Assembly: GCF_007097385.1 (NCBI RefSeq)
Contig: NZ_VJZS01000004.1
Span: forward strand, 1 to 64,000
DNA length: 64,000 nucleotides
Reading direction: 5' to 3'
Origin: Flavobacterium sp. ZT3R18
GTDB taxonomy: Bacteria; Bacteroidota; Bacteroidia; Flavobacteriales; Flavobacteriaceae
Both the position numbers and the translations under genes were made by a program. Below are positions 1 through 64,000 of this stretch, in pieces; position 1 is the stretch's first letter, and the number at the start of each line of letters is the position of its first letter. The notes beneath the pieces are model-generated. The model worked only from the letters and a program-made list of their open reading frames with translations, searched no databases and was not told where the DNA came from.

Positions 1-50
1 GAGCTTGTCGAAGGGAGGTGGGGGAGAAACTTTCTCCTTTCGACAGGCTC
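1..50. repeat. Imperfect inverted repeat (cttcgacaagctc type)
   Basis: The left arm (1-14) and right arm (about 36-50) are near reverse complements with core tcgacaagctc/tcgacaggctc. A related cttcgact..gctcagg word recurs at about 45679-45694. It is dispersed intergenic repeat DNA; no gene is visible in the first 170 bases. Confidence 0.5.
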
Positions 51-60
51 AAGGGCCGTC

Positions 61-102
61 AAAATACTTTTTATGTTCTTTATCTCAGTATGTTAAGATA
101 TT
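61..102 (+). repeat. 42-bp repeat preceding 5S copy 1
   Basis: This 42-base stretch is identical to 2254-2295, which lies upstream of the second 5S gene. It is probably 23S-5S spacer sequence copied together with the 5S gene. No 23S sequence is recognisable in the window, so any 23S gene would end to the left of position 1. Confidence 0.7.
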
Positions 103-172
103 ATTGTCTTATTTATCATTGTAAAAATGATATTTATTGCAAATGATTGCCCAAAGCAATTGTAACGACCTT

Positions 173-280
173 AAGGTGGTTATTGCGGCGGGGCTCACCT
201 CTTCCCATCCCGAACAGAGTAGTTAAGCCCGCCTGCGCAGATGGTACTGCAGTTATGTGGGAGAGTATGTCGTCGCCTTT
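173..280 (+). rRNA. rrf: 5S ribosomal RNA, copy 1
   Basis: This is a roughly 108-nt 5S rRNA. It carries the conserved core cccatcccgaacagagtagt and a closing helix formed by aaggtgg at the 5' end and cgcctt at the 3' end. A rho-independent terminator follows at once. Its position next to the window edge suggests it is the last gene of an rRNA operon that lies mostly outside. It differs from the copy at 2345 by one base (c at 229, a at 2401). The exact ends are estimated from the terminal helix. Confidence 0.93.
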
Positions 281-286
281 CTTTTG

Positions 287-320
287 AAAAACCCCGTTTC
301 TTACGAAACGGGGTTTTTTG
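287..320 (+). terminator. 5S rRNA terminator
   Basis: The hairpin arms accccgtttc and gaaacggggt are followed by a T-run. The same hairpin follows the second 5S copy at 2460-2492 with one loop change. Confidence 0.9.
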
Positions 321-505
321 CTTTAAAGATTTAATGATTGAAAAATTTAAAGATTCTAGGTGTGGGGTTGGGTGGGTTGTACGTTGGAAATAGTATTATG
401 ATAATTGCCTGCTCAAGAAAGTGATTTCCCTGCTTGAGAAAGTTGTTTTGGGGGAGGAGAAAGCTAATTGAGGATAGGAGAAAGTTATTTTGAGTGTGTT
501 TGCGT

Positions 506-575
506 GAGGGATGGGAGTGGTATCCTTTTTTATGACTTTTTCTGCCATAAAAAAGATATAGCGGACAGCCCGACC
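506..575 (+). ncRNA. Candidate structured RNA element, family copy 1
   Basis: The core agtggtatcc is followed by a perfect 10-bp stem (525-534 with 546-555) and then agatatagcggacagcc. An outer helix pairs ggg (508-510) with ccc (569-571). Copies at 3827, 8190 (minus strand) and 45591 keep the core and the pairing while the stem sequences change. The element sits about 300 nt upstream of the methyltransferase gene. It could be the Flavobacteria-specific Flavo-1 RNA motif, but I cannot confirm that name from sequence alone. Confidence 0.55.
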
Positions 576-873
576 TTCAAGATATGCGAGAATAAACCCG
601 ATCGAGTGAATTTGTAATCCGTTAGCGCACAGCACATCGGCAAAGAAATTACAAAAATGGAAAAGCTATCAGCGGTAAAAGCTGGTAGTTTTTCTGTTTT
701 GAGATTAGTTTTTGAGTATAGTATGACTTTACTTTGTGGCCACGGATTGCAAATCCGACCTTCGGCAACCTGTATTAAAAATGGTCAAAACCTTTTGGCT
801 GCTTTTAAAACTATTGTAATTCTACGGCCTGAATAGTTTCTAATCTTACTATATTAATATAAATCGAAAACAA

Positions 874-1653
874 ATGAAAAACACCTCAGTAAGCATACTT
901 ATTAACCCATACAACAACGAGCCCTTAGTATTGAAAAACGGAAACGATTTCTTAACCGATCATTTGGGAAATATTGTACCGATTGTAAACGGAATTCCAA
1001 ATTTTTTGGCACTCGAAGAAACCAAAGACCTCAACTTAAAATATCAAAAATTTTACGACAAGATTAGCCGACTCAATGATATTGCCGAAGTGGTGTATTC
1101 GCTTTTTTATGATTTAAAAAAATTGCGCAGCGACTGGATGAAAGATGTAGAAGTGCAAGAAAACTGGAATGTGCTCGAAACATCGGTAGGCACGGGTTGG
1201 AATTTTAAGGTATTGCCTAAGAATGCCAATTATTTTGGTATCGATATATCGGCAGGAATGCTCAAACAAGCTCAAAGGAACCAGAAAAAATGGGGCATCC
1301 CTATGGAACTTTTTCAGGGCAATGCTGAATACCTTCCGTTTGCTAACAACTCTTTTGACAGTGTGTTTCACGTAGGAGGAATCAACTTCTTCAACAACCG
1401 AGAAAGAGCCATTCTGGAAATGATTCGGGTTGCCAAGCCCAATACCAAGATTGTGATTATAGACGAAACCGAAGAAAAAATTCAGCAACAATACCGTAAG
1501 ACACCTTTAGTGAAGCGCTACTTTTCTACTTCGGATATCGACCAAGCCCGAACGGTGGCTCCTGTAGATTTGGTTCCGAAAACCATGAAAGACATCGAGG
1601 TAAAACTACTCGACAAAGGAAAAATGTACCAACTTAGCTTTAGAACAATATAA
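874..1653 (+). CDS. Class I SAM-dependent methyltransferase with Trm112-like N-terminus
   Basis: A 259-residue soluble protein. Residues about 9-46 resemble a Trm112/UPF0434-like domain (INPYNNEPLVLKN..GIPNF) without the usual cysteines. Residues about 105-205 form a Rossmann methyltransferase: motif I is LETSVGTGWN, motif II is FGIDIS, followed by GNAEYLPFANNSFD. This is the UbiE/MenG-like layout. The substrate cannot be inferred. The gene stands alone between two 5S genes and is followed by a hairpin terminator at 1691-1734. The start is ATG at 874 behind an A-rich leader typical of Bacteroidota. The methyltransferase fold is certain; the specific function is unknown. Confidence 0.88.
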   Translation: MKNTSVSILINPYNNEPLVLKNGNDFLTDHLGNIVPIVNGIPNFLALEETKDLNLKYQKFYDKISRLNDIAEVVYSLFYDLKKLRSDWMKDVEVQENWNVLETSVGTGWNFKVLPKNANYFGIDISAGMLKQAQRNQKKWGIPMELFQGNAEYLPFANNSFDSVFHVGGINFFNNRERAILEMIRVAKPNTKIVIIDETEEKIQQQYRKTPLVKRYFSTSDIDQARTVAPVDLVPKTMKDIEVKLLDKGKMYQLSFRTI

Positions 1654-1690
1654 CTCTTCGAGCAAGGCATAAAAAGAGTCACTTTTCTAT

Positions 1691-1734
1691 AACAAACAGC
1701 CCCCGATTGCAATTGCAAGCAGGGGCTGTTTGTT
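1691..1734 (+). terminator. Terminator after methyltransferase
   Basis: Arms aacaaacagcccc (1691-1703) and ggggctgtttgtt (1722-1734) form a 13-bp stem ending in T-rich sequence. Confidence 0.85.
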
Positions 1735-1756
1735 TGTGTAATCACAAAGAGTGGGA

Positions 1757-1882
1757 CTACTTGTTATCAGGATATTTATCAGGATTTTGCGAAGTATGAA
1801 ATACTGCGTTTAAGAAAACAGTTTTACTAGGTTCATCAACAATAAAAAAAGCGATAGGTGAAACAATGATTTTATAATTCAT
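1757..1882 (-). pseudogene. ParE/RelE-type toxin remnant with internal deletion
   Basis: A 41-codon reading frame begins MNYKIIVSP, as ParE-family toxins do, and jumps directly to a typical C-terminal strand and tail (AVFHTSQNPDKYP). Full-length relatives are about 95-100 residues, so the middle half appears to be deleted in frame. The start overlaps the stop of the antitoxin frame (tATGAATTATAA), the usual coupling in such operons. The family assignment is by motif only. The gene is almost certainly inactive as a toxin. Confidence 0.6.
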
Positions 1883-2107
1883 ACTTGCTTTTTAAGTCGG
1901 TATAAATTTTTTCGGTATCAGTATAAGTAGCTTTGTCAGAATTAATTTGGCTGTCTAAAATTTGTTGTTGGTCTTTAGACAAGCCATATGGATTTGTGTT
2001 TGTTGCAGGCTCTGCAAGAGCATCAACATAACCAATCACGCGTTCTAAAACACTTTGAGGAGCGTTTTGAGGTTTTTCGTTAGTAAATCGATAGATACTG
2101 ATTTCAT
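1872..2107 (-). pseudogene. Antitoxin remnant, frameshifted
   Basis: From the minus strand an ATG at 2107 opens MKSVSIDLLTKN and soon stops. The adjacent frame continues without a start as QNAPQSVLERVIGYVDALAEP...IYTDLKSKYEL and ends exactly where the toxin remnant begins. Joining the two frames by one frameshift gives a roughly 78-residue protein of antitoxin size and position. The 236-nt span is not a multiple of three, which supports the frameshift. I do not recognise a named antitoxin family. Confidence 0.5.
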
Positions 2108-2253
2108 AATAGATATATGTATTAGTTTGATACTAAAATATCAACAAATTTAGTAAATAAAGCATTAGGCAATAAGCGATAAGCTTGCATTGCGCTGAAA
2201 AAGTAAGCTGCAACCCTAAAAGGTTGTGGTTTTTTTGAGTTTTAGAACTTTCT

Positions 2254-2295
2254 AAAATACTTTTTATGTTCTTTATCTCAGTATGTTAAGATATT
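2254..2295 (+). repeat. 42-bp repeat preceding 5S copy 2
   Basis: Identical to 61-102. Between this repeat and the 5S gene the two copies differ, so the duplication was not a simple recent block copy. Confidence 0.7.
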
Positions 2296-2344
2296 GTGTA
2301 ATGTTGTTCCGAATAAGTCGGAATACCCATTGCAAAACGACCTT

Positions 2345-2452
2345 AAGGTGGTTATTGCGGCGGGGCTCACCTCTTCCCATCCCGAACAGAGTAGTTAAGC
2401 ACGCCTGCGCAGATGGTACTGCAGTTATGTGGGAGAGTATGTCGTCGCCTTT
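2345..2452 (+). rRNA. rrf: 5S ribosomal RNA, copy 2 (orphan)
   Basis: Full-length 5S sequence with one substitution relative to the first copy and its own terminator. No 16S, 23S or tRNA gene precedes it within the window, so it is an isolated duplicate about 2.1 kb downstream of the first. The changed base lies in the segment agttaagc(a)cgcctgc. Confidence 0.92.
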
Positions 2453-2459
2453 CTTTTTG

Positions 2460-2492
2460 AAAACCCCGTTTCTTACAAAACGGGGTTTTTTG
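2460..2492 (+). terminator. Terminator of orphan 5S
   Basis: Arms aaaccccgtttc and aaacggggtttt with a short loop and a T-run, matching the hairpin after copy 1. Confidence 0.88.
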
Positions 2493-2601
2493 TTTTACAG
2501 AGGTACCAGTTTTATAGTTATACCAAACGAAAATATAATATAGACCAATTTTGATAATTGGTTTTTTATTGTTAAATTTGGACTATATTATAACAGTAAT
2601 T

Positions 2602-3117
2602 ATGGCACATGCAAAAATTTTGGTAATTAAGGAAACCGAAAAAGAAATAAAAAATCTGCTCAAACAATCTATTCCATTTATTGGTCAACGTTTGAGAGTT
2701 CTGCTGATTTTGAAGCAAAACGAAAAAGTAGGGATTTCTAAACGTGAGGTTGCTAAATTAGCGGGGGTTGACCCCAATAGCGTTCAGAATTGGAGAACTT
2801 TATACCTTAATGCTGGAATTGAGGGTTTGATGAAGCATCAAAAAACAGGTTTTAAGCCGTCGGCTTTTAATGCTATTGAACACAATATGTTGGAAACAAA
2901 ACTCAACAACCCTCAAAATGGACTTCAAGGCTATGTTGAGCTTAAAGATTGGATTGAAAAAGAATCAGGGAAGACTTTTAATTACAACACATTGCTTTAT
3001 TACTGCATCAGGAATTTTAAATCAAGTGTAAAAGTAGCCCGCAAAAGTCATGTCAAAAAAGACGAAGATCAGGGAATCTCTTTTAAAAAGACTTCGGACG
3101 AATCTGTCAAGAAATAG
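2602..3117 (+). CDS. IS630 transposase, N-terminal frame (OrfA)
   Basis: A 171-residue helix-turn-helix half of an IS630-family transposase. The DNA-binding helices are around residues 45-75 (VGISKREVAKLAGVDPNSV), with a winged-helix-like second HTH near 115-140. I use ATG 2602 (MAHAKILVI) rather than the upstream in-frame ATG at 2551, because the latter lies close to the terminal repeat and adds a non-homologous leader. The frame runs into the slippery-looking aaaaag at 3085-3090 and stops at 3115-3117. The catalytic part continues in the -1 frame. Confidence 0.85.
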   Translation: MAHAKILVIKETEKEIKNLLKQSIPFIGQRLRVLLILKQNEKVGISKREVAKLAGVDPNSVQNWRTLYLNAGIEGLMKHQKTGFKPSAFNAIEHNMLETKLNNPQNGLQGYVELKDWIEKESGKTFNYNTLLYYCIRNFKSSVKVARKSHVKKDEDQGISFKKTSDESVKK

Positions 3118-3665
3118 CACTAAATACAGTGGGTGATTTTGACTCTGTAAACTTATATTTTCAAGATGAATCGCGTTTTGGTTTGTTCACTCGAAATGGA
3201 AAATCAGTTACTGCTATTAGTGTTAAACTGATTTGTACTTTTCAACAAGTTTTTAAATCAACTTGGCTTTCCGGAGCTTTTTCGCCCATAACTGGAGACC
3301 ATTTTCAATTAATACTCCCGCATTGCAACGCCGATAATTTTCAAGTTTTTCTAAATGATTTCTCTAAAGAAAATCCAAAAGAACTCAAAATAATGGTGCT
3401 GGATAATGGAAGGTTTCATAAGGCTAAAAAATTAATCATTCCTGAAAATATTGTTTTGGTTTTTCTACCACCATATTCTCCGGAACTTAATCCCGCTGAA
3501 AAAATGTGGGCAAAATACAAACGAGAGTTTTCTAATAAATTTTATAATTCATTGGAAGATGTAGAAGATTTCATTACTAATATCGTAAAAGCTACAAGCA
3601 AAAAAGAGGTAATGAGTATCTGTGGATATAGTTATGTGTTTTTAGATAAAATTTGGACTATATAA
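3087..3665 (+). CDS. IS630 transposase, catalytic frame (OrfB, -1 frame)
   Basis: This frame encodes the DDE domain: first Asp in YFQDESRFGLF, second Asp in MVLDNGRFHK, and the Glu in PPYSPELNPAEKMW. It opens after a TAA at 3084-3086 and overlaps OrfA by about 30 nt. The only place a -1 slip can join the frames is 3085-3114, and a ttttaaaaag run lies at its start. The fused product would be about 354 residues, normal for the family. A GTG at 3129 is the only conventional internal start, so a fusion protein is more likely than independent translation. Confidence 0.83.
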   Translation, partial: KDFGRICQEIALNTVGDFDSVNLYFQDESRFGLFTRNGKSVTAISVKLICTFQQVFKSTWLSGAFSPITGDHFQLILPHCNADNFQVFLNDFSKENPKELKIMVLDNGRFHKAKKLIIPENIVLVFLPPYSPELNPAEKMWAKYKREFSNKFYNSLEDVEDFITNIVKATSKKEVMSICGYSYVFLDKIWTI

Positions 3666-3826
3666 TACATGTGTTTGGTATTAAATCAAGAGCAAAACGG
3701 ATGGATTAAGCTAAAAGAGTGGGTGATCCGTCTTTAGAACCCTGTGTTTTGTCGTAAAAAGGGAGCGATTCTTTAGTATATGATTATTTTGATTTACTTA
3801 AAGGCTGTTTTGAAAATGTGATTGCA

Positions 3827-3898
3827 TGAGGGATGGGAATGGCATCCTTTTCTTTTGCTCCTTTAGGAAATGAAAAGATACAATGGACAGCCCGACCC
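3827..3898 (+). ncRNA. Candidate structured RNA element, family copy 2
   Basis: Starts gagggatgggaatggcatcc and ends caatggacagcccgacc, very like copy 1. The central stem (cttttc 3847-3852 with gaaaag 3872-3877) is shorter and has a different sequence. The outer ggg/ccc helix is kept. It lies between the IS element and the 3' end of nth. No gene is visible in 3681-3968. Confidence 0.5.
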
Positions 3899-3968
3899 TT
3901 GGGGCATGTACAAATGTTGATAAAGGAAGGTTAATTTTATAGATTATTCCTTTAATTGAGATTAAATA

Positions 3969-4610
3969 CTATTGATTAACCCTATAATACCCACAAACCG
4001 CATTAATTGGACACTCCTCACATTTCGGTTTTGGTCTACAAATTTCCCTTCCCAGAAAAGAAATGGCCATGCCAATCTCAGCCCAAATTATTTTTGGCAC
4101 TATTTGCATGAGTTGTTTTTCGACTTTATTGCCGTCCTGTGTTTCAGGGATTAATCCAATTCTTGGGGAGACACGAATCACGTGTAAATCGGCAATTATT
4201 CCTTCTGCAGTAACTTTGGCTTCACGCATAATGACATTGGCTGATTTTCGTCCAATACCTTTTAGCGACGTTAAGCCCTCCATGGTAAGCGGTATGTTTT
4301 CGTCTTTTTGGATTGTTTGTGCGATTTCTAGGATCCAGTTAGCCTTGGTTCCAAAATTTCTAACTTTAGAGATGTATGGAATTAAGGTCTCGACATTTGA
4401 TGCAGCTAGTCGTTCCATATTGGGGAACTTTTTAAAAAGGGCAGGAGATATGGAGTTGATATTGGCATCAGAATCTTGTGCCGAAAGCACCACCATGATG
4501 ACCAATTGATACAAATTCTGGTAGTCTAACGGATGTTTTCGACCGTTATATTTCTCAAGGATTGGGGCTAATTTGGTTGCCCAATCATTTGTTTCTCCGA
4601 ATAAATCCAT
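3969..4610 (-). CDS. nth: Endonuclease III
   Basis: A 213-residue bifunctional DNA glycosylase/AP lyase for oxidised pyrimidines in base excision repair. The helix-hairpin-helix is LKGIGRKSANVIM with the catalytic Lys of GRKSA. The catalytic Asp is in ADLHVIR. A C-terminal 4Fe-4S motif is present (CRPKPKCEECPINAVC). The cluster spacing is C-x5-C-x2-C-x5-C, one residue shorter in the first gap than E. coli Nth. The length matches the family. It is transcribed alone, with start ATG at 4610. Confidence 0.93.
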   Translation of the reverse strand: MDLFGETNDWATKLAPILEKYNGRKHPLDYQNLYQLVIMVVLSAQDSDANINSISPALFKKFPNMERLAASNVETLIPYISKVRNFGTKANWILEIAQTIQKDENIPLTMEGLTSLKGIGRKSANVIMREAKVTAEGIIADLHVIRVSPRIGLIPETQDGNKVEKQLMQIVPKIIWAEIGMAISFLGREICRPKPKCEECPINAVCGYYRVNQ

Positions 4611-4639
4611 GTTGATTTTTGATTTAGGATTGCTTCGCC

Positions 4640-4730
4640 TGTTCGCCTTTCAGGCTCGGGTAACGATTTTAGATTGTAGATTTCGGTTTGCTGCGTCAAA
4701 TCACAAATCAGCACTCGTTATTCTAAAATC
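4640..4730. repeat. Intergenic word-repeat region
   Basis: Low-complexity DNA built of words such as ttttagattgtagattt and ttctaaaatcttaaatctc, which are partly inverted relative to each other. Similar stretches occur at 22915-23015, 23588-23650 and 46456-46597. No coding signal is seen. Confidence 0.4.
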
Positions 4731-5168
4731 TTAAATCTCAATATCTTTTATAAAACCGTCATATTCTAAATAAAACAGTTCCAGTGCATTCATTTTCTCA
4801 TAGAAAAAATCAAAAATTTCATCCCAATACTTGCGATTGCTTACACTTACATTGCTTTTTTCGACCCAAATGCGGCTGATGGTTTTCCCGTTTTCGAGGG
4901 TGTGATTTCTTTCAAAAACTAGATCCTTGACAAATTCTTCCTCAAGTATATTTTTTAGTGCTTCGAGTTTATCAAAATACCGTATACGCAATGCTGCATT
5001 CCTCATTTCTATATCGATATGCACTCGGGCTTTGGTATTTTCGACATAAAATTTAAAGGAGAAATCTTTTATTTTGGTATCATATAATACCCATTTTCTA
5101 GGGTATTTTTGTGCAAAATCAACCCAGAATTCGTGTTTTAGTTTTTGATTTTCTTCTTTGCTGTACAT
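4731..5168 (-). CDS. DUF4268 domain-containing protein
   Basis: A 145-residue soluble protein spanning one DUF4268 domain (FWVDFAQKYPRKWVLYDTKI...IDIEMRN). The family is related to PD-(D/E)XK-like nuclease-fold proteins and often stands alone in Bacteroidota; no function is established. There is no signal peptide or membrane segment. It is separated from nth by a roughly 120-bp repeat-rich gap, so it is probably not strictly co-transcribed. The start is ATG at 5168. Confidence 0.8.
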   Translation of the reverse strand: MYSKEENQKLKHEFWVDFAQKYPRKWVLYDTKIKDFSFKFYVENTKARVHIDIEMRNAALRIRYFDKLEALKNILEEEFVKDLVFERNHTLENGKTISRIWVEKSNVSVSNRKYWDEIFDFFYEKMNALELFYLEYDGFIKDIEI

Positions 5169-5258
5169 ATCTTTTGGTTTAGGTAAGAGAAAATTTGTTT
5201 GACACTATTTTCTAAACTATATTTATAATTATTTTATTTGCAAAAATAACCTTTGATT

Positions 5259-5906
5259 ATGGATTTTCAAGATTTTTTACAATTAGTTCCTCATTTTAGT
5301 GCTGTTAATCTTCCCGGAGAGGATGCTCATAACATTATGGTACCCAAAGAACGTCTTGAAATTATAAAAAATTTAAATTTTGAGCAGATAAAACCTAAGA
5401 TTGCCGCAGTAATGATGTTGCTTTATCCTAAAGATGGCATTACGCATTTGGTTTTAATAGTTCGGAATTCTTATGAAGGAGTACATTCATCCCAAATTGC
5501 ATTTCCAGGAGGAAAATATGAAAATGAAGATGCCAATTTTGAAGAAACAGCTTTAAGGGAAACCTATGAAGAAATTGGAATTCATCCTGAAAAAGTTGAA
5601 ATAGTAAAAGCATTTACAAAATTATACATTCCACCAAGTAATTTTATGGTTTACCCTTTCTTGGGAATTTGTAAAGAAGAAATTATTTTTTATCCGGATC
5701 CTACAGAAGTGTCAGGTATAATAGAATTGCCTTTGTGTACTTTTTTAAGTGATACTATTACTGTTAATTCAAAAATAAATACTTCTTATGGCAATGCTAT
5801 TGAAGTGCCCGCTTTCAAAATAGAAGAGCACATTGTTTGGGGGGCAACCGCTATGATGTTGAGTGAATTAAAGGTAGTTTTGAAAGATTTACTGTCTTTG
5901 AAATAA
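5259..5906 (+). CDS. NUDIX hydrolase, probable CoA pyrophosphatase
   Basis: A 215-residue protein with a NUDIX box at about residues 86-108 (GGKYENEDANF..TALRETYEEIG). The REXXEE core is intact, and an Asp replaces the first box Glu, as is common in NudL-type coenzyme A diphosphatases. The upstream PGG matches that subfamily. It probably cleaves CoA or related nucleotide diphosphates. I chose ATG 5259; a TTG lies two codons upstream at 5253. The neighbours do not suggest an operon. Confidence 0.82.
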   Translation: MDFQDFLQLVPHFSAVNLPGEDAHNIMVPKERLEIIKNLNFEQIKPKIAAVMMLLYPKDGITHLVLIVRNSYEGVHSSQIAFPGGKYENEDANFEETALRETYEEIGIHPEKVEIVKAFTKLYIPPSNFMVYPFLGICKEEIIFYPDPTEVSGIIELPLCTFLSDTITVNSKINTSYGNAIEVPAFKIEEHIVWGATAMMLSELKVVLKDLLSLK

Positions 5907-5993
5907 TGTTTATTACCCAAGAAAGCGCCCTGTTTTTTAGGTTCTAATTGAAGCATTGTAGTGTTTGAATCCAAAAACCACGAAAAAAAATCG

Positions 5994-6001
5994 TAATTTT
6001 G
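5994..6001 (+). promoter_or_regulatory. Bacteroidota -7 promoter element (plsC-like gene)
   Basis: taattttg matches TAnnTTTG and lies 33 nt before the acyltransferase start. A ttg about 20-30 nt upstream could be the -33 element. Confidence 0.5.
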
Positions 6002-6034
6002 TAGTCCCAAATTCAAAAACAAATAAACAATCTT

Positions 6035-6844
6035 ATGGGATTATTTAAGCGAAATCCTTTCGGTCATATACTATTTATAAAAAAATGGTTGATTAGAATC
6101 TTCGGATTTATTAGTCATAGACGTTACCGTGGTTTTAATGAACTGCAAATAGAAGGGTCTGAAATCATTAAAAATCTGCCTGACACAAACGTCCTTTTTA
6201 TCTCCAACCATCAAACGTATTTTGCCGACGTGACAGCGATGTTTCATGTATTCAATGCCAGTTTAAGCGGGCGAGAAGATTCCATAAAAAACGTTTGGTA
6301 TATGTGGAATCCCAAATTGAGTATGTATTATGTCGCTGCCAAAGAAACTATGAATGCAGGTTTATTGCCTAAAATCATGGCCTATGCGGGAGCTATTACA
6401 GTAGAGAGAACTTGGCGAGCCAAAGGGGAAGATGTAAAAGAGAAAAAGGATGTAAACCCAAATGATACAGAGAATATTAAAATAGCGTTGGCCGATGGTT
6501 GGGTAATTACTTTTCCGCAAGGAACAACCAAATCGTTTAAACCCGTTCGGAAAGGAACGGCACACATTATAAAGCAACACCGACCTATAGTTGTCCCTAT
6601 AGTAATTGACGGTTTTCGACGCTCGTTTTGCAAGAAAGGGTTGCGTATGAAAAAGAAAGGAATCCTTCAATCATTTATCATCAAAGAGCCTTTGGATATT
6701 GATTATGATAATGATACTATTGAAGAAATTGTTGAAAAAGTAGAATATGCCATCGAGCAACATGCTTCTTTCCTTAAAGTAATTCCAGCTGAGGAATTAA
6801 AAGAGCAAGAAGAATTGAACAAGAAAAGACAGTGGGAATATTGA
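6035..6844 (+). CDS. 1-acyl-sn-glycerol-3-phosphate acyltransferase family protein
   Basis: A 269-residue PlsC-like acyltransferase that would transfer acyl chains onto lysophosphatidate or a related lipid at the inner membrane. The catalytic HX4D is NHQTYFADV (about residues 58-66). The glycerophosphate-binding block is FPQGTTKSF, followed by VPIVIDGFR. The N-terminus is basic and amphipathic rather than clearly transmembrane. It stands alone, converging on the 6935 gene across a perfect 18-bp inverted repeat. Confidence 0.87.
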   Translation: MGLFKRNPFGHILFIKKWLIRIFGFISHRRYRGFNELQIEGSEIIKNLPDTNVLFISNHQTYFADVTAMFHVFNASLSGREDSIKNVWYMWNPKLSMYYVAAKETMNAGLLPKIMAYAGAITVERTWRAKGEDVKEKKDVNPNDTENIKIALADGWVITFPQGTTKSFKPVRKGTAHIIKQHRPIVVPIVIDGFRRSFCKKGLRMKKKGILQSFIIKEPLDIDYDNDTIEEIVEKVEYAIEQHASFLKVIPAEELKEQEELNKKRQWEY

Positions 6845-6865
6845 ATAAAAAGTGAATAGCCCTTA

Positions 6866-6925
6866 GTGATTAGTGAATAGCCCAAAAGCATTTTAGCTAA
6901 TTACTAGGGGCTATTCACTAATCAC
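6866..6925. repeat. Perfect 18-bp inverted repeat between convergent genes
   Basis: gtgattagtgaatagccc (6866-6883) is exactly complementary to 6908-6925. It sits between two convergent genes and could act as a bidirectional terminator, although no strong T-run follows. It is built of the tagtgaatag-type words seen in other Flavobacterium intergenic regions. Confidence 0.6.
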
Positions 6926-6934
6926 TTACTAATT

Positions 6935-7588
6935 TTATAAATCTATTTTCTTCAATTCCTCAAAGTTTTTCTGCAAGCGTTTTAGTAAAATACCATAGAT
7001 AAGCTTATAGACTAACCAAAAAGAAAAGGTTAATAAAGCCGTAGCTACAATCAACACCAGCAAGGATATTAAAGCGATATTCAATGGCATTTCAGGATGT
7101 AGTGTGCCGTTTTTGGAAGCACCTTCCAAGTAGCTTTCATAAAACATATACCCTCCGAAAGCGATAAAAAATAAAGCAAAAAAGGACAAGTTAAACGCAA
7201 TATATTGTTTAACCACTTTTCTCGTTTTTAGTATCGTAGAGATTAGTTTTTTGGTATTATCATCGACAGCAATTTTACGATACATCGTATAAAATTTATA
7301 GATGAAGAAAAGGATAACCGCATATAGTAACACAGTAGTGGCTATATAATACTCGTAAATCCCTAAATGCTTAATTAATTCTACATTTTTCTCGTCATAC
7401 TTGGTAAAAGATAAAACCAATCCCAATACCAATCCCAAACCAAGTTCAATCACACTTATCATAAAAATCCATTTCACTACCGAAGATGATTTTTTATGAA
7501 TCATTTTGTATATTTCCTTTTCCGAAACCTGCTCAAAAGAAGCTGAAGTCTTATTCCAGTCTTTTTTTAATAAATCCAACTCTTTCAT
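6935..7588 (-). CDS. Membrane protein paired with ECF sigma factor
   Basis: A 217-residue protein with a soluble N-terminus (about 1-35) and four predicted membrane helices, around residues 40-60, 82-105, 130-152 and 170-195. Its start overlaps the stop of the upstream sigma gene by 4 nt, so the two are translationally coupled. That arrangement, with a short cytoplasmic head and membrane body, suggests an anti-sigma-like or sensory partner. No zinc-binding anti-sigma motif is visible, so this role is inference. No named family was recognised. Confidence 0.75.
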   Translation of the reverse strand: MKELDLLKKDWNKTSASFEQVSEKEIYKMIHKKSSSVVKWIFMISVIELGLGLVLGLVLSFTKYDEKNVELIKHLGIYEYYIATTVLLYAVILFFIYKFYTMYRKIAVDDNTKKLISTILKTRKVVKQYIAFNLSFFALFFIAFGGYMFYESYLEGASKNGTLHPEMPLNIALISLLVLIVATALLTFSFWLVYKLIYGILLKRLQKNFEELKKIDL

Positions 7589-8088
7589 ACGCCCAATGGA
7601 TTTAATATTTTTTTTAATTTCCCTTTTATTCTGTTCATTTTTACCCTTGCATTCACTTCACTTATTCCTAAAGTTTCCGATATTTCGGTATAATCCTTGT
7701 CTTCCAGATACATAAATACCAACGCTTTTTCAATATCATTCAGCTGATAAACCGCTTCATACATTAATTTCAACTGCTCCTCTTCTTCGTAATTATACTC
7801 AATATCATGCGTAAAATGCTGTCTGCCTTCATATTCAACAGTCGCAATGCTTCGCTTATTTTTCCTGTACAAAGTAATTGCCGTATTCAAAGCCACCCGA
7901 TAAGCCCAAGTCGAAAATTTACTGTCTCCCCTAAATTTCGGAAAAGCCTTCCACAACTGAATCGTGATTTCCTGAAACAAATCCTTGTGCGCATCCTCGC
8001 CAGCAGTATACAATCGACAAATCTTGTGGATTATATTCTGGTTTTCTTGCAGTTGCTTGACAAAAGAAGGTTCTAAATTCTCGCTCAT
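7585..8088 (-). CDS. ECF-type RNA polymerase sigma factor
   Basis: A 167-residue sigma-70 family protein with region 2 (LFQEITIQLWKAFPKFRGDS, STWAYRVALNTAI) and region 4 (LVFMYLEDKDYTEISETLGI..VKMNRIKGKL). It redirects RNA polymerase to a dedicated promoter set. It is followed, with a 4-nt overlap, by the 6935 membrane protein gene. Upstream lies a minus-strand structured element (8190-8262) that would fall in its leader if transcription starts far upstream. Start ATG at 8088. Confidence 0.9.
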   Translation of the reverse strand: MSENLEPSFVKQLQENQNIIHKICRLYTAGEDAHKDLFQEITIQLWKAFPKFRGDSKFSTWAYRVALNTAITLYRKNKRSIATVEYEGRQHFTHDIEYNYEEEEQLKLMYEAVYQLNDIEKALVFMYLEDKDYTEISETLGISEVNARVKMNRIKGKLKKILNPLGV

Positions 8089-8189
8089 ATTTCAATTAGT
8101 ACGACACTAGTCAATTTTGTTACAAAACGACACTTTTTTATTTTAAACAATAATTAGGAGCACAAATCTATCATTCACAACAACATTTG

Positions 8190-8262
8190 TCCCGCTATCA
8201 TTCCAATCTTTTTATCCCGATGAAAAATCGGGATAAAAAGGATTTTCCCTTCTATCGGGGCT
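8190..8262 (-). ncRNA. Candidate structured RNA element, family copy 4
   Basis: Read on the minus strand it has the family layout: ccccgatag..gggaaaatcc, a perfect 14-bp stem (8208-8221 with 8227-8240, containing ttttatcccgat), then agattggaatgatagcggg. The outer helix here is ccc/ggg, opposite in orientation to ggg/ccc in copies 1 and 2. It lies between the DUF3810 gene and the ECF sigma gene. Nothing coding is seen in 8089-8399. Confidence 0.55.
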
Positions 8263-8399
8263 AATCGAGAAATTTAGTTTTTCATAAGACCTTTTCAAAG
8301 GAAAAAATCTAAAAAATTAAAAGAAGCTAAAGAATCAAAAAAAAAAAAAGTAAAAACACACCCTAAACATCGTGTAACCCAAAACTGAAAACAGATAAC

Positions 8400-9491
8400 T
8401 CAAAACGGCCTCACTTTATAATAATTTACCATTAAATTCACGAACTTACTATAACTATCCATACCGTCTTTTTGTTGATTCATTTTTAGAAAATTGTCAT
8501 AAAAAGCATGAAATCCCGTTTCAATTGGAGTTTGGTATTGTTCCCAAAAATCTTCGCTCTCTTTATAGTTTTTCAAAATCCCAGGATGAACGGTTTTGAG
8601 TAATTGCTCGAGTATTTTTTCGTTTCGTACTCGCCAATTACCTAGGCAATAGCGCAAAGCCATACTATAACCCGAATACTGAAAATACAAATTGTCATTT
8701 TTGATAGAAGATAAAAAACCAATGAAATTGCATTCACTTTCGCTGGCATATCCCATCTGATGTGCCATTTCATGATTCGTGGTCATCGGAAAACTGTACA
8801 TCGGACCTAAATAATTTACCTGTGATTCATTGGTAAACGGATTCAAATAACCGCCAAAACCCATATAGGTCAACGGCAAACTAAATAAGGATTTCTTAAC
8901 ACTCAAATGCGAGTAGGTAAAAAAAACATATTCGCGGGATAAGTTTTTATATCCATTTTGATTCATTTCAAAAACTTGGTTTTGTGAGTAAGGGAAAACC
9001 ACTTTCAAACTGTCATTTTTTGTAATCTGACTTTGAATTGCATTCGTTTTGGCAATTATTTTTTTGGTAAAAGCCAATAAATCGGCATCTGTATAATCTC
9101 TTTCAATAGCCATTTTTTCAAACAGTGGTTCACGGTAATAGTTCAATGCCCAGAGGATGTGAAAGAAGAAATAAAGCACCGATAAAAAACTCAAAATAGT
9201 TAAGAGGTTGTTTTTCCATTCCTGTTTAGCTCCGCTTTGTTCGGCTCTGCCTCGAGTCCAGGATTGCCTTTTCATCCACAACCATTTTATAAGCAATACA
9301 ATTAATATAAAATACAAGCAATCACCTATAGAAAAAGGAATTTTTCCCAAAACGATTCTCAAAGTTTTTGATAATAATATATACAATCCGTTGCTGTAAA
9401 AACGTTCTACACATTCCGGAAAAAACCGAATGATTTTTAGGATTACGATTTGGATTAACAAGAATATTGGAAGAATGTAACGTCTTTTCAC
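8400..9491 (-). CDS. DUF3810 family membrane protein, putative metalloprotease
   Basis: A 363-residue protein with three N-terminal membrane helices (about residues 5-25, 42-65, 95-118) and a large soluble domain. That domain holds NHEMAHQMGYASESECNF, an HExxH-type zinc motif with a downstream Glu as in gluzincins. The DUF3810 family is conserved in Bacteroidota, and its peptidase activity is inferred from the motif only. It precedes the ECF sigma operon by about 310 bp on the same strand. Start ATG at 9491. Confidence 0.8.
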   Translation of the reverse strand: MKRRYILPIFLLIQIVILKIIRFFPECVERFYSNGLYILLSKTLRIVLGKIPFSIGDCLYFILIVLLIKWLWMKRQSWTRGRAEQSGAKQEWKNNLLTILSFLSVLYFFFHILWALNYYREPLFEKMAIERDYTDADLLAFTKKIIAKTNAIQSQITKNDSLKVVFPYSQNQVFEMNQNGYKNLSREYVFFTYSHLSVKKSLFSLPLTYMGFGGYLNPFTNESQVNYLGPMYSFPMTTNHEMAHQMGYASESECNFIGFLSSIKNDNLYFQYSGYSMALRYCLGNWRVRNEKILEQLLKTVHPGILKNYKESEDFWEQYQTPIETGFHAFYDNFLKMNQQKDGMDSYSKFVNLMVNYYKVRPF

Positions 9492-9663
9492 GAGATAGAT
9501 TTTGGGTATAAATTTAATTATAAATAAAGAAGTGCTATTTCTTTTTTGTAATTTTGTGATGCATTTAGAAATTTAATGTTTTTAGTGCGAATATAATATT
9601 TTTAATGAGGTGCATTGAGTTAATATTTTGAATGCAATTGAAATTGAATGTTATTTCTTTTTG

Positions 9664-9671
9664 TAAATTTG
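9664..9671 (+). promoter_or_regulatory. -7 promoter element of DUF433/DUF5615 operon
   Basis: taaatttg (TAnnTTTG), 22 nt before the ATG, with a TTG 17 nt upstream. A similar taattttg lies about 110 nt further upstream at 9550-9557 in an alike local context. Confidence 0.5.
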
Positions 9672-9693
9672 TAAAAAATAAATCTGACTAAAT

Positions 9694-9927
9694 ATGGAAT
9701 TTATTGCAAACAGGATTACTATTGATGATAAAATTTGCAACGGAAAACCCACAATCCGCGGCAAGAGAATCTCTGTGCAAACTATTCTTGAGTTTTTAAG
9801 TGCAGGAGAGGAAAAAGAAGAAATTTTAAGACAATATCCTTCCTTGGAATCAGAGGATATTGATGCCTGTTTGAAATTTGCCTCCGAATTGATGAATAGA
9901 AATTTCACTATAAAAACAGTAGCATAA
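9694..9927 (+). CDS. DUF433 domain-containing protein (antitoxin-like)
   Basis: A 77-residue protein matching DUF433 (ICNGKPTIRGKRISVQTILEFL...EEILRQYPSLESEDI), a small winged-helix family found beside DUF5615/VapC-like PIN proteins. It probably binds DNA and neutralises the product of the next gene. The partner starts 1 nt after its stop, so the two form one operon. No flanking direct repeats were found. Confidence 0.85.
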   Translation: MEFIANRITIDDKICNGKPTIRGKRISVQTILEFLSAGEEKEEILRQYPSLESEDIDACLKFASELMNRNFTIKTVA

Positions 9928-9928
9928 T

Positions 9929-10270
9929 ATGGCTGTTTTTATTATCGATGCCAATTTACCATACTACTTTTCGCTTTGGAATACTCCTGAATTTATTCAT
10001 GTTAAAGATATTAACGATGAATGGACAGATGAGCAAATTTGGACTTATGCCAAAACAAATAATCTAACTATCATTACTAAAGATTGTGATTTTTCAAATA
10101 AAATAATGTTCAATAATCCTCCACCTCGAGTGATTCATCTTCGATTTGGGAATATGAAGATGAAGCCTTTTTTTGAAACCATCACAAAACTTTGGGATGA
10201 TATTGTTGAGATAAACAAAGACCATAAATTGGTAAACGTTTTTATAGACAGAATAGAAGGAATTGAATAA
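9929..10270 (+). CDS. DUF5615 family PIN-like protein (toxin-like)
   Basis: A 113-residue PIN-like-fold protein beginning MAVFIIDANLPYYF, with the acidic residues expected of the family (IIDANL, DINDEWTDEQI, IITKDCDF). It is predicted to be the nuclease half of a type II TA-like pair with the DUF433 gene. RNase activity is inferred from the family only. It is followed by a short A/T tandem repeat and pepD. Confidence 0.8.
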   Translation: MAVFIIDANLPYYFSLWNTPEFIHVKDINDEWTDEQIWTYAKTNNLTIITKDCDFSNKIMFNNPPPRVIHLRFGNMKMKPFFETITKLWDDIVEINKDHKLVNVFIDRIEGIE

Positions 10271-10302
10271 AATAAAAAATAAAAAATAAAAAATAAAAAT
10301 AA
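10271..10302. repeat. A-rich ataaaaa tandem repeat
   Basis: About four to five iterations of ataaaaa lie between the DUF5615 stop and the pepD start. A repeat of this kind in a ribosome-binding leader could vary in length between strains. Confidence 0.6.
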
Positions 10303-11766
10303 ATGAGCCAAGAAATAAGAAATCTAGAACCAAAAGCACTTTGGAACAAATTTGCAGATTTAAATGCAGTCCCTCGTCCTTCTAAAAAAGAAGAACGTGT
10401 AATCGAGTTTATGAAAAACTTCGGTAATAATTTAGGACTAGAAACTTTTGAAGATGAGATCCGCAACGTAATTATTCGTAAGCCAGCTACTCCAGGCATG
10501 GAAAACAGAAAAGCACTTGTTTTGCAAGGACATTTGGATATGGTACACCAAAAAAATTCGGATACTGTATTTGATTTCGATACTCAAGGAATCGAGATGT
10601 ATGTTGATGGGGATTGGGTTCGTGCCAGAGGAACTACTCTTGGTGCTGATAACGGTCTTGGTGTAGCGACTATTATGGCGATTTTAGAAAGCAACGATAT
10701 TCCACACCCGGCTATTGAAGCTTTGTTTACCATAGACGAAGAAACTGGAATGACTGGAGCTTTGAATTTACAAGGTGGAATTCTTCGAGGAGATATTTTA
10801 TTGAATTTGGATACCGAAGAAGATGATGAGATTGGTATTGGATGTGCCGGTGGAATCGATGTTACGGCCACTGCCGAGTATGATGAAGAGGAAACTCCAG
10901 AAGGTTCTGTTGCTTATGCCATAACGGTAAAAGGATTAAAAGGTGGGCATTCAGGAATGGATATTCACAAAGGTTTGGGGAATGCCAACAAAATTATGAA
11001 CCGTTTGTTATTTGATGGTTTTGATAATTTTGGATTGCAAATTTCTGAAATCAACGGTGGAAGTCTTCGCAATGCAATTCCGCGCGAAAGTATGGCGAAA
11101 GTAATAATTGCCGCTGTTTATGATGAAGCTTTTGTGTTTGACATGCAACAAATTGTAAATGAAATCAAGGCTGAATTTCAAACTACCGAACCTAATCTTG
11201 AAGTAGTTTTCGAAAAATTAGATACTGTTCCGGCAACCGTGATGCCATCGATAGCGCAATTTTATTTTGTTCGTTCGATGTACACTGCGCACAATGGTGT
11301 TTACAGAATGAGTGCCGATTTTGATAATTTGGTTGAAACTTCCAATAATATTGCCAAAGTTGTGGTAGGAGAGGGGAAACTTTCTGTACAATGTTTGACA
11401 CGTTCTTCAGTAGAATCGTCCAAATTTGATCTGGCTAATGCTTTGCGTTCTGCCTTTGAATTAATGGGATGTGAAGTAGAGTTCTCAGGTTCTTATCCAG
11501 GTTGGTCACCAAATCCTAAGTCTGAAATATTAGATGTTTTAGTTTCTATTTACGAAAAACAAAATGGAGCCAAACCAAATGTAGCTGCTTGTCACGCTGG
11601 ATTAGAATGCGGAATTCTAGGGACAAATTACCCGGATATGGATATGATTTCTTTTGGACCAACTATTCACGGAGCGCATTCTCCAGATGAAAGAGCGAGT
11701 ATTTCTTCGGCTCAAAAATACTGGAAATTTGTATTGGAAATTTTAGAAAACATACCAGCTAAATAA
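10303..11766 (+). CDS. pepD: Aminoacyl-histidine dipeptidase (PepD/M20)
   Basis: A 487-residue M20C-family cytosolic metallopeptidase hydrolysing Xaa-His dipeptides such as carnosine. Metal and catalytic motifs are intact: LQGHLDMVHQKN, LGADNGLGVA, IDEETGMTG, NLDTEEDDEI, and C-terminal HAGLECGIL and FGPTIHGAHSPDE. The dimerisation lid domain lies at about residues 205-370 (GGHSGMDIHKG). The length matches E. coli PepD (485). A DUF433/DUF5615 module sits directly upstream, so the promoter may be shared or placed further up. Confidence 0.94.
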   Translation: MSQEIRNLEPKALWNKFADLNAVPRPSKKEERVIEFMKNFGNNLGLETFEDEIRNVIIRKPATPGMENRKALVLQGHLDMVHQKNSDTVFDFDTQGIEMYVDGDWVRARGTTLGADNGLGVATIMAILESNDIPHPAIEALFTIDEETGMTGALNLQGGILRGDILLNLDTEEDDEIGIGCAGGIDVTATAEYDEEETPEGSVAYAITVKGLKGGHSGMDIHKGLGNANKIMNRLLFDGFDNFGLQISEINGGSLRNAIPRESMAKVIIAAVYDEAFVFDMQQIVNEIKAEFQTTEPNLEVVFEKLDTVPATVMPSIAQFYFVRSMYTAHNGVYRMSADFDNLVETSNNIAKVVVGEGKLSVQCLTRSSVESSKFDLANALRSAFELMGCEVEFSGSYPGWSPNPKSEILDVLVSIYEKQNGAKPNVAACHAGLECGILGTNYPDMDMISFGPTIHGAHSPDERASISSAQKYWKFVLEILENIPAK

Positions 11767-11843
11767 GTTTTCAGTTTTCAGTCTCAGTTTTCAGTCCCAA
11801 CTAGTTAGTAAGTATGACTGAAAACTGCGACTGCGACTGAAAA
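11767..11843. repeat. ttttcagt / actgaaaactgcgactg word repeat
   Basis: gttttcagtctcagttttcagtc followed by gactgaaaactgcgactgcgactgaaaac forms a near-perfect inverted array at the pepD 3' end. The same words recur at 28625-28660, 30940-30960 and 37244-37395. Confidence 0.65.
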
Positions 11844-11845
11844 CT

Positions 11846-11956
11846 TTAATCCCTTTTCGGACTATTTTTCTTTTCTCTCTTTTCTTCCTTCTTTTCTTTT
11901 GCGGTTTTAAGAGGCTCTTTTTTGGCCGTTTTCTTAGCGTCTTGACTTTTTGCCAT
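11846..11956 (-). CDS. Small lysine-rich protein (36 aa)
   Basis: Minus-strand frame starting MAKSQDAKKTAKKEPL and ending KNSPKRD. About half of the residues are Lys, Arg or Glu, giving a strongly basic, probably disordered peptide. Coding is suggested by the clean ATG-to-stop frame, its isolation between genes and its resemblance to small basic proteins annotated in Flavobacterium. The function is unknown. Confidence 0.55.
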   Translation of the reverse strand: MAKSQDAKKTAKKEPLKTAKEKKEEKREKKNSPKRD

Positions 11957-12040
11957 GATAGTATGTTTTTTAGTTGTTTGTTTTATTGTTCAAGTAAATG
12001 TAAAGTTTTTTTTTGGTTTTTCAAATTTGTTGACTTACAA

Positions 12041-13333
12041 TTACGGCTGTCTATACACTTCCACAGTATCTTTTTCCAGTCTTTGCTCTAGCCAAATAGT
12101 TAACTTTCTTTTTGAATCCAATTTTAATTCTGTCCTGCTTTTGTATAACAGGATTGGAATGGTTTTGTCTTTGCTGGTGTATTGGGTAATGGAAACGGTA
12201 TTAATTTCAGGAAAAAGAATTATGGCTTCTTTGCTTACGTTAGTATTGTTGGATTGATAATTGGAGATTTTTTTCTGTAAATTAAGAATTAAAACATCTT
12301 TATCATCTCCCGATTTTTTATGATTGTTAATAGTATTTAGGATGTCATTTTTTAAATCAAATGTATCTTGTTTGATGAGCAGTTGTGTATTCAATAAATC
12401 ATATTCTTTTAATTTCTGATTGTAGGTTTTGATTTCTGCAGCGTTGAATTTTTTAGCCAAAAATGCCAATTCTAGAATCTTTGGATTGCTATTGTAATCG
12501 GTTCTTTTGTAAATAAGGGTAAAATCTTTTTGAGGGAATTCGTGTTCAATAAATTCTTCGGTGCGTTGTTTGTATTTCTTTTCATCAAATAATCGATAGG
12601 CAAAATAAATACTGGGGATAATCATAATTAAAAGAAGTGCTGTGATTCCTTGTTTTACACGCTTTTGATGTTTTACATCGATTTGTTTGGCAATGGGGTA
12701 TTTTAAATATTTTACAATAATAAATGTAGCGATACATATAAAAACGCAATTGATGGTGTACAAATACAGCGCACCTCCAAAAAATAAATAATTTCCAGTC
12801 GCCAATCCATAACCGGCAGTGCACAAAGGAGGCATCAAAGCCGTGGCAATAGCAACGCCTGGAATAGGATTTCCCTTTTCGACTCTAGTAACTGCAATGA
12901 CACCTACCAATCCTCCAAAAAAAGCAATCAAAATATCATAAATATTGGGAGAGGTTCGTGCCAAAAGTTCTGATTGAACTTCTTTGAATGGACTAATATA
13001 AAAGTAAAGTGTCGAAACGATTAAGCTTACAACGGTGGCTATCGCAAGGTTTTTGATTGATTTTTTGACCAATTCAAAATCATACATTCCTAACCCAAAA
13101 CCAGCTCCAACGATAGGCCCCATTAGAGGAGAAATAAGCATGGCTCCAATAATTACAGCAGTTGAATTGACATTGAGTCCCACAGAAGCAATTACAATGG
13201 CACATGCCAAAATCCATAAATTAGAACCTCGAAAAGAAATGTTACTCAGTATGTTTTCTAGCACCTTTTTCTTGTCTTCCTCTCCTTTTTGAAGATCAAT
13301 GAAATTAATGAGCTTATTTATTAAGTTGTTCAT
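12041..13333 (-). CDS. DUF389 / TIGR00341-type membrane protein
   Basis: A 430-residue protein. The N-terminal half (about residues 35-225) carries the DUF389 core with several membrane helices: SVGLNVNSTAVIIGAMLISPLMGP, LARTSPNIYDILIAFFGGL, and GVAIATALMPPLCTAGYG. The C-terminal half is a soluble, coiled, charged domain of about 190 residues following one more helix (ALLLIMIIPSIYFAY). The family is widespread, with no biochemical function I can name. It starts 8 nt after the cupin gene on the same strand, so the two are probably co-transcribed. Confidence 0.85.
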   Translation of the reverse strand: MNNLINKLINFIDLQKGEEDKKKVLENILSNISFRGSNLWILACAIVIASVGLNVNSTAVIIGAMLISPLMGPIVGAGFGLGMYDFELVKKSIKNLAIATVVSLIVSTLYFYISPFKEVQSELLARTSPNIYDILIAFFGGLVGVIAVTRVEKGNPIPGVAIATALMPPLCTAGYGLATGNYLFFGGALYLYTINCVFICIATFIIVKYLKYPIAKQIDVKHQKRVKQGITALLLIMIIPSIYFAYRLFDEKKYKQRTEEFIEHEFPQKDFTLIYKRTDYNSNPKILELAFLAKKFNAAEIKTYNQKLKEYDLLNTQLLIKQDTFDLKNDILNTINNHKKSGDDKDVLILNLQKKISNYQSNNTNVSKEAIILFPEINTVSITQYTSKDKTIPILLYKSRTELKLDSKRKLTIWLEQRLEKDTVEVYRQP

Positions 13334-13340
13334 ACTGTTT

Positions 13341-13688
13341 TTATTTGCTTGGTTTCAAAAAACCACCATCAATAATTAATAAAGTAACTTGATTTGCGGC
13401 TATGGAACGATGTGAACTCAAATCATCTGAAACAACGTAAGTCATTCCTTGGGTAAGTTTGAAGATTTCGCCATTTTCAAGTTCGCTGCTGAATTCGCCT
13501 TCCAAACAATGAACAATGTGACCTTTTTGGCACCAATGATCGGCCTTGTAATTGTCGGAATAAATGACTTTTCGAATTCGAAGGCCATCAAAGAGAATCG
13601 TTTGCCAATAGGCTACACCAGTAGTGCCTTTGTGTTCGGTGGTGGGTATATTGTTCCAATCTATCGTTTGAAAAGGTATGGTGTACAT
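13341..13688 (-). CDS. DHCW-motif cupin-fold protein
   Basis: A 115-residue single-domain cupin with the ADHWCQKGHIVHCLEGE segment that defines this small family: Asp-His-Trp-Cys, then a His in the first cupin box. A second box surrounds SSHRSIAANQVTLLIIDGGF. It probably binds a metal or a small ligand; the substrate is unknown. It is the first gene of a two-gene unit with the DUF389 gene. Confidence 0.85.
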   Translation of the reverse strand: MYTIPFQTIDWNNIPTTEHKGTTGVAYWQTILFDGLRIRKVIYSDNYKADHWCQKGHIVHCLEGEFSSELENGEIFKLTQGMTYVVSDDLSSHRSIAANQVTLLIIDGGFLKPSK

Positions 13689-13770
13689 CTGTTTTGTTTT
13701 TCTATTGAAAGTAAATTTAAGGAATTAAATCAACATATTTTTTCTCATGTTTTTTACTTTTTTTATATAA

Positions 13771-13805
13771 AAAAATCCCCAACTGCAAGAGTGAATTGGG
13801 GATTG
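13771..13805. terminator. Bidirectional terminator
   Basis: aaaaatcccca and tggggatt arms around a 15-nt loop lie between the BNR operon and the cupin gene. The same style of hairpin follows secA at 19117-19150. Confidence 0.7.
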
Positions 13806-13865
13806 AATTGGAACATTTTTTTATAATCTAAATTTACTTTCTAAAAGTTATTCTAATGATGGAAA

Positions 13866-15086
13866 TTAATTTATAGTCACTATTTTGTAATACACATTTT
13901 CATCAGTAGATTCTTGGCTCCAAGCTACCAGTAATTGATTTTTATTAATAGCTTCTATGATTGGGAAAGTAGCCGTTGTGTTTTTTGAGGAAATGTATTT
14001 TGTAGCAATAATTTTTCCGCTTTTATCCCTGTGCTGCAAACCAATTTTTACGGACATAGTATCATTTTTAGTGACTGTTTCATCCCAAACGATAAGTACG
14101 TCTTTATTGTCTAATGATGTGATTTGTGGGTGCTTTGCCGAAGGTTTGTCACTGACAACATTTCGGTTAGAAAAACTTTTGCCAGAATCATTAGAATTAC
14201 AGTAAAAAACTCCAGATCCTCCACCAGAAGTGTACCAGGCAAAATGCAATCCATTTTCATTTTCGGTCATTGTTGGCCCCGTGTGCGGACATCCGTTTAT
14301 TTTCCAATTGTCTGGACTTATTCGTTTAGGCTCAGAAAATGTTTTCCCATTATCTGTAGAATAGGTTAATACCATATCGCGAATTTCTTCATTGATAATA
14401 TCTCTAAAGGCGGCATTAATTACCCCATTTTTGCTGATAAATAAATCCGTACGACAACATTGACAGGTGGTTTCCGCAATTGGTTTTTCGTTTTTAAATC
14501 CCGAAGTTCCCACTGTTGCTGCATAATAGAGTGTAGAGCCTTCTTTTTCGGTGTTCGTTCTGCTGTCTAACCAGATTATCGTAACCTCACCATTTGGAAG
14601 CAAATCGATATCAAAATAACGTTGGTCAATACTTGCAGGGCTTTCTACCAATGATTTTGCTTTTGTCCAGGTTTCTCCATTATCAAAGGATTGGGAATAT
14701 TTTACAAGACCCCCGTATTTTTTCTTTTCGGTTGCATTATCAATCCCCCAAACGGCAATGATCTCGTTGTTGGGTTTGAAAATTATTTTCGGGGCATTTT
14801 CACCATGCAATTCAACACCTTTACTGGATTCAATTATGATCGGGTTTTGAAATTCATTTTTATTGTAATCAAATACAGCATAACAAAGAACGGTTTCGTT
14901 TTCTTTGGTTTCTTTGGCAAAGCTAATCACAGGAACTCCTTTTGAATTTTTTGTAAAAAAAGGGCAACTGGTTTTGATGTTACTTTCATTTACGATTGGT
15001 TGCGGTGCTGCATTTATGTTTTGTGCAAATCCATTTGTTACTGTGAAGAGTAGTAAAATCAACAAGTAGAGATGATTGTTTTTCAT
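13866..15086 (-). CDS. Secreted BNR/sialidase-like repeat protein
   Basis: A 406-residue protein with a Sec signal peptide (MKNNHLYLLILLLFTVTNGFAQ). A six-bladed beta-propeller is suggested by at least three Asp boxes: SQSFDNGETW, STDNGKTF and SNDSGKSF. An unusual CQCC cluster (about residue 210) and NGCPHTGP could bind metal. Despite the fold, sialidase catalytic residues are not evident, so I do not call it an enzyme. It lies 4 nt downstream of a TonB receptor gene and appears to be the last gene of that operon, which suggests a partner role in uptake. Confidence 0.78.
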   Translation of the reverse strand: MKNNHLYLLILLLFTVTNGFAQNINAAPQPIVNESNIKTSCPFFTKNSKGVPVISFAKETKENETVLCYAVFDYNKNEFQNPIIIESSKGVELHGENAPKIIFKPNNEIIAVWGIDNATEKKKYGGLVKYSQSFDNGETWTKAKSLVESPASIDQRYFDIDLLPNGEVTIIWLDSRTNTEKEGSTLYYAATVGTSGFKNEKPIAETTCQCCRTDLFISKNGVINAAFRDIINEEIRDMVLTYSTDNGKTFSEPKRISPDNWKINGCPHTGPTMTENENGLHFAWYTSGGGSGVFYCNSNDSGKSFSNRNVVSDKPSAKHPQITSLDNKDVLIVWDETVTKNDTMSVKIGLQHRDKSGKIIATKYISSKNTTATFPIIEAINKNQLLVAWSQESTDENVYYKIVTIN

Positions 15087-15090
15087 TTTG

Positions 15091-17250
15091 TTATTTTTTT
15101 AGGGATAGGTTATATTGCAGTCCAATCATAAATGTTCTTGGAGCTGAAGCAGTATAACTAGGTTGAGAGGTTGTTGTGTTTCCTCTCGACACATTATAGG
15201 CATATAATTTGTCAGTAAGATTGATCACGTTTCCGTAAATTTCAAGGCTTTTCCATTGGTAGCCAACTCTGAAATTAAAAATATCATACCCAGCATATTT
15301 TACCGTGTTGATCTGGTCTTGGTAATAGTTTCCAACAGACTGCCATTCTAGTGAAGTTCTGAACTTTGGTAACCAATTAGGATAATAACTGATTTCAGAA
15401 TTTCCGGACCATCTTGGAGCTGCGGGCATTTCTTTTCCGTCCAGATTTTGCAAAGCATCCGCTGGATTATCCGAAACTTTAAAATTGATGAAAGTATGTT
15501 CAGCAACAGTCCCCCCAAATCGAATGTTCAATTGGTTGGAGATTTTGTAATTCCCTCCAAATTCAACTCCTTTATGTCTGGTTTCTCCAACAGAACGATA
15601 GTCGGTTGTGTTGTCTGGCAAGCGAACGCTTAATAATTCGTTTTTGCCTTCCATATAATAAACGGCATAATCAAAGTTTAATTTACCTGCCAATAGGGAT
15701 AACCAACCTCCAATTTCATAATTGTCGAATGTTGCCGGTTCTAGATTATAATAAAACTCTGCTGGTTTTCCTGTTGTTCCTCCAGTTCCCGGTTTGGCTC
15801 TAAAAATGGATGTGATTCCGGGAGGAGCAAATCCTTGAGAATAATTCCCGTAAACTCCAGTATATTGTATAGGGTTGTAGTTGGCACCCGCTTTAAAAGT
15901 GGGCTTGTCATAAATTTTTGTTCCTGTAGAATTGTCTAATGCATTGTTATAAGCTACTTTCAAATTATCATAACGTGCTCCTGCGGTTATTACCAATTTT
16001 TCAATAGGATTGAAACTCAATTGAGCATAACCAGCGGTATTGTAAATGTCGGCTGTATAATTTGCCAATTTTATATCAGGTCGCTCGGCAAGGATTTCAT
16101 AATAATCTACCGTCTGTTTTCCAGGAGTTCCAGGATTTAAATTGGCTTTTAAATCCAATAAATAGGACCAATAAGTAACGGGAGAATAATCATAGAGTGC
16201 GCCACCAACAATTTTAGTATTTAAAAAATCAAACTTTTGAGAGTGTTGTCCGATGGCACCATAGCTTTTAAAATTATTAGAGTTGACTTCTCCTGTTGCA
16301 GTTGTAGGTTTAACAGTAGGACTCCATCTGATTCCGTAAGATGGATTTTGCCCCATTTTGTTGTCTCGATGATAAACGGTAATATAACTGCTGGCATTAT
16401 CATTCCAGTCGTGTTCTAAAGTCAATCGTGTTCTTAATGCATCCGATTTTCGATAGGTAAAATCGGTTGCACTTTTGTAGGTTCTATTGTAAAAAGCAGC
16501 CTCATTCACACTACCGCTCATGTCAGAATAGTACTTACCCCACATCGTATTGCTGATTAATCGGGTTTTATCGTTTATGTTATAGTCAATCCTGATGTTA
16601 AGATTATCTTTTTTATAATCAGAATAGGTCATCCAGCCGTTTTCTTGCAAACTGGAAATTCCTGCGATATGAAAACCTATTTTGCCTACAGTCGCTCCAC
16701 CAGCTGCTTGAATTCGTTTATATCCCCATTGGTCTGCTTGGATTCCAAATTTGAATTCAGGATTAACAGGCGGATGAATGGAAATTAAATTGATCGTTCC
16801 ACCAACAGCCTCAGGACCATATAGAGATGATACAGGGCCTTTTACGACTTCTATGTTTTGAAGGTTGAATTGATTGATTTCCAGTAAGGCATTGTGATTG
16901 AAAATTCCCATTGGTCGAATGGGTAAACCGTCTTCCAGATACAAATAATAAGCATTGGTGGTCATGGGTTGGCGAATGGACATTGAGTGCTGTTCGTTAC
17001 CTAGATTTACCATCAATACTCCTGGTGTTTTGTTGATGATTTCATAAGCACTAGTGGCTTTAGTCTCATTAATGGTTTTTGCAGTTATTTTACTGATAGC
17101 TACTGGAGTTGCTTTCCTGAATGTTGCAGTACGATTGGCGGTTATAAAAACAGTTTCAAGTTCTTCTGTTTTTGTGCTGTCTTTTGTCTTTTGATCTTGC
17201 GCACAGGCAATTTGTCCAATGACCAAAAGGGCAAGGAATATCTTTTTCAT
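15091..17250 (-). CDS. TonB-dependent outer membrane receptor
   Basis: A 719-residue outer-membrane receptor with a signal peptide (MKKIFLALLVIGQIACA), plug domain (TVFITANRTATFRKATPVAI, then VKGPVSSLYGPEAVGGTIN) and a 22-strand barrel ending ...FMIGLQYNLSL. There is no N-terminal carboxypeptidase-like domain, so it is of the classical siderophore/metal type rather than SusC-like. The upstream CNGNCYL protein and a Fur/MntR-like palindrome in the operon promoter suggest metal or siderophore uptake. The exact ligand cannot be read from sequence. Confidence 0.9.
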   Translation of the reverse strand: MKKIFLALLVIGQIACAQDQKTKDSTKTEELETVFITANRTATFRKATPVAISKITAKTINETKATSAYEIINKTPGVLMVNLGNEQHSMSIRQPMTTNAYYLYLEDGLPIRPMGIFNHNALLEINQFNLQNIEVVKGPVSSLYGPEAVGGTINLISIHPPVNPEFKFGIQADQWGYKRIQAAGGATVGKIGFHIAGISSLQENGWMTYSDYKKDNLNIRIDYNINDKTRLISNTMWGKYYSDMSGSVNEAAFYNRTYKSATDFTYRKSDALRTRLTLEHDWNDNASSYITVYHRDNKMGQNPSYGIRWSPTVKPTTATGEVNSNNFKSYGAIGQHSQKFDFLNTKIVGGALYDYSPVTYWSYLLDLKANLNPGTPGKQTVDYYEILAERPDIKLANYTADIYNTAGYAQLSFNPIEKLVITAGARYDNLKVAYNNALDNSTGTKIYDKPTFKAGANYNPIQYTGVYGNYSQGFAPPGITSIFRAKPGTGGTTGKPAEFYYNLEPATFDNYEIGGWLSLLAGKLNFDYAVYYMEGKNELLSVRLPDNTTDYRSVGETRHKGVEFGGNYKISNQLNIRFGGTVAEHTFINFKVSDNPADALQNLDGKEMPAAPRWSGNSEISYYPNWLPKFRTSLEWQSVGNYYQDQINTVKYAGYDIFNFRVGYQWKSLEIYGNVINLTDKLYAYNVSRGNTTTSQPSYTASAPRTFMIGLQYNLSLKK

Positions 17251-17357
17251 TTTTGTTTGTATAAATTATAATGAATAGTCATTTTTTTTCATTGGCTTTA
17301 AGCCACGAAAAAAAGTGTTTCAATTGAGTTGAAACGGATATGAACTAAAAATAGTAA

Positions 17358-17693
17358 TTATACGAGTGGGGGATGAAAAATAGAAAAAGCAATCGATTTG
17401 GGTTTCTCACAATACGTTGAAACCATAATTCTTGTTTTTTTAATGATAGTATTAGAAGGTAAGTTATACGTTAAAAGAGTTTGCGTATATACCAATTCTT
17501 GTTTCTCTTTTAAATTAGAAGATTCTTGCTTTTCTTTTTCGGCTTCTTTTTTTAGTTGTTTGGACAAATAACAGTTACCGTTACATTTGTTGTTTTTCAT
17601 TTCTTTTTGAATGCACAACGTCTTTGCAATTTTATCCTGATTGGCTTTAAAGTTCAGATAAATGATAACGTTGCTAAATGAAGGGAGTAGCAA
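17358..17693 (-). CDS. Small CNGNCYL-motif membrane protein
   Basis: About 111 residues from TTG 17693. A hydrophobic start (SNVIIYLNFKANQDKIAKTLC) is followed by CIQKEMKNNKCNGNCYLSKQ, a Cys pattern conserved in small Bacteroidota proteins encoded beside metal-linked TonB receptors. The open frame continues upstream through KLLKVLYYITISILLL, which would complete a membrane helix, but no ATG or GTG exists there, so the true start is unclear (TTG 17693 or a non-standard codon). The promoter-like tatatttg at 17753-17760 leaves only a short leader. Confidence 0.65.
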   Translation of the reverse strand: MLLPSFSNVIIYLNFKANQDKIAKTLCIQKEMKNNKCNGNCYLSKQLKKEAEKEKQESSNLKEKQELVYTQTLLTYNLPSNTIIKKTRIMVSTYCEKPKSIAFSIFHPPLV

Positions 17694-17731
17694 AAGAATT
17701 GAAATTGTTATGTAATATAAGACTTTCAGGA

Positions 17732-17799
17732 GCTTGTTATTTATTATTAGTGCAAATATACACCAAGTTTTAAAAACTAATTATGATAATTGTCATTTA
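17732..17799. repeat. Left direct repeat flanking TA graveyard
   Basis: 68 bp matching 19046-19112 in the same orientation, with one short indel, a few changes next to it, and one g/a change. It contains the minus-strand promoter tatatttg and the palindrome atgataattgtcat, so it is also the promoter region of the CNGNCYL-TonB-BNR operon. Confidence 0.8.
17753..17796 (-). promoter_or_regulatory. Operon promoter with Fur/MntR-like palindrome
   Basis: The minus strand carries TATATTTG (17753-17760) about 60 nt before the first gene. The dyad atgataattgtcat (17783-17796) lies about 23 nt further upstream, overlapping the -33 region. It resembles metal-dependent repressor boxes rich in gataat/attatc. 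The regulator itself is not in the window. Confidence 0.5.
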
Positions 17800-17832
17800 G
17801 ATAAAGTCGATTTAAGAAGTCTGTTTTTTTTG

Positions 17833-17840
17833 TACATTTG
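17833..17840 (+). promoter_or_regulatory. -7 promoter element of broken TA locus 1
   Basis: tacatttg (TAnnTTTG), 23 nt before the ATG at 17864. Confidence 0.45.
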
Positions 17841-17863
17841 TAGAAATCAAATCAGTAAATGTC

Positions 17864-18075
17864 ATGGTGACAGTACGAATTAAAGAAACGAGCAAGCACG
17901 CAAGCAAGCCAAGCAAGCAAAATTACTTTTAGAGTATATAAAAAGTCTTGATTTTGTTGAGTTTGAAAACGATAGTCTGTTAAGTCAGATAGAAACGGGC
18001 TTGCAACAAGTTAAGTTTGCTAAAGATAACAATGTCAAAAGAAAAACATTAGCCCAATTATTGGATGAAAAATAA
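17864..18075 (+). pseudogene. Antitoxin gene broken by an aagc repeat
   Basis: ATG 17864 opens MVTVRIKETSK and then enters agcaagcacgcaagcaagccaagcaag, after which the frame stops. Another frame resumes at AKLLLEYIKSLDFVEFENDSL and runs to LAQLLDEK and TAA 18073-18075, overlapping the toxin start. Removing about 17 nt of the aagc-like repeat restores a continuous protein of about 65 residues. Repeat expansion is the simplest explanation for the break. Confidence 0.6.
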
Positions 18076-18211
18076 AATTTATCCATTCGCCTTGTTTGAG
18101 AGTAGGTACAAGCGTTTCAAAAAGAAGTTTCCCACTTTGGAGGAAGAATTAAAAGAACTTTTAGAAAACCCACGGCTGGGGGATAATTATTGCTTATTTT
18201 GTCTTTTTTAG
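18065..18211 (+). pseudogene. RelE-type toxin fragment
   Basis: A 48-codon frame begins MKNKIYPFALFESRYKRFKKKF and PTLEEELKELLENPRLG, which resembles the N-terminal third of RelE-like toxins. It then diverges into unrelated residues and stops. Relatives are about 100-120 residues. The start overlaps the antitoxin stop as in an operon. It is non-functional as written. Confidence 0.55.
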
Positions 18212-18212
18212 A

Positions 18213-18220
18213 TACTTTTG
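18213..18220 (+). promoter_or_regulatory. -7 promoter element ahead of TA locus 3
   Basis: tacttttg (TAnnTTTG) directly after the RelE fragment. It could serve the frame at 18409 or the lost XRE gene. Confidence 0.4.
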
Positions 18221-18256
18221 CAGTCTTAATTTAATATTTTTAAAGAGTGTAGCTGA

Positions 18257-18400
18257 GATAAAACTGCCATCGAACAAGTTAGATTAATTTTCCAGCTTAA
18301 TGAGAAAGACAAAGGAACAGTAATGAATATTATTGATACTAGACTAACCAAACAAAAAATTCAAAACTTCTCTGAAAAGAATTTACAAACCGCTAAATAA
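18257..18400 (+). pseudogene. XRE-type regulator C-terminal remnant
   Basis: An open frame without a start (TAIEQVRLIFQLNEKDKGTV...QNFSEKNLQTAK) resembles the C-terminal tail common to Flavobacteriia XRE-family regulators. The helix-turn-helix half is missing. It lies between two TA remnants. Confidence 0.4.
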
Positions 18401-18408
18401 TCAACACG

Positions 18409-18639
18409 ATGAAATTACAGGTATTACAAGATAATTTTGGCAACCAAACTGGGGTTTATGTGCCAATGGAAGATTGGACTTTGATAAAAAACAATTATCC
18501 CGATATTGAGAATCTTGAACAAGACTTACTGCAATGGGAAAAGGATCTGATTGACAGTCGATTAGAAGCTATTGCCATAAATCCGGAACGATTAAAGCCA
18601 ATAGAAGGCCTTTTGGAAGAACTAAAGCGCAAAATTTAA
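18409..18639 (+). CDS. Antitoxin of a ParE/RelE-type pair
   Basis: A 76-residue protein: MKLQVLQDNFGNQTGVYVPM, then a helical charged C-terminus (LEQDLLQWEKDLIDSRLEAI..LLEELKRKI). This is the layout of antitoxins that wrap their toxin with a C-terminal helix. The stop overlaps the next ATG (taATG), so it is coupled to the toxin frame. The antitoxin is intact although its toxin carries a nonsense codon. Confidence 0.7.
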   Translation: MKLQVLQDNFGNQTGVYVPMEDWTLIKNNYPDIENLEQDLLQWEKDLIDSRLEAIAINPERLKPIEGLLEELKRKI

Positions 18640-18941
18640 TGTACAATTCTCAATATTTTGACGAAGTTTTTACTGATATTCAAGAAACAAAAATTTGGTA
18701 TAAAGAGCAAAAATAGGGGCTGGAAGTTGAATTTGCTTTTACTATAGAAAAAGCAATTGAGCAGATTTTAAAAATGCCTTCTGCTTACTCGACACGTTAT
18801 AAAAATGTTAGAATTGCCCATCCAAAAATATTCCCATACAATATTCATTTTTATATTGATGAAACTACTAAGACAGTTGTCTTTACTGCCATTATTCACA
18901 ATAAAAGAAACCCTAAATTAGCAATAAGTAGAATTGTTTAG
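18639..18941 (+). pseudogene. ParE/RelE-type toxin with in-frame amber codon
   Basis: From ATG 18639 the frame is open for 25 codons (MYNSQYFDEVFTDIQETKIW...), meets TAG at 18714-18716, then continues in the same frame to TAG 18939-18941 (YSTRYKNVRIAHPKIFPYN, FTAIIHNKRNPK). Apart from that codon the roughly 100-residue ParE-like toxin looks complete. A single base change from a sense codon such as CAG, AAG or GAG explains it. A hairpin terminator follows at 18959. Confidence 0.75.
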
Positions 18942-18958
18942 TTTCAGAATAAAGTATA

Positions 18959-18990
18959 AAAAAAACAGGCAATTACGCCTGTTTTTTTTA
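18959..18990 (+). terminator. Terminator of TA locus 3
   Basis: aaaacaggc and gcctgttttttt form a clear rho-independent hairpin. Confidence 0.85.
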
Positions 18991-19045
18991 TAACCTTTAT
19001 TTATTTTGTTTGTGCGCACAAGCGAGACGCTTGCTCCAGCTGGGG

Positions 19046-19112
19046 GCTTGTTATTTATTATACAACAAATATACACCAAGTTTTAAAAACTAATTATGAT
19101 AATTATCATTTA
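19046..19112. repeat. Right direct repeat flanking TA graveyard
   Basis: 67 bp matching 17732-17799. It keeps a minus-strand tatatttg (19066-19073) and a perfect palindrome atgataattatcat (19096-19109). It therefore still looks like a promoter but now points into the dead TA region. Confidence 0.8.
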
Positions 19113-19116
19113 ACAA

Positions 19117-19150
19117 AAAATCCCCAACTACTTTCGTAATTGGGGATTCA
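19117..19150 (-). terminator. secA terminator
   Basis: aaaaatccccaa and ttggggatt arms just past the secA stop. Confidence 0.75.
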
Positions 19151-19168
19151 AATCAAATCTATTTTCTA

Positions 19169-22100
19169 TTAAGAAACCAAAACCCAAGCTCCGTTAGCTA
19201 TTAAACTTTCGGCTTTCTTGAACTTCATTTCTTGTGTTTGCCCGTTGGCTACATTTTGAATCGTTACATTGTCATTACGATTGATTTTTGGCATATCACG
19301 AACGATAGTTTCAGTAACTTGTCGTTGTTGGGTTTGTCCAGCTTCATGATTTCGTTCGGCTAATTCATCAGAATTTAAAATTTCGTCTTTACTCAATTTA
19401 TAATCGTCTTTCTGACGTTCGATTCTTGCTTCTTCAATAACAGGAGCATTTTGAGCTGGTAAATCACCTTTAAATAAAAACGAAATTACTTCTTTGTTCA
19501 CATTGTCAAGCATAGAACTGAACAAGTTGAATGCTTCTAATTTGTAAATAAGCAATGGATCTTTTTGTTCGTGAACGGCTAATTGAACTGATTGTTTCAA
19601 TTCGTCCATTTTGCGTAAATGTTTTTTCCAAGCTTCGTCAACGATAGATAAAGTGATATTCTTTTCGAAATCGGCTACCAATTGAGCACCTTCTGTTTCG
19701 TATGCTTTCTTTAGATCCGTTACTACATTAAACGATTTTATTCCATCGGTAAACGGAACTACAATACGTTCAAATTGATTGTTTCTGTCTTCATAAACAT
19801 TCTTGATGATAGGGAATGCTTCTCTAGCGCTTCTTTCTGTTTTTTCAGTATAAAATTCAAGGGTCGCTTTATAAAGTTTACCTGTAATTTCAATTTCAGT
19901 CAATTTAGAGAAATCCTCTTGTGATACTGGAGATGTAAAAGAGAAATAACGAATAATATCAAATTCAAAATCTTTGAAGTTATTTCTAGCTTTATTCTCA
20001 TCTACAATTAGTTCGCAGGTATCATAAAGCATATTCGCAATATCCAATTTCAGACGCTCACCAAACAAGGCATGACGACGACGTTTGTAAACCACTTCAC
20101 GTTGTGCATTCATTACGTCATCATATTCCAATAGACGTTTACGAACACCAAAATTGTTTTCTTCTACTTTTTTCTGAGCACGTTCGATAGATTTGGTCAT
20201 CATCGAATGCTGAATCACTTCACCTTCTTGCAATCCCATTCTGTCCATCACTTTGGCTACTCTTTCAGAACCAAACAAACGCATTAAGTTATCTTCAAGA
20301 GAAACATAAAACTGAGAACTTCCCGGATCTCCCTGACGTCCTGCACGACCACGTAACTGACGGTCTACACGACGAGAGTCATGACGTTCTGTACCTACAA
20401 TTGCCAAACCTCCAGCGGCTTTCACTTCAGGAGACAATTTAATATCGGTACCACGACCCGCCATGTTGGTAGCAATAGTTACCACACCGGCTTTTCCTGC
20501 TTCTTCAACAATTTGAGCTTCTTGTTTGTGCATTTTTGCATTCAATACATTGTGTGCAACACCACGCATTTTCAACATTCTACTCAATAATTCTGAAATC
20601 TCAACCGAAGTTGTACCAATAAGCACTGGTCTTCCAGCTTTAGACAATTCGGTTACATCCTCGATTACAGCATTAAACTTTTCACGAGTTGTTTTGTATA
20701 TAAAATCTTCTTTGTCTATACGAGACATTGGTCTGTTTGTAGGAATCTCTACCACATCCAGTTTGTAGATTTGCCATAATTCACCAGCTTCTGTTACAGC
20801 TGTTCCAGTCATACCACCCAATTTGTTGTACATTCTGAAGTAGTTTTGCAAAGTAACGGTTGCAAATGTTTGTGTAGCAGCTTCGATTTTTACGTTCTCT
20901 TTGGCTTCAATAGCTTGGTGCAAACCATCAGAATAACGACGACCATCCATGATACGACCCGTTTGCTCATCGACAATCATGATTTTGTTGTCCATGATAA
21001 CGTATTCTACATCTTTTTCAAAAAGGCTATACGCTTTTAAAAGTTGCGTTAAAGTATGGATACGTTCACTTTTTATACCAAAGTCTTGGAAAAGTTTTTC
21101 TCTTTCTTCGGCTTCAGCATCTTTATCTAATTTTTTCTTTTCGATAGCTGCGATTTCTGTTCCAATGTCTGGAAGGACAAAAAAGTCAGCATCAGTATCT
21201 CCAGAAAGGAATTTGATACCATTATCCGTTAGACCAACTTGGTTGTTTTTTTCTTCAATTACAAAATACAACGCTTCATCCACTTTTGGCATTTCGCGAT
21301 TGTTGTCTTGCATGTATGAGTTTTCGGTTTTTTGAAGCAATTGTTTGATTCCTTCTTCACTCAAAAACTTAATCAACGCTTTGTTTTTAGGTAAACTTCT
21401 GTAGGCTCTTAACAATAAAAAACCACCTTCTTTAGTGTTTCCTTCTTTGATTAATTTTTTTGCTTCGGCAAGAAAACCATTTGCCAATTGACGTTGTAGT
21501 GCCACCAAATTTTCAATTTTTGGTTTCAACTCATTAAATTCATGACGGTCTCCTTGAGGAACCGGTCCTGAAATGATAAGAGGGGTACGGGCATCATCAA
21601 TTAAAACTGAATCGACCTCATCGACAATAGCGTAATTGTGTTTTCTTTGAACCAAATCTTCTGGCGAATGTGCCATGTTGTCTCTCAGGTAATCAAAACC
21701 AAATTCGTTATTAGTACCGTAAGTGATATCAGAATCATAAGCTTTTTTTCTTCCTTCAGAATTAGGTTGGTGATTGTCAATACAATCTACCGTCATTCCG
21801 TGAAATTCGAATAAAGGTGCTTTCCAAGTACTATCACGTTTGGCCAAGTAATCATTCACTGTTACTAGATGCACACCGTTCCCGGTCAAGGCATTCAAGT
21901 ATAATGGCAAAGTAGCCACCAATGTTTTACCTTCACCTGTTTGCATTTCGGCAACTTTACCTTCATGCAAAACCATTCCACCAATCAACTGAACATCATA
22001 GTGAATCATGTCCCAAGTGATTTGTTTTCCGGCTGCATTCCAAGTGTTTGCCCAAATAGCGTTGTCGCCATCAAGGGTAATGTAGCTTTTTGTAGCCGAA

Positions 22101-22519
22101 AGTTCTCTGTCTTTTGCGGAAGCAGTAACTGTAATTTGTGTGTTGTCTTTAAAACGTCTTGCAGTTTCCTTAACAACCGAAAAAGCTTCGGGAAGAATTT
22201 CCAATAATGTTTTTTCAGAGATATCGTAAGCTTCTTTTTCTAAAGCATCAATAGCGTTATAGATATCTTCGCGCTTGTCAATGTCTTCAATGCTATCTAC
22301 CTCAAGTTGAAGTGTTGCAATTTTAGCATCTTTTTCGGCACGAGCTTGTTTTATTGTTTCTTTAAAAAAAGCGGTTCGAGCTCTCAATTCATCATGAGAC
22401 AAGGCTTGCAAAGCGCTTTCAAAAGTTTTTATTTTATTTAAATACGGTTGTAATGCTTTGACATCTTTCTCAGATTTGTCTCCAACAAAGATTTTAATAA
22501 TACTGTTTATGAAACTCAT
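19169..22519 (-). CDS. secA: Preprotein translocase ATPase SecA
   Basis: The 1116-residue motor of Sec-dependent export. Walker A is MQTGEGKTLVATL (about residue 191), Walker B is VDEVDSVLIDDARTPLIISG, motif IV-VI is TNMAGRGTDIKLSPEV and RQLRGRAGRQGDPG, with scaffold and wing domains after. It is longer than E. coli SecA (901). The extra length includes insertions within the first ATPase/cross-linking region (about residues 325-420) and the C-terminal segment, as is usual in Bacteroidota. The C-terminus lacks the CXCX8CH zinc tail and ends KKAESLIANGAWVLVS. Single gene with its own terminator. Confidence 0.97.
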   Translation of the reverse strand: MSFINSIIKIFVGDKSEKDVKALQPYLNKIKTFESALQALSHDELRARTAFFKETIKQARAEKDAKIATLQLEVDSIEDIDKREDIYNAIDALEKEAYDISEKTLLEILPEAFSVVKETARRFKDNTQITVTASAKDRELSATKSYITLDGDNAIWANTWNAAGKQITWDMIHYDVQLIGGMVLHEGKVAEMQTGEGKTLVATLPLYLNALTGNGVHLVTVNDYLAKRDSTWKAPLFEFHGMTVDCIDNHQPNSEGRKKAYDSDITYGTNNEFGFDYLRDNMAHSPEDLVQRKHNYAIVDEVDSVLIDDARTPLIISGPVPQGDRHEFNELKPKIENLVALQRQLANGFLAEAKKLIKEGNTKEGGFLLLRAYRSLPKNKALIKFLSEEGIKQLLQKTENSYMQDNNREMPKVDEALYFVIEEKNNQVGLTDNGIKFLSGDTDADFFVLPDIGTEIAAIEKKKLDKDAEAEEREKLFQDFGIKSERIHTLTQLLKAYSLFEKDVEYVIMDNKIMIVDEQTGRIMDGRRYSDGLHQAIEAKENVKIEAATQTFATVTLQNYFRMYNKLGGMTGTAVTEAGELWQIYKLDVVEIPTNRPMSRIDKEDFIYKTTREKFNAVIEDVTELSKAGRPVLIGTTSVEISELLSRMLKMRGVAHNVLNAKMHKQEAQIVEEAGKAGVVTIATNMAGRGTDIKLSPEVKAAGGLAIVGTERHDSRRVDRQLRGRAGRQGDPGSSQFYVSLEDNLMRLFGSERVAKVMDRMGLQEGEVIQHSMMTKSIERAQKKVEENNFGVRKRLLEYDDVMNAQREVVYKRRRHALFGERLKLDIANMLYDTCELIVDENKARNNFKDFEFDIIRYFSFTSPVSQEDFSKLTEIEITGKLYKATLEFYTEKTERSAREAFPIIKNVYEDRNNQFERIVVPFTDGIKSFNVVTDLKKAYETEGAQLVADFEKNITLSIVDEAWKKHLRKMDELKQSVQLAVHEQKDPLLIYKLEAFNLFSSMLDNVNKEVISFLFKGDLPAQNAPVIEEARIERQKDDYKLSKDEILNSDELAERNHEAGQTQQRQVTETIVRDMPKINRNDNVTIQNVANGQTQEMKFKKAESLIANGAWVLVS

Positions 22520-22560
22520 GATCTATTTTTATTTCTATTTTTATAACTCTGTAAATTTAA

Positions 22561-22592
22561 ACAAAAAAAAAGCCTCTTTTGAGACTTTTTCT
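22561..22592 (-). terminator. Terminator of DUF2795 gene
   Basis: aaaaagcctc and gagactttttc form an imperfect hairpin downstream of the DUF2795 stop. Confidence 0.5.
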
Positions 22593-22603
22593 AGGTTTAC
22601 TTT

Positions 22604-22825
22604 TTAATATTCATCCTCGTTCCAAAGATAATCTTCGTCGGTAGGATAATCTGGCCAAATTTCTTCCATTGATTCATATATCTCGCCTTCGTCCTCTATA
22701 GATTGAAGGTTTTCTACTACTTCTAATGGAGCTCCTGCTCTAATAGCGTAGTCAATAAGTTCGTCTTTGTTAGCAGGCCATGGCGCATCGCTTAAATATG
22801 ATGCTAATTCTAATGTCCAATACAT
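22604..22825 (-). CDS. DUF2795 domain-containing protein
   Basis: A 73-residue acidic protein (MYWTLELASYLSDAPWPANK, RAGAPLEVVENLQSIEDEGE). It matches DUF2795, a short helical family of unknown function that is common next to secA in Flavobacteriia. I chose ATG 22825 because a promoter-like tatttttg on the minus strand (22847-22854) lies just upstream and inside the longer open frame. The C-terminus is highly acidic (EDYLWNEDEY). Confidence 0.85.
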   Translation of the reverse strand: MYWTLELASYLSDAPWPANKDELIDYAIRAGAPLEVVENLQSIEDEGEIYESMEEIWPDYPTDEDYLWNEDEY

Positions 22826-22914
22826 ATCTGTCGATTTAGTTTTGTGCAAAAATAAATTTTTTACTGAAAAAGACAAGTAAAAAACCATTTATTTTTTAAA
22901 AAAGTTAAGAACGT

Positions 22915-23015
22915 TCTAATTATTGCTGATTTCTGAATTTTGATTAACGATTTTTGATTGCTTAATATTGATTTTTAAATCTTAAATCTAATATCGTTAA
23001 TCCTCAATCTTAAAT
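22915..23015. repeat. Intergenic word-repeat region
   Basis: Words such as gattaacgatttttgattgc and aaatcttaaatctaatatcg alternate on both strands and form imperfect inverted repeats between two minus-strand genes. No coding signal is seen. Confidence 0.45.
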
Positions 23016-23016
23016 C

Positions 23017-23586
23017 TTATTTCCTCGGTATCCATTTCACTTCCTCAGCGTTTAAATCATGAGACAATTTTCGTGCCAAGACAAAAAGATAGTCAGAAAG
23101 TCGGTTTAAGTATTTGATTGCTATTTCAGCGACAGGTTCATTATGACTTAAATGCACTGCCAAACGCTCTGCACGGCGGCAAACGCAACGAGCAATATGA
23201 CAATATGACACCGTTTGATGTCCGCCCGGTAAAACAAAATGGGTCATTGGCGGAAGCGCTTCTTCCATAGTGTCTATTTCATTTTCTAATAATTCGATGT
23301 CTTCTTCTGTAATTCCAAGTTTTTTCAAACGAAGTTCCCCGTTTTTCATGACTTCTTTCTCCGGTGGAGTGGCGAGAATGGCCCCAACGGTAAACAGACG
23401 ATCTTGAATTTCAATCAGGATTTCTTTGTAATGGGAATCCATTTCTTGATCCCGAATAAGACCAATATAGGAATTTAATTCGTCAACAGTTCCGTAACTT
23501 TCTATCCGAATATGGTCTTTTGGGACACGCGTTCCACCAAAAAGTGCCGTTGTACCTTTATCCCCTGTTTTAGTATATACTTTCAT
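23017..23586 (-). CDS. Cob(I)yrinic acid a,c-diamide adenosyltransferase (PduO type)
   Basis: A 189-residue ATP:corrinoid adenosyltransferase that makes adenosylcobalamin. The ATP-binding N-terminus is MKVYTKTGDKGTTALFGGTR; the catalytic helix carries CHIARCVCRRAERL and the C-terminal NRLSDYLFVLAR. The length is normal. No other cobalamin genes are in the window, so it probably salvages imported corrinoid. It lies downstream of an ABC ATPase gene on the same strand. Confidence 0.93.
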   Translation of the reverse strand: MKVYTKTGDKGTTALFGGTRVPKDHIRIESYGTVDELNSYIGLIRDQEMDSHYKEILIEIQDRLFTVGAILATPPEKEVMKNGELRLKKLGITEEDIELLENEIDTMEEALPPMTHFVLPGGHQTVSYCHIARCVCRRAERLAVHLSHNEPVAEIAIKYLNRLSDYLFVLARKLSHDLNAEEVKWIPRK

Positions 23587-23656
23587 TCTAATTTTAGATT
23601 TTAGAGTTCTGATTTTAGATTTAGGTCAGAAGTCCAAGTTAGATTTAAAAACAAAA

Positions 23657-23752
23657 TTACTGTATTAATTCGACTATTGAAGCAACAAACCGTTCCAGTG
23701 CGCCTTCGCTAATGTCAAAATACAAATCGGGTTCGATGCATTCTATTTCCAT
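23657..23752 (-). CDS. Possible 31-aa peptide
   Basis: A minus-strand frame (MEIECIEPDLYFDISEGALE, RFVASIVELIQ) begins 11 nt after the ABC ATPase stop, ends before the adenosyltransferase gene and has protein-like composition. It may be a small gene or the degraded tail of something larger; the open frame continues upstream into the ATPase gene. Weak evidence. Confidence 0.3.
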   Translation of the reverse strand: MEIECIEPDLYFDISEGALERFVASIVELIQ

Positions 23753-23762
23753 TAAATGCAAT

Positions 23763-24497
23763 TCAGTGAATACTGTCGGCTGCCATCTCGGCAAGGCTAT
23801 CAGTAGGCAGTCTGTTTGGAGTATCGCTCTCTATAAGCCCGTCTCTCAATCGAATAACGCGATGTGCATAAGCAGCAATTTCTTCTTCGTGAGTTACCAA
23901 AATCACCGTGTTTCCATTGGCGTGTATGTCGCCAAAAAGTTTCATGATCTCTAATGATGTTTTACTGTCAAGATTCCCGGTGGGTTCATCTGCAAGAATG
24001 ATAGAAGGTTTATTGACCAATGCTCTAGCGATAGCCACACGCTGGCGTTGTCCTCCAGAAAGTTGGTTGGGTTGATGATCCATTCTGTCACCAAGATTTA
24101 CTTGATTAAGCACTTCGGTAGCGCGAATAGTTCTTTCGGCTTTTGAGCTACCTGCATAGATCATTGGTAAGGCTACATTGTCTAAGGCTGTTGTTCTGGG
24201 TAGTAGATTGAATGTCTGGAAAACAAAACCAATTTCTTTGTTCCTAATTTCGGCCAGTTCATCGTCTTTCATGTGACTCACATCTTTACTGTTCAAAATA
24301 TAAGTACCAGATGTTGGGGTGTCTAAACAACCCAATAAATTCATTAAGGTAGATTTTCCGGAACCAGAAGGTCCCATCAGTGCTACATATTCCCCTTTGT
24401 TAATTTCTAAATCAATGCCTTTTAGTACATAGACTATTTCGTTTCCAAGTGCAAAATCTCGTTTGATATTGGTGATTTTTATTAATGGGTTTTTCAT
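23763..24497 (-). CDS. ABC transporter ATP-binding protein (LolD/MacB type)
   Basis: A 244-residue ATPase with Walker [16 protein letters not shown]-loop [14 protein letters not shown], signature [15 protein letters not shown], Walker [13 protein letters not shown] and switch His LVTHEEEIA. The sequence is typical of the LolD/MacB/FtsE clade, which powers lipoprotein release or efflux by a MacB-like permease. No permease gene is adjacent, so the partner is encoded elsewhere. Confidence 0.9.
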
Positions 24498-24844
24498 TTT
24501 TGAAATTGTTTGAGTAATTGGTAATTCCTATTAGTGTCTCAGTAAATGAAATGTTACAATTTCCGAGATTATTTTATTGTTCGAAATTTTTTAAGCTCAT
24601 TGAATCCAAATTGAAAAATGGTCCTTCTTCGTGGTCACGCCTTATAGAAAGCAACTTTTATTAACCAATCTCCAATCGTTGCGATAACTTTTGATTTTTA
24701 TCTCTTTCTAAGTTTTTCTATTTCGGACAACCAATGAATGATGGGGAAGTGAGTGAGTCTTTTAAATGAAAGGTGTTGCTGTTTTATAAATAAGTATTCT
24801 ATCGGAAGGGGTGTATAACTTTATGTTGTTGTTTTATTTATATT
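24498..24844. other. Intergenic region without detectable gene
   Basis: About 350 bp upstream of both the ABC ATPase (minus) and the lipoprotein (plus). I see no coding frame of note. It probably holds the two divergent promoters. Confidence 0.4.
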
Positions 24845-24896
24845 AATATTTTAACTTAAAAAACATAGTTATAATTATTTTTTAAGTTAAAATATT
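24845..24896. promoter_or_regulatory. Perfect 19-bp inverted repeat upstream of lipoprotein gene
   Basis: aatattttaacttaaaaaa (24845-24863) is exactly complementary to 24878-24896, with a 14-nt loop. It ends 58 nt before the lipoprotein start, with a promoter-like tatattta nearby (24914-24921). It is either a large operator or a structured 5' element. It lacks GC pairs, so it is unlikely to be an efficient terminator. Confidence 0.55.
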
Positions 24897-24954
24897 AGTA
24901 TATTGTAAATATGACTATATTTACCTTACGAATGTTTAATCAAACCCAGTAATT

Positions 24955-25623
24955 ATGAAAAGTAAAAAAATGTTATTAGGAGTAGCGTTAATCGCTTTAG
25001 GATTCACATCTTGTAAGGATGAAAAAGAAACACAAGCAGAGAAAACAGTTGACATGTATGTTGTTTATGTAGATTCTTTAGGGAAGGTTGCAGACGCTAA
25101 AACTAATTGGCAGGCAATTGATGCCGGATATCAAATGAAAACCAGCGAAGCGGAAGCTGCTTTGGCAAATTTGAAGAATAAAGAAAAAGCGCAGGAAAAA
25201 GTAGATGCGAGTAAAGCCAAGTTTGATGATTTAAAAGCTAAAGTGGAAGCGGATATGGAAGCTGAAAAACAAGCTACAGACGCCGCAAATCCTAAGCAGA
25301 AGTTGCGAAATAATTTGTTTGGAGAAGGAAAAGTTGGTGATGATATGAATTTTTCATGGGTCAACAAAGACAATATTTTAAAAGTGTATGAAACTTTTTT
25401 TCAATCTTACAAAGATAACAAATCTAATTTTTCAAGAGAAGACTATGATGAAGTGAAATTGATGTATGAAGCATTAGATAGCAGAAAAAACACTGTTGAG
25501 AAAGAAGGTTTGTCTTCATCGGATAATGGCGAAATAGCCGAAATTAAATTTAAGTTTGCACCAATGTTTAAAGTGAACAGAATAGGTGCGAAATCTAGAG
25601 AAATGGAAAAAGCAAAAGAATAA
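24955..25623 (+). CDS. Putative lipoprotein with coiled-coil
   Basis: A 222-residue protein with a lipoprotein signal (MLLGVALIALGFTSC, lipobox FTSC), so probably anchored at the outer membrane or periplasm. Residues about 60-105 are a strong Ala/Lys/Glu coiled-coil (SEAEAALANLKNKEKAQEKV). The second half contains KVYETFFQSYKDN and EVKLMYEALDSRKN, which look helical. I do not recognise a named family with certainty. Monocistronic, with a 19-bp dyad upstream and a terminator downstream. Confidence 0.75.
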   Translation: MKSKKMLLGVALIALGFTSCKDEKETQAEKTVDMYVVYVDSLGKVADAKTNWQAIDAGYQMKTSEAEAALANLKNKEKAQEKVDASKAKFDDLKAKVEADMEAEKQATDAANPKQKLRNNLFGEGKVGDDMNFSWVNKDNILKVYETFFQSYKDNKSNFSREDYDEVKLMYEALDSRKNTVEKEGLSSSDNGEIAEIKFKFAPMFKVNRIGAKSREMEKAKE

Positions 25624-25647
25624 GTAATTGTTAATTCAACTAAAGAA

Positions 25648-25679
25648 TGACAGTCAGAAACGGCTGTCATTTTTTTTGT
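25648..25679 (+). terminator. Terminator of lipoprotein gene
   Basis: atgacag and ctgtcat arms followed by eight T. Confidence 0.9.
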
Positions 25680-25849
25680 TTAAAATTATAAGAGCTTTTT
25701 TAAGAGTTGGAAGTTGTTTAATCGAAAAGTTTAAAGTTCAAAACATGTTTACATAAGTAAAAACTTATTTAAAATATCAATACAGTGCATTTTGTCGATT
25801 AAATGTGAATTTTAACGATTTTTATTTGTTTAATCTGGATTTTTAATAG

Positions 25850-26032
25850 TATGTTTGTAAGACAAAAGAGGTTATGTATCAAATGTAGGCTATTGGGCAT
25901 GTAACTTTTTATTTTAATGGTTTATGGTTTATCAATTTTAGTGATTGGAGTGAATTAAAAACTGAATTAGTAATAGTACAGATTTACTAATTCAAAATGA
26001 AAAAGACAGTCATGGGGGTGACTGTCTTTTTT
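25850..26032 (+). ncRNA. Candidate small RNA
   Basis: A promoter-like TTTG (25825-25828), 21-nt spacer and tatgtttg (25850-25857) point into 150 nt with no usable reading frame. A hairpin with arms gaattagtaa/ttactaattc (about 25963-25992) follows, then a strong terminator hairpin (aaaagacagtca / tgactgtctttt). The terminator also serves the convergent methyltransferase gene, so transcription of this strand is a hypothesis. Confidence 0.35.
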
Positions 26033-26033
26033 T
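26000..26033. terminator. Bidirectional terminator
   Basis: aaaaagacagtca and tgactgtcttttt form a 12-13 bp stem with tails on both strands. Confidence 0.88.
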
Positions 26034-26841
26034 ATGCCCGAATAATAAAATGCTGTTTGGGTTGTTCGTATCTAAAGAAAACCAATCCCCATTGAAAAGT
26101 GTCAATACTAACAGTTACTTTTGGGTGTTTTTTTATGATCTCCCAAGCTTCTTCCATTTCCTCAGACCAGTGAATGTCATCAAATATCCATACCGTTTCG
26201 TTAGTAATCGTAGGCAATAGCAATTCGAAATACTCTAGAGTAGCTTTTTTAGAGTGGTTGCCGTCGAAGAAAATCAGATTGCAGTCCCGATAGCTATCGG
26301 GATTAGATTTTAGTCCCGAAAGCTTTCGGGAGCAGATTTCTAAGTAGCTATTAAACTCAGTTACAATACATTCTACATTGTTGCAGCTAAATTTTTGCAA
26401 TTGATTTTTTGCCATTGCCATTGTATTGGGACAACCTTCCAGAGTTATAATGGACGCCTTCGGATTCCCTAATGAAAGGGCGGAAGTCGCTAATCCAAGT
26501 GAAGTGCCAATTTCCAATATCGTATCAGGTTGAAAATAATTGGCAATTCTATACAATAATTGAGCTCGTTTGGCCGAAATTCCTGCTGTTTTGGCAATTT
26601 GAGCAATTGATCTGGTATTGGATTTAAAAACACGAGAACCCGCTCCAAAATCAGTTACTTCAATAGTGTTTTTATTTTGTAAAAGTTCGTTTCGGTAATT
26701 TTCTAAAACAACATATTCCGATTTGAATTTTTTGGCATAAAAGCATTTGGTCAATAAATTAAACACAAATGGAGAATGTACAGCATGTTCGTTTTTGGAG
26801 TGCCAAAGGAATTGTAAATAGGATTTTATTTGAAATAGCAT
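26032..26841 (-). CDS. SAM-dependent O-methyltransferase-like protein
   Basis: A 269-residue class I methyltransferase: motif I is ILEIGTSLGLATSALSL, motif II ITLEGCPNTMAMA, and the acidic metal/substrate site LIFFDGNHSKKATLEYFE, as in catechol O-methyltransferase-like enzymes. I start at ATG 26841 (MLFQIKSYLQFLWHSKNEHA). The frame is open 31 codons further upstream, but a promoter-like TATCTTTG (26881-26888, minus strand) lies there. Two 18-bp palindromes are embedded in frame at about residues 170-186 (SRKLSGLKSNPDSYRD). They add a segment between motif II and the acidic site. Confidence 0.8.
   Translation of the reverse strand: MLFQIKSYLQFLWHSKNEHAVHSPFVFNLLTKCFYAKKFKSEYVVLENYRNELLQNKNTIEVTDFGAGSRVFKSNTRSIAQIAKTAGISAKRAQLLYRIANYFQPDTILEIGTSLGLATSALSLGNPKASIITLEGCPNTMAMAKNQLQKFSCNNVECIVTEFNSYLEICSRKLSGLKSNPDSYRDCNLIFFDGNHSKKATLEYFELLLPTITNETVWIFDDIHWSEEMEEAWEIIKKHPKVTVSIDTFQWGLVFFRYEQPKQHFIIRA
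26285..26302. repeat. 18-bp palindrome inside methyltransferase gene
   Basis: tcccgatagctatcggga, a perfect palindrome identical to 35307-35324. Confidence 0.85.
26314..26331. repeat. Second 18-bp palindrome inside methyltransferase gene
   Basis: tcccgaaagctttcggga, a perfect palindrome 11 bp from the previous one. The two centres differ but the ends are the same. Confidence 0.85.
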
Positions 26842-27025
26842 AAAGACGATTTGGGCTTTTAGAAAGAGGGCACGAAGATACAAAGATAAAATAAAAACAT
26901 ATTTAATAGTTGGGTTTTCAGCTGTATTAAACACTATTAGTTCTAGAAGCGAATGCCTTGATAATTACTGAAAATTCAGGAACTAAACTATTCACTCCTC
27001 ACGAGTTGCTATTCAATTTAAACAC

Positions 27026-27033
27026 TATATTTG
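27026..27033 (+). promoter_or_regulatory. -7 promoter element of SDR gene
   Basis: tatatttg (TAnnTTTG), 42 nt before the ATG at 27076. Confidence 0.5.
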
Positions 27034-27075
27034 CGCCCTTGGAATTTACGCCAAGAACAGCAATGAATTTTTATA

Positions 27076-28626
27076 ATGATGAAGGAAGCAATAGAGAGTA
27101 AAAGCGCGATAACATTGGAACAAATAAACCAATGTATCACTATTTTGACACAATTGAATGTAGATACAGACCAGATTTTTGAAATACCAAAAGAGCAAAG
27201 AACAGCCTTAATCATAGCGGCTGGACAATTTTCGCGTCCAGATCGTGATGAGTTTGCGCGAAGAAAAAAGGACGGAAAAGCATTGGCCAAACGCAAACAG
27301 GAGAAGAAAGACAGAACGGCTCGTAAGGAAACCGGAATTCGTTCTGCCCGTGAAGCAAGTGTTTTTGTGGCTCCAAAGCTTTTAGCGATGAACGACCTTG
27401 CTAGCAAAGAACAATTAGAACTCGAGACACCTAGAAAGTGTTATGTGTGCAAAACGGAGTTTACCAAAATGCACCATTTTTATGATTCGATGTGTCCGGA
27501 TTGTGGCGATTTTAATTACGCCAAACGTTTTCAAACGGCAGATGTAAAAGGACAAATCGCAGTGATTACGGGATCACGATTAAAAATAGGCTATCACATT
27601 ACTTTGATGCTGTTGCGTGGTGGAGCAACTGTTGTAGCAACGACTCGTTTTCCGGTGGATTCGGCTTTGCGTTTTTCTAAGGAAGACGATTTTATGGAGT
27701 GGGGACATCGCCTAAAAATTCACGGATTGGATTTGAGACATATTCCGAGTGTGGAGATTTTTTGCAATTTCATTGAACAAAAATACGGTCGATTGGATAT
27801 CCTGATCAATAATGCGGCGCAAACCGTGAGACGTCCAGCGGGATTCTATACCCACTTGATGGAAAATGAAGAGCGAGCAATAGCGACTTTGCCAAAACCG
27901 GCACAGGAATTATTATTGGATCATACCAATTGTTTGGGTGAACTAAAAGTATTGACCTCGGGAGCTTCTTCCAATCAAAATATGCCGGTAACTTGGCACG
28001 GACCCGAACCTGGAATTGGTTTAAGGGCTTCCGCCAAATTATCCCAAATTCCGTATTCTTTCGATAATACGTTGGTTGCACAAGAAGTTTTTCCGGAAGG
28101 AGAACTCGATGCCGACTTGCAGCAAGTAGATTTGCGAAAAGTAAACAGCTGGAGATTGAAGTTGGGACAAATCGAAACCACCGAAATGATCGAAGTGCAA
28201 CTCGTGAATTCGGTGGCGCCTTTTGTATTGTGTAACCGCCTTTCGGAAGTGATGAAGAAAGACAACACGGGCAAAAAACACATCATAAATGTTTCGGCTA
28301 TGGAAGGGAAGTTTTACCGCGATTTCAAAGAAGACCGTCACCCGCATACCAATATGGCCAAAGCAGCCTTGAACATGCTCACGCACACTGCCGCAGGAAC
28401 TTTGGCAAAAGACGGGATTTTTATGAATGCCGTAGACACAGGTTGGGTAACCGACGAAGATCCAGCAGAACTAGCCAAACGAAAACAAGAAGAACAAGAT
28501 TTTCAACCACCACTGGATATTGTGGATGGTGCGGCACGAGTTATGGATCCTTTGTTTGACGGTATTAATACAGGAAAACACTGGTGCGGAAAGTTTTTGA
28601 AAGATTATAATCCTATTGCTTGGTAG
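27076..28626 (+). CDS. Zinc-ribbon SDR-family oxidoreductase
   Basis: A 516-residue protein. Residues about 1-115 are helical and very basic in the middle ([20 protein letters not shown]). Residues about 122-150 form a Cys4 ribbon (CYVCKTEF...[12 protein letters not shown]). From about 158 a Rossmann SDR domain follows ([34 protein letters not shown]). The usual TGxxxGIG is TGSRLKIG. The YxxxK catalytic position reads TNMAK, so Thr replaces the catalytic Tyr while the Lys remains. Larger SDRs of this layout also occur in eukaryotic microbes. Substrate and activity are unknown. Confidence 0.82.
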
Positions 28627-28703
28627 TTTTTAGTTTTCAGTCGCAGTTTTCAGTTGAACAGTCGAAGATTTTAATTTGAAAATTCTTTAATTAGATGAAA
28701 AAT

Positions 28704-28739
28704 AAAACCACAACAGAATTAGATTCCGTTGTGGTTTTT
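28704..28739. terminator. Hairpin terminator, cacaac family copy 1
   Basis: aaaccacaac and gttgtggttttt with loop agaattagattcc, between SDR (plus) and GNAT (minus). Nearly the same hairpin recurs at 29391, 30178 and 30875. Confidence 0.8.
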
Positions 28740-28841
28740 GTATTTTCTAGATTGGTGTCTTTTACATTGTAGATAAAAAAAACATTGCTATAAAACGTCT
28801 ATATACCTAAGCAATTGAAGCGTTTTGTGAAATTTTAAATT

Positions 28842-29351
28842 TTAATTGAGCAGCTCCCAGTGAATCATTTCATTATCCCTTCCTACTTCATTAAAATTTA
28901 ATTTAGTTAATATCTTTGAAGAATAGATGTTTTCTAAAAGACATTTAGCGGTTATTAACGTAACCTCGGAGTTCGAAAAAGCCCATTTGATTAGACCACG
29001 AGAAGCTTCGCTTGCATACCCTTTTTTTCTTTCACTATCAATTATGCCATAACCAATATCTACTGCTCCTAAATGATTTGGTTTCCCTTTAAATCCGATA
29101 TCGCCAATAATTGTCATCTCCTCTTTCAAAACGATCATCCAAGATTCAAAACCTGTAGGTTCTTGAACTAAATTCAGATTATTCAGTATTTTTGGAATTG
29201 TATCTAAAGTTTCTTCATCTGGATATCCTTTTCCTAAATGGAACCCCATTTCAATAAGTTTGGTAAAATCATCGCTTAAAATGATATTAGCAATTTCTTT
29301 TGTAAAAGGGATTAGCAAAAGTCTATCTGTAATTATATTTTTTAGATTCAT
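28842..29351 (-). CDS. GNAT family N-acetyltransferase
   Basis: A 169-residue RimJ/RimL-type acetyltransferase: it opens IITDRLLLIPFTKEIANIIL, has the acetyl-CoA loop YGIIDSERKKGYASEASRGL, and ends AKCLLENIYSSKILTKLNF. It would acetylate a protein N-terminus or a small amine using acetyl-CoA. I chose ATG 29351; an upstream in-frame start at 29399 would run through the neighbouring terminator hairpin. It stands as a single gene between two near-identical terminators. Confidence 0.85.
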   Translation of the reverse strand: MNLKNIITDRLLLIPFTKEIANIILSDDFTKLIEMGFHLGKGYPDEETLDTIPKILNNLNLVQEPTGFESWMIVLKEEMTIIGDIGFKGKPNHLGAVDIGYGIIDSERKKGYASEASRGLIKWAFSNSEVTLITAKCLLENIYSSKILTKLNFNEVGRDNEMIHWELLN

Positions 29352-29390
29352 GATATTATATTTTTCTAAAGTATTTAGGATTGTTGAAAA

Positions 29391-29429
29391 AAAAACCACA
29401 ACGAAATCAAATTATGTTGTGGTTTTTTT
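29391..29429. terminator. Hairpin terminator, cacaac family copy 2
   Basis: aaaaccacaac and gttgtggttttttt arms. It terminates the HepT/MntA operon on the minus strand. Confidence 0.8.
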
Positions 29430-29457
29430 ATTGTGGATGTATAGGCGGAAGTATTTA

Positions 29458-29796
29458 TTATTCTCCTAACATTTTTTCGACCTCTTTTTGTAGAATGGGT
29501 AAATGCCGTATTACAATTCCCCAAATCACATCGTCTGAAACAGAATCATAGCCGTGAATTATTCTATTTCTAACATCCACTATTTTTCGGGAGTTCGAAA
29601 TAATGATTTGACTATCTTCTTTTAAAATTCGGTTCATTGCTTCACCGATGATTTCAATATTCCTTTCTACAGCTCTTTTAGTTCTTAAATCATTTTCATA
29701 AACTTTAAATTCTTTTGGACGATCAACAAAATAACTTTCGATTTCATTAATTGAACTTAGAATATCATAAAGCCAAGTTTTGATATTATTGTCCAT
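29458..29796 (-). CDS. HepT-like ribonuclease toxin (DUF86)
   Basis: A 112-residue helical HEPN-domain protein. The catalytic Rx4HxY motif is RNRIIHGYD at about residue 72. The N-terminus (DILSSINEIESYF) and RTKRAVERNIEIIGEAMNR match HepT. It is the toxin of a HepT/MntA module, which cleaves or inactivates RNA until the nucleotidyltransferase partner AMPylates it on the motif Tyr. The start overlaps the end of the antitoxin gene by 11 nt. Confidence 0.9.
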   Translation of the reverse strand: MDNNIKTWLYDILSSINEIESYFVDRPKEFKVYENDLRTKRAVERNIEIIGEAMNRILKEDSQIIISNSRKIVDVRNRIIHGYDSVSDDVIWGIVIRHLPILQKEVEKMLGE

Positions 29797-30091
29797 AAAT
29801 CAGTTGTTTACTTTGATTTATAGTTTTTCTAAAATATGGATTTTTAATTGCTTTTTCTTCAAGCAAATCAATTTCTCTTTTTAATATAGTTTCTAATGAA
29901 AACTTTAAAGCATAATAATTATCGACATAATCTAAAACATCTAACGGTTGAAATTCAACGATTAAGTCAATGTCGCTTTCATTATTGAATTTTTCAGTTA
30001 AAACGGAGCCAAATGCATACAATGACTTAACATTATGCGTTTTGCATAATTTTGTTATATCTGCTGTATGGCTTTCTATTGCATTCATCAT
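29786..30091 (-). CDS. MntA-like nucleotidyltransferase antitoxin
   Basis: A 101-residue minimal nucleotidyltransferase with GSVLTEKFNNESDIDLIVEF (GSX10DXD layout), the fold that AMPylates the HepT partner. Two Met codons (30091, 30088) open the frame; either is possible. A -7-like TATTTTTG on the minus strand (30106-30113) lies 15 nt upstream. It is the first gene of a two-gene operon. Confidence 0.88.
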   Translation of the reverse strand: MMNAIESHTADITKLCKTHNVKSLYAFGSVLTEKFNNESDIDLIVEFQPLDVLDYVDNYYALKFSLETILKREIDLLEEKAIKNPYFRKTINQSKQLIYGQ

Positions 30092-30177
30092 TTAAATTTA
30101 TAATTCAAAAATACGTATAATAATTCATTTACGATATTTTTGACCAAGCAAATCCCAACCTCTAAATGAGTTGTAAA

Positions 30178-30217
30178 TAAAACCCACAACAGAATTAGAT
30201 TCGGTTGTGGGTTTTTT
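30178..30217. terminator. Hairpin terminator, cacaac family copy 3
   Basis: aaacccacaac and gttgtgggttttttt with loop agaattagattcg. It lies downstream of the FKBP gene on the minus strand. Confidence 0.85.
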
Positions 30218-30286
30218 TATGTTTACTTTAATTAGGAATCCCTCAGATTGGGGTTTCTTGTATTGGCAGTAAAGCGGTGTTGCGGT

Positions 30287-30745
30287 TTAATTTACTTTAA
30301 TCAATTTAACATCAAAAATAAGTACTGAACCTCCAGGAATAGGACCCACAGCGTTATTTCCATATCCTAAATGGGCCGGTACCAAAAGAATACCGCTACC
30401 ACCAGTTTTGAAATGGGGGATACCTTCTGTCCAGCCTTTTATGACTTGATTCAAACCAAAAGAAATTCCTGCGGAAGTACTTTGATCGAATGCAGTTCCA
30501 TTTGAAAAATAACCTTTATAGGCAACGGTTACATTAGATGCTGCTGTAGGTTGCGCTCCAGTTCCAGCTTCGGTAATCACATAATACAGACCAGTATCAC
30601 TTTTTTGTGCAGTTAATTTGTTTTTAGCTATGTAATCGGTAATTTCTTTGTCGTTTTTGGCAACGTAATCCACTGTTGTTTCTTTGTTTTTAGAACAAGA
30701 AATAAAAAGAGTGAAGGCTAGTAGTGTAGATAATAGGTGTTTCAT
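30287..30745 (-). CDS. FKBP-type peptidyl-prolyl isomerase lipoprotein
   Basis: A 152-residue protein with a lipoprotein signal (LLSTLLAFTLFISCSKN, lipobox FISC), a short linker and one FKBP domain (VTVAYKGYFSNGTAFDQSTS, VIKGWTEGIPHFKTGGSGIL, VPAHLGYGNNAVGPIPGGS). It would catalyse prolyl isomerisation in the periplasm. ATG 30745 is chosen because the lipoprotein signal starts there and TATATTTG (30772-30779, minus strand) precedes it. Confidence 0.9.
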   Translation of the reverse strand: MKHLLSTLLAFTLFISCSKNKETTVDYVAKNDKEITDYIAKNKLTAQKSDTGLYYVITEAGTGAQPTAASNVTVAYKGYFSNGTAFDQSTSAGISFGLNQVIKGWTEGIPHFKTGGSGILLVPAHLGYGNNAVGPIPGGSVLIFDVKLIKVN

Positions 30746-30874
30746 AGATAATGGGTTGTTTTTTAGAAAGGCAAATATAGTAAAATTGGATAGGGTTTTT
30801 GTTAAAAGCATAAGTCTTAGTTTTTAGTTTGCCAAGCCAATAGTTTTGATTGAAAAGTTATTTGCTAAAAAATA

Positions 30875-30911
30875 AAAAGCCACAACAAAATTAAATCCCG
30901 TTGTGGTTTTT
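30875..30911. terminator. Hairpin terminator, cacaac family copy 4
   Basis: aaaagccacaac and gttgtggttttt arms, downstream of the ABC-F gene (minus strand). Confidence 0.75.
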
Positions 30912-30965
30912 GAAAACTATTTTAAAATAAGTGTCTACTGCAAACTGCGACTGAATACTAAAAAT

Positions 30966-32828
30966 TTATCCCTCCATCTTCGCACTCAACTCAAACCATC
31001 TTTCTTCCTTATCTTCCATTTTCTTGATGATGTTTTCGAGTTCTTTTGCTTTCTTCTCAATATCGGCATCAGCGACTTTTCCATCCGAAAACAACTGCTC
31101 AATTTTGGTTTTATCGATTTCCAAATCCTTGATTTCTCTCTCAATTTTCTGAAATTCTTTTTGCTCGTTGAAAGTCAAATTTCCGGTCGGATTGTTTTGC
31201 TTCCATTCTTTTTTCTCGGTTTTATTGTCTTCTTTCTGGGCTACATCGGCACTGTCTTCGTAGGCTCTAAAATCAGAGTAATTCCCTGGGAAGTTTTCAA
31301 TCTCGCCTTGACCTCTAAAAACGAATAACTGATCCACGATTTTATCCATAAAATAACGGTCGTGAGAAACCACCACCAAACAACCAGGATAATCCATTAA
31401 GAAACTTTCCAACACGTTTAAGGTTACGATATCTAAATCGTTCGTAGGCTCATCGAGAATCAAAAAGTTTGGATTCTGAATCAAAACCGTACATAAATAC
31501 AACCGTTTCAACTCACCACCACTCAATTTCTCTACATAATCATATTGTTTTTTGGCATCAAAAAGAAAACGCTCCAACAATTGCGAAGCCGAAATGATTT
31601 TTCCTTTCGTAAGCGGAATGTACTCACCATATTCCTTGATGACATCAATCACACGTTGACCTGGTTTTGGGTTAATCCCGCTTTGGGTGTAGTAGCCAAT
31701 TTTGATTGTCTCTCCCACAACCACTTTTCCAGAATCTAAAGGCAAGGTTCCTGTCAAAAGATTCAAGAAAGTAGATTTTCCAGTTCCGTTTTTACCAATG
31801 ATTCCAATGCGTTCTCCACGTTGAAAATCAAAACTAAAATTATCCAAAATCACATGATCCTTAAATTTCTTGGAAATCTTGTGAAGCTCAATAATTTTGC
31901 TTCCCATTCGTTCCATATTAATTTCCAGTTCCACTACATTTTCTTTTCTGCGACTTTGGGCTTTTTCCTTAATATCGTAAAAATCGTCCTGACGTGATTT
32001 ACTTTTACAAGTACGCGCTTTAGGTTGGCGACGCATCCATTCCAATTCTTTTACGAACAAGTTTTGCGCTTTGTCAACACTAGAATTTTCGGAGGCAATA
32101 CGCTCTTCTTTTTTCTCTAAATAATAAGAATAGTTTCCTTTGTATTGGTATATTTTTCCGTTGTCCAATTCAATGATTTCGTTACAAACACGCTCCAAGA
32201 AGAAACGGTCGTGCGTTACCATAAACAACGTAATGTTTTCTTTGGCAAAATAACTCTCCAACCATTCAATCATTTCTAAGTCTAAGTGATTCGTTGGCTC
32301 ATCCAGAATTAATAAATCAGGGCGGTTAATCAAAATGATGGCAAGAGACAAACGTTTTTTTTGTCCACCCGAAAGGTTTTTTACTTTCAGTTTAAAGTCT
32401 TCCAACTTCAATTTAAACAAGATTTGCTTGTATTGCGTTTCAAAATCCCAAGCATTATGCTGATCCATTCCGTCAAAAGCCTTTTGGTAGGCTTCCTCAT
32501 CTTCAGGATTTTCTAATGCTTTTTCGTAGGCTTCAATCACTTTTAGACTCTCATTGTCCGAGGCGAAAATGCTTTCCTCAATCGTCAATTCATCCTGCAG
32601 TTTGTTGTCTTGTGACAAAAAAGCCATTCGAATACTTTTTCTAAGCACCACCTGTCCTGTGTCTGGTTCGTCAAAACCGTTGATAATGTTCATTATAGTG
32701 GTTTTACCCGAACCGTTTTTGGCGATAAAGGCAATTTTTTGATCTTTGTTGATCCCAAACGAAATGTCTTTGAAAAGCGTGCGCTCTCCAAAAGATTTTG
32801 ATATATTTTCTACTGATAAATAATTCAC
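30966..32828 (-). CDS. ABC-F family ATPase
   Basis: A 620-residue cytosolic twin-ABC protein. The first cassette has AKNGSGKTTIMNII, LSGGQKKRLSLA and LLILDEPTNHLDLEM. The linker and arm region is around residues 240-310. The second cassette has GKNGTGKSTFLNLL, LSGGELKRLYLC and LILDEPTNDLDIV. The C-terminus is a coiled-coil (about 545-620). Length and C-terminal coil fit the Uup-like branch, acting on ribosomes or replication intermediates rather than as a transporter. A minus-strand TACTTTTG (32845-32852) is a likely promoter. Confidence 0.92.
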   Translation of the reverse strand: MNYLSVENISKSFGERTLFKDISFGINKDQKIAFIAKNGSGKTTIMNIINGFDEPDTGQVVLRKSIRMAFLSQDNKLQDELTIEESIFASDNESLKVIEAYEKALENPEDEEAYQKAFDGMDQHNAWDFETQYKQILFKLKLEDFKLKVKNLSGGQKKRLSLAIILINRPDLLILDEPTNHLDLEMIEWLESYFAKENITLFMVTHDRFFLERVCNEIIELDNGKIYQYKGNYSYYLEKKEERIASENSSVDKAQNLFVKELEWMRRQPKARTCKSKSRQDDFYDIKEKAQSRRKENVVELEINMERMGSKIIELHKISKKFKDHVILDNFSFDFQRGERIGIIGKNGTGKSTFLNLLTGTLPLDSGKVVVGETIKIGYYTQSGINPKPGQRVIDVIKEYGEYIPLTKGKIISASQLLERFLFDAKKQYDYVEKLSGGELKRLYLCTVLIQNPNFLILDEPTNDLDIVTLNVLESFLMDYPGCLVVVSHDRYFMDKIVDQLFVFRGQGEIENFPGNYSDFRAYEDSADVAQKEDNKTEKKEWKQNNPTGNLTFNEQKEFQKIEREIKDLEIDKTKIEQLFSDGKVADADIEKKAKELENIIKKMEDKEERWFELSAKMEG

Positions 32829-32844
32829 AAGGCTAATTTTTTTG

Positions 32845-32852
32845 CAAAAGTA
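32845..32852 (-). promoter_or_regulatory. -7 promoter element of ABC-F gene
   Basis: TACTTTTG on the minus strand, 17 nt before the ABC-F start. The rest of 32853-33130 shows no gene. Confidence 0.5.
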
Positions 32853-33136
32853 AGCTATTAAATGGCTATTTGCGAATTGTTTATTTTTAAACCAAAGTAA
32901 ATGCTTTTAAAGTAGTCTTTCTTATTTAAAGAAAATCCCAAATGGAAGTGATTGGATAAAACCTAGGATCTAGTTTTGATTATTTTTTTAAAGTTTAGAA
33001 TCTGCGTAAATCTGACAAATCTGCTTACCAATATTTTTACTCAGATTTTATAAAATCAAAATAATTGAAGGGGCTTTTTTTTAAAACGAATGCCCTGACT
33101 TAAGTTGGCGCGCAATTTTTATATTGTTTTATTTCG

Positions 33137-33144
33137 TATATTTG
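33137..33144 (+). promoter_or_regulatory. -7 promoter element of ParE module
   Basis: tatatttg, 19 nt before the antitoxin ATG. Confidence 0.5.
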
Positions 33145-33163
33145 ATAGTCAAAAAAATAGGTA

Positions 33164-33418
33164 ATGAATTCAAATTCCAAAAAAGATAAACCCAACGAAA
33201 ATCTTCCAAAAGTCGAAGAAAGTGCTACTTTGTACCAATCTAAAACCGATTTGGAAAAAGAAAATTTGGAAAAAGAAAATTCAGATACCGATTGGGATGA
33301 TCTGCCAGAAACACTAAACCAATTACTTGAAAAAGGTTTAAAACAGTGCGAAGAGGGAAAGTTAATCCCTCACGAAAAAGTTATGAGTGATATTAAGAAA
33401 AGATTCAATATTTCTTGA
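33164..33418 (+). CDS. Antitoxin of ParE-type module
   Basis: An 84-residue, highly charged protein. The N-terminal 40 residues look disordered and contain a tandem LEKEN duplication (LEKENLEKENSD). The C-terminus (LNQLLEKGLKQCEEGKLIPHEKVMSDIKKRFNIS) is the typical antitoxin segment that precedes ParE-family toxins. The stop overlaps the toxin start (TGATG), giving coupling. The role rests on position and this C-terminal signature. Confidence 0.78.
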   Translation: MNSNSKKDKPNENLPKVEESATLYQSKTDLEKENLEKENSDTDWDDLPETLNQLLEKGLKQCEEGKLIPHEKVMSDIKKRFNIS

Positions 33419-33723
33419 TGGCATATTTCGTTTATTGGTCGGTTTTATCGAAAGAATCATTTAATGATGAGGTGGATTTTATTTTTCTTAAATGGAATTT
33501 TGAAGAAGTCTCAAAATTCATAGCCCTAGTTGCAGTTGCTGCTGAAAGATTAGCTGTGCAGCCTGAAATTGGAATATATAGAAAGGAAAAGAAAATCTAT
33601 TCATTAGTGATTTCAAAACAAACTACGTTATTTTATAGAATTAATCAATCTCAAAATCAAGTCGAATTAGTTTTGTTTTGGAACAACAAGAGAAACCCAA
33701 AAGAACTTCTAAAACTATTGTAA
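33418..33723 (+). CDS. ParE/RelE-family toxin
   Basis: A 101-residue single-domain protein with the RelE/ParE topology: an N-terminal helix pair (SKESFNDEVDFIFLKWNFEE), then TTLFYRINQSQNQVELVLFW and the tail NNKRNPKELLKL. ParE-type toxins poison gyrase and RelE types cut mRNA; the sequence does not decide between them. The frame is intact, so the module may be active. I use ATG 33418, not the in-frame TTG one codon earlier. Confidence 0.82.
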   Translation: MAYFVYWSVLSKESFNDEVDFIFLKWNFEEVSKFIALVAVAAERLAVQPEIGIYRKEKKIYSLVISKQTTLFYRINQSQNQVELVLFWNNKRNPKELLKLL

Positions 33724-33755
33724 TTGTGTAGTTGCATTTTGAAATTCCTAATGTT

Positions 33756-33763
33756 TATATTTG
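33756..33763 (+). promoter_or_regulatory. -7 promoter element abutting GT2 start
   Basis: tatatttg ends 4 nt before the ATG at 33768, so transcripts from it would have almost no leader. Confidence 0.45.
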
Positions 33764-33767
33764 CCTA

Positions 33768-34943
33768 ATGCAACTATCCGTCATTATCCTCAATTATAAC
33801 GTTCGCTATTTTTTAGAACTCTGTGTACTAAGTGTCGAAAGCGCTTTAGAAAACATAGATTCCGAAATCATTGTCATAGACAATAACTCTTCTGATGATA
33901 GTTGCGAAATGATGAAAACCCGTTTCCCAAATGTCAAGCTCATTCAAAACGATCAAAATGTAGGTTTTCCAAAAGGAAATAATATAGGAGTAGAGCATGC
34001 AAGCGGCGAATATATTTGTATTCTTAACCCCGATACCGTCGTGGCAGAAGATACCTTTGAAAAAGTATTGGCTTTCGCCAAAAAACAAATCGACTTAGGA
34101 ATTGTAGGGGTAAAACTCATTGACGGAACTGGTAATTTCCTGCCCGAAAGTAAAAGAGGAATCCCAACGCCTTGGGTTGCCTTTACTAAGATTACCAGCT
34201 TGTACAAGCTATTCCCAAAATCAAATCGTTGTAATAAATACTATGCCCAACATTTAGATGAAAATCAAACGGGCAAAGTAGCCATTTTGGTTGGTGCTTT
34301 TATGTTCTTGAAGAGAGAACTGTATAATAAAGTAGGAGGTTTTGATGAAGATTGTTTTATGTATTCAGACGATATTGATTTGTCTTATATGGTGTTGCAA
34401 AAAGGAAAAACCAATTATTATTTTCACGAAACAACCGTGATACATTATAAAGGAGAAAGTACGATTAAAGACGGTACTTATATGAAGCGATTTCAAGAAG
34501 CAATGGAATTTTTTTATAGAAAACATTTTAAAGCATCCTTTCTTTTTTCGGTCCCGATGGCTATCGGGGTGAAAATTGGAATTGTGTTTTTTTCTTTAAC
34601 AAAGAGAATTCAAGGGAGAACCAAAATAAAAAGCATCCCTAAAAATTATTTATTACTCTCTTCATCAGTAACATTAGCAAAAATAATAGCCGTTGGGGTA
34701 CAAAAAAAGGTTGATTTTCTGGATTGGAAAACAGAAAAAAAGGTAAATTTGTCTTCAATTTCAATAAGAAATGGGGCACAGATTATTTTGGATAATGAGT
34801 TTGTTTCGTTCAAAGAATGCATTAATATTCATGAAAGGCATAGAAACAAAGGAATTACCTTTAAAATAATGCCAAAAAACGCAAATTTTATCATTGGAAG
34901 TGATTCTTCTAACGATAGAGGAGAAGTTGTAAAAATCAAGTAA
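33768..34943 (+). CDS. Glycosyltransferase family 2
   Basis: A 391-residue inverting GT-A glycosyltransferase. Nucleotide-sugar motifs are IIVIDNNSSDDS, LNPDTVVAEDTF and CFMYSDDIDLSYMV, as in rhamnosyl/galactofuranosyl-type WbbL enzymes. Two hydrophobic stretches follow (about 265-285 and 300-315). The C-terminal roughly 80 residues are atypical and lack a recognised domain. An 18-bp palindrome is embedded in frame, encoding VPMAIGV at about residue 262, within the first hydrophobic segment. It probably acts on cell-surface glycans at the inner membrane. Confidence 0.88.
   Translation: MQLSVIILNYNVRYFLELCVLSVESALENIDSEIIVIDNNSSDDSCEMMKTRFPNVKLIQNDQNVGFPKGNNIGVEHASGEYICILNPDTVVAEDTFEKVLAFAKKQIDLGIVGVKLIDGTGNFLPESKRGIPTPWVAFTKITSLYKLFPKSNRCNKYYAQHLDENQTGKVAILVGAFMFLKRELYNKVGGFDEDCFMYSDDIDLSYMVLQKGKTNYYFHETTVIHYKGESTIKDGTYMKRFQEAMEFFYRKHFKASFLFSVPMAIGVKIGIVFFSLTKRIQGRTKIKSIPKNYLLLSSSVTLAKIIAVGVQKKVDFLDWKTEKKVNLSSISIRNGAQIILDNEFVSFKECINIHERHRNKGITFKIMPKNANFIIGSDSSNDRGEVVKIK
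34552..34569. repeat. 18-bp palindrome inside GT2 gene
   Basis: tcccgatggctatcgggg, imperfect by one end base and the centre. It encodes PMAIG. Confidence 0.8.
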
Positions 34944-35026
34944 AAATTACATTTAGTGTAATTTATATTGATAATATTTAGTAATTTCGCAAACTGAAAA
35001 TCAAAATCACCTTTTAGATTAACAAT

Positions 35027-36349
35027 ATGGCAAGATTTGAATTAAAGCTTCCTAAAATGGGAGAAAGCGTTGCAGAAGCAACTATCACAAATTGGTTAAA
35101 AGAAGTTGGCGACAAAATTGAAGCGGACGAAGCGGTTTTGGAAATTGCTACTGATAAAGTAGATTCTGAAGTCCCATCGGAGGTTTCAGGTGTGCTTATC
35201 GAAAAGTTATTTGGTAAAGATGATTTGGTTCAAGTAGGACAAACCATTGCTATTATTGAAACCGAAGGCGGAAATATTGAAGCACCAAGTGCAGAAGCAA
35301 CTCCAGTCCCGATAGCTATCGGGATTGCTGAAATTCAGAAAACAATAGAATCAGTAAAAGAATCAGTTTCAGCTCCGGTTAATTTTTCTGAAAGCGATAA
35401 ATTCTTTTCGCCATTAGTAAAAAATATAGCCAAAGAAGAAGGCGTTTCTTTAGCGGAACTAGAAAGTATCAGCGGTTCTGGAAAAGAAGGTCGCGTTACT
35501 AAAGAAGATATATTAAGTTACGTAAAAAATAGAGGAAGTCAATCTGCCGTTGCCGTTGCGGCACCAGTTAAAACTGTTGAAGCTCCAAAAGTTTCGGTAA
35601 GTGTTCCATCACAAAAGGTTTCGCCTGTTTCTGTAAATGGAGGAGATGAGATTGTAGAAATGGATAGAATGACCAAGTTGATTGCGGGTTATATGGTGGC
35701 TTCTGTACAAACGTCAGCTCACGTGCAGTCGTTTGTTGAAGTGGATGTGACAAACATAGTAAAATGGAGAGAGAAAAATAAAAATGCTTTTGAGAAACGT
35801 GAGGGTGAGAAATTGACTTACACGCCAATTTTTATGGAGGCAGTTGCTAAAGCATTGAAGGATTTTCCGGAAATGAATGTCTCTGTGGATGGTGATTTTA
35901 TTATAAAAAAGAAAAATATAAACCTTGGAATGGCGGCTTCATTGCCAAATGGGAATTTAATTGTTCCTGTTATAAAAAATGCTGACCAGTTGAATTTGGT
36001 TGGAATGGCAAAAGCCGTGAATGACTTAGGAGGTCGTGCCAAAGCAGGAAAGCTAAAACCAGATGATACACAAGGAGGAACTTATACAGTTACCAATGTA
36101 GGTACTTTTGGAAGTATTTTTGGAACGCCAATTTTGAACCAACCTCAAGTAGGGATTTTGGCTCTCGGCGCGATACGTAAAATGCCAGCAGTTATCGAAA
36201 CTCCAGATGGGGATTTTATAGGTATTCGTCAAAAAATGTTCTTGTCGCATAGTTACGATCACCGTGTTGTTAATGGTGCGCTCGGTGGAAACTTTGTAAA
36301 ACGTGTAGCTGAATATCTAGAAGCTTTTGATGTAAATAGAGATTATTAA
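35027..36349 (+). CDS. 2-oxoacid dehydrogenase E2 dihydrolipoyl acyltransferase
   Basis: A 440-residue E2 subunit. The lipoyl domain (1-80) has the lipoylated Lys in EIATDKVDSEVPSE. The peripheral-subunit-binding domain is at about 125-160 (FFSPLVKNIAKEEGVSLAEL, GKEGRVTKEDIL). The catalytic domain is at about 210-440. The active-site motif reads DHRVVNGALGG, with Asn where many E2s have Asp (DHRxxDG). An 18-bp palindrome is embedded in the Ala/Pro-rich linker (VPIAIGI at about 95-101). No E1 or E3 genes are adjacent, so the complex type (branched-chain or other) is uncertain. Confidence 0.9.
   Translation: MARFELKLPKMGESVAEATITNWLKEVGDKIEADEAVLEIATDKVDSEVPSEVSGVLIEKLFGKDDLVQVGQTIAIIETEGGNIEAPSAEATPVPIAIGIAEIQKTIESVKESVSAPVNFSESDKFFSPLVKNIAKEEGVSLAELESISGSGKEGRVTKEDILSYVKNRGSQSAVAVAAPVKTVEAPKVSVSVPSQKVSPVSVNGGDEIVEMDRMTKLIAGYMVASVQTSAHVQSFVEVDVTNIVKWREKNKNAFEKREGEKLTYTPIFMEAVAKALKDFPEMNVSVDGDFIIKKKNINLGMAASLPNGNLIVPVIKNADQLNLVGMAKAVNDLGGRAKAGKLKPDDTQGGTYTVTNVGTFGSIFGTPILNQPQVGILALGAIRKMPAVIETPDGDFIGIRQKMFLSHSYDHRVVNGALGGNFVKRVAEYLEAFDVNRDY
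35307..35324. repeat. 18-bp palindrome inside E2 gene
   Basis: tcccgatagctatcggga, identical to the copy at 26285. It encodes PIAIG in the interdomain linker. Confidence 0.85.
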
Positions 36350-36369
36350 TTCTATATAAATAAAAAACA

Positions 36370-36410
36370 GACCCGACAAATTATAGAAATTTGTCGGGTT
36401 TTGTTTTTTT
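36370..36410 (+). terminator. Terminator of E2 gene
   Basis: acccgacaaatt and aatttgtcgggtt arms followed by a T-rich tail. Confidence 0.9.
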
Positions 36411-36444
36411 ATGAAACTTTAAAAGAAATCAAACCCAAATCTTT

Positions 36445-36452
36445 TATATTTG
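36445..36452 (+). promoter_or_regulatory. -7 promoter element of exonuclease gene
   Basis: tatatttg, 20 nt before ATG 36473. It supports that start over upstream in-frame codons. Confidence 0.5.
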
Positions 36453-36472
36453 TATTAATTCAAAAACAAAAA

Positions 36473-37243
36473 ATGGAACTTAAACTCAATAAACCGATTT
36501 GCTTTTTCGATCTTGAAACTACAGGAATTGACATCGGAAAAGATAGAATTGTTGAAATATCAGTATTAAAAGTTTTTCCCAACGGAAATAAAGAAAGTAA
36601 AACATGGTTGGTGAATCCAACGATTCCGATTCCTCCACAATCAACGGCTATTCATGGAATTAGCGATGAAAAAGTAGCCAATGAGCCTACATTTAATGAA
36701 TTGGCTTCTCAGGTTTACAATATGATCAAGGACAGTGATTTGGCAGGATTTAATTCGGATCGTTTCGATATTCCGTTGCTTGCCGAAGAATTATTGCGTG
36801 CCGGGGTTGACTTTGACATGAAAGGAAGGGTTTCTGTAGATGTGCAAACCGTTTTTCATAAAATGGAAGAGCGTACCTTGAGTGCTGCCTTGAAATTTTA
36901 TTGTGATAAAGGACTCGAAAATGCCCATTCTGCGGAAGCGGATACCATGGCTACTTATGAAATTCTGAAAGCACAATTGGATCGTTATCCGGATTTAGAA
37001 AACGATATGAAATCATTGTCTGAGTTTACCACCAGAAAAAAGATTGCCGATTTTGCAGGAATGATCGCTTTTGATAAAGACGATGAAGAGATTTTCACCT
37101 TCGGAAAGCACAAAGGAGTCAAAGTGGATAAAATTTTAGAATCGGAACCTGGGTATTTTAGTTGGATTCAAAATGCAGATTTTCCGCTGTATACCAAGAA
37201 AGTATTGACGGCTATTAAATTAAGAAAATTAAATACGAAATAA
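36473..37243 (+). CDS. DnaQ-like 3'-5' exonuclease
   Basis: A 256-residue DEDDh-family exonuclease. Exo I is CFFDLETTGIDIGKDRIVEI, Exo II is LAGFNSDRFDIPLLAEEL, and Exo III is AHSAEADTMATYEIL with the His. The C-terminal roughly 60 residues (FTFGKHKGVKVDKILESEPG, YFSWI) form the small DUF3820-like module often fused to these enzymes. It probably proofreads or trims DNA or RNA. It stands alone with its own promoter. Confidence 0.88.
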   Translation: MELKLNKPICFFDLETTGIDIGKDRIVEISVLKVFPNGNKESKTWLVNPTIPIPPQSTAIHGISDEKVANEPTFNELASQVYNMIKDSDLAGFNSDRFDIPLLAEELLRAGVDFDMKGRVSVDVQTVFHKMEERTLSAALKFYCDKGLENAHSAEADTMATYEILKAQLDRYPDLENDMKSLSEFTTRKKIADFAGMIAFDKDDEEIFTFGKHKGVKVDKILESEPGYFSWIQNADFPLYTKKVLTAIKLRKLNTK

Positions 37244-37395
37244 GTTTTCAGTATTCAGTCTCAGTGTTCAGTCTCGGTATCTGGTATTCAGTCTCAGTAT
37301 TCAGTTACTACTCGGTAGTGCTGGACTGTAAACTGCGACTGTAAACTGCGACTGCGAACTGCGACTGTAAACTGCGACTGTAAACTGAATACTTT
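37244..37395. repeat. actgcgactgtaa / cagtattcagtc word repeat array
   Basis: About 150 bp fill the gap between exonuclease and FAH genes. The first half is gttttcagtattcagtctcag-like words and the second half is repeated actgcgactgtaa words, which are complementary to the first half. The array could fold into a long imperfect hairpin. Related words occur at 11767, 28625 and 30940. Confidence 0.75.
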
Positions 37396-37401
37396 TAGAA
37401 A

Positions 37402-38013
37402 ATGAAAATAATTTGCATCGGCAGGAACTATGCCAATCATATTGAAGAATTAAAAAACGAACGCCCTTCGGAGCCGGTTATTTTTATGAAGCCCGATTCG
37501 GCGGTTTTGTTGAAACAACATCCTTTTGTGATTCCTGAATTTTCGGAGGATATTCATCATGAAATTGAATTGATTGTCAAAATAAATAAAGTGGGGAAAT
37601 ATATTGAACCCAAGTTTGCACACAAATATTATGACGAAATTAGCGTAGGGATTGATTTTACGGCTAGGGATTTGCAAGCGAAGTTAAAGGAAAAAGGACT
37701 TCCGTGGGAAAAAGCCAAGGCATTTGATGGTTCGGCTGTCATAGGAGAATTTTTGCATAAAAGTCAGTTTGTTTCATTAGAAAATATTACATTTGAATTA
37801 ACCAACAATAATAGTACTGTGCAAAAAGGTAATTCTAATCTTATGCTGTGGAATATTGATGAGTTGGTATCTTATGTATCTCAATATTTTACTTTAAAAA
37901 TTGGCGATATTATTTTTACAGGAACACCAGAAGGAGTCGCGGCAGTGAAACCAGATGATGTTTTAGAAGGATTTTTAGAAGGACAAAAACTATTTAGAAT
38001 ACAAGTAAAATAA
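37402..38013 (+). CDS. Fumarylacetoacetate hydrolase family protein
   Basis: A 203-residue single-domain FAH-family enzyme. Metal-ligand segments are HHEIELIVKINKVGKYI, GIDFTARDLQ and the C-terminal IGDIIFTGTPEGVAAVKPDD. Families of this size include acylpyruvate hydrolases and oxaloacetate decarboxylases (FAHD1-like); the substrate is not resolved. The stop overlaps the start of the Hpt gene (taATG), so the two form an operon. Confidence 0.88.
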   Translation: MKIICIGRNYANHIEELKNERPSEPVIFMKPDSAVLLKQHPFVIPEFSEDIHHEIELIVKINKVGKYIEPKFAHKYYDEISVGIDFTARDLQAKLKEKGLPWEKAKAFDGSAVIGEFLHKSQFVSLENITFELTNNNSTVQKGNSNLMLWNIDELVSYVSQYFTLKIGDIIFTGTPEGVAAVKPDDVLEGFLEGQKLFRIQVK

Positions 38014-38357
38014 TGGCTTTAAAATACAACCTAGCAAAAGTGTACGCACTTTCAGATAATGATCCGGAGTTTGTGAATGAAATTTTAAATTTATTCGTTA
38101 CCGAAGTTCCAAGTGATTTAATGGAAATAGGAGAGGGGATTAAAAAAAAAGATCATAAACACACGTATGCCTTTGCTCATAAATTAAAACCAACATTAGA
38201 TTTGCTTGGTTTGAATGTGGCATTCGAAGAAATTCTTCAAATTGAAGCTTGGACTAAAGCAGAAGGTAAAAAGAAAGAAATAATTGAAACTTATAAGAGT
38301 GTTAAAACTCAGGTTAAAGATGCTATTAAAGAGATAAGAAAAGATTTCGATCTTTAA
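38013..38357 (+). CDS. Hpt domain-containing protein
   Basis: A 114-residue helical bundle with FVTEVPSDLMEIGEGI and the phosphotransfer His in AFAHKLKPTLDLLGL (about residue 51). It would relay phosphate between a hybrid kinase and a response regulator in the cytoplasm. It overlaps the FAH gene by 1 nt. No kinase or regulator gene is adjacent, so its partners are elsewhere. Confidence 0.87.
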   Translation: MALKYNLAKVYALSDNDPEFVNEILNLFVTEVPSDLMEIGEGIKKKDHKHTYAFAHKLKPTLDLLGLNVAFEEILQIEAWTKAEGKKKEIIETYKSVKTQVKDAIKEIRKDFDL

Positions 38358-38409
38358 ATCTTGGTTTCAATTTAATTTTCTGTACAATCATAATGAGTGT
38401 ATATAATTA

Positions 38410-38453
38410 AAATCCACAGCTGTATTTGTAAATACAACTGTTGGATTTTTTTT
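38410..38453 (+). terminator. Terminator of FAH-Hpt operon
   Basis: aatccacagctgtattt pairs with aaatacaactgttggatt, followed by a run of T. Confidence 0.85.
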
Positions 38454-38479
38454 ATATCTAATAAAAAAAATATCAATAC

Positions 38480-39733
38480 ATGAAGGCAACTATAGTTACC
38501 ATTGGGGATGAGATTTTAATTGGTCAAATAGTAGATACTAATTCTGCTTTTATTGCAAAATCATTAGATAGAATAGGTGTCGAAATTAGTGAGATTATTT
38601 CGATTAGTGATTCTAAAGAGCATATTTTAGCAACATTTTCTAAACTTCAAAATACCGTGGATTTAGTTATTGTTACAGGTGGATTAGGACCTACAAAGGA
38701 TGATGTTACGAAGAAGACTTTTTGTGATTATTTTGAAGATCAATTGGTTGTGGATGAAGCGGTTTTGGCTCATGTTACCCAATTGATTGAAGACTATTTT
38801 AAGAGGAAAATCACTCAGATCAATAAAGATCAAGCACTCGTTCCTTCTAAATGTACAGTACTCCATAATAAGATGGGAACAGCTCCTGGAATGTGGATAA
38901 AGAAAGAAAATACGGTTTTTGTGTCGCTTCCTGGCGTGCCTTATGAGATGGAATATTTGGTGCAAAATGAAGTTGTTCCAAAAGTGATTAAGGAATATAA
39001 AAGACCTTATATTATTCATAAAACAATACTAACTTACGGTCAAGGGGAAAGTTTGGTAGCGGAGCGTATCGAGCAGTGGGAAGATGGTTTGCCTGAGTTT
39101 TTGAAATTGGCGTACTTGCCTAGTCCAGGAAAATTGCGTTTGCGTCTTTCGGCAAGAGGGGCGGATAAAGAGAAATTGGAAAAGGCAATTGAAGAGTATG
39201 TATTTTCTTTAGATGCTATTATTCATGATATCATTGTAGGTTTTGAGGAAGATGAGACGATAGAAGTTGTTTTAGGGAAGTTGCTTACAAAGCAAAATAA
39301 AACCCTTTCTACGGCAGAGAGTTGCACAGGTGGTAAAATCGCACAAACGTTGACGGCGGTTCCTGGGGCTTCAAAATATTTTAAAGGGAGTGTTGTTTCG
39401 TATGATACGGCAGTTAAAATTGATGTTTTAGGGCTTTCTGAAAGTTTGATAGAAGAGCATACTGTGGTGAGTGCTGCGGTTGCATCGGCTATGGCTTTGA
39501 GCGTGAAAAGGATAATGAAAACCGATTATGCAATTGCTACCACGGGGAATGCCGGACCTACCAAAGAGGAGGGAAAAGCGGAAGTCGGGACTGTATTTAT
39601 AGCATTGGCTACACCGAACGGAGTAATTGTTGAAGAATTTAATTTTGGCCAACCCCGTGAGAAAGTGATAGATAGAGCTGTGGTTAAGAGTCTTGAAATA
39701 TTGCAGAAAGAAATTTTGAAAAAAGAGCTTTAA
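38480..39733 (+). CDS. cinA: CinA-family nicotinamide-nucleotide amidase
   Basis: A 417-residue two-domain protein. The N-terminal MoaB/Mog-like domain ([33 protein letters not shown]) is linked to ADP-ribose pyrophosphatase activity in the family. The C-terminal PncC domain ([36 protein letters not shown]) deamidates NMN. The length is typical (about 415). It precedes the ribosomal protein cluster by about 70 bp on the same strand. Confidence 0.92.
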
Positions 39734-39805
39734 ATATTTTGGTTTATAGGTTTATTTTTCTTTTCTTTGCACCCTGATTTTAGATAACGATAAAAGATAA
39801 GTATA

Positions 39806-40042
39806 ATGTCAAGAGTTTGTGACCTTACAGGTAAAAGAGCGATGGTAGGAAATAACGTTTCTCACGCTATGAACAAAACTAAGAGAAAATTTTCTGTGAA
39901 CTTAGTTAAAAAGCGTTTTTATCTTCCAGAAGAAGATAGATGGATTACTCTTAGAGTAGCAGCATCTACGATAAAAACAATTAATAAAAATGGAATCGCT
40001 GCAGTTTTGAAAAAAGCGCAGTCAGAAGGATTTATTAAATAA
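39806..40042 (+). CDS. rpmB: 50S ribosomal protein bL28
   Basis: 78 residues beginning [20 protein letters not shown], the canonical bL28 start, and ending QSEGFIK. It is the first gene of the conserved Bacteroidota cluster bL28-bL33-DUF4295-ftsY. Confidence 0.97.
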
Positions 40043-40069
40043 TCTTTTCCAAAATAAACAAATAGCAAG

Positions 40070-40252
40070 ATGGCAAAGAAAGGAAATAGAATCCAGGTAA
40101 TTTTAGAATGTACTGAACACAAAACTTCAGGTGTAGCAGGAACTTCAAGATACATAACAACAAAGAACAAAAAAAACACTCCAGACAGATTAGAGATTAA
40201 GAAATTTAATCCAATCTTGAAAAGAGTAACTGTTCATAAAGAAATTAAGTAA
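40070..40252 (+). CDS. rpmG: 50S ribosomal protein bL33
   Basis: 60 residues: [20 protein letters not shown], ...[19 protein letters not shown]. No zinc-binding CxxC pairs are present, so this is the Cys-free form of bL33. It lies 27 nt downstream of rpmB. Confidence 0.96.
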
Positions 40253-40328
40253 TAATTAGAGATTTTATAAAATCTCAAATGGTTTTGCCATTAGAGTTTT
40301 TATGAAAATTTCAAATAACATTTGAATC

Positions 40329-40481
40329 ATGGCAAAGAAAACCGTAGCATCGTTACAAACATCTTCTAAGAGATTATCAAAAGCCATCAAAATGGTGAAA
40401 TCTCCAGTAACCGGAGCATATACATTCGTTGAATCTATTATGGCTCCTGAAGCAGTTGATGAATTCTTGAAAAAGAAATAA
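40329..40481 (+). CDS. DUF4295 small ribosomal-cluster protein
   Basis: 50 residues, MAKKTVASLQTSSKRLSKAI ... MAPEAVDEFLKKK. It matches DUF4295, a Bacteroidota-specific family always found beside bL33 and ftsY. From memory, a small Bacteroidota-specific protein named bL38 was seen in the Flavobacterium johnsoniae ribosome and this family may be it; I cannot verify that here. It is basic and short, consistent with a ribosomal protein. Confidence 0.88.
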   Translation: MAKKTVASLQTSSKRLSKAIKMVKSPVTGAYTFVESIMAPEAVDEFLKKK

Positions 40482-40500
40482 TCAACTTACCTATTATATA

Positions 40501-40534
40501 GAAAAGCTACTTTCATTCGGAAGTAGCTTTTTTA
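40501..40534 (+). terminator. Terminator of ribosomal cluster
   Basis: aaaagctacttt and aagtagctttttt arms with a short loop. Confidence 0.9.
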
Positions 40535-40657
40535 TTTTCTATATTTACAACTCGAAATAGAAAACATGGTTTTAGAGATTAATTTTAAGTTTTTCTAAGG
40601 TTTGTTTTCTGAATCTTTCGAAAAATGTGAATTCCAAATCGTAAATCTTCATTTTAA

Positions 40658-41626
40658 ATGAGCTTTTTTAAAAAAATATTCTCCTCAGAGAAAAAAGAAT
40701 CGTTAGACAAAGGTCTAGAAAAAACTAAAACTACTTTTTTTTCCAAGTTATCCAAAGCAGTGGCTGGAAAGTCAAAAGTGGATGATGATGTTTTAGATAA
40801 TTTAGAAGAAATTCTCGTTTCTTCGGATGTGGGAGTCAATACAACACTAAAAATAATTACCCGAATAGAAAAAAGAGTGGAAGCTGATAAGTACTTAGGT
40901 ATTGATGAGCTGAACCAGATTCTAAGAGAAGAAATAGCCGCTTTATTATCTGAGACCAATGCGGGAGAAGCGACAGAGTTTGTTATCCCGATGTCTATCG
41001 GGACTGTGAACACAAAACCTTACGTTTTGATGGTAGTTGGAGTAAATGGAGTGGGTAAAACAACTACAATAGGAAAATTGGCTTATCAATTTAAGAAAGC
41101 TGGTTTTAATGTGGTTCTTGGAGCAGCAGATACTTTTCGTGCGGCCGCTATTGATCAATTGCAAATTTGGGCTGATAGAGTAGGTGTGTCTATTGTTAGA
41201 CAAGAAATGGGGAGTGATCCTGCTTCGGTAGCTTTTGATACCTTGCAATCGGCTGTGGCGCAAAATGCGGATATTGTCATTATTGATACAGCGGGTCGTT
41301 TGCACAATAAAATTAACCTGATGAATGAACTTTCAAAAGTAAAACGAGTGATGCAAAAAGTGGTTGGCGATGCCCCTCACGATGTAATGCTGGTTTTGGA
41401 TGGTTCTACGGGTCAAAATGCGTTTGAACAAGCCAAACAATTTACTGCAGCTACGGAGGTTACTTGCTTAGCGGTTACCAAATTAGACGGTACTGCTAAA
41501 GGTGGTGTTGTTATCGGTATTTCAGATCAGTTTCAAATTCCGGTTAAATACATTGGTGTTGGAGAAGGAATTGAAGATTTGCAGGTTTTTAATAAACACG
41601 AGTTTGTAGATAGTTTTTTTAAATAA
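40658..41626 (+). CDS. ftsY: Signal recognition particle receptor FtsY
   Basis: A 322-residue SRP GTPase that docks translating ribosomes at the membrane. N domain about 1-95. The G domain has G1 VVGVNGVGKTTTIGKLA, G2 DTFRAAAIDQL, G3 IIDTAGRLHNK, G4 TKLDGTAKGG, and closes with GVGEGIEDLQVF. The acidic A domain is nearly absent, so it is a short FtsY. An 18-bp palindrome is embedded in frame (IPMSIGT at about residues 110-116) exactly at the N-G junction. Confidence 0.96.
   Translation: MSFFKKIFSSEKKESLDKGLEKTKTTFFSKLSKAVAGKSKVDDDVLDNLEEILVSSDVGVNTTLKIITRIEKRVEADKYLGIDELNQILREEIAALLSETNAGEATEFVIPMSIGTVNTKPYVLMVVGVNGVGKTTTIGKLAYQFKKAGFNVVLGAADTFRAAAIDQLQIWADRVGVSIVRQEMGSDPASVAFDTLQSAVAQNADIVIIDTAGRLHNKINLMNELSKVKRVMQKVVGDAPHDVMLVLDGSTGQNAFEQAKQFTAATEVTCLAVTKLDGTAKGGVVIGISDQFQIPVKYIGVGEGIEDLQVFNKHEFVDSFFK
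40986..41003. repeat. 18-bp palindrome inside ftsY
   Basis: tcccgatgtctatcggga, which encodes PMSIG between the N and G domains. Confidence 0.85.
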
Positions 41627-41640
41627 TTGATCTGTGCTTT

Positions 41641-41799
41641 ATGAAAAATTATAATCCTATTTACTTTTATTTTGTAAGTATCGCGGCTTTTGTGTTGGCA
41701 AACATTATTAGAACAACCAGTGTTGGTTTTTATTATGCTTTATTGATTGTTGGTTTGGTCTTTTTCTTTTTAGGATTGATGAGGAGAATGAGGAAATAG
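41641..41799 (+). CDS. Small two-helix membrane protein (52 aa)
   Basis: ATG 41641 lies 14 nt after ftsY. Residues 7-22 (IYFYFVSIAAFVLANI) and 29-46 (GFYYALLIVGLVFFFLG) are hydrophobic, followed by RRMRK, which suggests a cytoplasmic basic tail. The clean frame and tight spacing support a real gene co-transcribed with ftsY. The function is unknown. Confidence 0.65.
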   Translation: MKNYNPIYFYFVSIAAFVLANIIRTTSVGFYYALLIVGLVFFFLGLMRRMRK

Positions 41800-41838
41800 G
41801 TCGATGTATTTAGATAATTGCCTCGATAATTATTAGGA

Positions 41839-41904
41839 ATGAAAAGTTTAGCGGTGTTTCGTAATTTTTAACTTAATTATGAAACACCACTAATTATTTA
41901 AGGA
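41839..41904. repeat. Left direct repeat flanking RelE module
   Basis: About 66 bp (atgaaaagtttagcggtg...) matching 42774-42840 in direct orientation. Each copy is itself an imperfect dyad (ttagcggtgtttcgtaat with attatgaaacaccactaa), so it could also act as a terminator. Confidence 0.8.
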
Positions 41905-41993
41905 CCTTTTCTAATGACTTATTGCAAGTAAAAGGATTTTTCGCTATCCTAATAGGATTATGTAAAGCTTTCAGCGAGGGGTCTTTTATAAAA

Positions 41994-42323
41994 TTAAAGT
42001 CTTAGATTTTTCTTTAGAATAGATAAATCAATAGCATCAAAATCAGTTTTATTATAAATAGAACTCAAAAGTATTTCTTTTTGGTTGACTTCAATTATAG
42101 TTTCGTAAGTTATAATTCTACCGCCACCGCTAGAACCTTTGCCTTTGGATTTTATTTTTAGATTGATTTTTCTAAAACCGTCTCCTAAATCGGTAGATAA
42201 TGCTAATTCTTTTTCAATATTATCTAATAAATATTGAATATCTGATTTTAAGGAAGGGAATTTTTTTGCTAACGGCTTTAATTCTTTTTTAAAGTTTTCG
42301 TGAACAGTTACTTTATAATTCAT
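41994..42323 (-). CDS. RelE/HigB-type toxin
   Basis: A 109-residue protein: MNYKVTVHENFKKELKPLAK, ...DIQYLLDNIEKELALSTDLG, FRKINLKIKSKGKGSSGGGR and IITYETIIEV. The KSKGKGSSGGGRxIT segment is diagnostic of a RelE-like subgroup common in Bacteroidota; mRNA cleavage is the expected activity. The start overlaps the antitoxin stop by 11 nt. The frame is intact. Confidence 0.85.
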   Translation of the reverse strand: MNYKVTVHENFKKELKPLAKKFPSLKSDIQYLLDNIEKELALSTDLGDGFRKINLKIKSKGKGSSGGGRIITYETIIEVNQKEILLSSIYNKTDFDAIDLSILKKNLRL

Positions 42324-42561
42324 CTAAAAAAGATTGTGCCGATTGGTATTGTTTTTTACCGATATTCTCTCTAATATCTTCAGCTACTTTTTTTAAGTTA
42401 TTTAGATATTTTTTTTCTTTCAAACTTAATTCTTTTGTAACGGGTTTTCCAAGTCCTGCATCAATTGTTATTCCTTTACTTCCCGCATCAGTGAGTATTT
42501 TTACCAATTCAAGGACAACTTTCCCTGCTTTGGTTCTTTCGTTTATATTTAGCGTTGTCAT
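42313..42561 (-). CDS. Antitoxin partner of RelE-type toxin
   Basis: An 82-residue protein: MTTLNINERTKAGKVVLELV, ...ENIGKKQYQSAQSFLDEL. It has a short N-terminal DNA-binding-like strand and a helical C-terminus that would wrap the toxin. A minus-strand TATATTTG (42582-42589) precedes it. It is the first gene of the two-gene module. Confidence 0.82.
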   Translation of the reverse strand: MTTLNINERTKAGKVVLELVKILTDAGSKGITIDAGLGKPVTKELSLKEKKYLNNLKKVAEDIRENIGKKQYQSAQSFLDEL

Positions 42562-42734
42562 AATTACTAATTTTAGAAATACAAATATACAAAAATCGTG
42601 CTACTCAAGTAACATGCTTTTCAAACTATTGCTGTAACCCTCCATTGTTGAATTTCTAAGATATTCAAGGAGAAGTTAGGCAATTTTTATGGATTTACAG
42701 CTTTAAAGAGCTTTTGAAAAAAAGGTAAAGTCAG

Positions 42735-42752
42735 TCCCGAAATCTTTCGGGA
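42735..42752. repeat. 18-bp palindrome, intergenic copy
   Basis: tcccgaaatctttcggga, the only copy in the window lying between genes. It is located between the RelE module and its right flanking repeat. Confidence 0.8.
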
Positions 42753-42773
42753 TTATGCAGCGGGTTATAGTCT

Positions 42774-42840
42774 ATGAAAAGTTTAGCGGTGTTTTGTGAT
42801 TTTTAACATAATTACGAAACACTGCTAATTATTTAAAGGA
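42774..42840. repeat. Right direct repeat flanking RelE module
   Basis: Matches 41839-41904 with scattered changes, several of which keep or swap pairs in the internal dyad. It lies at the 3' end of the serine hydrolase gene. Confidence 0.8.
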
Positions 42841-42867
42841 TTTTTTTGTAATAAATAATTTTTAACC

Positions 42868-43935
42868 CTACTGATACAAAGCACTAATTTTTGTCCAAAG
42901 CGTTTCGTCGAAATCGGATAGGGCTAGGTTTGCATTATCTGCGGCATCCCCCATTCGGATAACGACCATTTTTTTGCTGGGAACCACATAGATTTTTTGG
43001 TCGTTTTTGCCCAATGCCATAAACATATCGTTTGGTGCTGTTGGGATGATACTTCCTTGAAAAGTAGCTTGTGATTGTGGTAAATGGTAATTGGCTTTAC
43101 CATTCAACCACCATAAATAGCCGTATCCTAAGTTGATGTTTTGAGAAGCGTTTGTAGCTTCATTGAAATAACTTTCGTTTAAGATTACATCATTCTCCCA
43201 TTTTCCTTTATTGTACATCAGTAATCCAAAACGGGCCATGCTTCTGGTGGTACTGCTATACACAATATTGTTGCCAGAGGTAAGCCAAGTCCCATTCATT
43301 CCTATTTTGTCTCTTAATTTGGCGTTGAAATAGGAATTCCAAGTTTGACCACTGGCTTGTGCAATGACATCTTGCAATTTTACATATACATTGTGATACG
43401 CCCAACGGGTCCCTGCATCGGAGGTGTAGGTTAGGGCCGAAGGTGAAACATTATCGGTGGTGTCGTCTAGACCGGAAGTCATGGTCAATAAATTTTTGCA
43501 GGTAATGAGATTTTCTTTGGCAATTGGCGCACTCGTCCAACCCGTTCCTATATATTGAGACACTTTGTTGTTGATGTTGATGAGATTTTCTTGTTGGGCA
43601 ATTCCCGTCATGGTTGATGTTAATGTTTTCCCTGCACTTGCCCAATACCAATTGGTGTTGGTATCATGACCGTTAAAATAATTTTCCATTACGATGCGCC
43701 CGTTGACAATGATGATAAAACCTTTGGAATGTTTGAGTGCTAAATAATCCAAAAGGGGTTGTACAGCGGAAGATTTCCAACCGAGGCTTTCTATTGATTT
43801 GGTTTCCCATGTTGAACCCGAAATCGGTGGAAAATATAGTGTTTCTGTAGGTGTTGAAGGGTCTGGCTCTGTAGTGTCAGAGGAACAATTAATGCAAAAA
43901 AGCACAATGAATAGTAATAGTATTGATTTTGGCAT
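42868..43935 (-). CDS. Beta-lactamase-family serine hydrolase (lipoprotein)
   Basis: A 355-residue class C beta-lactamase/DD-peptidase-fold protein. The lipoprotein signal is LLLFIVLFCINCSS, followed by a Ser/Thr/Pro linker. The nucleophile motif SxxK is WASAGKTLTSTMTGIA (about residue 97), and a Tyr-containing second motif lies near WAYHNVYVKLQD. It is probably an esterase or D-amino-acid peptidase rather than an antibiotic hydrolase. The region upstream of its start is duplicated at 45411-45505. Confidence 0.85.
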   Translation of the reverse strand: MPKSILLLFIVLFCINCSSDTTEPDPSTPTETLYFPPISGSTWETKSIESLGWKSSAVQPLLDYLALKHSKGFIIIVNGRIVMENYFNGHDTNTNWYWASAGKTLTSTMTGIAQQENLININNKVSQYIGTGWTSAPIAKENLITCKNLLTMTSGLDDTTDNVSPSALTYTSDAGTRWAYHNVYVKLQDVIAQASGQTWNSYFNAKLRDKIGMNGTWLTSGNNIVYSSTTRSMARFGLLMYNKGKWENDVILNESYFNEATNASQNINLGYGYLWWLNGKANYHLPQSQATFQGSIIPTAPNDMFMALGKNDQKIYVVPSKKMVVIRMGDAADNANLALSDFDETLWTKISALYQ

Positions 43936-43988
43936 GGTTGCAAAGATTAGTTTTGGATAGGATCAAAAATATTGAAAATAGTTTAATG
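43894..43988. repeat. Left copy of 95-bp direct repeat
   Basis: Covers the first codons and upstream region of the serine hydrolase gene. It aligns without gaps to 45411-45505 with about 12 differences in 95 by my count. The mobile mystery protein module lies between the copies. Confidence 0.8.
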
Positions 43989-44002
43989 CGAAGGTGAAAT
44001 TT

Positions 44003-44599
44003 TTACGATTTTGCAAAAGCTATTAAAGATTGTATTTCATTTTTATCTGCCAATTTCACTGCTTTTATATAGGTTGCTCTTGCGTCGGTTTGCCGAACCA
44101 AATCATTCCTTCCCCAAGTAAAAAAAGGATCTCTAAAAATCTTTTCCATGATTAGGTCGGCTATTAGTCGAGAATGTCTTCCGTTACCGTTGGGAAAACA
44201 ATGAATACTAACTAATCGGTGCTTGAATCGAATTGCAATTTCCTCGTGGGAATAGGTGTTGTTGTCAATCCAAAATAGGCAATCATCCAATAGATTCCTT
44301 AGTTCAATTGGGATTAAATAACTTTTTACCCCTATATTTTTTTCGGAGCTTCTAAATTGTCCCGCCCATTTCCAAACATCCGCATACATTTTTTTATGAA
44401 GGTCTTTAATGAACTTTTCCGTCAGTAATTGCTCTTTTTTGAACTTTCGGGCAAAAGTCCATTGAATGGCTTTTTCAATATTCTGTTGCTCAAATTCATC
44501 CAACTCTTCCCTTGTGGTAATGGACTTAATTAAAAGACCTTCTTTTTCCTCCTCGTCGAGTTCTGTTTGTCCTTGAATGTAGTTGATATTTAATCCCAT
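44003..44599 (-). CDS. Mobile mystery protein B (Fic-domain)
   Basis: A 198-residue Fic-fold protein. The active-site motif is HCFPNGNGRHSRLIADLI (HxFx(D/E)GNGRxxR with Asn in place of the acidic residue). The inhibitory-type helix is absent from the visible termini. The protein would transfer AMP or another nucleotide to a target. Named with its partner for the recurring mobile A/B gene pair. It starts inside the end of the partner gene (10-nt overlap). Confidence 0.88.
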   Translation of the reverse strand: MGLNINYIQGQTELDEEEKEGLLIKSITTREELDEFEQQNIEKAIQWTFARKFKKEQLLTEKFIKDLHKKMYADVWKWAGQFRSSEKNIGVKSYLIPIELRNLLDDCLFWIDNNTYSHEEIAIRFKHRLVSIHCFPNGNGRHSRLIADLIMEKIFRDPFFTWGRNDLVRQTDARATYIKAVKLADKNEIQSLIAFAKS

Positions 44600-45054
44600 A
44601 AATATTTCGGCATTTCATTTTTAATCTCGGTTGTTTTTAGTTCGATTGCTTTTTTAATCCGTTGTTCCGAGTTTTGCTGCTCTTCCAATTTCATAGAATT
44701 ACTGGTTCGCAAGACAATTTCTCTTGCAATTTCCTGAGCTCTTTGCTCAATCATCTCTTCCAAACTCTCGTGTTGCGAAACAAAACCATACACTAATTTC
44801 ATATCCAGAGCACGAGCCGCCTCATTCAATGATTTAAGAGAAATCGTTCCATTTACTTCTCTTTCTTCCATTTCCTTGATGCTTTGCGCTGATATAGACA
44901 ACCTATTTCCTAATTGTCGCATTGACATTTTAAGTGCAGAACGAAGTGTATGAATCCAACCTTTAGGTGGAATTATAACTGTTTTTAATGGACGAAAAAC
45001 AGTTAGTTTTCGTTCTGTTTGGTCGATTAGTAATTGTTGTTTCTGATTTTTCAT
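44590..45054 (-). CDS. Mobile mystery protein A (XRE-type regulator)
   Basis: A 154-residue protein with a central helix-turn-helix (MSMRQLGNRLSISAQSIKEM, EEREVNGTISLKSL) followed by LVYGFVSQHESLEEMIEQRA and a long charged helix. The segment before the HTH (PPKGWIHTLRSALK) is characteristic of this family. It probably represses its own operon by binding three palindromes upstream (45061-45171) and may hold the Fic partner in check. Confidence 0.88.
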   Translation of the reverse strand: MKNQKQQLLIDQTERKLTVFRPLKTVIIPPKGWIHTLRSALKMSMRQLGNRLSISAQSIKEMEEREVNGTISLKSLNEAARALDMKLVYGFVSQHESLEEMIEQRAQEIAREIVLRTSNSMKLEEQQNSEQRIKKAIELKTTEIKNEMPKYLWD

Positions 45055-45060
45055 AAGGGT

Positions 45061-45171
45061 ATAGCCTTAAAGTTTAAATACAAATTTAAGGCTATAGCAT
45101 TAAAAAAACAAATTTATTTTAAGGTTGTAGCCTTAAAGTAAAAATAATACTTTAAGGTTATAGCCTTAAAG
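45061..45171 (-). promoter_or_regulatory. Three-site operator/promoter of the MMP A/B operon
   Basis: Palindromes lie at 45061-45095 (atagccttaa / ttaaggctat arms), 45117-45138 and 45150-45171 (ctttaaggttatagccttaaag split by one base pair change). All share taaggnt.tagcctta. The first brackets a minus-strand TAAATTTG (45081-45088), the likely -7 element, so bound repressor would block transcription. Confidence 0.75.
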
Positions 45172-45198
45172 TAAAATAGATACGGTAAATTTATCCTA

Positions 45199-45256
45199 GC
45201 TTGTGCAATGACATCTTGCACTCTCTGTGGTGTCTGAGGATCAATTAATCAAAAAA
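45199..45256 (-). pseudogene. Two fragments of a duplicated serine hydrolase gene
   Basis: gcttgtgcaatgacatcttg (from 45200) matches 43357-43376 inside the serine hydrolase gene. The next 35 bases match its codons near 43868-43903. Both are in the order and orientation of that gene with the intervening sequence deleted. Together with 45411-45505 they are remains of a second copy. Confidence 0.6.
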
Positions 45257-45410
45257 CATGAGTATCTGTGACTAATGCCAAACCGATAAAATTGGCCACA
45301 GATTAAAAAGATTCACACAGATTTCTCTAATAATGTGCATAAAATCTGTGCGAATCTGTGAAATCAGTGGCGAAAAAAATATACATGGTACACTTTGCGG
45401 ACTGTCATAT
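45257..45410. repeat. Unrelated insert with cacagatt inverted words
   Basis: Contains cacagattaaaaagattcac and gcgaatctgtgaaatcagtg, an imperfect inverted array of a common Flavobacterium intergenic word. It interrupts the duplicated hydrolase remnant. No gene is visible. Confidence 0.45.
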
Positions 45411-45505
45411 CAAAAAAAGTGCAATGAATAGTGATAGTATTGATTTTGAAATAATTGCGAAGATTGGTTTTGTATAGGATCAAAAATATTGAAAATAGTT
45501 TAATG
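45411..45505. repeat. Right copy of 95-bp direct repeat
   Basis: Matches 43894-43988. The ATG region of the former hydrolase copy is no longer functional. Confidence 0.8.
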
Positions 45506-45590
45506 AGAATGCGTTTTTTTATTTCCTTTGGTTTTATAAAGTTTAACTTTGTCGTATTAACTAAAGATGTTGAGGAACGGGATGCCCTAG

Positions 45591-45672
45591 CCCTGATAGC
45601 AGTGGAAATCCTTATGAGTCTCGTTTTTTTCTAACGAGACTCATAAGATTGAAACGAATAGCAGGAAACAGC
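45591..45672 (+). ncRNA. Candidate structured RNA element, family copy 3
   Basis: ccctgatagcagtggaaatc, a perfect 13-bp stem (45611-45623 with 45635-45647, cttatgagtctcg/cgagactcataag), then attgaaacgaatagcagg. The outer helix here is cct/agg. It lies about 60-140 nt upstream of a lipoprotein gene. Confidence 0.58.
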
Positions 45673-45734
45673 TCCTCCCTTCGACTTCGCTCAGGTAACG
45701 ACTTCATTCTTCGTAATGACAAAGTAATTATTCT

Positions 45735-46178
45735 ATGAAAAAAGTATTTGGTGTTTTACTGGTAGCCCTCTTATTTGTTGGGTGTAAGCAAAAAATAAAT
45801 CCGGCTGATGTTGAGAAAATCAACGGCTATTGGGAAATTGAAAAAGTGATTTTTGAGGATGGAGAAGAGAAGCAGTACGGTATGAATGAATCGTTTGATT
45901 ATTTTAAGATTGATGTAAATAATTCGGGGATTCGCAAAAAAGTAATGCCGCAATTGGATGGGACTTTTTTGGTGAATGATACTTTTGAAAATGTAAAAAT
46001 TCGATTTGCTGACGATCAGACCTTTTTGGATTATAGCACGCCGTATATGAAATGGAGTGAGGAAATACTGGCTTTGAGCGATACCGAATTGGTGGTTTTG
46101 AATGCAGAGAAAAAAGAATATCATTATAAAAAAACAGGGCCTATAAACCTTGACGACTATGGCAAAAAGACTAAATAA
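45735..46178 (+). CDS. Putative lipoprotein (147 aa)
   Basis: Signal MKKVFGVLLVALLFVGCKQK with lipobox LFVGC. The mature part (INGYWEIEKVIFEDGEEKQY, KIRFADDQTFLDYSTPYMKW) looks like a small beta-barrel of the lipocalin-like type seen in Bacteroidota. No specific ligand is evident. The gene overlaps the downstream DciA-like gene by 20 nt in another frame, so the two are co-transcribed. Confidence 0.75.
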   Translation: MKKVFGVLLVALLFVGCKQKINPADVEKINGYWEIEKVIFEDGEEKQYGMNESFDYFKIDVNNSGIRKKVMPQLDGTFLVNDTFENVKIRFADDQTFLDYSTPYMKWSEEILALSDTELVVLNAEKKEYHYKKTGPINLDDYGKKTK

Positions 46179-46455
46179 TCAAAGTACGGTGGGGGATGTT
46201 TTGAAACAAATTATCCAAGTCAATAAATTACAGCCCGGAATGGATCAGATTGACGTGAAGGAAGCTTGGCGCAATTTGATGGGAAATGGCGTGAATAGTT
46301 ATACCAATAATGTGGTTTTGAAAGGATCTACGCTGTATGTTGAGTTGACTTCGGCGGTGTTGCGTGAGGAATTAAGCCATGGTAAATCCAAAATCGTGAC
46401 GATGATCAATGAGGAATTGCGGCGGGATGTGGTGAGGGATGTTGTGTTGAGGTAG
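46159..46455 (+). CDS. DUF721 (DciA-like) protein
   Basis: A 98-residue protein, MAKRLNNQSTVGDVLKQIIQ ... LYVELTSAVLREELSHGKSK. It matches DUF721, the family that includes the replicative helicase loader/operator DciA. A role with DnaB is inferred from the family. ATG 46159 is preferred over a TTG three codons upstream. Confidence 0.8.
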   Translation: MAKRLNNQSTVGDVLKQIIQVNKLQPGMDQIDVKEAWRNLMGNGVNSYTNNVVLKGSTLYVELTSAVLREELSHGKSKIVTMINEELRRDVVRDVVLR

Positions 46456-46597
46456 GGATTTTAGATTGCTGATTAACGATTTTAGATTTTAGATTTTAGA
46501 TTTGACATAAAAAAATCCCGTTTCAATTGAAACGGGATTTTTATTGATATAGATTTTTAAATCGTTAATCTAAAATCTAAACTCTTAAATCTAAAAT
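46456..46597. repeat. ttttagatt word repeats with embedded ndk terminator
   Basis: ttttagattgctgattaacg and ttttagattttagattttag on the left are mirrored by aatctaaaatctaaactctt on the right. In the middle, aaaaatcccgtttc / gaaacgggatttttat (46509-46543) is a clear bidirectional terminator. Confidence 0.7.
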
Positions 46598-46598
46598 T

Positions 46599-47018
46599 CT
46601 AGAACTGCTCTCTTCCTGCGAAATGAAACGCACCTTCGATAGCTGCATTTTCGTCGCTATCTGAACCGTGAACTGCATTTTCTCCGATAGAAGTTGCGTA
46701 TGCTTTACGGATAGTTCCTTCAGCAGCTTCAGCTGGGTTTGTAGCACCGATTAAAGTTCTGAAATCTTCAACAGCGTTGTCTTTTTCTAAAATAGCAGCA
46801 ACAATAGGACCACGAGACATGAATTCTACTAATTCTCCGTAGAAAGGTCTTGCAGCGTGTACTGCGTAAAATGCTTGAGCATCTGCAACTGTTAATTGCG
46901 TTAATTTCAAAGAAACGATTTTGAAACCAGCGTTTGTAATCATTGCCAATATGTTTCCGATGTGTCCGTTTTGAACTGCATCAGGCTTAATCATTGTAAA
47001 AGTTCTATTAGTAGCCAT
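46599..47018 (-). CDS. ndk: Nucleoside diphosphate kinase
   Basis: A 139-residue enzyme balancing NTP pools by phosphate transfer through His in [13 protein letters not shown]. The start is [20 protein letters not shown], the canonical Ndk opening. An upstream in-frame start exists, but a minus-strand TATTTTTG (47043-47050) lies inside that extension, so ATG 47018 is preferred. Confidence 0.95.
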
Positions 47019-47127
47019 TTTTATGTGTTTTAAAATTTTGTGCAAAAATATACTTTTTTTATCGAATGATTTTACCAAATTGTCAATTTAATGATGAAAA
47101 TTTGACTTTATCTCGGTTGTTTTGCTT

Positions 47128-48399
47128 TTAAACTTTAAAATACATTTTGTTTTTGTAGAAATAGCCCAAAAGAATGGTCCATAAACTTACATAAAGAAGT
47201 GCAAATACTAATGATGCTGTCATAGGATTGTTAAAGAAAGGCTGAACTCCAAAGGAATACAAATAGTCGAGAAGATTGATTTGCTCGGTTGGGATTTTTG
47301 GATTTGGGAAAGAAATCATCACAAAAGCTTGCGGAATAATTTCGGAAAGGAAGAATACTATCATTGGATTCACTCCCCAAACCAAGAATAATTTAGTTCC
47401 TTTTTTATAGTTGGCAATATCAATGCAGTAATATAAAATAGCCAAGGTTAGTGTGCCTAATCCGGCTGTATACACAACGTACGAACTGGTCCAGAGTGCT
47501 TTGTTGATGGGAAAAATGATATTCCAAAGTAATCCTAAACAGATAAGTGTTACTCCAATAATTGCCATTTTTTTTGCTTTTTCCATTTTTAATAATGGGC
47601 TGTTTAGTAATTGTCCGATAAGAAGTCCTATGATTCCGGTAGCAACTGATGGGATTGTGCTTAGGATTCCTTCGGGATCCCAAGTGTTGGTTACGGCCCA
47701 CATATGTCCTTTTAATACAACACTATCTACCCATGCGGCTAGGTTGGTTCCTTTTTCAAGGTTCGTAATTTCAAATCCTGGTGCTGGAACGAGCGTCATG
47801 ACTGCCCAATAACCGAGCAATATTCCGATAGCGACTAATAATTGCGTTTTTTGAGTAGTTTTTAGATACAAAAGTGAGGCTATGAAATAGATAATCCCAA
47901 TACGTTGCAATACACCTGGAAGTCTTACATTTTGATAGGCTTCGATACCGCTATAGGCTAAGATTAAATAAATAGCAAAAATAGAAACCGCCAAATATGT
48001 TTTTAGTTTCGAATTGAAATTCCCCATAAGTGTATAGCCTACTGCTGCGGTTATGAGTAAACGCCCGATGACTAATGGAATGCCTTCTAATCCGAAGAGT
48101 TGAATATTACCGAAAAAATTAAAAAATACGCCTAAGCAAAACATGCGCAACGAACGCGTTAGTATTTTGGTAAAAGTTGCACTGTCATAGCTTTTGGTTG
48201 GCATGGCGAAAGAAATCGCTACACCCATGATGAATATAAAAAAAGGAAAAACCAAGTCGGTAGGAGTACAACCATGCCATTCAGAGTGTAAAAGAGGAGG
48301 GTAAACCGTTGCCCAACTTCCGGGGTTGTTGACAATGGTCATTAATAAAATGGTTAATCCTCTGAATACATCTAGCGAAATAAGGCGGTCTTTGGTCAT
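47128..48399 (-). CDS. DUF5009 / HGSNAT-like membrane acyltransferase
   Basis: A 423-residue protein with about 11 membrane helices. The N-terminus RLISLDVFRGLTILLMTIVN followed by the periplasmic loop GSWATVYPPLLHSEWHGCTP resembles heparan-alpha-glucosaminide N-acetyltransferase, whose acceptor His lies in such a loop. Bacterial members are thought to acetylate cell-envelope sugars across the membrane. The substrate is unknown. Single gene. Confidence 0.85.
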   Translation of the reverse strand: MTKDRLISLDVFRGLTILLMTIVNNPGSWATVYPPLLHSEWHGCTPTDLVFPFFIFIMGVAISFAMPTKSYDSATFTKILTRSLRMFCLGVFFNFFGNIQLFGLEGIPLVIGRLLITAAVGYTLMGNFNSKLKTYLAVSIFAIYLILAYSGIEAYQNVRLPGVLQRIGIIYFIASLLYLKTTQKTQLLVAIGILLGYWAVMTLVPAPGFEITNLEKGTNLAAWVDSVVLKGHMWAVTNTWDPEGILSTIPSVATGIIGLLIGQLLNSPLLKMEKAKKMAIIGVTLICLGLLWNIIFPINKALWTSSYVVYTAGLGTLTLAILYYCIDIANYKKGTKLFLVWGVNPMIVFFLSEIIPQAFVMISFPNPKIPTEQINLLDYLYSFGVQPFFNNPMTASLVFALLYVSLWTILLGYFYKNKMYFKV

Positions 48400-48412
48400 T
48401 TTTTTTAAAGTT

Positions 48413-48515
48413 ACTAAGTTACTGAGATTCTGAGTCTCTGAGTTTTTTTAAATTGTTACTTAAATCTAAATTGCTAAGAATCTTAGTGACTCAGAAACTT
48501 AGCAACTTAGAATCT
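48413..48515. repeat. ttactaagttact / agcaacttagaatc word repeats
   Basis: agttactaagttactgagat and gtgactcagaaacttagcaa are inverted, low-complexity words between two minus-strand genes. A related array is at 60560-60655. Confidence 0.55.
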
Positions 48516-48516
48516 G

Positions 48517-50139
48517 CTAAATTCCTAAAGTAATTATGTTGAAATTTTGCTCTAATGGTTTTAGCTGATTCATCAATTGCGAAATCAAGTGCTCTCCGTT
48601 TTCCAGATAAAATTCCGAAAAATTGGCTTGACGCTCCTGTAAACTTTGGTTAGGGAACAATTCGTTTTGCAAGTCAATAATTCGTTGGAGTTCATCGTGA
48701 AATTTTCTTTTTTGAGCAATAAGCAATCTTTTTTCTAGAGTTTCTAATCCTTTGGTTTGCTTGACTTCTTGTGCTTTTACGGCGCCTAAGAAGGATTTGT
48801 CCGTATGATTAGCCAGTTCTAGAAGTGCCTCAAATTGTTTTTTTAAGGCTTCTTTTTGTTCGCTGAAATCAATTGGGAACTCTGATAATTTTTGGGTTAT
48901 GCGATTGACTAAAGCGGCTTGTTTCGAAAATAAATCAGACCATGTCAGGTTTAATTTATCGGCTTTTTTGTTTTGTTTTTCGGTTGCCAAAAGTACTGAG
49001 TTCCTCAATAATAATGTTGGAAAGGTTACTTTTGCGGCAGCGAAAAAAGATTTTAATTCGAACCAATAGGCAATTTCTCCGCCTCCGCCGATGTAGCATA
49101 AGTTGGGTAAAATGACCTCTTGGTATAGAGGACGCATGATTACATTGGGACTGAATTTTTCAGGATTGCTTTCTAATAATGCCAGAATTTCGGTTTCGGT
49201 GAATTCGATTTTGGTGTGATTGACTTTGTATATGTTATTCTCAAAAATAATTCGTTCACGTAAATCGTCCTCAATGTAGAATAAATTAATCTCACGCGGA
49301 TTGACCTGAATCGAATAATCTTTTATCTTTTCGATAGTTTCGGTTACTGCCTTGAAGGAAGTTTGGTGAAGCAATTCGTCTTTTATATATGGAATGAAAC
49401 TGCGTTTCAAATCTTGATGATCGGCATCTAGAATGACTAAACCATGTGCGCCAAAAAGGGCGTTAGCCAAATATCTTGTGGCGTCGGCAAGGTTGTTATG
49501 GTTGAGATAGGAATCTTCAAATAGTTTTTTGAGGGTGTTGGCATTGGTACTTGAACCAATTTCCAAAGCATATATTTCTAGGAAATCGGCTAATCCTTCA
49601 GTAGACAATCTCCCGACAGGGCCTTTACTATCTCTATTCCAGTGGAATTTCTTTCCTTTAAAACTAAAATAATTTATTTCTTCAAAATCATGGTCTTCAG
49701 TCGCCATCCAGTATACGGGAATGAAATTATAGTCTGGATATTTCGCTTTTAATTCGGTTGTCAAATTAATGGTCGAAATGATTTTGTATAAAAAATACAA
49801 AGGACCGCTGAATAAATTGAGCTGATGTCCCGTGGTAATGGTAAAGGTGTTGGGTTGGTTTAAAAGTTCAATATGGTTTGAAGTTTCAGCAGAAACGGTC
49901 AATTCAGCATATTGTTTTTTTAAAACTGAAACTAATGTTTGTCTTTTTAAATTGTCATTGCTATTGCTATTGCCATTGTCATTGAAATTGCTTTTTTTCT
50001 CCTCGATTTGTTCTTCAAAGTTTTCGAGAGTGGGAAAGCGATGGTATAAAGATTGTAATTCGGTTTTTTGATTTAAATAATCATTCATCAATGGAGAAAA
50101 ATATCCAGAATTTTGATAGCTGATACAGTCGGTTGGCAT
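48517..50139 (-). CDS. bshC: Bacillithiol biosynthesis cysteine-adding enzyme BshC
   Basis: A 540-residue BshC that ligates cysteine to GlcN-malate in bacillithiol synthesis. Typical segments are ITTGHQLNLFSGPLYFLYKI, PVYWMATEDHDFEEINYFSF and PNLCYIGGGGEIAYWFELKS. A C-terminal coiled-coil follows (about 420-500). The length matches the family. bshA and bshB are not in the window. Confidence 0.94.
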   Translation of the reverse strand: MPTDCISYQNSGYFSPLMNDYLNQKTELQSLYHRFPTLENFEEQIEEKKSNFNDNGNSNSNDNLKRQTLVSVLKKQYAELTVSAETSNHIELLNQPNTFTITTGHQLNLFSGPLYFLYKIISTINLTTELKAKYPDYNFIPVYWMATEDHDFEEINYFSFKGKKFHWNRDSKGPVGRLSTEGLADFLEIYALEIGSSTNANTLKKLFEDSYLNHNNLADATRYLANALFGAHGLVILDADHQDLKRSFIPYIKDELLHQTSFKAVTETIEKIKDYSIQVNPREINLFYIEDDLRERIIFENNIYKVNHTKIEFTETEILALLESNPEKFSPNVIMRPLYQEVILPNLCYIGGGGEIAYWFELKSFFAAAKVTFPTLLLRNSVLLATEKQNKKADKLNLTWSDLFSKQAALVNRITQKLSEFPIDFSEQKEALKKQFEALLELANHTDKSFLGAVKAQEVKQTKGLETLEKRLLIAQKRKFHDELQRIIDLQNELFPNQSLQERQANFSEFYLENGEHLISQLMNQLKPLEQNFNIITLGI

Positions 50140-50210
50140 ATTGTTTTTTATTTGATGCTAAAATACCAAATAATAATAATTTAAAAACTATTTGGTAGAT
50201 TAAAAAAGTA

Positions 50211-50228
50211 TTTAGACATTTGTCTAAA
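50211..50228. promoter_or_regulatory. Operator palindrome of sdpRI
   Basis: tttagacatttgtctaaa is a perfect dyad, 20 nt before the SdpR-like start. It is suited to an ArsR-family autorepressor. Confidence 0.65.
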
Positions 50229-50247
50229 TATATAAATACTTTAAATT

Positions 50248-50502
50248 ATGAACGACATATTTAAAGCATTGAATGATGCCACACGAAGGGAAATATTGGA
50301 GCTTTTGAAAACAAAGGATATGTCTGCTGGAGAAATAGCCGATCAGTTTAATATGTCGAAGCCGAGTATTTCCCATCATTTGGATATTTTGAAACGTGCC
50401 GATTTGATTACTGCCGAAAAATCGGGGCAATTTATTTTCTATTCCATTAACACGACCATCATGGAAGATGTGTTGCAATGGATGTTAACTTTTAAAAAAT
50501 AA
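50248..50502 (+). CDS. ArsR-family autorepressor (SdpR-like)
   Basis: An 84-residue winged-helix protein: MNDIFKALNDATRREILELL, recognition region MSAGEIADQFNMSKPSISHH. No Cys metal site is present, as expected of SdpR-type regulators. It precedes the SdpI-like gene by 4 nt and has a perfect dyad upstream, so it probably represses its own operon. Confidence 0.88.
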   Translation: MNDIFKALNDATRREILELLKTKDMSAGEIADQFNMSKPSISHHLDILKRADLITAEKSGQFIFYSINTTIMEDVLQWMLTFKK

Positions 50503-50506
50503 AACT

Positions 50507-51160
50507 ATGAATTCAACTTTAAAAAAAGAACTTCCTATTATTGGAATTGTGTTAATGCCCTTCGTTTATTTGGCTTTTATTTGGAAAACTTTACCCAATA
50601 AAGTTCCAACACATTGGAATTACAAAGGCGAGGTTGATCATTGGGGAGATAAGTTTTCTTTGGTTGGGCTACTGTTTATGCTGCCTGTTTTAGTTTATAT
50701 AATCATGCTTGTTGCTCCAAAAATTGATCCCAAAAAAAGAATTGCTTTAATGGGAGGGAAGTTTTATCAATTGAAGTTTTTTCTTGTTTTATGTATGTCT
50801 TTGTTGGCTTTGTTTATCATTTTTATTACCAAGAATCAGTCTTTTTCCAGCCCTAATTTAATCTATATCATTGTCGGAATTTTATTTTTAGTCCTAGGTA
50901 ATTATTTTAAAGTAATTCAGCCTAATTATTTTATAGGAATACGAACCCCCTGGACATTAGAGAATAATGAAGTTTGGAAAGTTACCCATATTTTTGCAGG
51001 TAAACTTTGGGTTATCGGAGGGTTGCTAATCGTATTGGGAGGATTGATTTTTGAAAATCATTCTTTCTCTATTGCTATTGTTCCCCTTGTTATTGTTTTG
51101 GCAATCGTCCCAATGGTGTATTCCTATATTAAGTTTAAGGAAATAGAGAAAAGGGGGTGA
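50507..51160 (+). CDS. SdpI/DUF1648 family membrane protein
   Basis: A 217-residue protein with about six membrane helices. The opening IIGIVLMPFVYLAFIWKTLP followed by VPTHWNYKGEVDHWGDKFS is the DUF1648 signature, and the later segment NYFIGIRTPWTLENNEVWK is the SdpI signature. In Bacillus, SdpI is both immunity protein and sensor for the SDP toxin. No toxin gene is visible here, so the pair may sense another envelope signal. Confidence 0.88.
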   Translation: MNSTLKKELPIIGIVLMPFVYLAFIWKTLPNKVPTHWNYKGEVDHWGDKFSLVGLLFMLPVLVYIIMLVAPKIDPKKRIALMGGKFYQLKFFLVLCMSLLALFIIFITKNQSFSSPNLIYIIVGILFLVLGNYFKVIQPNYFIGIRTPWTLENNEVWKVTHIFAGKLWVIGGLLIVLGGLIFENHSFSIAIVPLVIVLAIVPMVYSYIKFKEIEKRG

Positions 51161-51176
51161 TTGGGTTATGCTAATA

Positions 51177-51230
51177 AAAATAATTATTCCAGTTTTATAA
51201 GACCATAAAACTGGGATAATTATTTTTAGT
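51177..51230. terminator. Bidirectional terminator
   Basis: aaaataattattccagtttt pairs with aaaactgggataattatttt, with A and T tails on both sides. Confidence 0.88.
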
Positions 51231-51247
51231 TTTCTTAAAATTGATTT

Positions 51248-54200
51248 CTACCTTTTTAAACTAAAATGACCTTTGTGTTTTTTTCCATTGGCTCTGGTCA
51301 CTATAAACCAATAATCGGTAGCAGGAAGTTCCTGGCCATTGAATGTTCCGTCCCAACCCGAATCATTATATTTTAACTCTTTGATAAATTTTTCATAGCG
51401 ATCAATGATTTGAATTTTCAGACCAGGTTCAAAATAGGAAAGTTTAATATTCCAAGTATCGTTGAATCCATCCCCGTTTGGCGTAAAAAATTTTGGATGC
51501 ATTAATAAATACACCTCGTCATTTACAGTTCCGCATTGATTTTTATCGTTAACATATACGGTATAACTTCCATTATTTAAGCCATTAAAAACATTGCTAT
51601 CCTGGTAGTGAATTCCATCTATAGAATATTCATAATTACCCAACCCAGTGGCATAAACTGTGATTATGTTTTCGTCATTGGTCCAGTCTTGTATTTCTAT
51701 ATTGGTAATGGTGGCTGGGTTTGATAAAAAGACATTGAAATTTTTTCTTGATGTACAAATTAATGGATTATTATTTTCTGTAACCTCAACCCAATAATTC
51801 CCTGGCTGGTTGATTACAATTGTTTGGGATGTTGCCCCTGTTGACCATGAATAAGTTTGAAATCCAGTACCTGCATCAATAATAACGTTTTTACTTACGC
51901 AAAGGGGATAAGCGTCCAGCATATTTATTACCGGAGAGGCAATAAAGGTGAATTTCAATTCCGCTACTTTGTAGCAAGAAGTGGCAGGGTTGGTAACTCT
52001 AACATAAACCGTGTTGTTGCTATTGCTTAAATTACAAGAGGAAATATTGGTAATTTGACCTGTGTTGTTATTGTTTTCTGCGCTCGAAAGGCTATTGTAA
52101 TAAGTAAAACGATAATTTGTAGAATTAGTAATAAGATTAGCATTGTAAATTGTTAAATCAACATTTTCCGAGCCATCATTCAACTTATCGCACTCCGTTG
52201 TCTGATAATCATTTGCAGGAGGAATGGTTAAATACGCACTATAAACATAAGCGGTATTTGTTAGAGACTTGCAAGTTGTACCTTTTTTTACAACTAGGGA
52301 GTAAGAGGTGTTGCTCGTTAAATTAGTAATAACAGGATTAGTAGTCCAAGTGATTCCACCATCAAAACTATAAAAATCACCAAGTGTTGTGATGGAAATG
52401 TTGGCATAAGTGCCGCAACCTGCAGGTGTTATGATGTATAGTGGATAGCTCGTTTCTAATTTATTCAAATAGACATATACATTTGGCGACGTGCAGCCTT
52501 GCGCGTTTTTTATTTTTATAATATAACTTCCAGCAGCTAGATTACTTAAAGTGTTGGATGTTTGCCAAGTGGTACCTCCGTCGAAACTGTATTGAGCGGC
52601 AGGGCTGGAAATGGTAATGCTTCCTAAATTAGAACAATAAGGTTGATTGGCAATGTATAAAGGTGCTGTCAAAAACTCATTATAGAAAGTCACACTATTG
52701 AAATTTGAGATACAGCCAAATTGATCTTTTGTACGAATCAGATAGGTTCCCAATGGCAGGTTGGTCGCTGTATTGCTTGATGTCCAGGTAACACCATCAT
52801 CAAAACTGTAGGCTGCGGCAGAAGTAGTTATTGTAATACTTCCAAAACCGCCACAGCTGGTTGGGTTAATGGAAGTTATATTTGGGAATGAGGACAAATA
52901 AGGGACTATCTTGATATTTGTATTGTAAGAAATACAGCCTGATGCTGTTTTTATTTTCACAATATAATTACCAAAAGCCAAATTGCTCATTGTAGCATTT
53001 GTTGTCCAAGTGATACCACCATCATAACTATATTGAGATGCTGGAGATGTAATTGCTATTGTTCCGGTACTCACAAAACAAGTAGGTTGTGTAACCTGAA
53101 TTGTTGGCTGTACAGCAATTTGATTGGCTATAATTGTAACTGAAGCATTCGCAACACAACCAATCGCATCTGTAACGGTGACATTATAAGTTCCTATAGC
53201 ATTTACCACAGCGCTTTGGGTTGTTGCTCCATTCGACCACAAATAACTGGATCCCGGAGAGGTGGTAAGTGTAGTGCTTCCGCTACAAATATTCAAAATA
53301 CCTGATATGGTAGCCGAAGGATTTTTAACAACCAATTGGATGGCTATTATTTTAAAACAAGTCGCATCTTTAGAAACTCTCACAAAAATAGTTGTACTAA
53401 GACTTTCGTAATTTTTAAAATCTACAATCGCGTTTGTGTCATTGGTAGCATCAGTAAGAGTGGTAAAATAACTAAAAGTCAATCCGGTCTGGTTACCTGC
53501 AATAAGCGTATCGACATTGGTCAAGTCGAAAAATTCTTTTCCATTATGATTGGTGTCGCAAAGTTCTAAACTTCCCGTTTGAAGTGTGAAATTGCAAGTG
53601 CTAGTACAATTCATAAATGAAATATCCCAACCTGGATTAGCATCGGTATCACTTGCAGAAGCAAAACTTGTTCCATTACAATTGGTTTGTGTAATTCCGT
53701 AATTGATAGTTACTCCAACATTATAATTACCTGTCGTAACATTTGGCAAGTTTGTTGCTAAAAGATCAAAACAAAAACGATGGGTAATTAAGTCTAATGA
53801 TAATGGAGTTTGAGAGGTGTAAACTACAGTATTTGAGGAGTCATAAACTTTCATTGTAATCGATGAAACTGTTGCAGAAATACCACCGGAATTAGGCAAA
53901 GTATAATTTCCACAAACAGAAATAGGCATGGTTGGACAAATTTTGTATAAAGGATCCAGTTCAATGCTTCCTTGTAAATTTTCATCAGAATGCAACAGAC
54001 AAATATCATCTACATAGGCATAACCAAAATGGCCTCCCAAACCACATCTCGATGCCATAAACTCTATTGTAAATTCTTCATTATTGGGGATACCAGAAAT
54101 ATCTAAAATACCTGATTGCCAATTTTTGGTATACAATACGATACTTCCCCCTTCTAGATTAGGTGCTTGTGAGAAAATACAATTTGTGGGATCACCAATT

Positions 54201-54904
54201 GTACAAAATTCACTAATAACTACACCATTTTTATTCAGAATTCTAGCTTTGAAATAGGGTTGCTCATTGTTATGGCCACTATCTGTAATACTTTGTAATA
54301 CTGTTTTATAATTAAATTTTACGCTTGTTTCATTATTCGTTTTAAAACGCTTTGCCTGCACTAAGCCGAGTGCCGATAGGTAGGTATGCTTGTAATTAAC
54401 TTGTAAGGAATATTGGTCAAAAGCATTGATATTTCCAATATATTCATCCAAAAAGTTAGCAGGAACAGTCGATGCCATCAAACCCGAATCGCTTGGGTCG
54501 TATTGTTTAATGTCTCGATTTGCAGTAATTGTTTCTGCCTTACATTGAGTTGGGTTTATAGGTTCTGCTGTTGTATATTGAAAATTCTTTAAAATATTAA
54601 TGCCAGAAATTGTTTCAAATTCCTCAAGGCCTCCATTAGCACACATCTGAACAGCGGCTTGTGACAATGCAGAACGGCTACTCTGTTTGTTTTGGTGATC
54701 TATGCTCTGTTGCTTTTTTACAAAATAAGCCTCGCGTTCGCTAGGATCAGTTATCAGATGGCCATTTTGATCTTCTATCAATATCTCTTTGCTAAAAGAA
54801 AATTTCGAAATTTTTTTATCGGCTGTATTTTGCAAAGTATTTTGAGCAAAAAGTGAAATTGAAGTTAAATAGAGTAAAAAGGCTAATATGTTTCTCACAA
54901 TCAA
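51248..54904 (-). CDS. Large T9SS type B secreted protein with SprB-like repeats
   Basis: A 1218-residue cell-surface protein. Signal peptide MIVRNILAFLLYLTSISLFA. Residues about 140-300 form a lectin/jelly-roll-like region. From about 590 to 900 there are at least four SprB-type repeats with the core QYSFDGGTTWQTSNTLSNLA spaced about 70-80 residues. The C-terminal domain (FFTPNGDGFNDTWNI..., from about 1138) is the gliding-associated T9SS type B sorting signal. It is likely an adhesin. Monocistronic. Confidence 0.92.
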   Translation of the reverse strand: MIVRNILAFLLYLTSISLFAQNTLQNTADKKISKFSFSKEILIEDQNGHLITDPSEREAYFVKKQQSIDHQNKQSSRSALSQAAVQMCANGGLEEFETISGINILKNFQYTTAEPINPTQCKAETITANRDIKQYDPSDSGLMASTVPANFLDEYIGNINAFDQYSLQVNYKHTYLSALGLVQAKRFKTNNETSVKFNYKTVLQSITDSGHNNEQPYFKARILNKNGVVISEFCTIGDPTNCIFSQAPNLEGGSIVLYTKNWQSGILDISGIPNNEEFTIEFMASRCGLGGHFGYAYVDDICLLHSDENLQGSIELDPLYKICPTMPISVCGNYTLPNSGGISATVSSITMKVYDSSNTVVYTSQTPLSLDLITHRFCFDLLATNLPNVTTGNYNVGVTINYGITQTNCNGTSFASASDTDANPGWDISFMNCTSTCNFTLQTGSLELCDTNHNGKEFFDLTNVDTLIAGNQTGLTFSYFTTLTDATNDTNAIVDFKNYESLSTTIFVRVSKDATCFKIIAIQLVVKNPSATISGILNICSGSTTLTTSPGSSYLWSNGATTQSAVVNAIGTYNVTVTDAIGCVANASVTIIANQIAVQPTIQVTQPTCFVSTGTIAITSPASQYSYDGGITWTTNATMSNLAFGNYIVKIKTASGCISYNTNIKIVPYLSSFPNITSINPTSCGGFGSITITTSAAAYSFDDGVTWTSSNTATNLPLGTYLIRTKDQFGCISNFNSVTFYNEFLTAPLYIANQPYCSNLGSITISSPAAQYSFDGGTTWQTSNTLSNLAAGSYIIKIKNAQGCTSPNVYVYLNKLETSYPLYIITPAGCGTYANISITTLGDFYSFDGGITWTTNPVITNLTSNTSYSLVVKKGTTCKSLTNTAYVYSAYLTIPPANDYQTTECDKLNDGSENVDLTIYNANLITNSTNYRFTYYNSLSSAENNNNTGQITNISSCNLSNSNNTVYVRVTNPATSCYKVAELKFTFIASPVINMLDAYPLCVSKNVIIDAGTGFQTYSWSTGATSQTIVINQPGNYWVEVTENNNPLICTSRKNFNVFLSNPATITNIEIQDWTNDENIITVYATGLGNYEYSIDGIHYQDSNVFNGLNNGSYTVYVNDKNQCGTVNDEVYLLMHPKFFTPNGDGFNDTWNIKLSYFEPGLKIQIIDRYEKFIKELKYNDSGWDGTFNGQELPATDYWFIVTRANGKKHKGHFSLKR

Positions 54905-55034
54905 TATTTTTTAAGGACGCAAATGTAGCTAAATATAGATAAGTTAGTACTAGGAAGTTGTTATTTATAATTTTAGTCGTACGAATATAAATGTAAGCAA
55001 AAAAACTTTTATCCAAAAAACAATAAATATCCCT

Positions 55035-55042
55035 TATTTTTG
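55035..55042 (+). promoter_or_regulatory. -7 promoter element of radical SAM gene
   Basis: tatttttg, 17 nt before the TTG start at 55059. Confidence 0.5.
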
Positions 55043-55058
55043 CACAAAATAATATCCC

Positions 55059-57251
55059 TTGAAAACCAAACTTTTCCTCATCACGCCCCCGTTTACCCAA
55101 CTGAATACGCCTTATCCAGCAACGGCTTATATCAAAGGGTTTCTAAATACCAAAAATATTGAATCGGTTCAGGCGGATTTGGGGATTGAAGTGATTTTGA
55201 AATTGTTTTCGAAAGAAGGGTTAAAAGATTTGTTTAAAGTTCAAAGTTTAAAGTTTGAAGGACTGTCTGATAATTCCAAGAGAATTTTCGCTTTACAGGA
55301 CGAATACGTTAAAACCATCGATTCGGTTATTGCTTTTTTGCAGGGAAAAAATCCAACCTTGGCGCTTCAAATTTGCCAGGAAGATTTCTTGCCGGAAGCA
55401 TCCCGTTTTGCACAATTGGAAGAATTGGACTGGGCTTTTGGAACGATGGGAACACAGGACAAAGCCAAACATTTGGCGACTTTGTATCTTGAGGATATCT
55501 CCGATTTTATTGTGGAATGTGTCGATGAAAATTTTGGTTTCAGTCGGTATGCGGAAAGACTGGGGCGTTCTGCCAATTCTTTTGATGAATTGTACGAAGC
55601 CTTGCAACAAGAACCCACTTATATTGATAATATTTTGCTTTCTATTTTAAAGGACAGAATCGAAACCATTCAACCCACTTTATTCTTGATTTCGGTTCCA
55701 TTTCCGGGGAATTTATATTCGGCTTTTCGCTCGGCGCAATGGGTGAAAAAGCATTATCCGAATATCAAGATTTCTATGGGTGGTGGTTTCCCTAATACAG
55801 AATTGCGTTCGCTATCTGATGCTCGGGTTTTTGAGTTTTTTGATTATATCACTTTGGATGATGGTGAAACGCCGATAGAAGAATTAATTTTCAATATTGA
55901 AAATCCAAAACATAATTCGTATAAAAGAACCTTTTTATTAGAAGACGGTTTAGTAGTTTATAAAAATAATTCCACTAAACCAGATTACAAACAATCCCAA
56001 GTGGGAACGCCCGATTATTCGGATTTGCTTTTGGATAAATACATTTCGGTTATCGAAATTGTGAATCCGATGCACCGTTTGTGGAGCGACGGACGCTGGA
56101 ATAAACTCACGATGGCGCACGGTTGCTATTGGGGGAAATGCACATTTTGCGATATTTCTTTGGATTATATCAAGGTGTACGAGCCTGTAGCCGCAAGTTT
56201 GTTGTGCGACCGAATGGAAGAAATGATTGCCCAAACGGGAGAAACCGGTTTTCATTATGTCGATGAAGCTGCACCACCCGCTTTGATGCGAGCATTGGCA
56301 CTCGAAATCCTAAGCCGAAAACTGGCAGTAACTTGGTGGACAAACATTCGTTTCGAAAAAAGTTTCACCCAAGATTTGTGTCTGTTACTCAAAGCCTCAG
56401 GCTGTATTGCTGTTTCGGGAGGGCTAGAAGTGGCTTCGGACAGATTACTGAAACTAATTGACAAAGGTGTAACTGTAGAGCAAGTGGCGAAAGTCACTCG
56501 GAATTTTACCGAAGCAGGCGTAATGGTACACGCCTATTTGATGTATGGTTATCCAACGCAAACCGTTCAGGAAACGGTTGATAGCCTCGAAATGGTGCGT
56601 CAATTGTTTGAGGCTGGGGTTTTGCAATCTGGTTTTTGGCATCAATTTGCGATGACGGCGCATAGTCCGGTGGGTATGTTTCCGGAGCAATTTGGGGTTC
56701 TGAAAGAAAATGAAGCTATAGGCACTTTTGCCAATAACGATATTAATTATACCGATTCTACGGGAATCGATCACGATAAATTTAGTTTTGGACTCAAGAA
56801 ATCGCTGTTCAATTTTATGCACGGGATTTGTTTTGACTACGAATTGCAGGATTGGTTCGATTTTAAAATTCCGAAGACGAAAATAGGAGCTGATTTTATT
56901 TTTGATGCCCTTCAAGAGGAATCCAATTTTAATACCAAACCTACAGCCAAAATGGTTTGGCTAGGCGGAAAACCATCAATTGAAACATTCACTAAAACCA
57001 AAAAAGGGAATTCTTGGGAAATGATGTCGCTGACTTTTCACGATAAAAAAGAAAGTTTTACCGTTCAGACCAATAAAACGGAAGGAGAATGGTTGGTTGA
57101 AATGCTTCATAAAATCTCGGTTTCGAATGCTAAAACCTATTCTTTTCAGGAAGTAAAAGCCGATTTTGAAACTCATTTGGAGGATTTCGAATTGTTCTGG
57201 TATTCCAAACCTGTGAATACTTTGAGGGAATTCGGGTTGTTGGTGCTTTAG
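55059..57251 (+). CDS. B12-binding-type radical SAM protein
   Basis: A 730-residue protein that starts with TTG (KTKLFLITPPFTQLNTPYPA), with no ATG nearby. Residues about 1-290 are a cobalamin-binding-like domain (LFLISVPFPGNLYSAFRSAQ, ISMGGGFPNTELRS). The radical SAM core follows (about 330-600) with the cluster motif HGCYWGKCTFCDIS, spaced C-x4-C-x2-C instead of the usual C-x3-C-x2-C. The B12 His motif DxHxxG is not evident. The C-terminal roughly 130 residues are unassigned. The substrate is unknown. Confidence 0.85.
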   Translation: MKTKLFLITPPFTQLNTPYPATAYIKGFLNTKNIESVQADLGIEVILKLFSKEGLKDLFKVQSLKFEGLSDNSKRIFALQDEYVKTIDSVIAFLQGKNPTLALQICQEDFLPEASRFAQLEELDWAFGTMGTQDKAKHLATLYLEDISDFIVECVDENFGFSRYAERLGRSANSFDELYEALQQEPTYIDNILLSILKDRIETIQPTLFLISVPFPGNLYSAFRSAQWVKKHYPNIKISMGGGFPNTELRSLSDARVFEFFDYITLDDGETPIEELIFNIENPKHNSYKRTFLLEDGLVVYKNNSTKPDYKQSQVGTPDYSDLLLDKYISVIEIVNPMHRLWSDGRWNKLTMAHGCYWGKCTFCDISLDYIKVYEPVAASLLCDRMEEMIAQTGETGFHYVDEAAPPALMRALALEILSRKLAVTWWTNIRFEKSFTQDLCLLLKASGCIAVSGGLEVASDRLLKLIDKGVTVEQVAKVTRNFTEAGVMVHAYLMYGYPTQTVQETVDSLEMVRQLFEAGVLQSGFWHQFAMTAHSPVGMFPEQFGVLKENEAIGTFANNDINYTDSTGIDHDKFSFGLKKSLFNFMHGICFDYELQDWFDFKIPKTKIGADFIFDALQEESNFNTKPTAKMVWLGGKPSIETFTKTKKGNSWEMMSLTFHDKKESFTVQTNKTEGEWLVEMLHKISVSNAKTYSFQEVKADFETHLEDFELFWYSKPVNTLREFGLLVL

Positions 57252-57337
57252 ATTTTTGTAAAAATGAAGTGTTAAAGAATTAGTGCTAATTCGTGAAATT
57301 CGTGTTAACTTTTATTTTTTTTCTGAATATTAGCAGT

Positions 57338-58720
57338 CTATTTTTTCCAATCCCCTCGTAAATGATAGGCTTTAGGTTTTGTAAAAGCGCGAATCCCAAC
57401 ATGAGAAAGTGTCGAACCAAAACCAGAATTTTTTCGCCCAGACCAAGGTAAAGCGGGAGAAACACGGTCGCAGCAGTTCCAATAACTGGTGCCAGAGTTT
57501 ATTTTTGTTAAAATATTTTCTCCTCTTTTTTGTGATTTTGAATATACGGCGGCGGTCAGTCCATAGGTGGTGTCATTCATAAGTTGGATTGCCTCTTCAT
57601 CATTTGCAACCTTCATAATTCCGATAATTGGTCCAAAAGATTCTTCCTGCATTACTAGCATATCGTTTGTTACGTTTGTTAATACAGTTGCTTCAAAATA
57701 GTTACCAGGTTTGTCGATACGTTTTCCGCCACAGTTAATTTTAGCCCCTTTTGCCAAAGCATCTTTTATTTGATTTTCAAGAATTTCTATTTGTGCAGAT
57801 CGAGTAAGTGCCCCTAGATAAACGCCATCAGCTGTAGGTAAGCCAGATTTCCATGATTTTACTTCTTCAACAAAGTATCGAACATAATCATCATAGTTTT
57901 TTTCTTGAACGTAAATTCGTTCTACAGAGCAACAACTTTGACCATTATTGTAAAAAACGCCATCGGCAGTTCCAATGGCAATGTTTTTAATATCTTCTAC
58001 ATCATCAGCGACATATAATGGGTCTTTTCCACCCAATTCAATTTGGCAAGGCACCATTTTAGAGGCTACTTTTTGGTATATAAATTGCCCCGTTTTATAA
58101 GAACCTGTAAAAAAATAACCGTCAAAATTCATTTCTAATAATGCAGCTCCTATGTCGCCTTTTCCTATAGCAATTTCAAAAACATTGGAAGGTACACCCG
58201 CTTCTAAAATCAATTTCTGAATTTCTAATCCTGTTAAACTAGCATACTCCGAAGGTTTATAAAGCACGGAATTTCCAGCTAATAATGCAGGGACAATTAC
58301 GTTAATGCCTACCAAATAAGGATAATTCCAGGCCGAAATATTGCAAACAACACCTATTGGCTCATATACGATTTTCTCTCCCATACCGTCTTGCTCACTC
58401 ATGTATTCGTCAGCCAAATATTTTTTAGCATTAGTGCAAAGCCAAGTAATTCGGGCTATTCCTCCATTGATTTCGTTCTTGGATTGTTGTATAGGTTTAC
58501 CAACTTCCGAAGTTAGTATTTGAGCAAGATTTTCAATGTTGATTTCTAATAAATCTTTGAAATTAAATAGTATAGCGATCCTTTGATCCAAATGTTTTTC
58601 TTTCCAATCCAATTGACCTTTCTGTAAGTTGTCAAATTTTAGCGCTAAGCTTGCTTCGTTGTCTTGATTTATTTTTGTAATTGTTTCTCCTGTAGCTGGA
58701 TTTTTTATTTCTAGTTGCAT
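57338..58720 (-). CDS. Aldehyde dehydrogenase family protein
   Basis: A 460-residue NAD(P)-dependent enzyme. The cofactor loop is FFTGSYKTGQFIYQ, the general base is Glu in QIELGGKDPLYV, and the nucleophile Cys is in NNGQSCCSVERIYV. It is closest in style to succinate-semialdehyde or betaine-aldehyde types. In this cluster it would oxidise a gamma-glutamylated aldehyde. The start overlaps the upstream hydrolase gene by 10 nt. It is the last gene of the operon. Confidence 0.9.
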   Translation of the reverse strand: MQLEIKNPATGETITKINQDNEASLALKFDNLQKGQLDWKEKHLDQRIAILFNFKDLLEINIENLAQILTSEVGKPIQQSKNEINGGIARITWLCTNAKKYLADEYMSEQDGMGEKIVYEPIGVVCNISAWNYPYLVGINVIVPALLAGNSVLYKPSEYASLTGLEIQKLILEAGVPSNVFEIAIGKGDIGAALLEMNFDGYFFTGSYKTGQFIYQKVASKMVPCQIELGGKDPLYVADDVEDIKNIAIGTADGVFYNNGQSCCSVERIYVQEKNYDDYVRYFVEEVKSWKSGLPTADGVYLGALTRSAQIEILENQIKDALAKGAKINCGGKRIDKPGNYFEATVLTNVTNDMLVMQEESFGPIIGIMKVANDEEAIQLMNDTTYGLTAAVYSKSQKRGENILTKINSGTSYWNCCDRVSPALPWSGRKNSGFGSTLSHVGIRAFTKPKAYHLRGDWKK

Positions 58721-59379
58721 ATAGTGTTGATTAAAGCTGTTCTTATGTTTTTACTAAAAGGATTTTCGAAATCATTCATTCTTTCGGGATGCCATTGCAC
58801 GCCCAATATAAACTGTTTCTCAGGATTACTAGATTCTATTACTTCAATAACTCCATCTTCAGAAAAGGCTGTGGCTTTCAAATCCATTCCCAATTTGTCA
58901 ATGGATTGATGGTGTGCACTATTGACTTCCCCTTTTTTTTGATTTACAATTTTATAAAAAAGAGAATCTTCTTCTACTCGAATGGGGTGCATTTTATCTA
59001 ATTCCTCTTTTTTATGAATCTCATTTTGAGTTTTGCCATTGTCTAAATGCAAAGTTCCACCTTTATATACATTAATTAATTGTAACCCTCTGCAAATACC
59101 AAGAATGGGTTTTTTTTGTTCAAGGCACAATTTTAAAACTTCGGTTTCAAATAGATCACGGGAGACATTAAATTCTGATGGTGCATTTTCATAGGTTACC
59201 TCTTCGGTTGGTTTCATATCAATGCCACCTGTAAGCACTACCGCATCACAATTTGTTACGGCTTCCAAATTATTTTCTTCGTAGGAAAGCACTATGATTT
59301 CTATGTTTTTATCATTTTCTTTTATCCATTTTGGATAATTATGAAAATTAGTTTCGGAAAATGTAACACCTATTTTCAT
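58711..59379 (-). CDS. Gamma-glutamyl-gamma-aminobutyrate hydrolase-like (PuuD family)
   Basis: A 222-residue class I glutamine amidotransferase-type hydrolase. The nucleophile Cys is in KPILGICRGLQLINVYKGG, and His/Glu are in LGVQWHPERM. PuuD-family enzymes release glutamate from gamma-glutamyl amides. It starts 3 nt after the alcohol dehydrogenase stop and overlaps the aldehyde dehydrogenase gene. In this context it would free the final amino acid and recycle glutamate. Confidence 0.88.
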   Translation of the reverse strand: MKIGVTFSETNFHNYPKWIKENDKNIEIIVLSYEENNLEAVTNCDAVVLTGGIDMKPTEEVTYENAPSEFNVSRDLFETEVLKLCLEQKKPILGICRGLQLINVYKGGTLHLDNGKTQNEIHKKEELDKMHPIRVEEDSLFYKIVNQKKGEVNSAHHQSIDKLGMDLKATAFSEDGVIEVIESSNPEKQFILGVQWHPERMNDFENPFSKNIRTALINTICN

Positions 59380-59382
59380 TTT

Positions 59383-60519
59383 TTAAAGCGCTTCTAAATA
59401 CAATTTTTTAAAATCTTCTCTACTCACTGGTTTGGGATTGTTTGGATGGGCAAAATCTGCCAATGCCAAATCTGCTAGGGTTTCAATATGTTCTAATTTG
59501 ACCCCTATTTCGCTTAATTTATGGGGAATATTTATTTTGGTATTCAAATCAAAAAGGTATTGCACTACGGCTTCTCCAGTATGTTCTTTCAATTCTAGAG
59601 TTTGTGCAATTCGTTTGAATTTGTCTTCGTTTCCTTCAATATTGAAACGCAGACCGTATGGAATATTTATGGCATTTGCCAAGCCATGATGGATGTCTAA
59701 TAAAGAAGAAAGAGGGTGAGCCAAAGAGTGTACCACTCCAAGCCCCTTCTGGAATGCAATGGCTCCCATCATGGAACCCAGTAACATCTTACTTCGTGAT
59801 TCTATATCTGGATTGTTGGTCGCTTTTTCTAGAGATTCACTTATTAGTTTTATTCCTTCCAATGCAATTCCATCGCAAATAGGGTGGTAGTTCTTTGCCA
59901 AAAAGGCTTCCATATTGTGTGTTAATGCATCCATGCCAGTGGCTGCTGTGATAAATGCAGGCAGCTCCATAGTTAGCATAGGATCGGCAAACACAATCGC
60001 AGCCAAAAGTTTTGGCGAAAACAAAATCTTTTTTTGATGGGTTTCATCATCAGATATAATGGAGCTTCTACCTACTTCACTACCAGTACCAGCAGTAGTT
60101 GGAATAGTAATGAGCACTGGAACATCATTTGTAATATACACATCACCGCCTATTAAATCGTCATATTTAAAAAGGTCTTCTCGATGATTGATTCGTAAGG
60201 CGATGGCTCTTGCTACATCTAATCCAGCTCCACCACCTATACCAATTATACAATCGCATTTAGCAGTGTCATAGGCGTCTCCACCTTTATAAACATCAGA
60301 TTTTACTGGGTTTTTGTGAATATCGTAAAATATTTCTGGTTCAAAACCAGCCTCTTTCAAATCGGTAATTATTGTTTTAAAAAAAGGTAATGCAAAGACA
60401 TTTGGATCCGTTGCGATTAAAGGCTTTTTGAATCCGTTTTTTAATAAATAGGCAGGCAATTCTTTTATAACACCTGCTCCAAAACGAATTATTGTCGGGA
60501 AATTAAATTGTGATATCAT
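59383..60519 (-). CDS. Iron-containing alcohol dehydrogenase
   Basis: A 378-residue group III alcohol dehydrogenase. The NAD loop is GIGGGAGLDVARAIALR and the phosphate clamp PTTAGTGSEVG. Metal ligands are in GMDALTHNMEAFLAKNYHP and VVHSLAHPLSSLLDIHHGLA. Its presence instead of a PuuB-type amine oxidase points to an alcohol-bearing substrate. It is separated from the ligase gene by a 144-bp repeat-bearing gap but lies in the same orientation. Confidence 0.9.
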   Translation of the reverse strand: MISQFNFPTIIRFGAGVIKELPAYLLKNGFKKPLIATDPNVFALPFFKTIITDLKEAGFEPEIFYDIHKNPVKSDVYKGGDAYDTAKCDCIIGIGGGAGLDVARAIALRINHREDLFKYDDLIGGDVYITNDVPVLITIPTTAGTGSEVGRSSIISDDETHQKKILFSPKLLAAIVFADPMLTMELPAFITAATGMDALTHNMEAFLAKNYHPICDGIALEGIKLISESLEKATNNPDIESRSKMLLGSMMGAIAFQKGLGVVHSLAHPLSSLLDIHHGLANAINIPYGLRFNIEGNEDKFKRIAQTLELKEHTGEAVVQYLFDLNTKINIPHKLSEIGVKLEHIETLADLALADFAHPNNPKPVSREDFKKLYLEAL

Positions 60520-60559
60520 ATTTTTTGTTGTGTGTTTTGTTTTTTAACTATTCGTTTTT

Positions 60560-60655
60560 TTTTAGTTGCTAAGTTTCTAAGAATCGTGGCTTTTGTGTTT
60601 TAATTGTCAGCTTTAATCTTAGCAACTTAGTGTCTTAGAATCTTTGGTTCTATTG
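60560..60655. repeat. gttgctaagtttctaagaat word repeats
   Basis: ttgctaagtttctaagaatc and atcttagcaacttagtgtct are inverted words between the ligase and alcohol dehydrogenase genes. Similar to 48413-48515. Confidence 0.55.
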
Positions 60656-60663
60656 AGAATAAA

Positions 60664-62022
60664 TTAAATTATTTCAAAATAGCGTTTCATTTCCCAATCG
60701 GTTACTACTTTGCTAAATTGTCTCCACTCCCATTCTCTGGATTGTGCAAAATGTTGAACAAATGTTTCGCCAAAAAGTTCGTTTGCAATTTTTGAATTCT
60801 TCATTAGTAGGGTACTGTCTATTAAATTTTTAGAAAGGCGACCATTGCTTTCATCGGTATAACCATTTCCAATTGTTCGGGCTTGTTTGAGTTCTAAATT
60901 GTTTTTTATTCCATACAATCCAGCGGCCAAACAAGCCGATAGGGCTAAATAGGGGTTGGTGTCTGCCCCAATAATTCTAGTTTCCAGTCGGCAGGATTTA
61001 GAACCCAACGGCAAAGATCGCAACGCCACAGTGCGATTGTCAATCCCCCAAGTAAGAGTTGTTGGTGCCCAAGCTCCTTCAACCAAACGTTTGTATGAGT
61101 TTACTGTTGGCGCAATCATGGGTAAAATTTGGGGTAAGCAAAGCAATTGACCCGCAATGTAACTACGCATCATATCACCCATTTTGTTGGGATCGTTTTC
61201 GTCAAAAAATAAATTTTTGGTTGCGTCAGCATTCCAAATACTTTGATGTATGTGACCGCCACAACCGGGTAGGTTTTCAGAAATTTTGGCCATAAAAGTA
61301 GCCATAATGCCATGTTTGTATGCAATTTCTTTTACCGAAGTTTTAAAAAGTGTTGCTCTGTCTCCAGACAAAATGGAAGTGCCGTATTGTATGGCAACTT
61401 CATAAGTACCAGGGCCTGTTTCGGTATGCAATCCTTCTACAGGAATATCAAATTGAGTTAATAGGTCGAATAAATCTGTAAAATAATCATTCTTTAACGA
61501 GGTTCTCAAAATAGAATATCCAAACATTCCTGGGGTAAGAGGATTGAGGTTTTGAAAATTTTTGGCTGCAGCCGATTCTGGAGTTTCGGCAAAATTAAAC
61601 CATTCAAACTCTTGAGAAACCAAAGGTGTAAATCCAGCTATATTGGCTTGATTTTCTATTTTTTTTAATAATTGTCTTGGGCAAATTTCAAGTGGATTTC
61701 CATCAACTTTTATAAATTCGCCAAGAAAAAAGGGTATGTTGTTTTCCCAAGGAATTTTTCGAAATGTGTTGAAATCCAGTTTTACTTTGGCATCTGGATA
61801 TCCAGTGTGCCATCCAGTATAAGTGCTATTGTCATAAGACACATCGGCCATATCCCAACCAAAAACTACATCACAATATCCAAAATCACTTTCATAAATG
61901 GATAGAAACTTTTCCTTAGAGATATATTTACCTCTCAAAACGCCATCAATGTCACAAATAGCTAGCTTTACTTTGCCAGAAGGATGATGTTTTATGTAAT
62001 CTATAATTTCAGCCTTGTTCAT
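60664..62022 (-). CDS. Glutamine-synthetase-family gamma-glutamyl ligase (PuuA/GlnA4-like)
   Basis: A 452-residue type of glutamine synthetase fold that joins glutamate to an amine in an ATP-dependent reaction. Acidic metal ligands are in GLHTETGPGTYEVAIQYG, the ATP His segment is GCGGHIHQSIW, and the C-terminal Arg site is NRTVALRSLPLGSKSCRLE. It lacks the tidy GlnA adenylylation loop, and its neighbours argue for amine catabolism rather than ammonia assimilation. I use ATG 62022 (MNKAEIIDYIKHHPSGKVKL); an upstream in-frame ATG at 62106 adds a low-complexity leader. Confidence 0.88.
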   Translation of the reverse strand: MNKAEIIDYIKHHPSGKVKLAICDIDGVLRGKYISKEKFLSIYESDFGYCDVVFGWDMADVSYDNSTYTGWHTGYPDAKVKLDFNTFRKIPWENNIPFFLGEFIKVDGNPLEICPRQLLKKIENQANIAGFTPLVSQEFEWFNFAETPESAAAKNFQNLNPLTPGMFGYSILRTSLKNDYFTDLFDLLTQFDIPVEGLHTETGPGTYEVAIQYGTSILSGDRATLFKTSVKEIAYKHGIMATFMAKISENLPGCGGHIHQSIWNADATKNLFFDENDPNKMGDMMRSYIAGQLLCLPQILPMIAPTVNSYKRLVEGAWAPTTLTWGIDNRTVALRSLPLGSKSCRLETRIIGADTNPYLALSACLAAGLYGIKNNLELKQARTIGNGYTDESNGRLSKNLIDSTLLMKNSKIANELFGETFVQHFAQSREWEWRQFSKVVTDWEMKRYFEII

Positions 62023-62187
62023 TTTTAATGTTTTTTTTGAATTTATAAAAGGGTTTAAAAAATGATGTGTTTTTAGAGTTTGTTTTTTTGTGTTAATCAA
62101 ATTCATAGATAGTTACAACAGAGACTTGATTTGTGAATTCAGTTTACAATCATTATGAAACTATGCAATTTAATAGCATTCAATGTG

Positions 62188-63483
62188 TTATTTATGAAAA
62201 ATTTTGAACAATATATAACTGATAATGATAAATCCAAAATAATACAAAGCTAAAGTCTGGTTATAATAACTCATTGCAACAAGCGATATCAATCCGATAA
62301 CTAAAGCCACAATAGGTAGAATTGGATACATTGGTACAACAAAAGGGCGTTCCAATTCTGGCTCCGTTTGACGTAATTTTAATAAAGACATCATAGAAAG
62401 TACATATAAAGTAAGTGCTCCAAAAACGGCTATTGTAATAATGTCGCCAGTTTTGTTTGTGAATAAAGCTATAATTCCCAAAAGCATATTTATTATCAGT
62501 GCATTTGAAGGGGTTTTAAATTTTTCATTTACTTTTCCAAGAAATTTTGGTGCGTAACTTACTTTTCCAAACTCCATTGTTGCTCTACCGCCTGCAAGTA
62601 TAAGTCCGTGAAAAGAAGCAATTAGCCCAAAAAGACCAACGCCAATAAGCAATTGATACATGATACTATTTGAAGAAACTACCATACTCATAGCCATTGG
62701 CAAGGGAGAATCGGATAGACTGCCGTCTGCTTTATAAACTACTTTTTCCCAACCACCAACACCAATAGCGGCAACATAAACCAGTACACATAATAGTAAT
62801 AATGTAAAAAGCGCACTTCCAAATCCTTTTGTAATATCTCTTTGCGGATTTTTAGATTCTTCTGCTACATTAGCAATTCCTTCTATTCCAAGAAAAAACC
62901 AGATTGCAAATGGGATTGCTGCAAATATGCCACCCAAACCATTTATACTTGGATTATGAGTAAAATTTTCGACAGTAAAATGTGGAATTGTAACACCAAA
63001 AAATAAAATTAATTCGCCAACGGCTAGAATTGTTATCAATAATTCGAATGTTGCAGCAAGTTTAACACCAATTATATTAAGAATTGTAAATATGAAGTAA
63101 GCAATAATTGCAAAACAAACAATATTTATCTGAGGGAAGTTTAGATTTAAATAGGCGCCAATGGCAAATGCAATGGCTGGCGGAGCAAATACAAATTCAA
63201 CAATTTGCGCCAAACCAGTAACGAAACCAAGATCTTTTCCAAAGGCTCTATTGGCATAATCAAAACCACCTCCAGCTTTGGGTATGGCACAGGCTAATTC
63301 AGAATACGAAAAACTAAAACAGGCATACATAATTGCAATTATTATTGTGGCAATTCCCATTCCATAAGTCCCCGCTTTTTCCAGACCTAAATTCCATCCA
63401 AAATACATTCCAGAAATCACATAACCTACTCCCAAACCCCAAAGCAATAGAGGGGACAACGTTTTTTTTAAATGTGTGCTCAT
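62188..63483 (-). CDS. APC-family permease, ethanolamine-permease-like
   Basis: A 431-residue inner-membrane transporter with 12 predicted helices. The opening LLWGLGVGYVISGMYFGWNL and AIPKAGGGFDYANRAFG resemble ethanolamine/amino acid permeases of the Eat type. It is the first gene of the catabolic cluster and would import its substrate. The gap to the ligase gene is about 165 bp. Confidence 0.87.
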   Translation of the reverse strand: MSTHLKKTLSPLLLWGLGVGYVISGMYFGWNLGLEKAGTYGMGIATIIIAIMYACFSFSYSELACAIPKAGGGFDYANRAFGKDLGFVTGLAQIVEFVFAPPAIAFAIGAYLNLNFPQINIVCFAIIAYFIFTILNIIGVKLAATFELLITILAVGELILFFGVTIPHFTVENFTHNPSINGLGGIFAAIPFAIWFFLGIEGIANVAEESKNPQRDITKGFGSALFTLLLLCVLVYVAAIGVGGWEKVVYKADGSLSDSPLPMAMSMVVSSNSIMYQLLIGVGLFGLIASFHGLILAGGRATMEFGKVSYAPKFLGKVNEKFKTPSNALIINMLLGIIALFTNKTGDIITIAVFGALTLYVLSMMSLLKLRQTEPELERPFVVPMYPILPIVALVIGLISLVAMSYYNQTLALYYFGFIIISYILFKIFHK

Positions 63484-63772
63484 AAAATTTTGTTTTTGAT
63501 TAATAAATGATATTTTTAAAATCGAAACTGATACTTGTTAGTTATATAGGTGTTTACTGTTTTAAGAAAATTCTGTTTTTTACGAATTATTAAATTTATA
63601 TTTAAAATCAATACAATGGTAAAATTTTACTTATTTTTATTTTAATCTCAGTTTTTGTTCGTGAAAACACATTAAATAGGCGTTTTTCAATTATAAAAAT
63701 GCGATATAAATTTATTTTTTTATTCACTACCATTTTCTTTGACTATTTTTACCGCTACAAAATACATATATA
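63484..63772. other. Divergent intergenic region
   Basis: About 290 bp of AT-rich DNA between the permease (minus) and the biotin-carrier-like gene (plus). It must hold both promoters. I see no clear operator or gene. Confidence 0.4.
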
Positions 63773-64000
63773 ATGAGTCCAACCTTTAAAGTAAAAGTAA
63801 ATGACACTTTTCAATTTGATTTTGAAAAGGAAAGTATTTCTCAACTGGATGCCGTACCTACGGGAGTAAATGAATTTCATGTACTGCATCAAAACACACC
63901 TTATAAAGCGGAAATCATCACTTCGGATTTCAATCACAAAAGCTATACGGTTAAGGTAAACAATACCAATTATACGGTAGCGATTTCAAATCCTTTGGAC
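63773..64000 (+). CDS. Acetyl-CoA carboxylase biotin carboxyl carrier-like protein (partial)
   Basis: ATG 63773 opens MSPTFKVKVNDTFQFDFEKE and runs off the window after 76 codons. The N-terminal segment matches the leader domain of Bacteroidota acyl-CoA carboxylase biotin carrier subunits; the biotinylated Lys domain lies beyond the edge. Call based on this N-terminus only. Confidence 0.65.
   Translation, partial: MSPTFKVKVNDTFQFDFEKESISQLDAVPTGVNEFHVLHQNTPYKAEIITSDFNHKSYTVKVNNTNYTVAISNPLD

Follow-up and report, generated by a model that had tools for sequence, protein, structure and literature searches.

A predicted B12-independent ethanolamine cassette in Flavobacterium built around a glutamine-synthetase-fold ligase of a third clade

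Which amine, if any, is degraded by a run of five adjacent genes in Flavobacterium sp. ZT3R18, and by what chemistry? Ethanolamine from phosphatidylethanolamine is a common source of nitrogen and carbon. The window analyzed here, 64,000 nt of contig NZ_VJZS01000004.1, includes a cluster that an initial annotation had assigned to amino-alcohol catabolism by gamma-glutamylation. Our analysis established the gene content of this cluster, its conserved order, the co-occurrence of its genes, a residue comparison and a separate clade for its ligase; the substrate and reaction steps proposed below are predictions.

Five intact ORFs occupy positions 57338-63483, all on the minus strand, and the Pfam matches of all five proteins lie above the family cut-offs, confirming the predicted set of permease, ligase, iron alcohol dehydrogenase, hydrolase and aldehyde dehydrogenase. 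Read along that strand, an APC-superfamily permease of the ethanolamine permease type (Eat-like, TIGR00908; 62188..63483, 431 aa, AA_permease) is followed by a predicted glutamine-synthetase-fold gamma-glutamyl-amine ligase (60664..62106, 480 aa; PF00120 Gln-synt_C, 307 bits), an iron-containing alcohol dehydrogenase (59383..60519, 378 aa; PF00465/PF25137, Fe-ADH/ADH_Fe_C), a class I glutamine-amidotransferase-fold hydrolase (58711..59379, 222 aa; PF07722 Peptidase_C26, 160 bits, and GATase) and an aldehyde dehydrogenase (57338..58720, 460 aa; PF00171 Aldedh, 411 bits). The permease and ligase genes are 81 nt apart, and the ligase and alcohol dehydrogenase genes 144 nt. The last three genes are tightly packed, as first described, with a 3 nt gap between alcohol dehydrogenase and hydrolase and a 10 nt overlap between hydrolase and aldehyde dehydrogenase, but their order had been misread: the hydrolase sits between both dehydrogenases rather than last. 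Because the alignments of many ligase relatives outside Flavobacterium, among the matches listed, begin no earlier than about residue 29, which is a Met, the ligase may instead start at 62022, yielding a protein of 452 aa and a permease-ligase gap of 165 nt.

We kept the best 80 of at least 568 ligase relatives. The five genes recurred in identical order and strand in 48 of the 80 fetched Bacteroidota loci (two ORF screens gave 47 and 48 complete loci), and therefore the cluster is not a chance arrangement; the remaining loci were split or cut by a contig end. In 12 split-arrangement genomes, hand-picked from the 27 fetched loci whose dehydrogenase gene lies apart, a close alcohol dehydrogenase was present in every one searched (77-81% identity), as was an aldehyde dehydrogenase in all seven checked. 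A draw of 395 Bacteroidota genomes contained the ligase in 41 and a close dehydrogenase in 8, all within those 41 (Fisher p 7e-9; 6.7e-8 without the genome studied here), and each of the 8 dehydrogenase copies adjoined the ligase. Among the matches listed, the cassette occurred in Pedobacter, Chitinophaga and their relatives, plus a few Flavobacterium. Legionella lytica and two Photobacterium plasmids also encode this enzyme set, iron alcohol dehydrogenase included, and one of these, the Photobacterium sp. GJ3 cluster, encodes an Eat-type permease (TIGR00908, 552.8 bits, over the cut-off). Two Rhodobacterales plasmid loci carry the same enzyme classes, again with an iron alcohol dehydrogenase, in the order of the Phaeobacter ethanolamine operon.

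The ligase scored 219.5 against the GlnA model TIGR00653 (cut-off 429) and 192.8 against the PuuA model NF045547 (cut-off 650), and the type III glutamine synthetase cut-off also lay above its score. Compared with GlnA, metal-site and most ATP/glutamate-site residues are kept, Trp replaces the flap residue Glu327 and Pro replaces N264; Trp at the Glu327 place is common to this ligase and IpuC-like ligases. Counting against the amino-alcohol reading developed below, GlnA D50, tied to ammonium in PMC6529630, aligned with an Asp of the ligase in a gapped part of the alignment. The host genome holds two further Gln-synt_C genes, and together with the unreached GlnA cut-off and the Trp at Glu327 these led us to reject a housekeeping glutamine synthetase, which the ligase probably is not. 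This part of the original interpretation is supported. A structure model of moderate confidence (mean pLDDT 71.6) served for finding solved relatives.

The permease also lived up to its Eat-like label, reaching 445.8 bits against the NCBIfam ethanolamine-permease equivalog TIGR00908 (curated cut-off 381.75). No NCBIfam match at 1e-40 was found for the five comparison permeases, namely E. coli PuuP and four from IpuC-type clusters, two of which come from near-identical clusters. The alcohol dehydrogenase has D197, H201, H264 and H277 or H278 at motifs that we take to be metal ligands, and in a tree of 27 hand-chosen rows, from which the L091 dehydrogenase missed by the ORF screen is absent, it branches apart from proteobacterial iron alcohol dehydrogenases, another point against that reading. 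C96, H197 and E199 of the hydrolase presumably form a catalytic triad, and E228 and C263 or C264 of the aldehyde dehydrogenase are, we assume, active-site residues. The hydrolase had been called PuuD-type; the label holds for the superfamily (Peptidase_C26) but no further, since the protein scored 63.2 bits against the PuuD model NF008471 (cut-off 266) and its alignment with E. coli PuuD spans 159 residues at 33% identity.

With a ligase, an alcohol dehydrogenase, an aldehyde dehydrogenase and a gamma-glutamyl hydrolase encoded together, judged by families and order, the enzyme families fit the scheme first suggested, from amine to gamma-glutamylamide, aldehyde, acid and hydrolysis. We consider it likely, from sequence evidence, that the five genes encode B12-independent, microcompartment-free catabolism of a small primary amino alcohol, with ethanolamine as the most probable substrate. 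Ethanolamine would be imported by the Eat-type permease and joined to glutamate by the ligase at the expense of ATP, giving gamma-glutamylethanolamide. The iron alcohol dehydrogenase would oxidize the hydroxyl of this compound to an aldehyde, the aldehyde dehydrogenase would convert that to gamma-glutamylglycine, and the amidotransferase-fold hydrolase would release glycine and regenerate glutamate. If this is true, part of the Bacteroidota can use ethanolamine with neither B12 nor a microcompartment. Surveys limited to eutBC or to TRAP-type binding proteins, as in PMC10132767, would then miss such Bacteroidota.

The route is not a new pathway: published accounts of ethanolamine gamma-glutamylation exist for both Streptomyces (PMC6529630) and Phaeobacter (PMC10132767), and the locus is therefore a variant. 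What is new is the version, in which a ligase of a third clade belongs to a cassette that this Flavobacterium lineage probably gained by horizontal transfer. The operon described for Phaeobacter sp. MED193 and Chromohalobacter salexigens (EtoVWX, ETAGA, GAADDH, GETADH, GGAH; PMC10132767) shares with our locus a ligase, an aldehyde dehydrogenase, an alcohol dehydrogenase and a gamma-glutamylglycine hydrolase; it differs in having a TRAP transporter instead of an Eat-type permease, another gene order and an RpiR regulator, and its ligase and iron alcohol dehydrogenase are of other branches. In the two plasmid loci of Phaeobacter-operon order, which stand in for MED193 by like gene content, the alcohol dehydrogenase is annotated as iron-containing, as in our locus, whereas the hydrolase is of the N-formylglutamate-amidohydrolase type rather than the amidotransferase fold. 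S. coelicolor GlnA4 (SCO1610-SCO1615 pathway) was shown to make gamma-glutamylethanolamide (PMC6529630); that report describes a glutamine-synthetase-fold ligase that has lost E327, an aldehyde dehydrogenase, a glutamine amidotransferase and, in some species, a permease gene in the cluster, all resembling our locus, but a short-chain dehydrogenase where ours has an iron alcohol dehydrogenase. The IpuC clusters on pTC1 and pTC2 of Paenarthrobacter aurescens TC1 (ipuC as annotated) likewise combine a glutamine-synthetase-fold ligase, dehydrogenases and an amidotransferase, one with an amino acid permease near by; IpuC-type isopropylamine clusters, however, include a P450, a ferredoxin and a reductase that are absent among our five genes. 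The E. coli Puu system has ligase, aldehyde dehydrogenase and hydrolase families in common with the locus (22-33% identity over four comparable pairs) but uses the PuuB oxidase and PuuE aminotransferase in place of an alcohol dehydrogenase. The eut ethanolamine ammonia-lyase operon would probably share the substrate; in agreement with the claim of B12 independence, however, EutB gave no match in the genome studied here (among 14 control genomes, E. coli alone was positive), and none of the five proteins was a shell protein by Pfam.

The initial annotation had cited ethanolamine use by GlnA4-type ligases of Streptomyces as background and had named ligase phylogeny against PuuA, IpuC and GlnA4 as a check. 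The ligase row set used 134 of 135 rows, one ligase of <430 aa being dropped. In a tree of 47 rows chosen by hand, with E. coli GlnA left out and the L090 and L097 ligases, missed by the ORF screen, entered by coordinates, the locus ligase fell outside both the ethanolamine-type clade (Csal_0679, Eto-type loci and Nonomuraea L097, which stands in for S. coelicolor GlnA4 by like gene content) and the IpuC-type clade (100/99), in a third clade; the clades were separate with support of 100/100 and 100/99. Constraining it into the ethanolamine-type group, which was defined with the first tree already in view, cost 71.5 log units (p-AU 2e-45, long-branch row L157 dropped), and we rejected the reading of this ligase as a direct ortholog of Csal_0679 or of the GlnA4-like ligases. 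The check thus upheld separation from IpuC, as the model cut-offs had from GlnA and PuuA, but not membership in a GlnA4-like clade, and since the ethanolamine-type ligases form another clade, GlnA4 kinship cannot transfer the substrate. The substrate may vary even within the clade of the locus ligase, because members elsewhere adjoin spermidine/putrescine-type ABC transporters and aminotransferases, and others a kinase-like gene. Predicting the amine thus calls for gene partners as well as ligase sequence.

Such a separate clade would also suit the same chemistry acting on another amino alcohol (3-aminopropanol, 1-amino-2-propanol, alaninol or similar), with release of an acid other than glycine. 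The best NCBIfam name for the alcohol dehydrogenase, 4-hydroxybutyrate dehydrogenase (337.5 bits, below the cut-off of 500), points the same way, as the substrate of that enzyme has a longer chain. This name weighs little and was set aside as a substrate clue, because the dehydrogenase of an Eto-type locus has the same best model (346.7 bits); moreover, the permeases of the locus and of Photobacterium sp. GJ3 both reach the ethanolamine equivalog cut-off, and we regard another amino alcohol as unlikely. A polyamine or alkylamine route of the Puu or Ipu kind, in which putrescine or isopropylamine is the ligase substrate and the dehydrogenases serve later steps, appears very improbable. It could draw on PuuA-, PuuC- and PuuD-like proteins at 29%, 30% and 33% identity, on the Trp shared with IpuC-like ligases and on the polyamine-type transporters beside some ligases of the locus clade, but the five genes include no amine oxidase, aminotransferase, P450 or ferredoxin. 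We rejected this route given the distance of the ligase from the PuuA cut-off (193 versus 650), its position outside the IpuC-type clade and the failure of permeases from those clusters on the ethanolamine-permease model that the locus permease passes.

That the ligase merely neighbors the dehydrogenase and hydrolase genes and serves another process, such as nitrogen storage, seems to us exceedingly unlikely. In several Emticicia loci the ligase does sit next to a GntP-type permease with the other four genes absent there, and the ligase commonly occurs without the cassette (33 of 41 genomes). All five genes are nevertheless present in Emticicia sp. CRIBPO, the three searched Emticicia genomes of the ligase and GntP type hold the dehydrogenase and aldehyde dehydrogenase elsewhere, and a close dehydrogenase was never seen without the ligase in the 395 Bacteroidota genomes.

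All 33 cassette-less ligase loci of the 395-genome draw carry a kinase-like gene and a HAD phosphatase instead. Searched against Pfam (E up to 10) and PDB (E up to 1), the kinase-like protein gave chance-level matches only; it had no NCBIfam match at 0.001, and a literature search for a cluster of these three genes found no description. In the 47-row tree the five-gene ligases emerge from within the kinase-type ones (91/86), so in Bacteroidota the kinase type may have come first. We tentatively suggest, with less confidence than for the route itself, that a third lineage of glutamine-synthetase-fold ligases, together with an alcohol dehydrogenase of its own, came to serve ethanolamine breakdown in Bacteroidota, in Photobacterium and in a relative of Legionella, and that elsewhere in Bacteroidota it forms part of a three-gene pathway of ligase, kinase-like protein and HAD-IIA phosphatase with a phosphorylated gamma-glutamyl compound as intermediate.

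Scans for promoters (28 found, 28.0 expected) and terminator-like sites (6 found, 4.5 expected) were at or near chance level. The gap between the ligase and alcohol dehydrogenase genes (60520..60663, minus strand) contains an imperfect inverted repeat, with an RNA fold of -17.1 kcal/mol (z -3.81 versus shuffles). A short repeat near 60616 occurs at 14 sites in the genome, compared with 5 for its backward control.

Five intact open frames occupy the minus strand of the window from 63483 to 57338, encoding in order an APC permease, a glutamine synthetase (GS)-fold ligase, an iron alcohol dehydrogenase, a class I amidotransferase-fold hydrolase and an aldehyde dehydrogenase; the gene families named for this cluster in the initial annotation were thus correct. 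Intergenic distances, from permease to aldehyde dehydrogenase, are 81, 144, 3 and -10 nt. Many ligase relatives outside Flavobacterium, among the matches listed, begin aligning at about residue 29, so the ligase start may lie at 62022. On the plus strand, the cluster is flanked by a radical-SAM gene (55059-57251) and, on the other side, by a short open frame starting near 63773. The radical SAM protein (730 aa) was found in 98 of the 101 Flavobacterium genomes searched and fell below the cut-off in all 13 NCBIfam models that it matched. The gap between the ligase and dehydrogenase genes (60520-60663) holds an imperfect inverted repeat; similar 16-mers lie in reversed orientation near 48.4 kb (48413-48511), and repeats of this type were found at 14 genome sites, versus 5 with a backward control.

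The ligase scored under the NCBIfam cut-offs for GlnA (219.5 vs 429), type III GS (205 vs 470) and PuuA (193 vs 650). Aligned with E. coli GlnA, it retains the metal residues E129, E131, E212, E220, H269 and E357, and likewise G265, H271, R321, R339, R344 and R359; R339 we take to be an active-site residue. Residues that we presume to be catalytic in the cluster's other enzyme families are also present in the window proteins. GlnA N264 is replaced by Pro, and no other inspected ligase has Asn there. The flap residue Glu327 is Trp in both the window ligase and IpuC-like ligases, and Phe in Csal_0679 and Eto-type loci. PMC6529630, from which the site roles other than that of R339 were also taken, gives Phe at this place for GlnA4 and Trp for PauA7. 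An Asp aligned with GlnA D50, within a gapped stretch, speaks against a clean break from GlnA. Because the genome has two further Gln-synt_C genes (contig C21), ammonia assimilation probably does not depend on the window ligase.

A midpoint-rooted tree of 47 hand-picked ligases, its root placed on E. coli PuuA, resolved three clades whose branching order it does not settle. Clade A (support 100/100) contains Csal_0679 (structure 5dm3), Brucella chain 11zs, and ligases from two Rhodobacterales loci, Thermomicrobium roseum and Nonomuraea. The Rhodobacterales loci carry, in this order, RpiR, N-formylglutamate amidohydrolase, three TRAP genes, ligase, aldehyde dehydrogenase and iron alcohol dehydrogenase; the T. 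roseum locus reads ligase-SDR-eat, and that of Nonomuraea (ligase-aldehyde dehydrogenase-SDR-amidotransferase) resembles the Streptomyces GlnA4 cluster. Clade B (100/99) comprises IpuC-type ligases with P450s alongside. Clade C (100/99) unites the window ligase with the tree's Bacteroidota ligases and nine from proteobacterial plasmids; constraining the window ligase to clade A was 71.5 log units worse. The comparison with PuuA, IpuC and GlnA4 called for in the initial annotation therefore separated the ligase from the IpuC type and did not place it with the GlnA4-like Nonomuraea locus.

To gauge conservation, we took the best 80 of at least 568 ligase relatives in Bacteroidota loci, which is not a census and includes loci that end at contig ends. 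In 48 of the 80 all five genes are present, ordered and oriented as in the window; in one of these (L070) the last two genes lie about 5 kb further along. Three loci lack only the permease, two hold permease-ligase-dehydrogenase, one ligase-dehydrogenase, 15 permease-ligase and 11 the ligase alone. From the 27 loci with a non-adjacent dehydrogenase (the last two classes plus L059), we hand-picked 12 for whole-genome search, and every one had a close dehydrogenase elsewhere (77-81% identity; positive controls 2/2). In five genomes this non-adjacent dehydrogenase clustered with the hydrolase and aldehyde dehydrogenase; in one the three were interspersed among other genes; and in six neither partner lay in the fetched stretch, among them L059, where just some 8 kb separate ligase and dehydrogenase. 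The aldehyde dehydrogenase was found in all seven split-arrangement genomes checked for it. In five permease-ligase loci (L016, L026, L031, L032, L045) a different aldehyde dehydrogenase gene, its product 28-31% identical to the window's, lies upstream of the pair and is transcribed divergently from it. Three Emticicia loci (L014, L019, L083) have the ligase flanked by a weakly ATP-grasp-like gene and a GntP-family permease gene (types from L014), with alcohol and aldehyde dehydrogenases elsewhere in the genome.

Of 395 Bacteroidota genomes drawn and searched at E <= 1e-80, 41 hold the ligase and 12 the dehydrogenase. Eight of these dehydrogenases are 65-100% identical to the window's, and all eight adjoin the ligase (Fisher p 7e-9; 6.7e-8 without the window's own genome); the other four (38-41% identity) are in genomes without the ligase. 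Among the seven other genomes with the pair, the screen found the five-gene set complete in five and detected no hydrolase in two. Among 27 hand-picked dehydrogenases, with long outgroup branches, those of Bacteroidota clusters form a single clade, and those of proteobacterial clusters fall in another group (91/75) with the four ligase-free Bacteroidota copies. The dehydrogenases thus do not demonstrate common descent of the two versions.

Among 199 Flavobacterium genomes (a draw without F. gawalongense and F. laiguense), the ligase (E <= 1e-60) and the close dehydrogenase were each found in the window's own genome only. The ligase also occurs in those two species, the nearest among the matches listed: F. 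laiguense has the five genes complete between the same two flanking genes, and F. gawalongense has the other four, no permease having turned up next to them. Of 11 relatives whose flanks were retrieved, six have the flanking genes directly adjacent, without any of the cassette's genes in between; in the remaining five the second flanking gene was not found within the 1.5 kb examined. Gain in a small Flavobacterium group fits this distribution best, loss from other Flavobacterium being a less favoured explanation. The Flavobacterium ligases group with those of Emticicia sp. CRIBPO and Lacihabitans (100/100).

The permease scored 445.8 against the NCBI ethanolamine permease equivalog TIGR00908 (cut-off 381.75), which T. 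roseum eat and two Bacteroidota permeases also passed; E. coli PuuP and four permeases of IpuC-type clusters (two of which come from near-identical clusters) had no NCBIfam match at 1e-40. Ligase, aldehyde dehydrogenase, iron alcohol dehydrogenase and amidotransferase recur on a Legionella lytica plasmid, in Photobacterium sp. DA100 and in Photobacterium sp. GJ3, the last with an upstream TIGR00908 permease (552.8 bits). A Burkholderia vietnamiensis locus has ligase, aldehyde dehydrogenase and amidotransferase, and Rhizobium and Paracoccus loci have a GMC oxidoreductase near the ligase in place of the iron enzyme. The slot for alcohol oxidation is thus variously filled, by an iron alcohol dehydrogenase, SDR or GMC enzyme, consistent with an alcohol as intermediate. 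A single substrate for clade C is called into question by Rhodobacteraceae M382 and Pseudorhizobium, whose clade C ligases have an aminotransferase and a spermidine/putrescine-type ABC transporter as neighbours. Transporters of this type adjoin the ligases of L087, L096 and L157, members of the window's wider clade, which probably act on other amines. Enzyme families and gene conservation uphold the kind of pathway first proposed, gamma-glutamylation of an amino alcohol, and on sequence grounds ethanolamine is the probable substrate in the window.

The gamma-glutamylation pathway is itself already known. PMC6529630 reports that GlnA4 produces gamma-glutamylethanolamide in vitro and proposes how this is then converted to glycine and glutamate; its reference list includes a 2015 FASEB abstract about a novel ethanolamine pathway in bacteria. 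According to PMC10132767, Phaeobacter operon proteins, gamma-glutamylethanolamide dehydrogenase included, increase on phosphatidylethanolamine, and the genes are called closely related to those of C. salexigens and A. tumefaciens demonstrated by Vetting et al. 2015; Csal_0678 binds ethanolamine (PMC4646407). A review (PMC9397018) covers the same route and lists Flavobacterium among ethanolamine users, with no route given in that passage; GoaS has been put forward as a name for such ligases (PMC11335346). Literature searches of open-licence papers found no Bacteroidota version, returning only PMC6529630, PMC9397018 and one unrelated paper, and the five-gene set with its third-clade ligase is a new variant.

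Clade C also has a second, different use. All 33 remaining ligase loci of the 395-genome draw (L112-L144; for example L114:5279-8549 and L118:5022-8391) have ligase, a 347-aa protein and a HAD-IIA phosphatase in that order on one strand, with gaps mostly below 60 nt and up to 647 and 2225 nt. Within clade C, five-gene, permease-ligase and ligase-alone rows form a clade (99/95; 97 in an otherwise agreeing tree of 134 rows) that excludes these ligases, which are not one clade themselves; one set is its sister (91/86). A literature search found no paper on this three-gene set. The 347-aa family gave no NCBIfam match at 0.001 (two members), chance-level matches or none in Pfam (five members) and a chance-level match only in the PDB (one member). 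Lys52, Asp211...Asn216 and Asp230 are invariant, within the motifs STNHVYRV, DWNIGNF and WDYDWF, which in our judgement resemble those of the aminoglycoside/choline kinase fold. In the three HAD-IIA proteins inspected, Tyr or Phe replaces the second Asp that the first motif would be expected to have.
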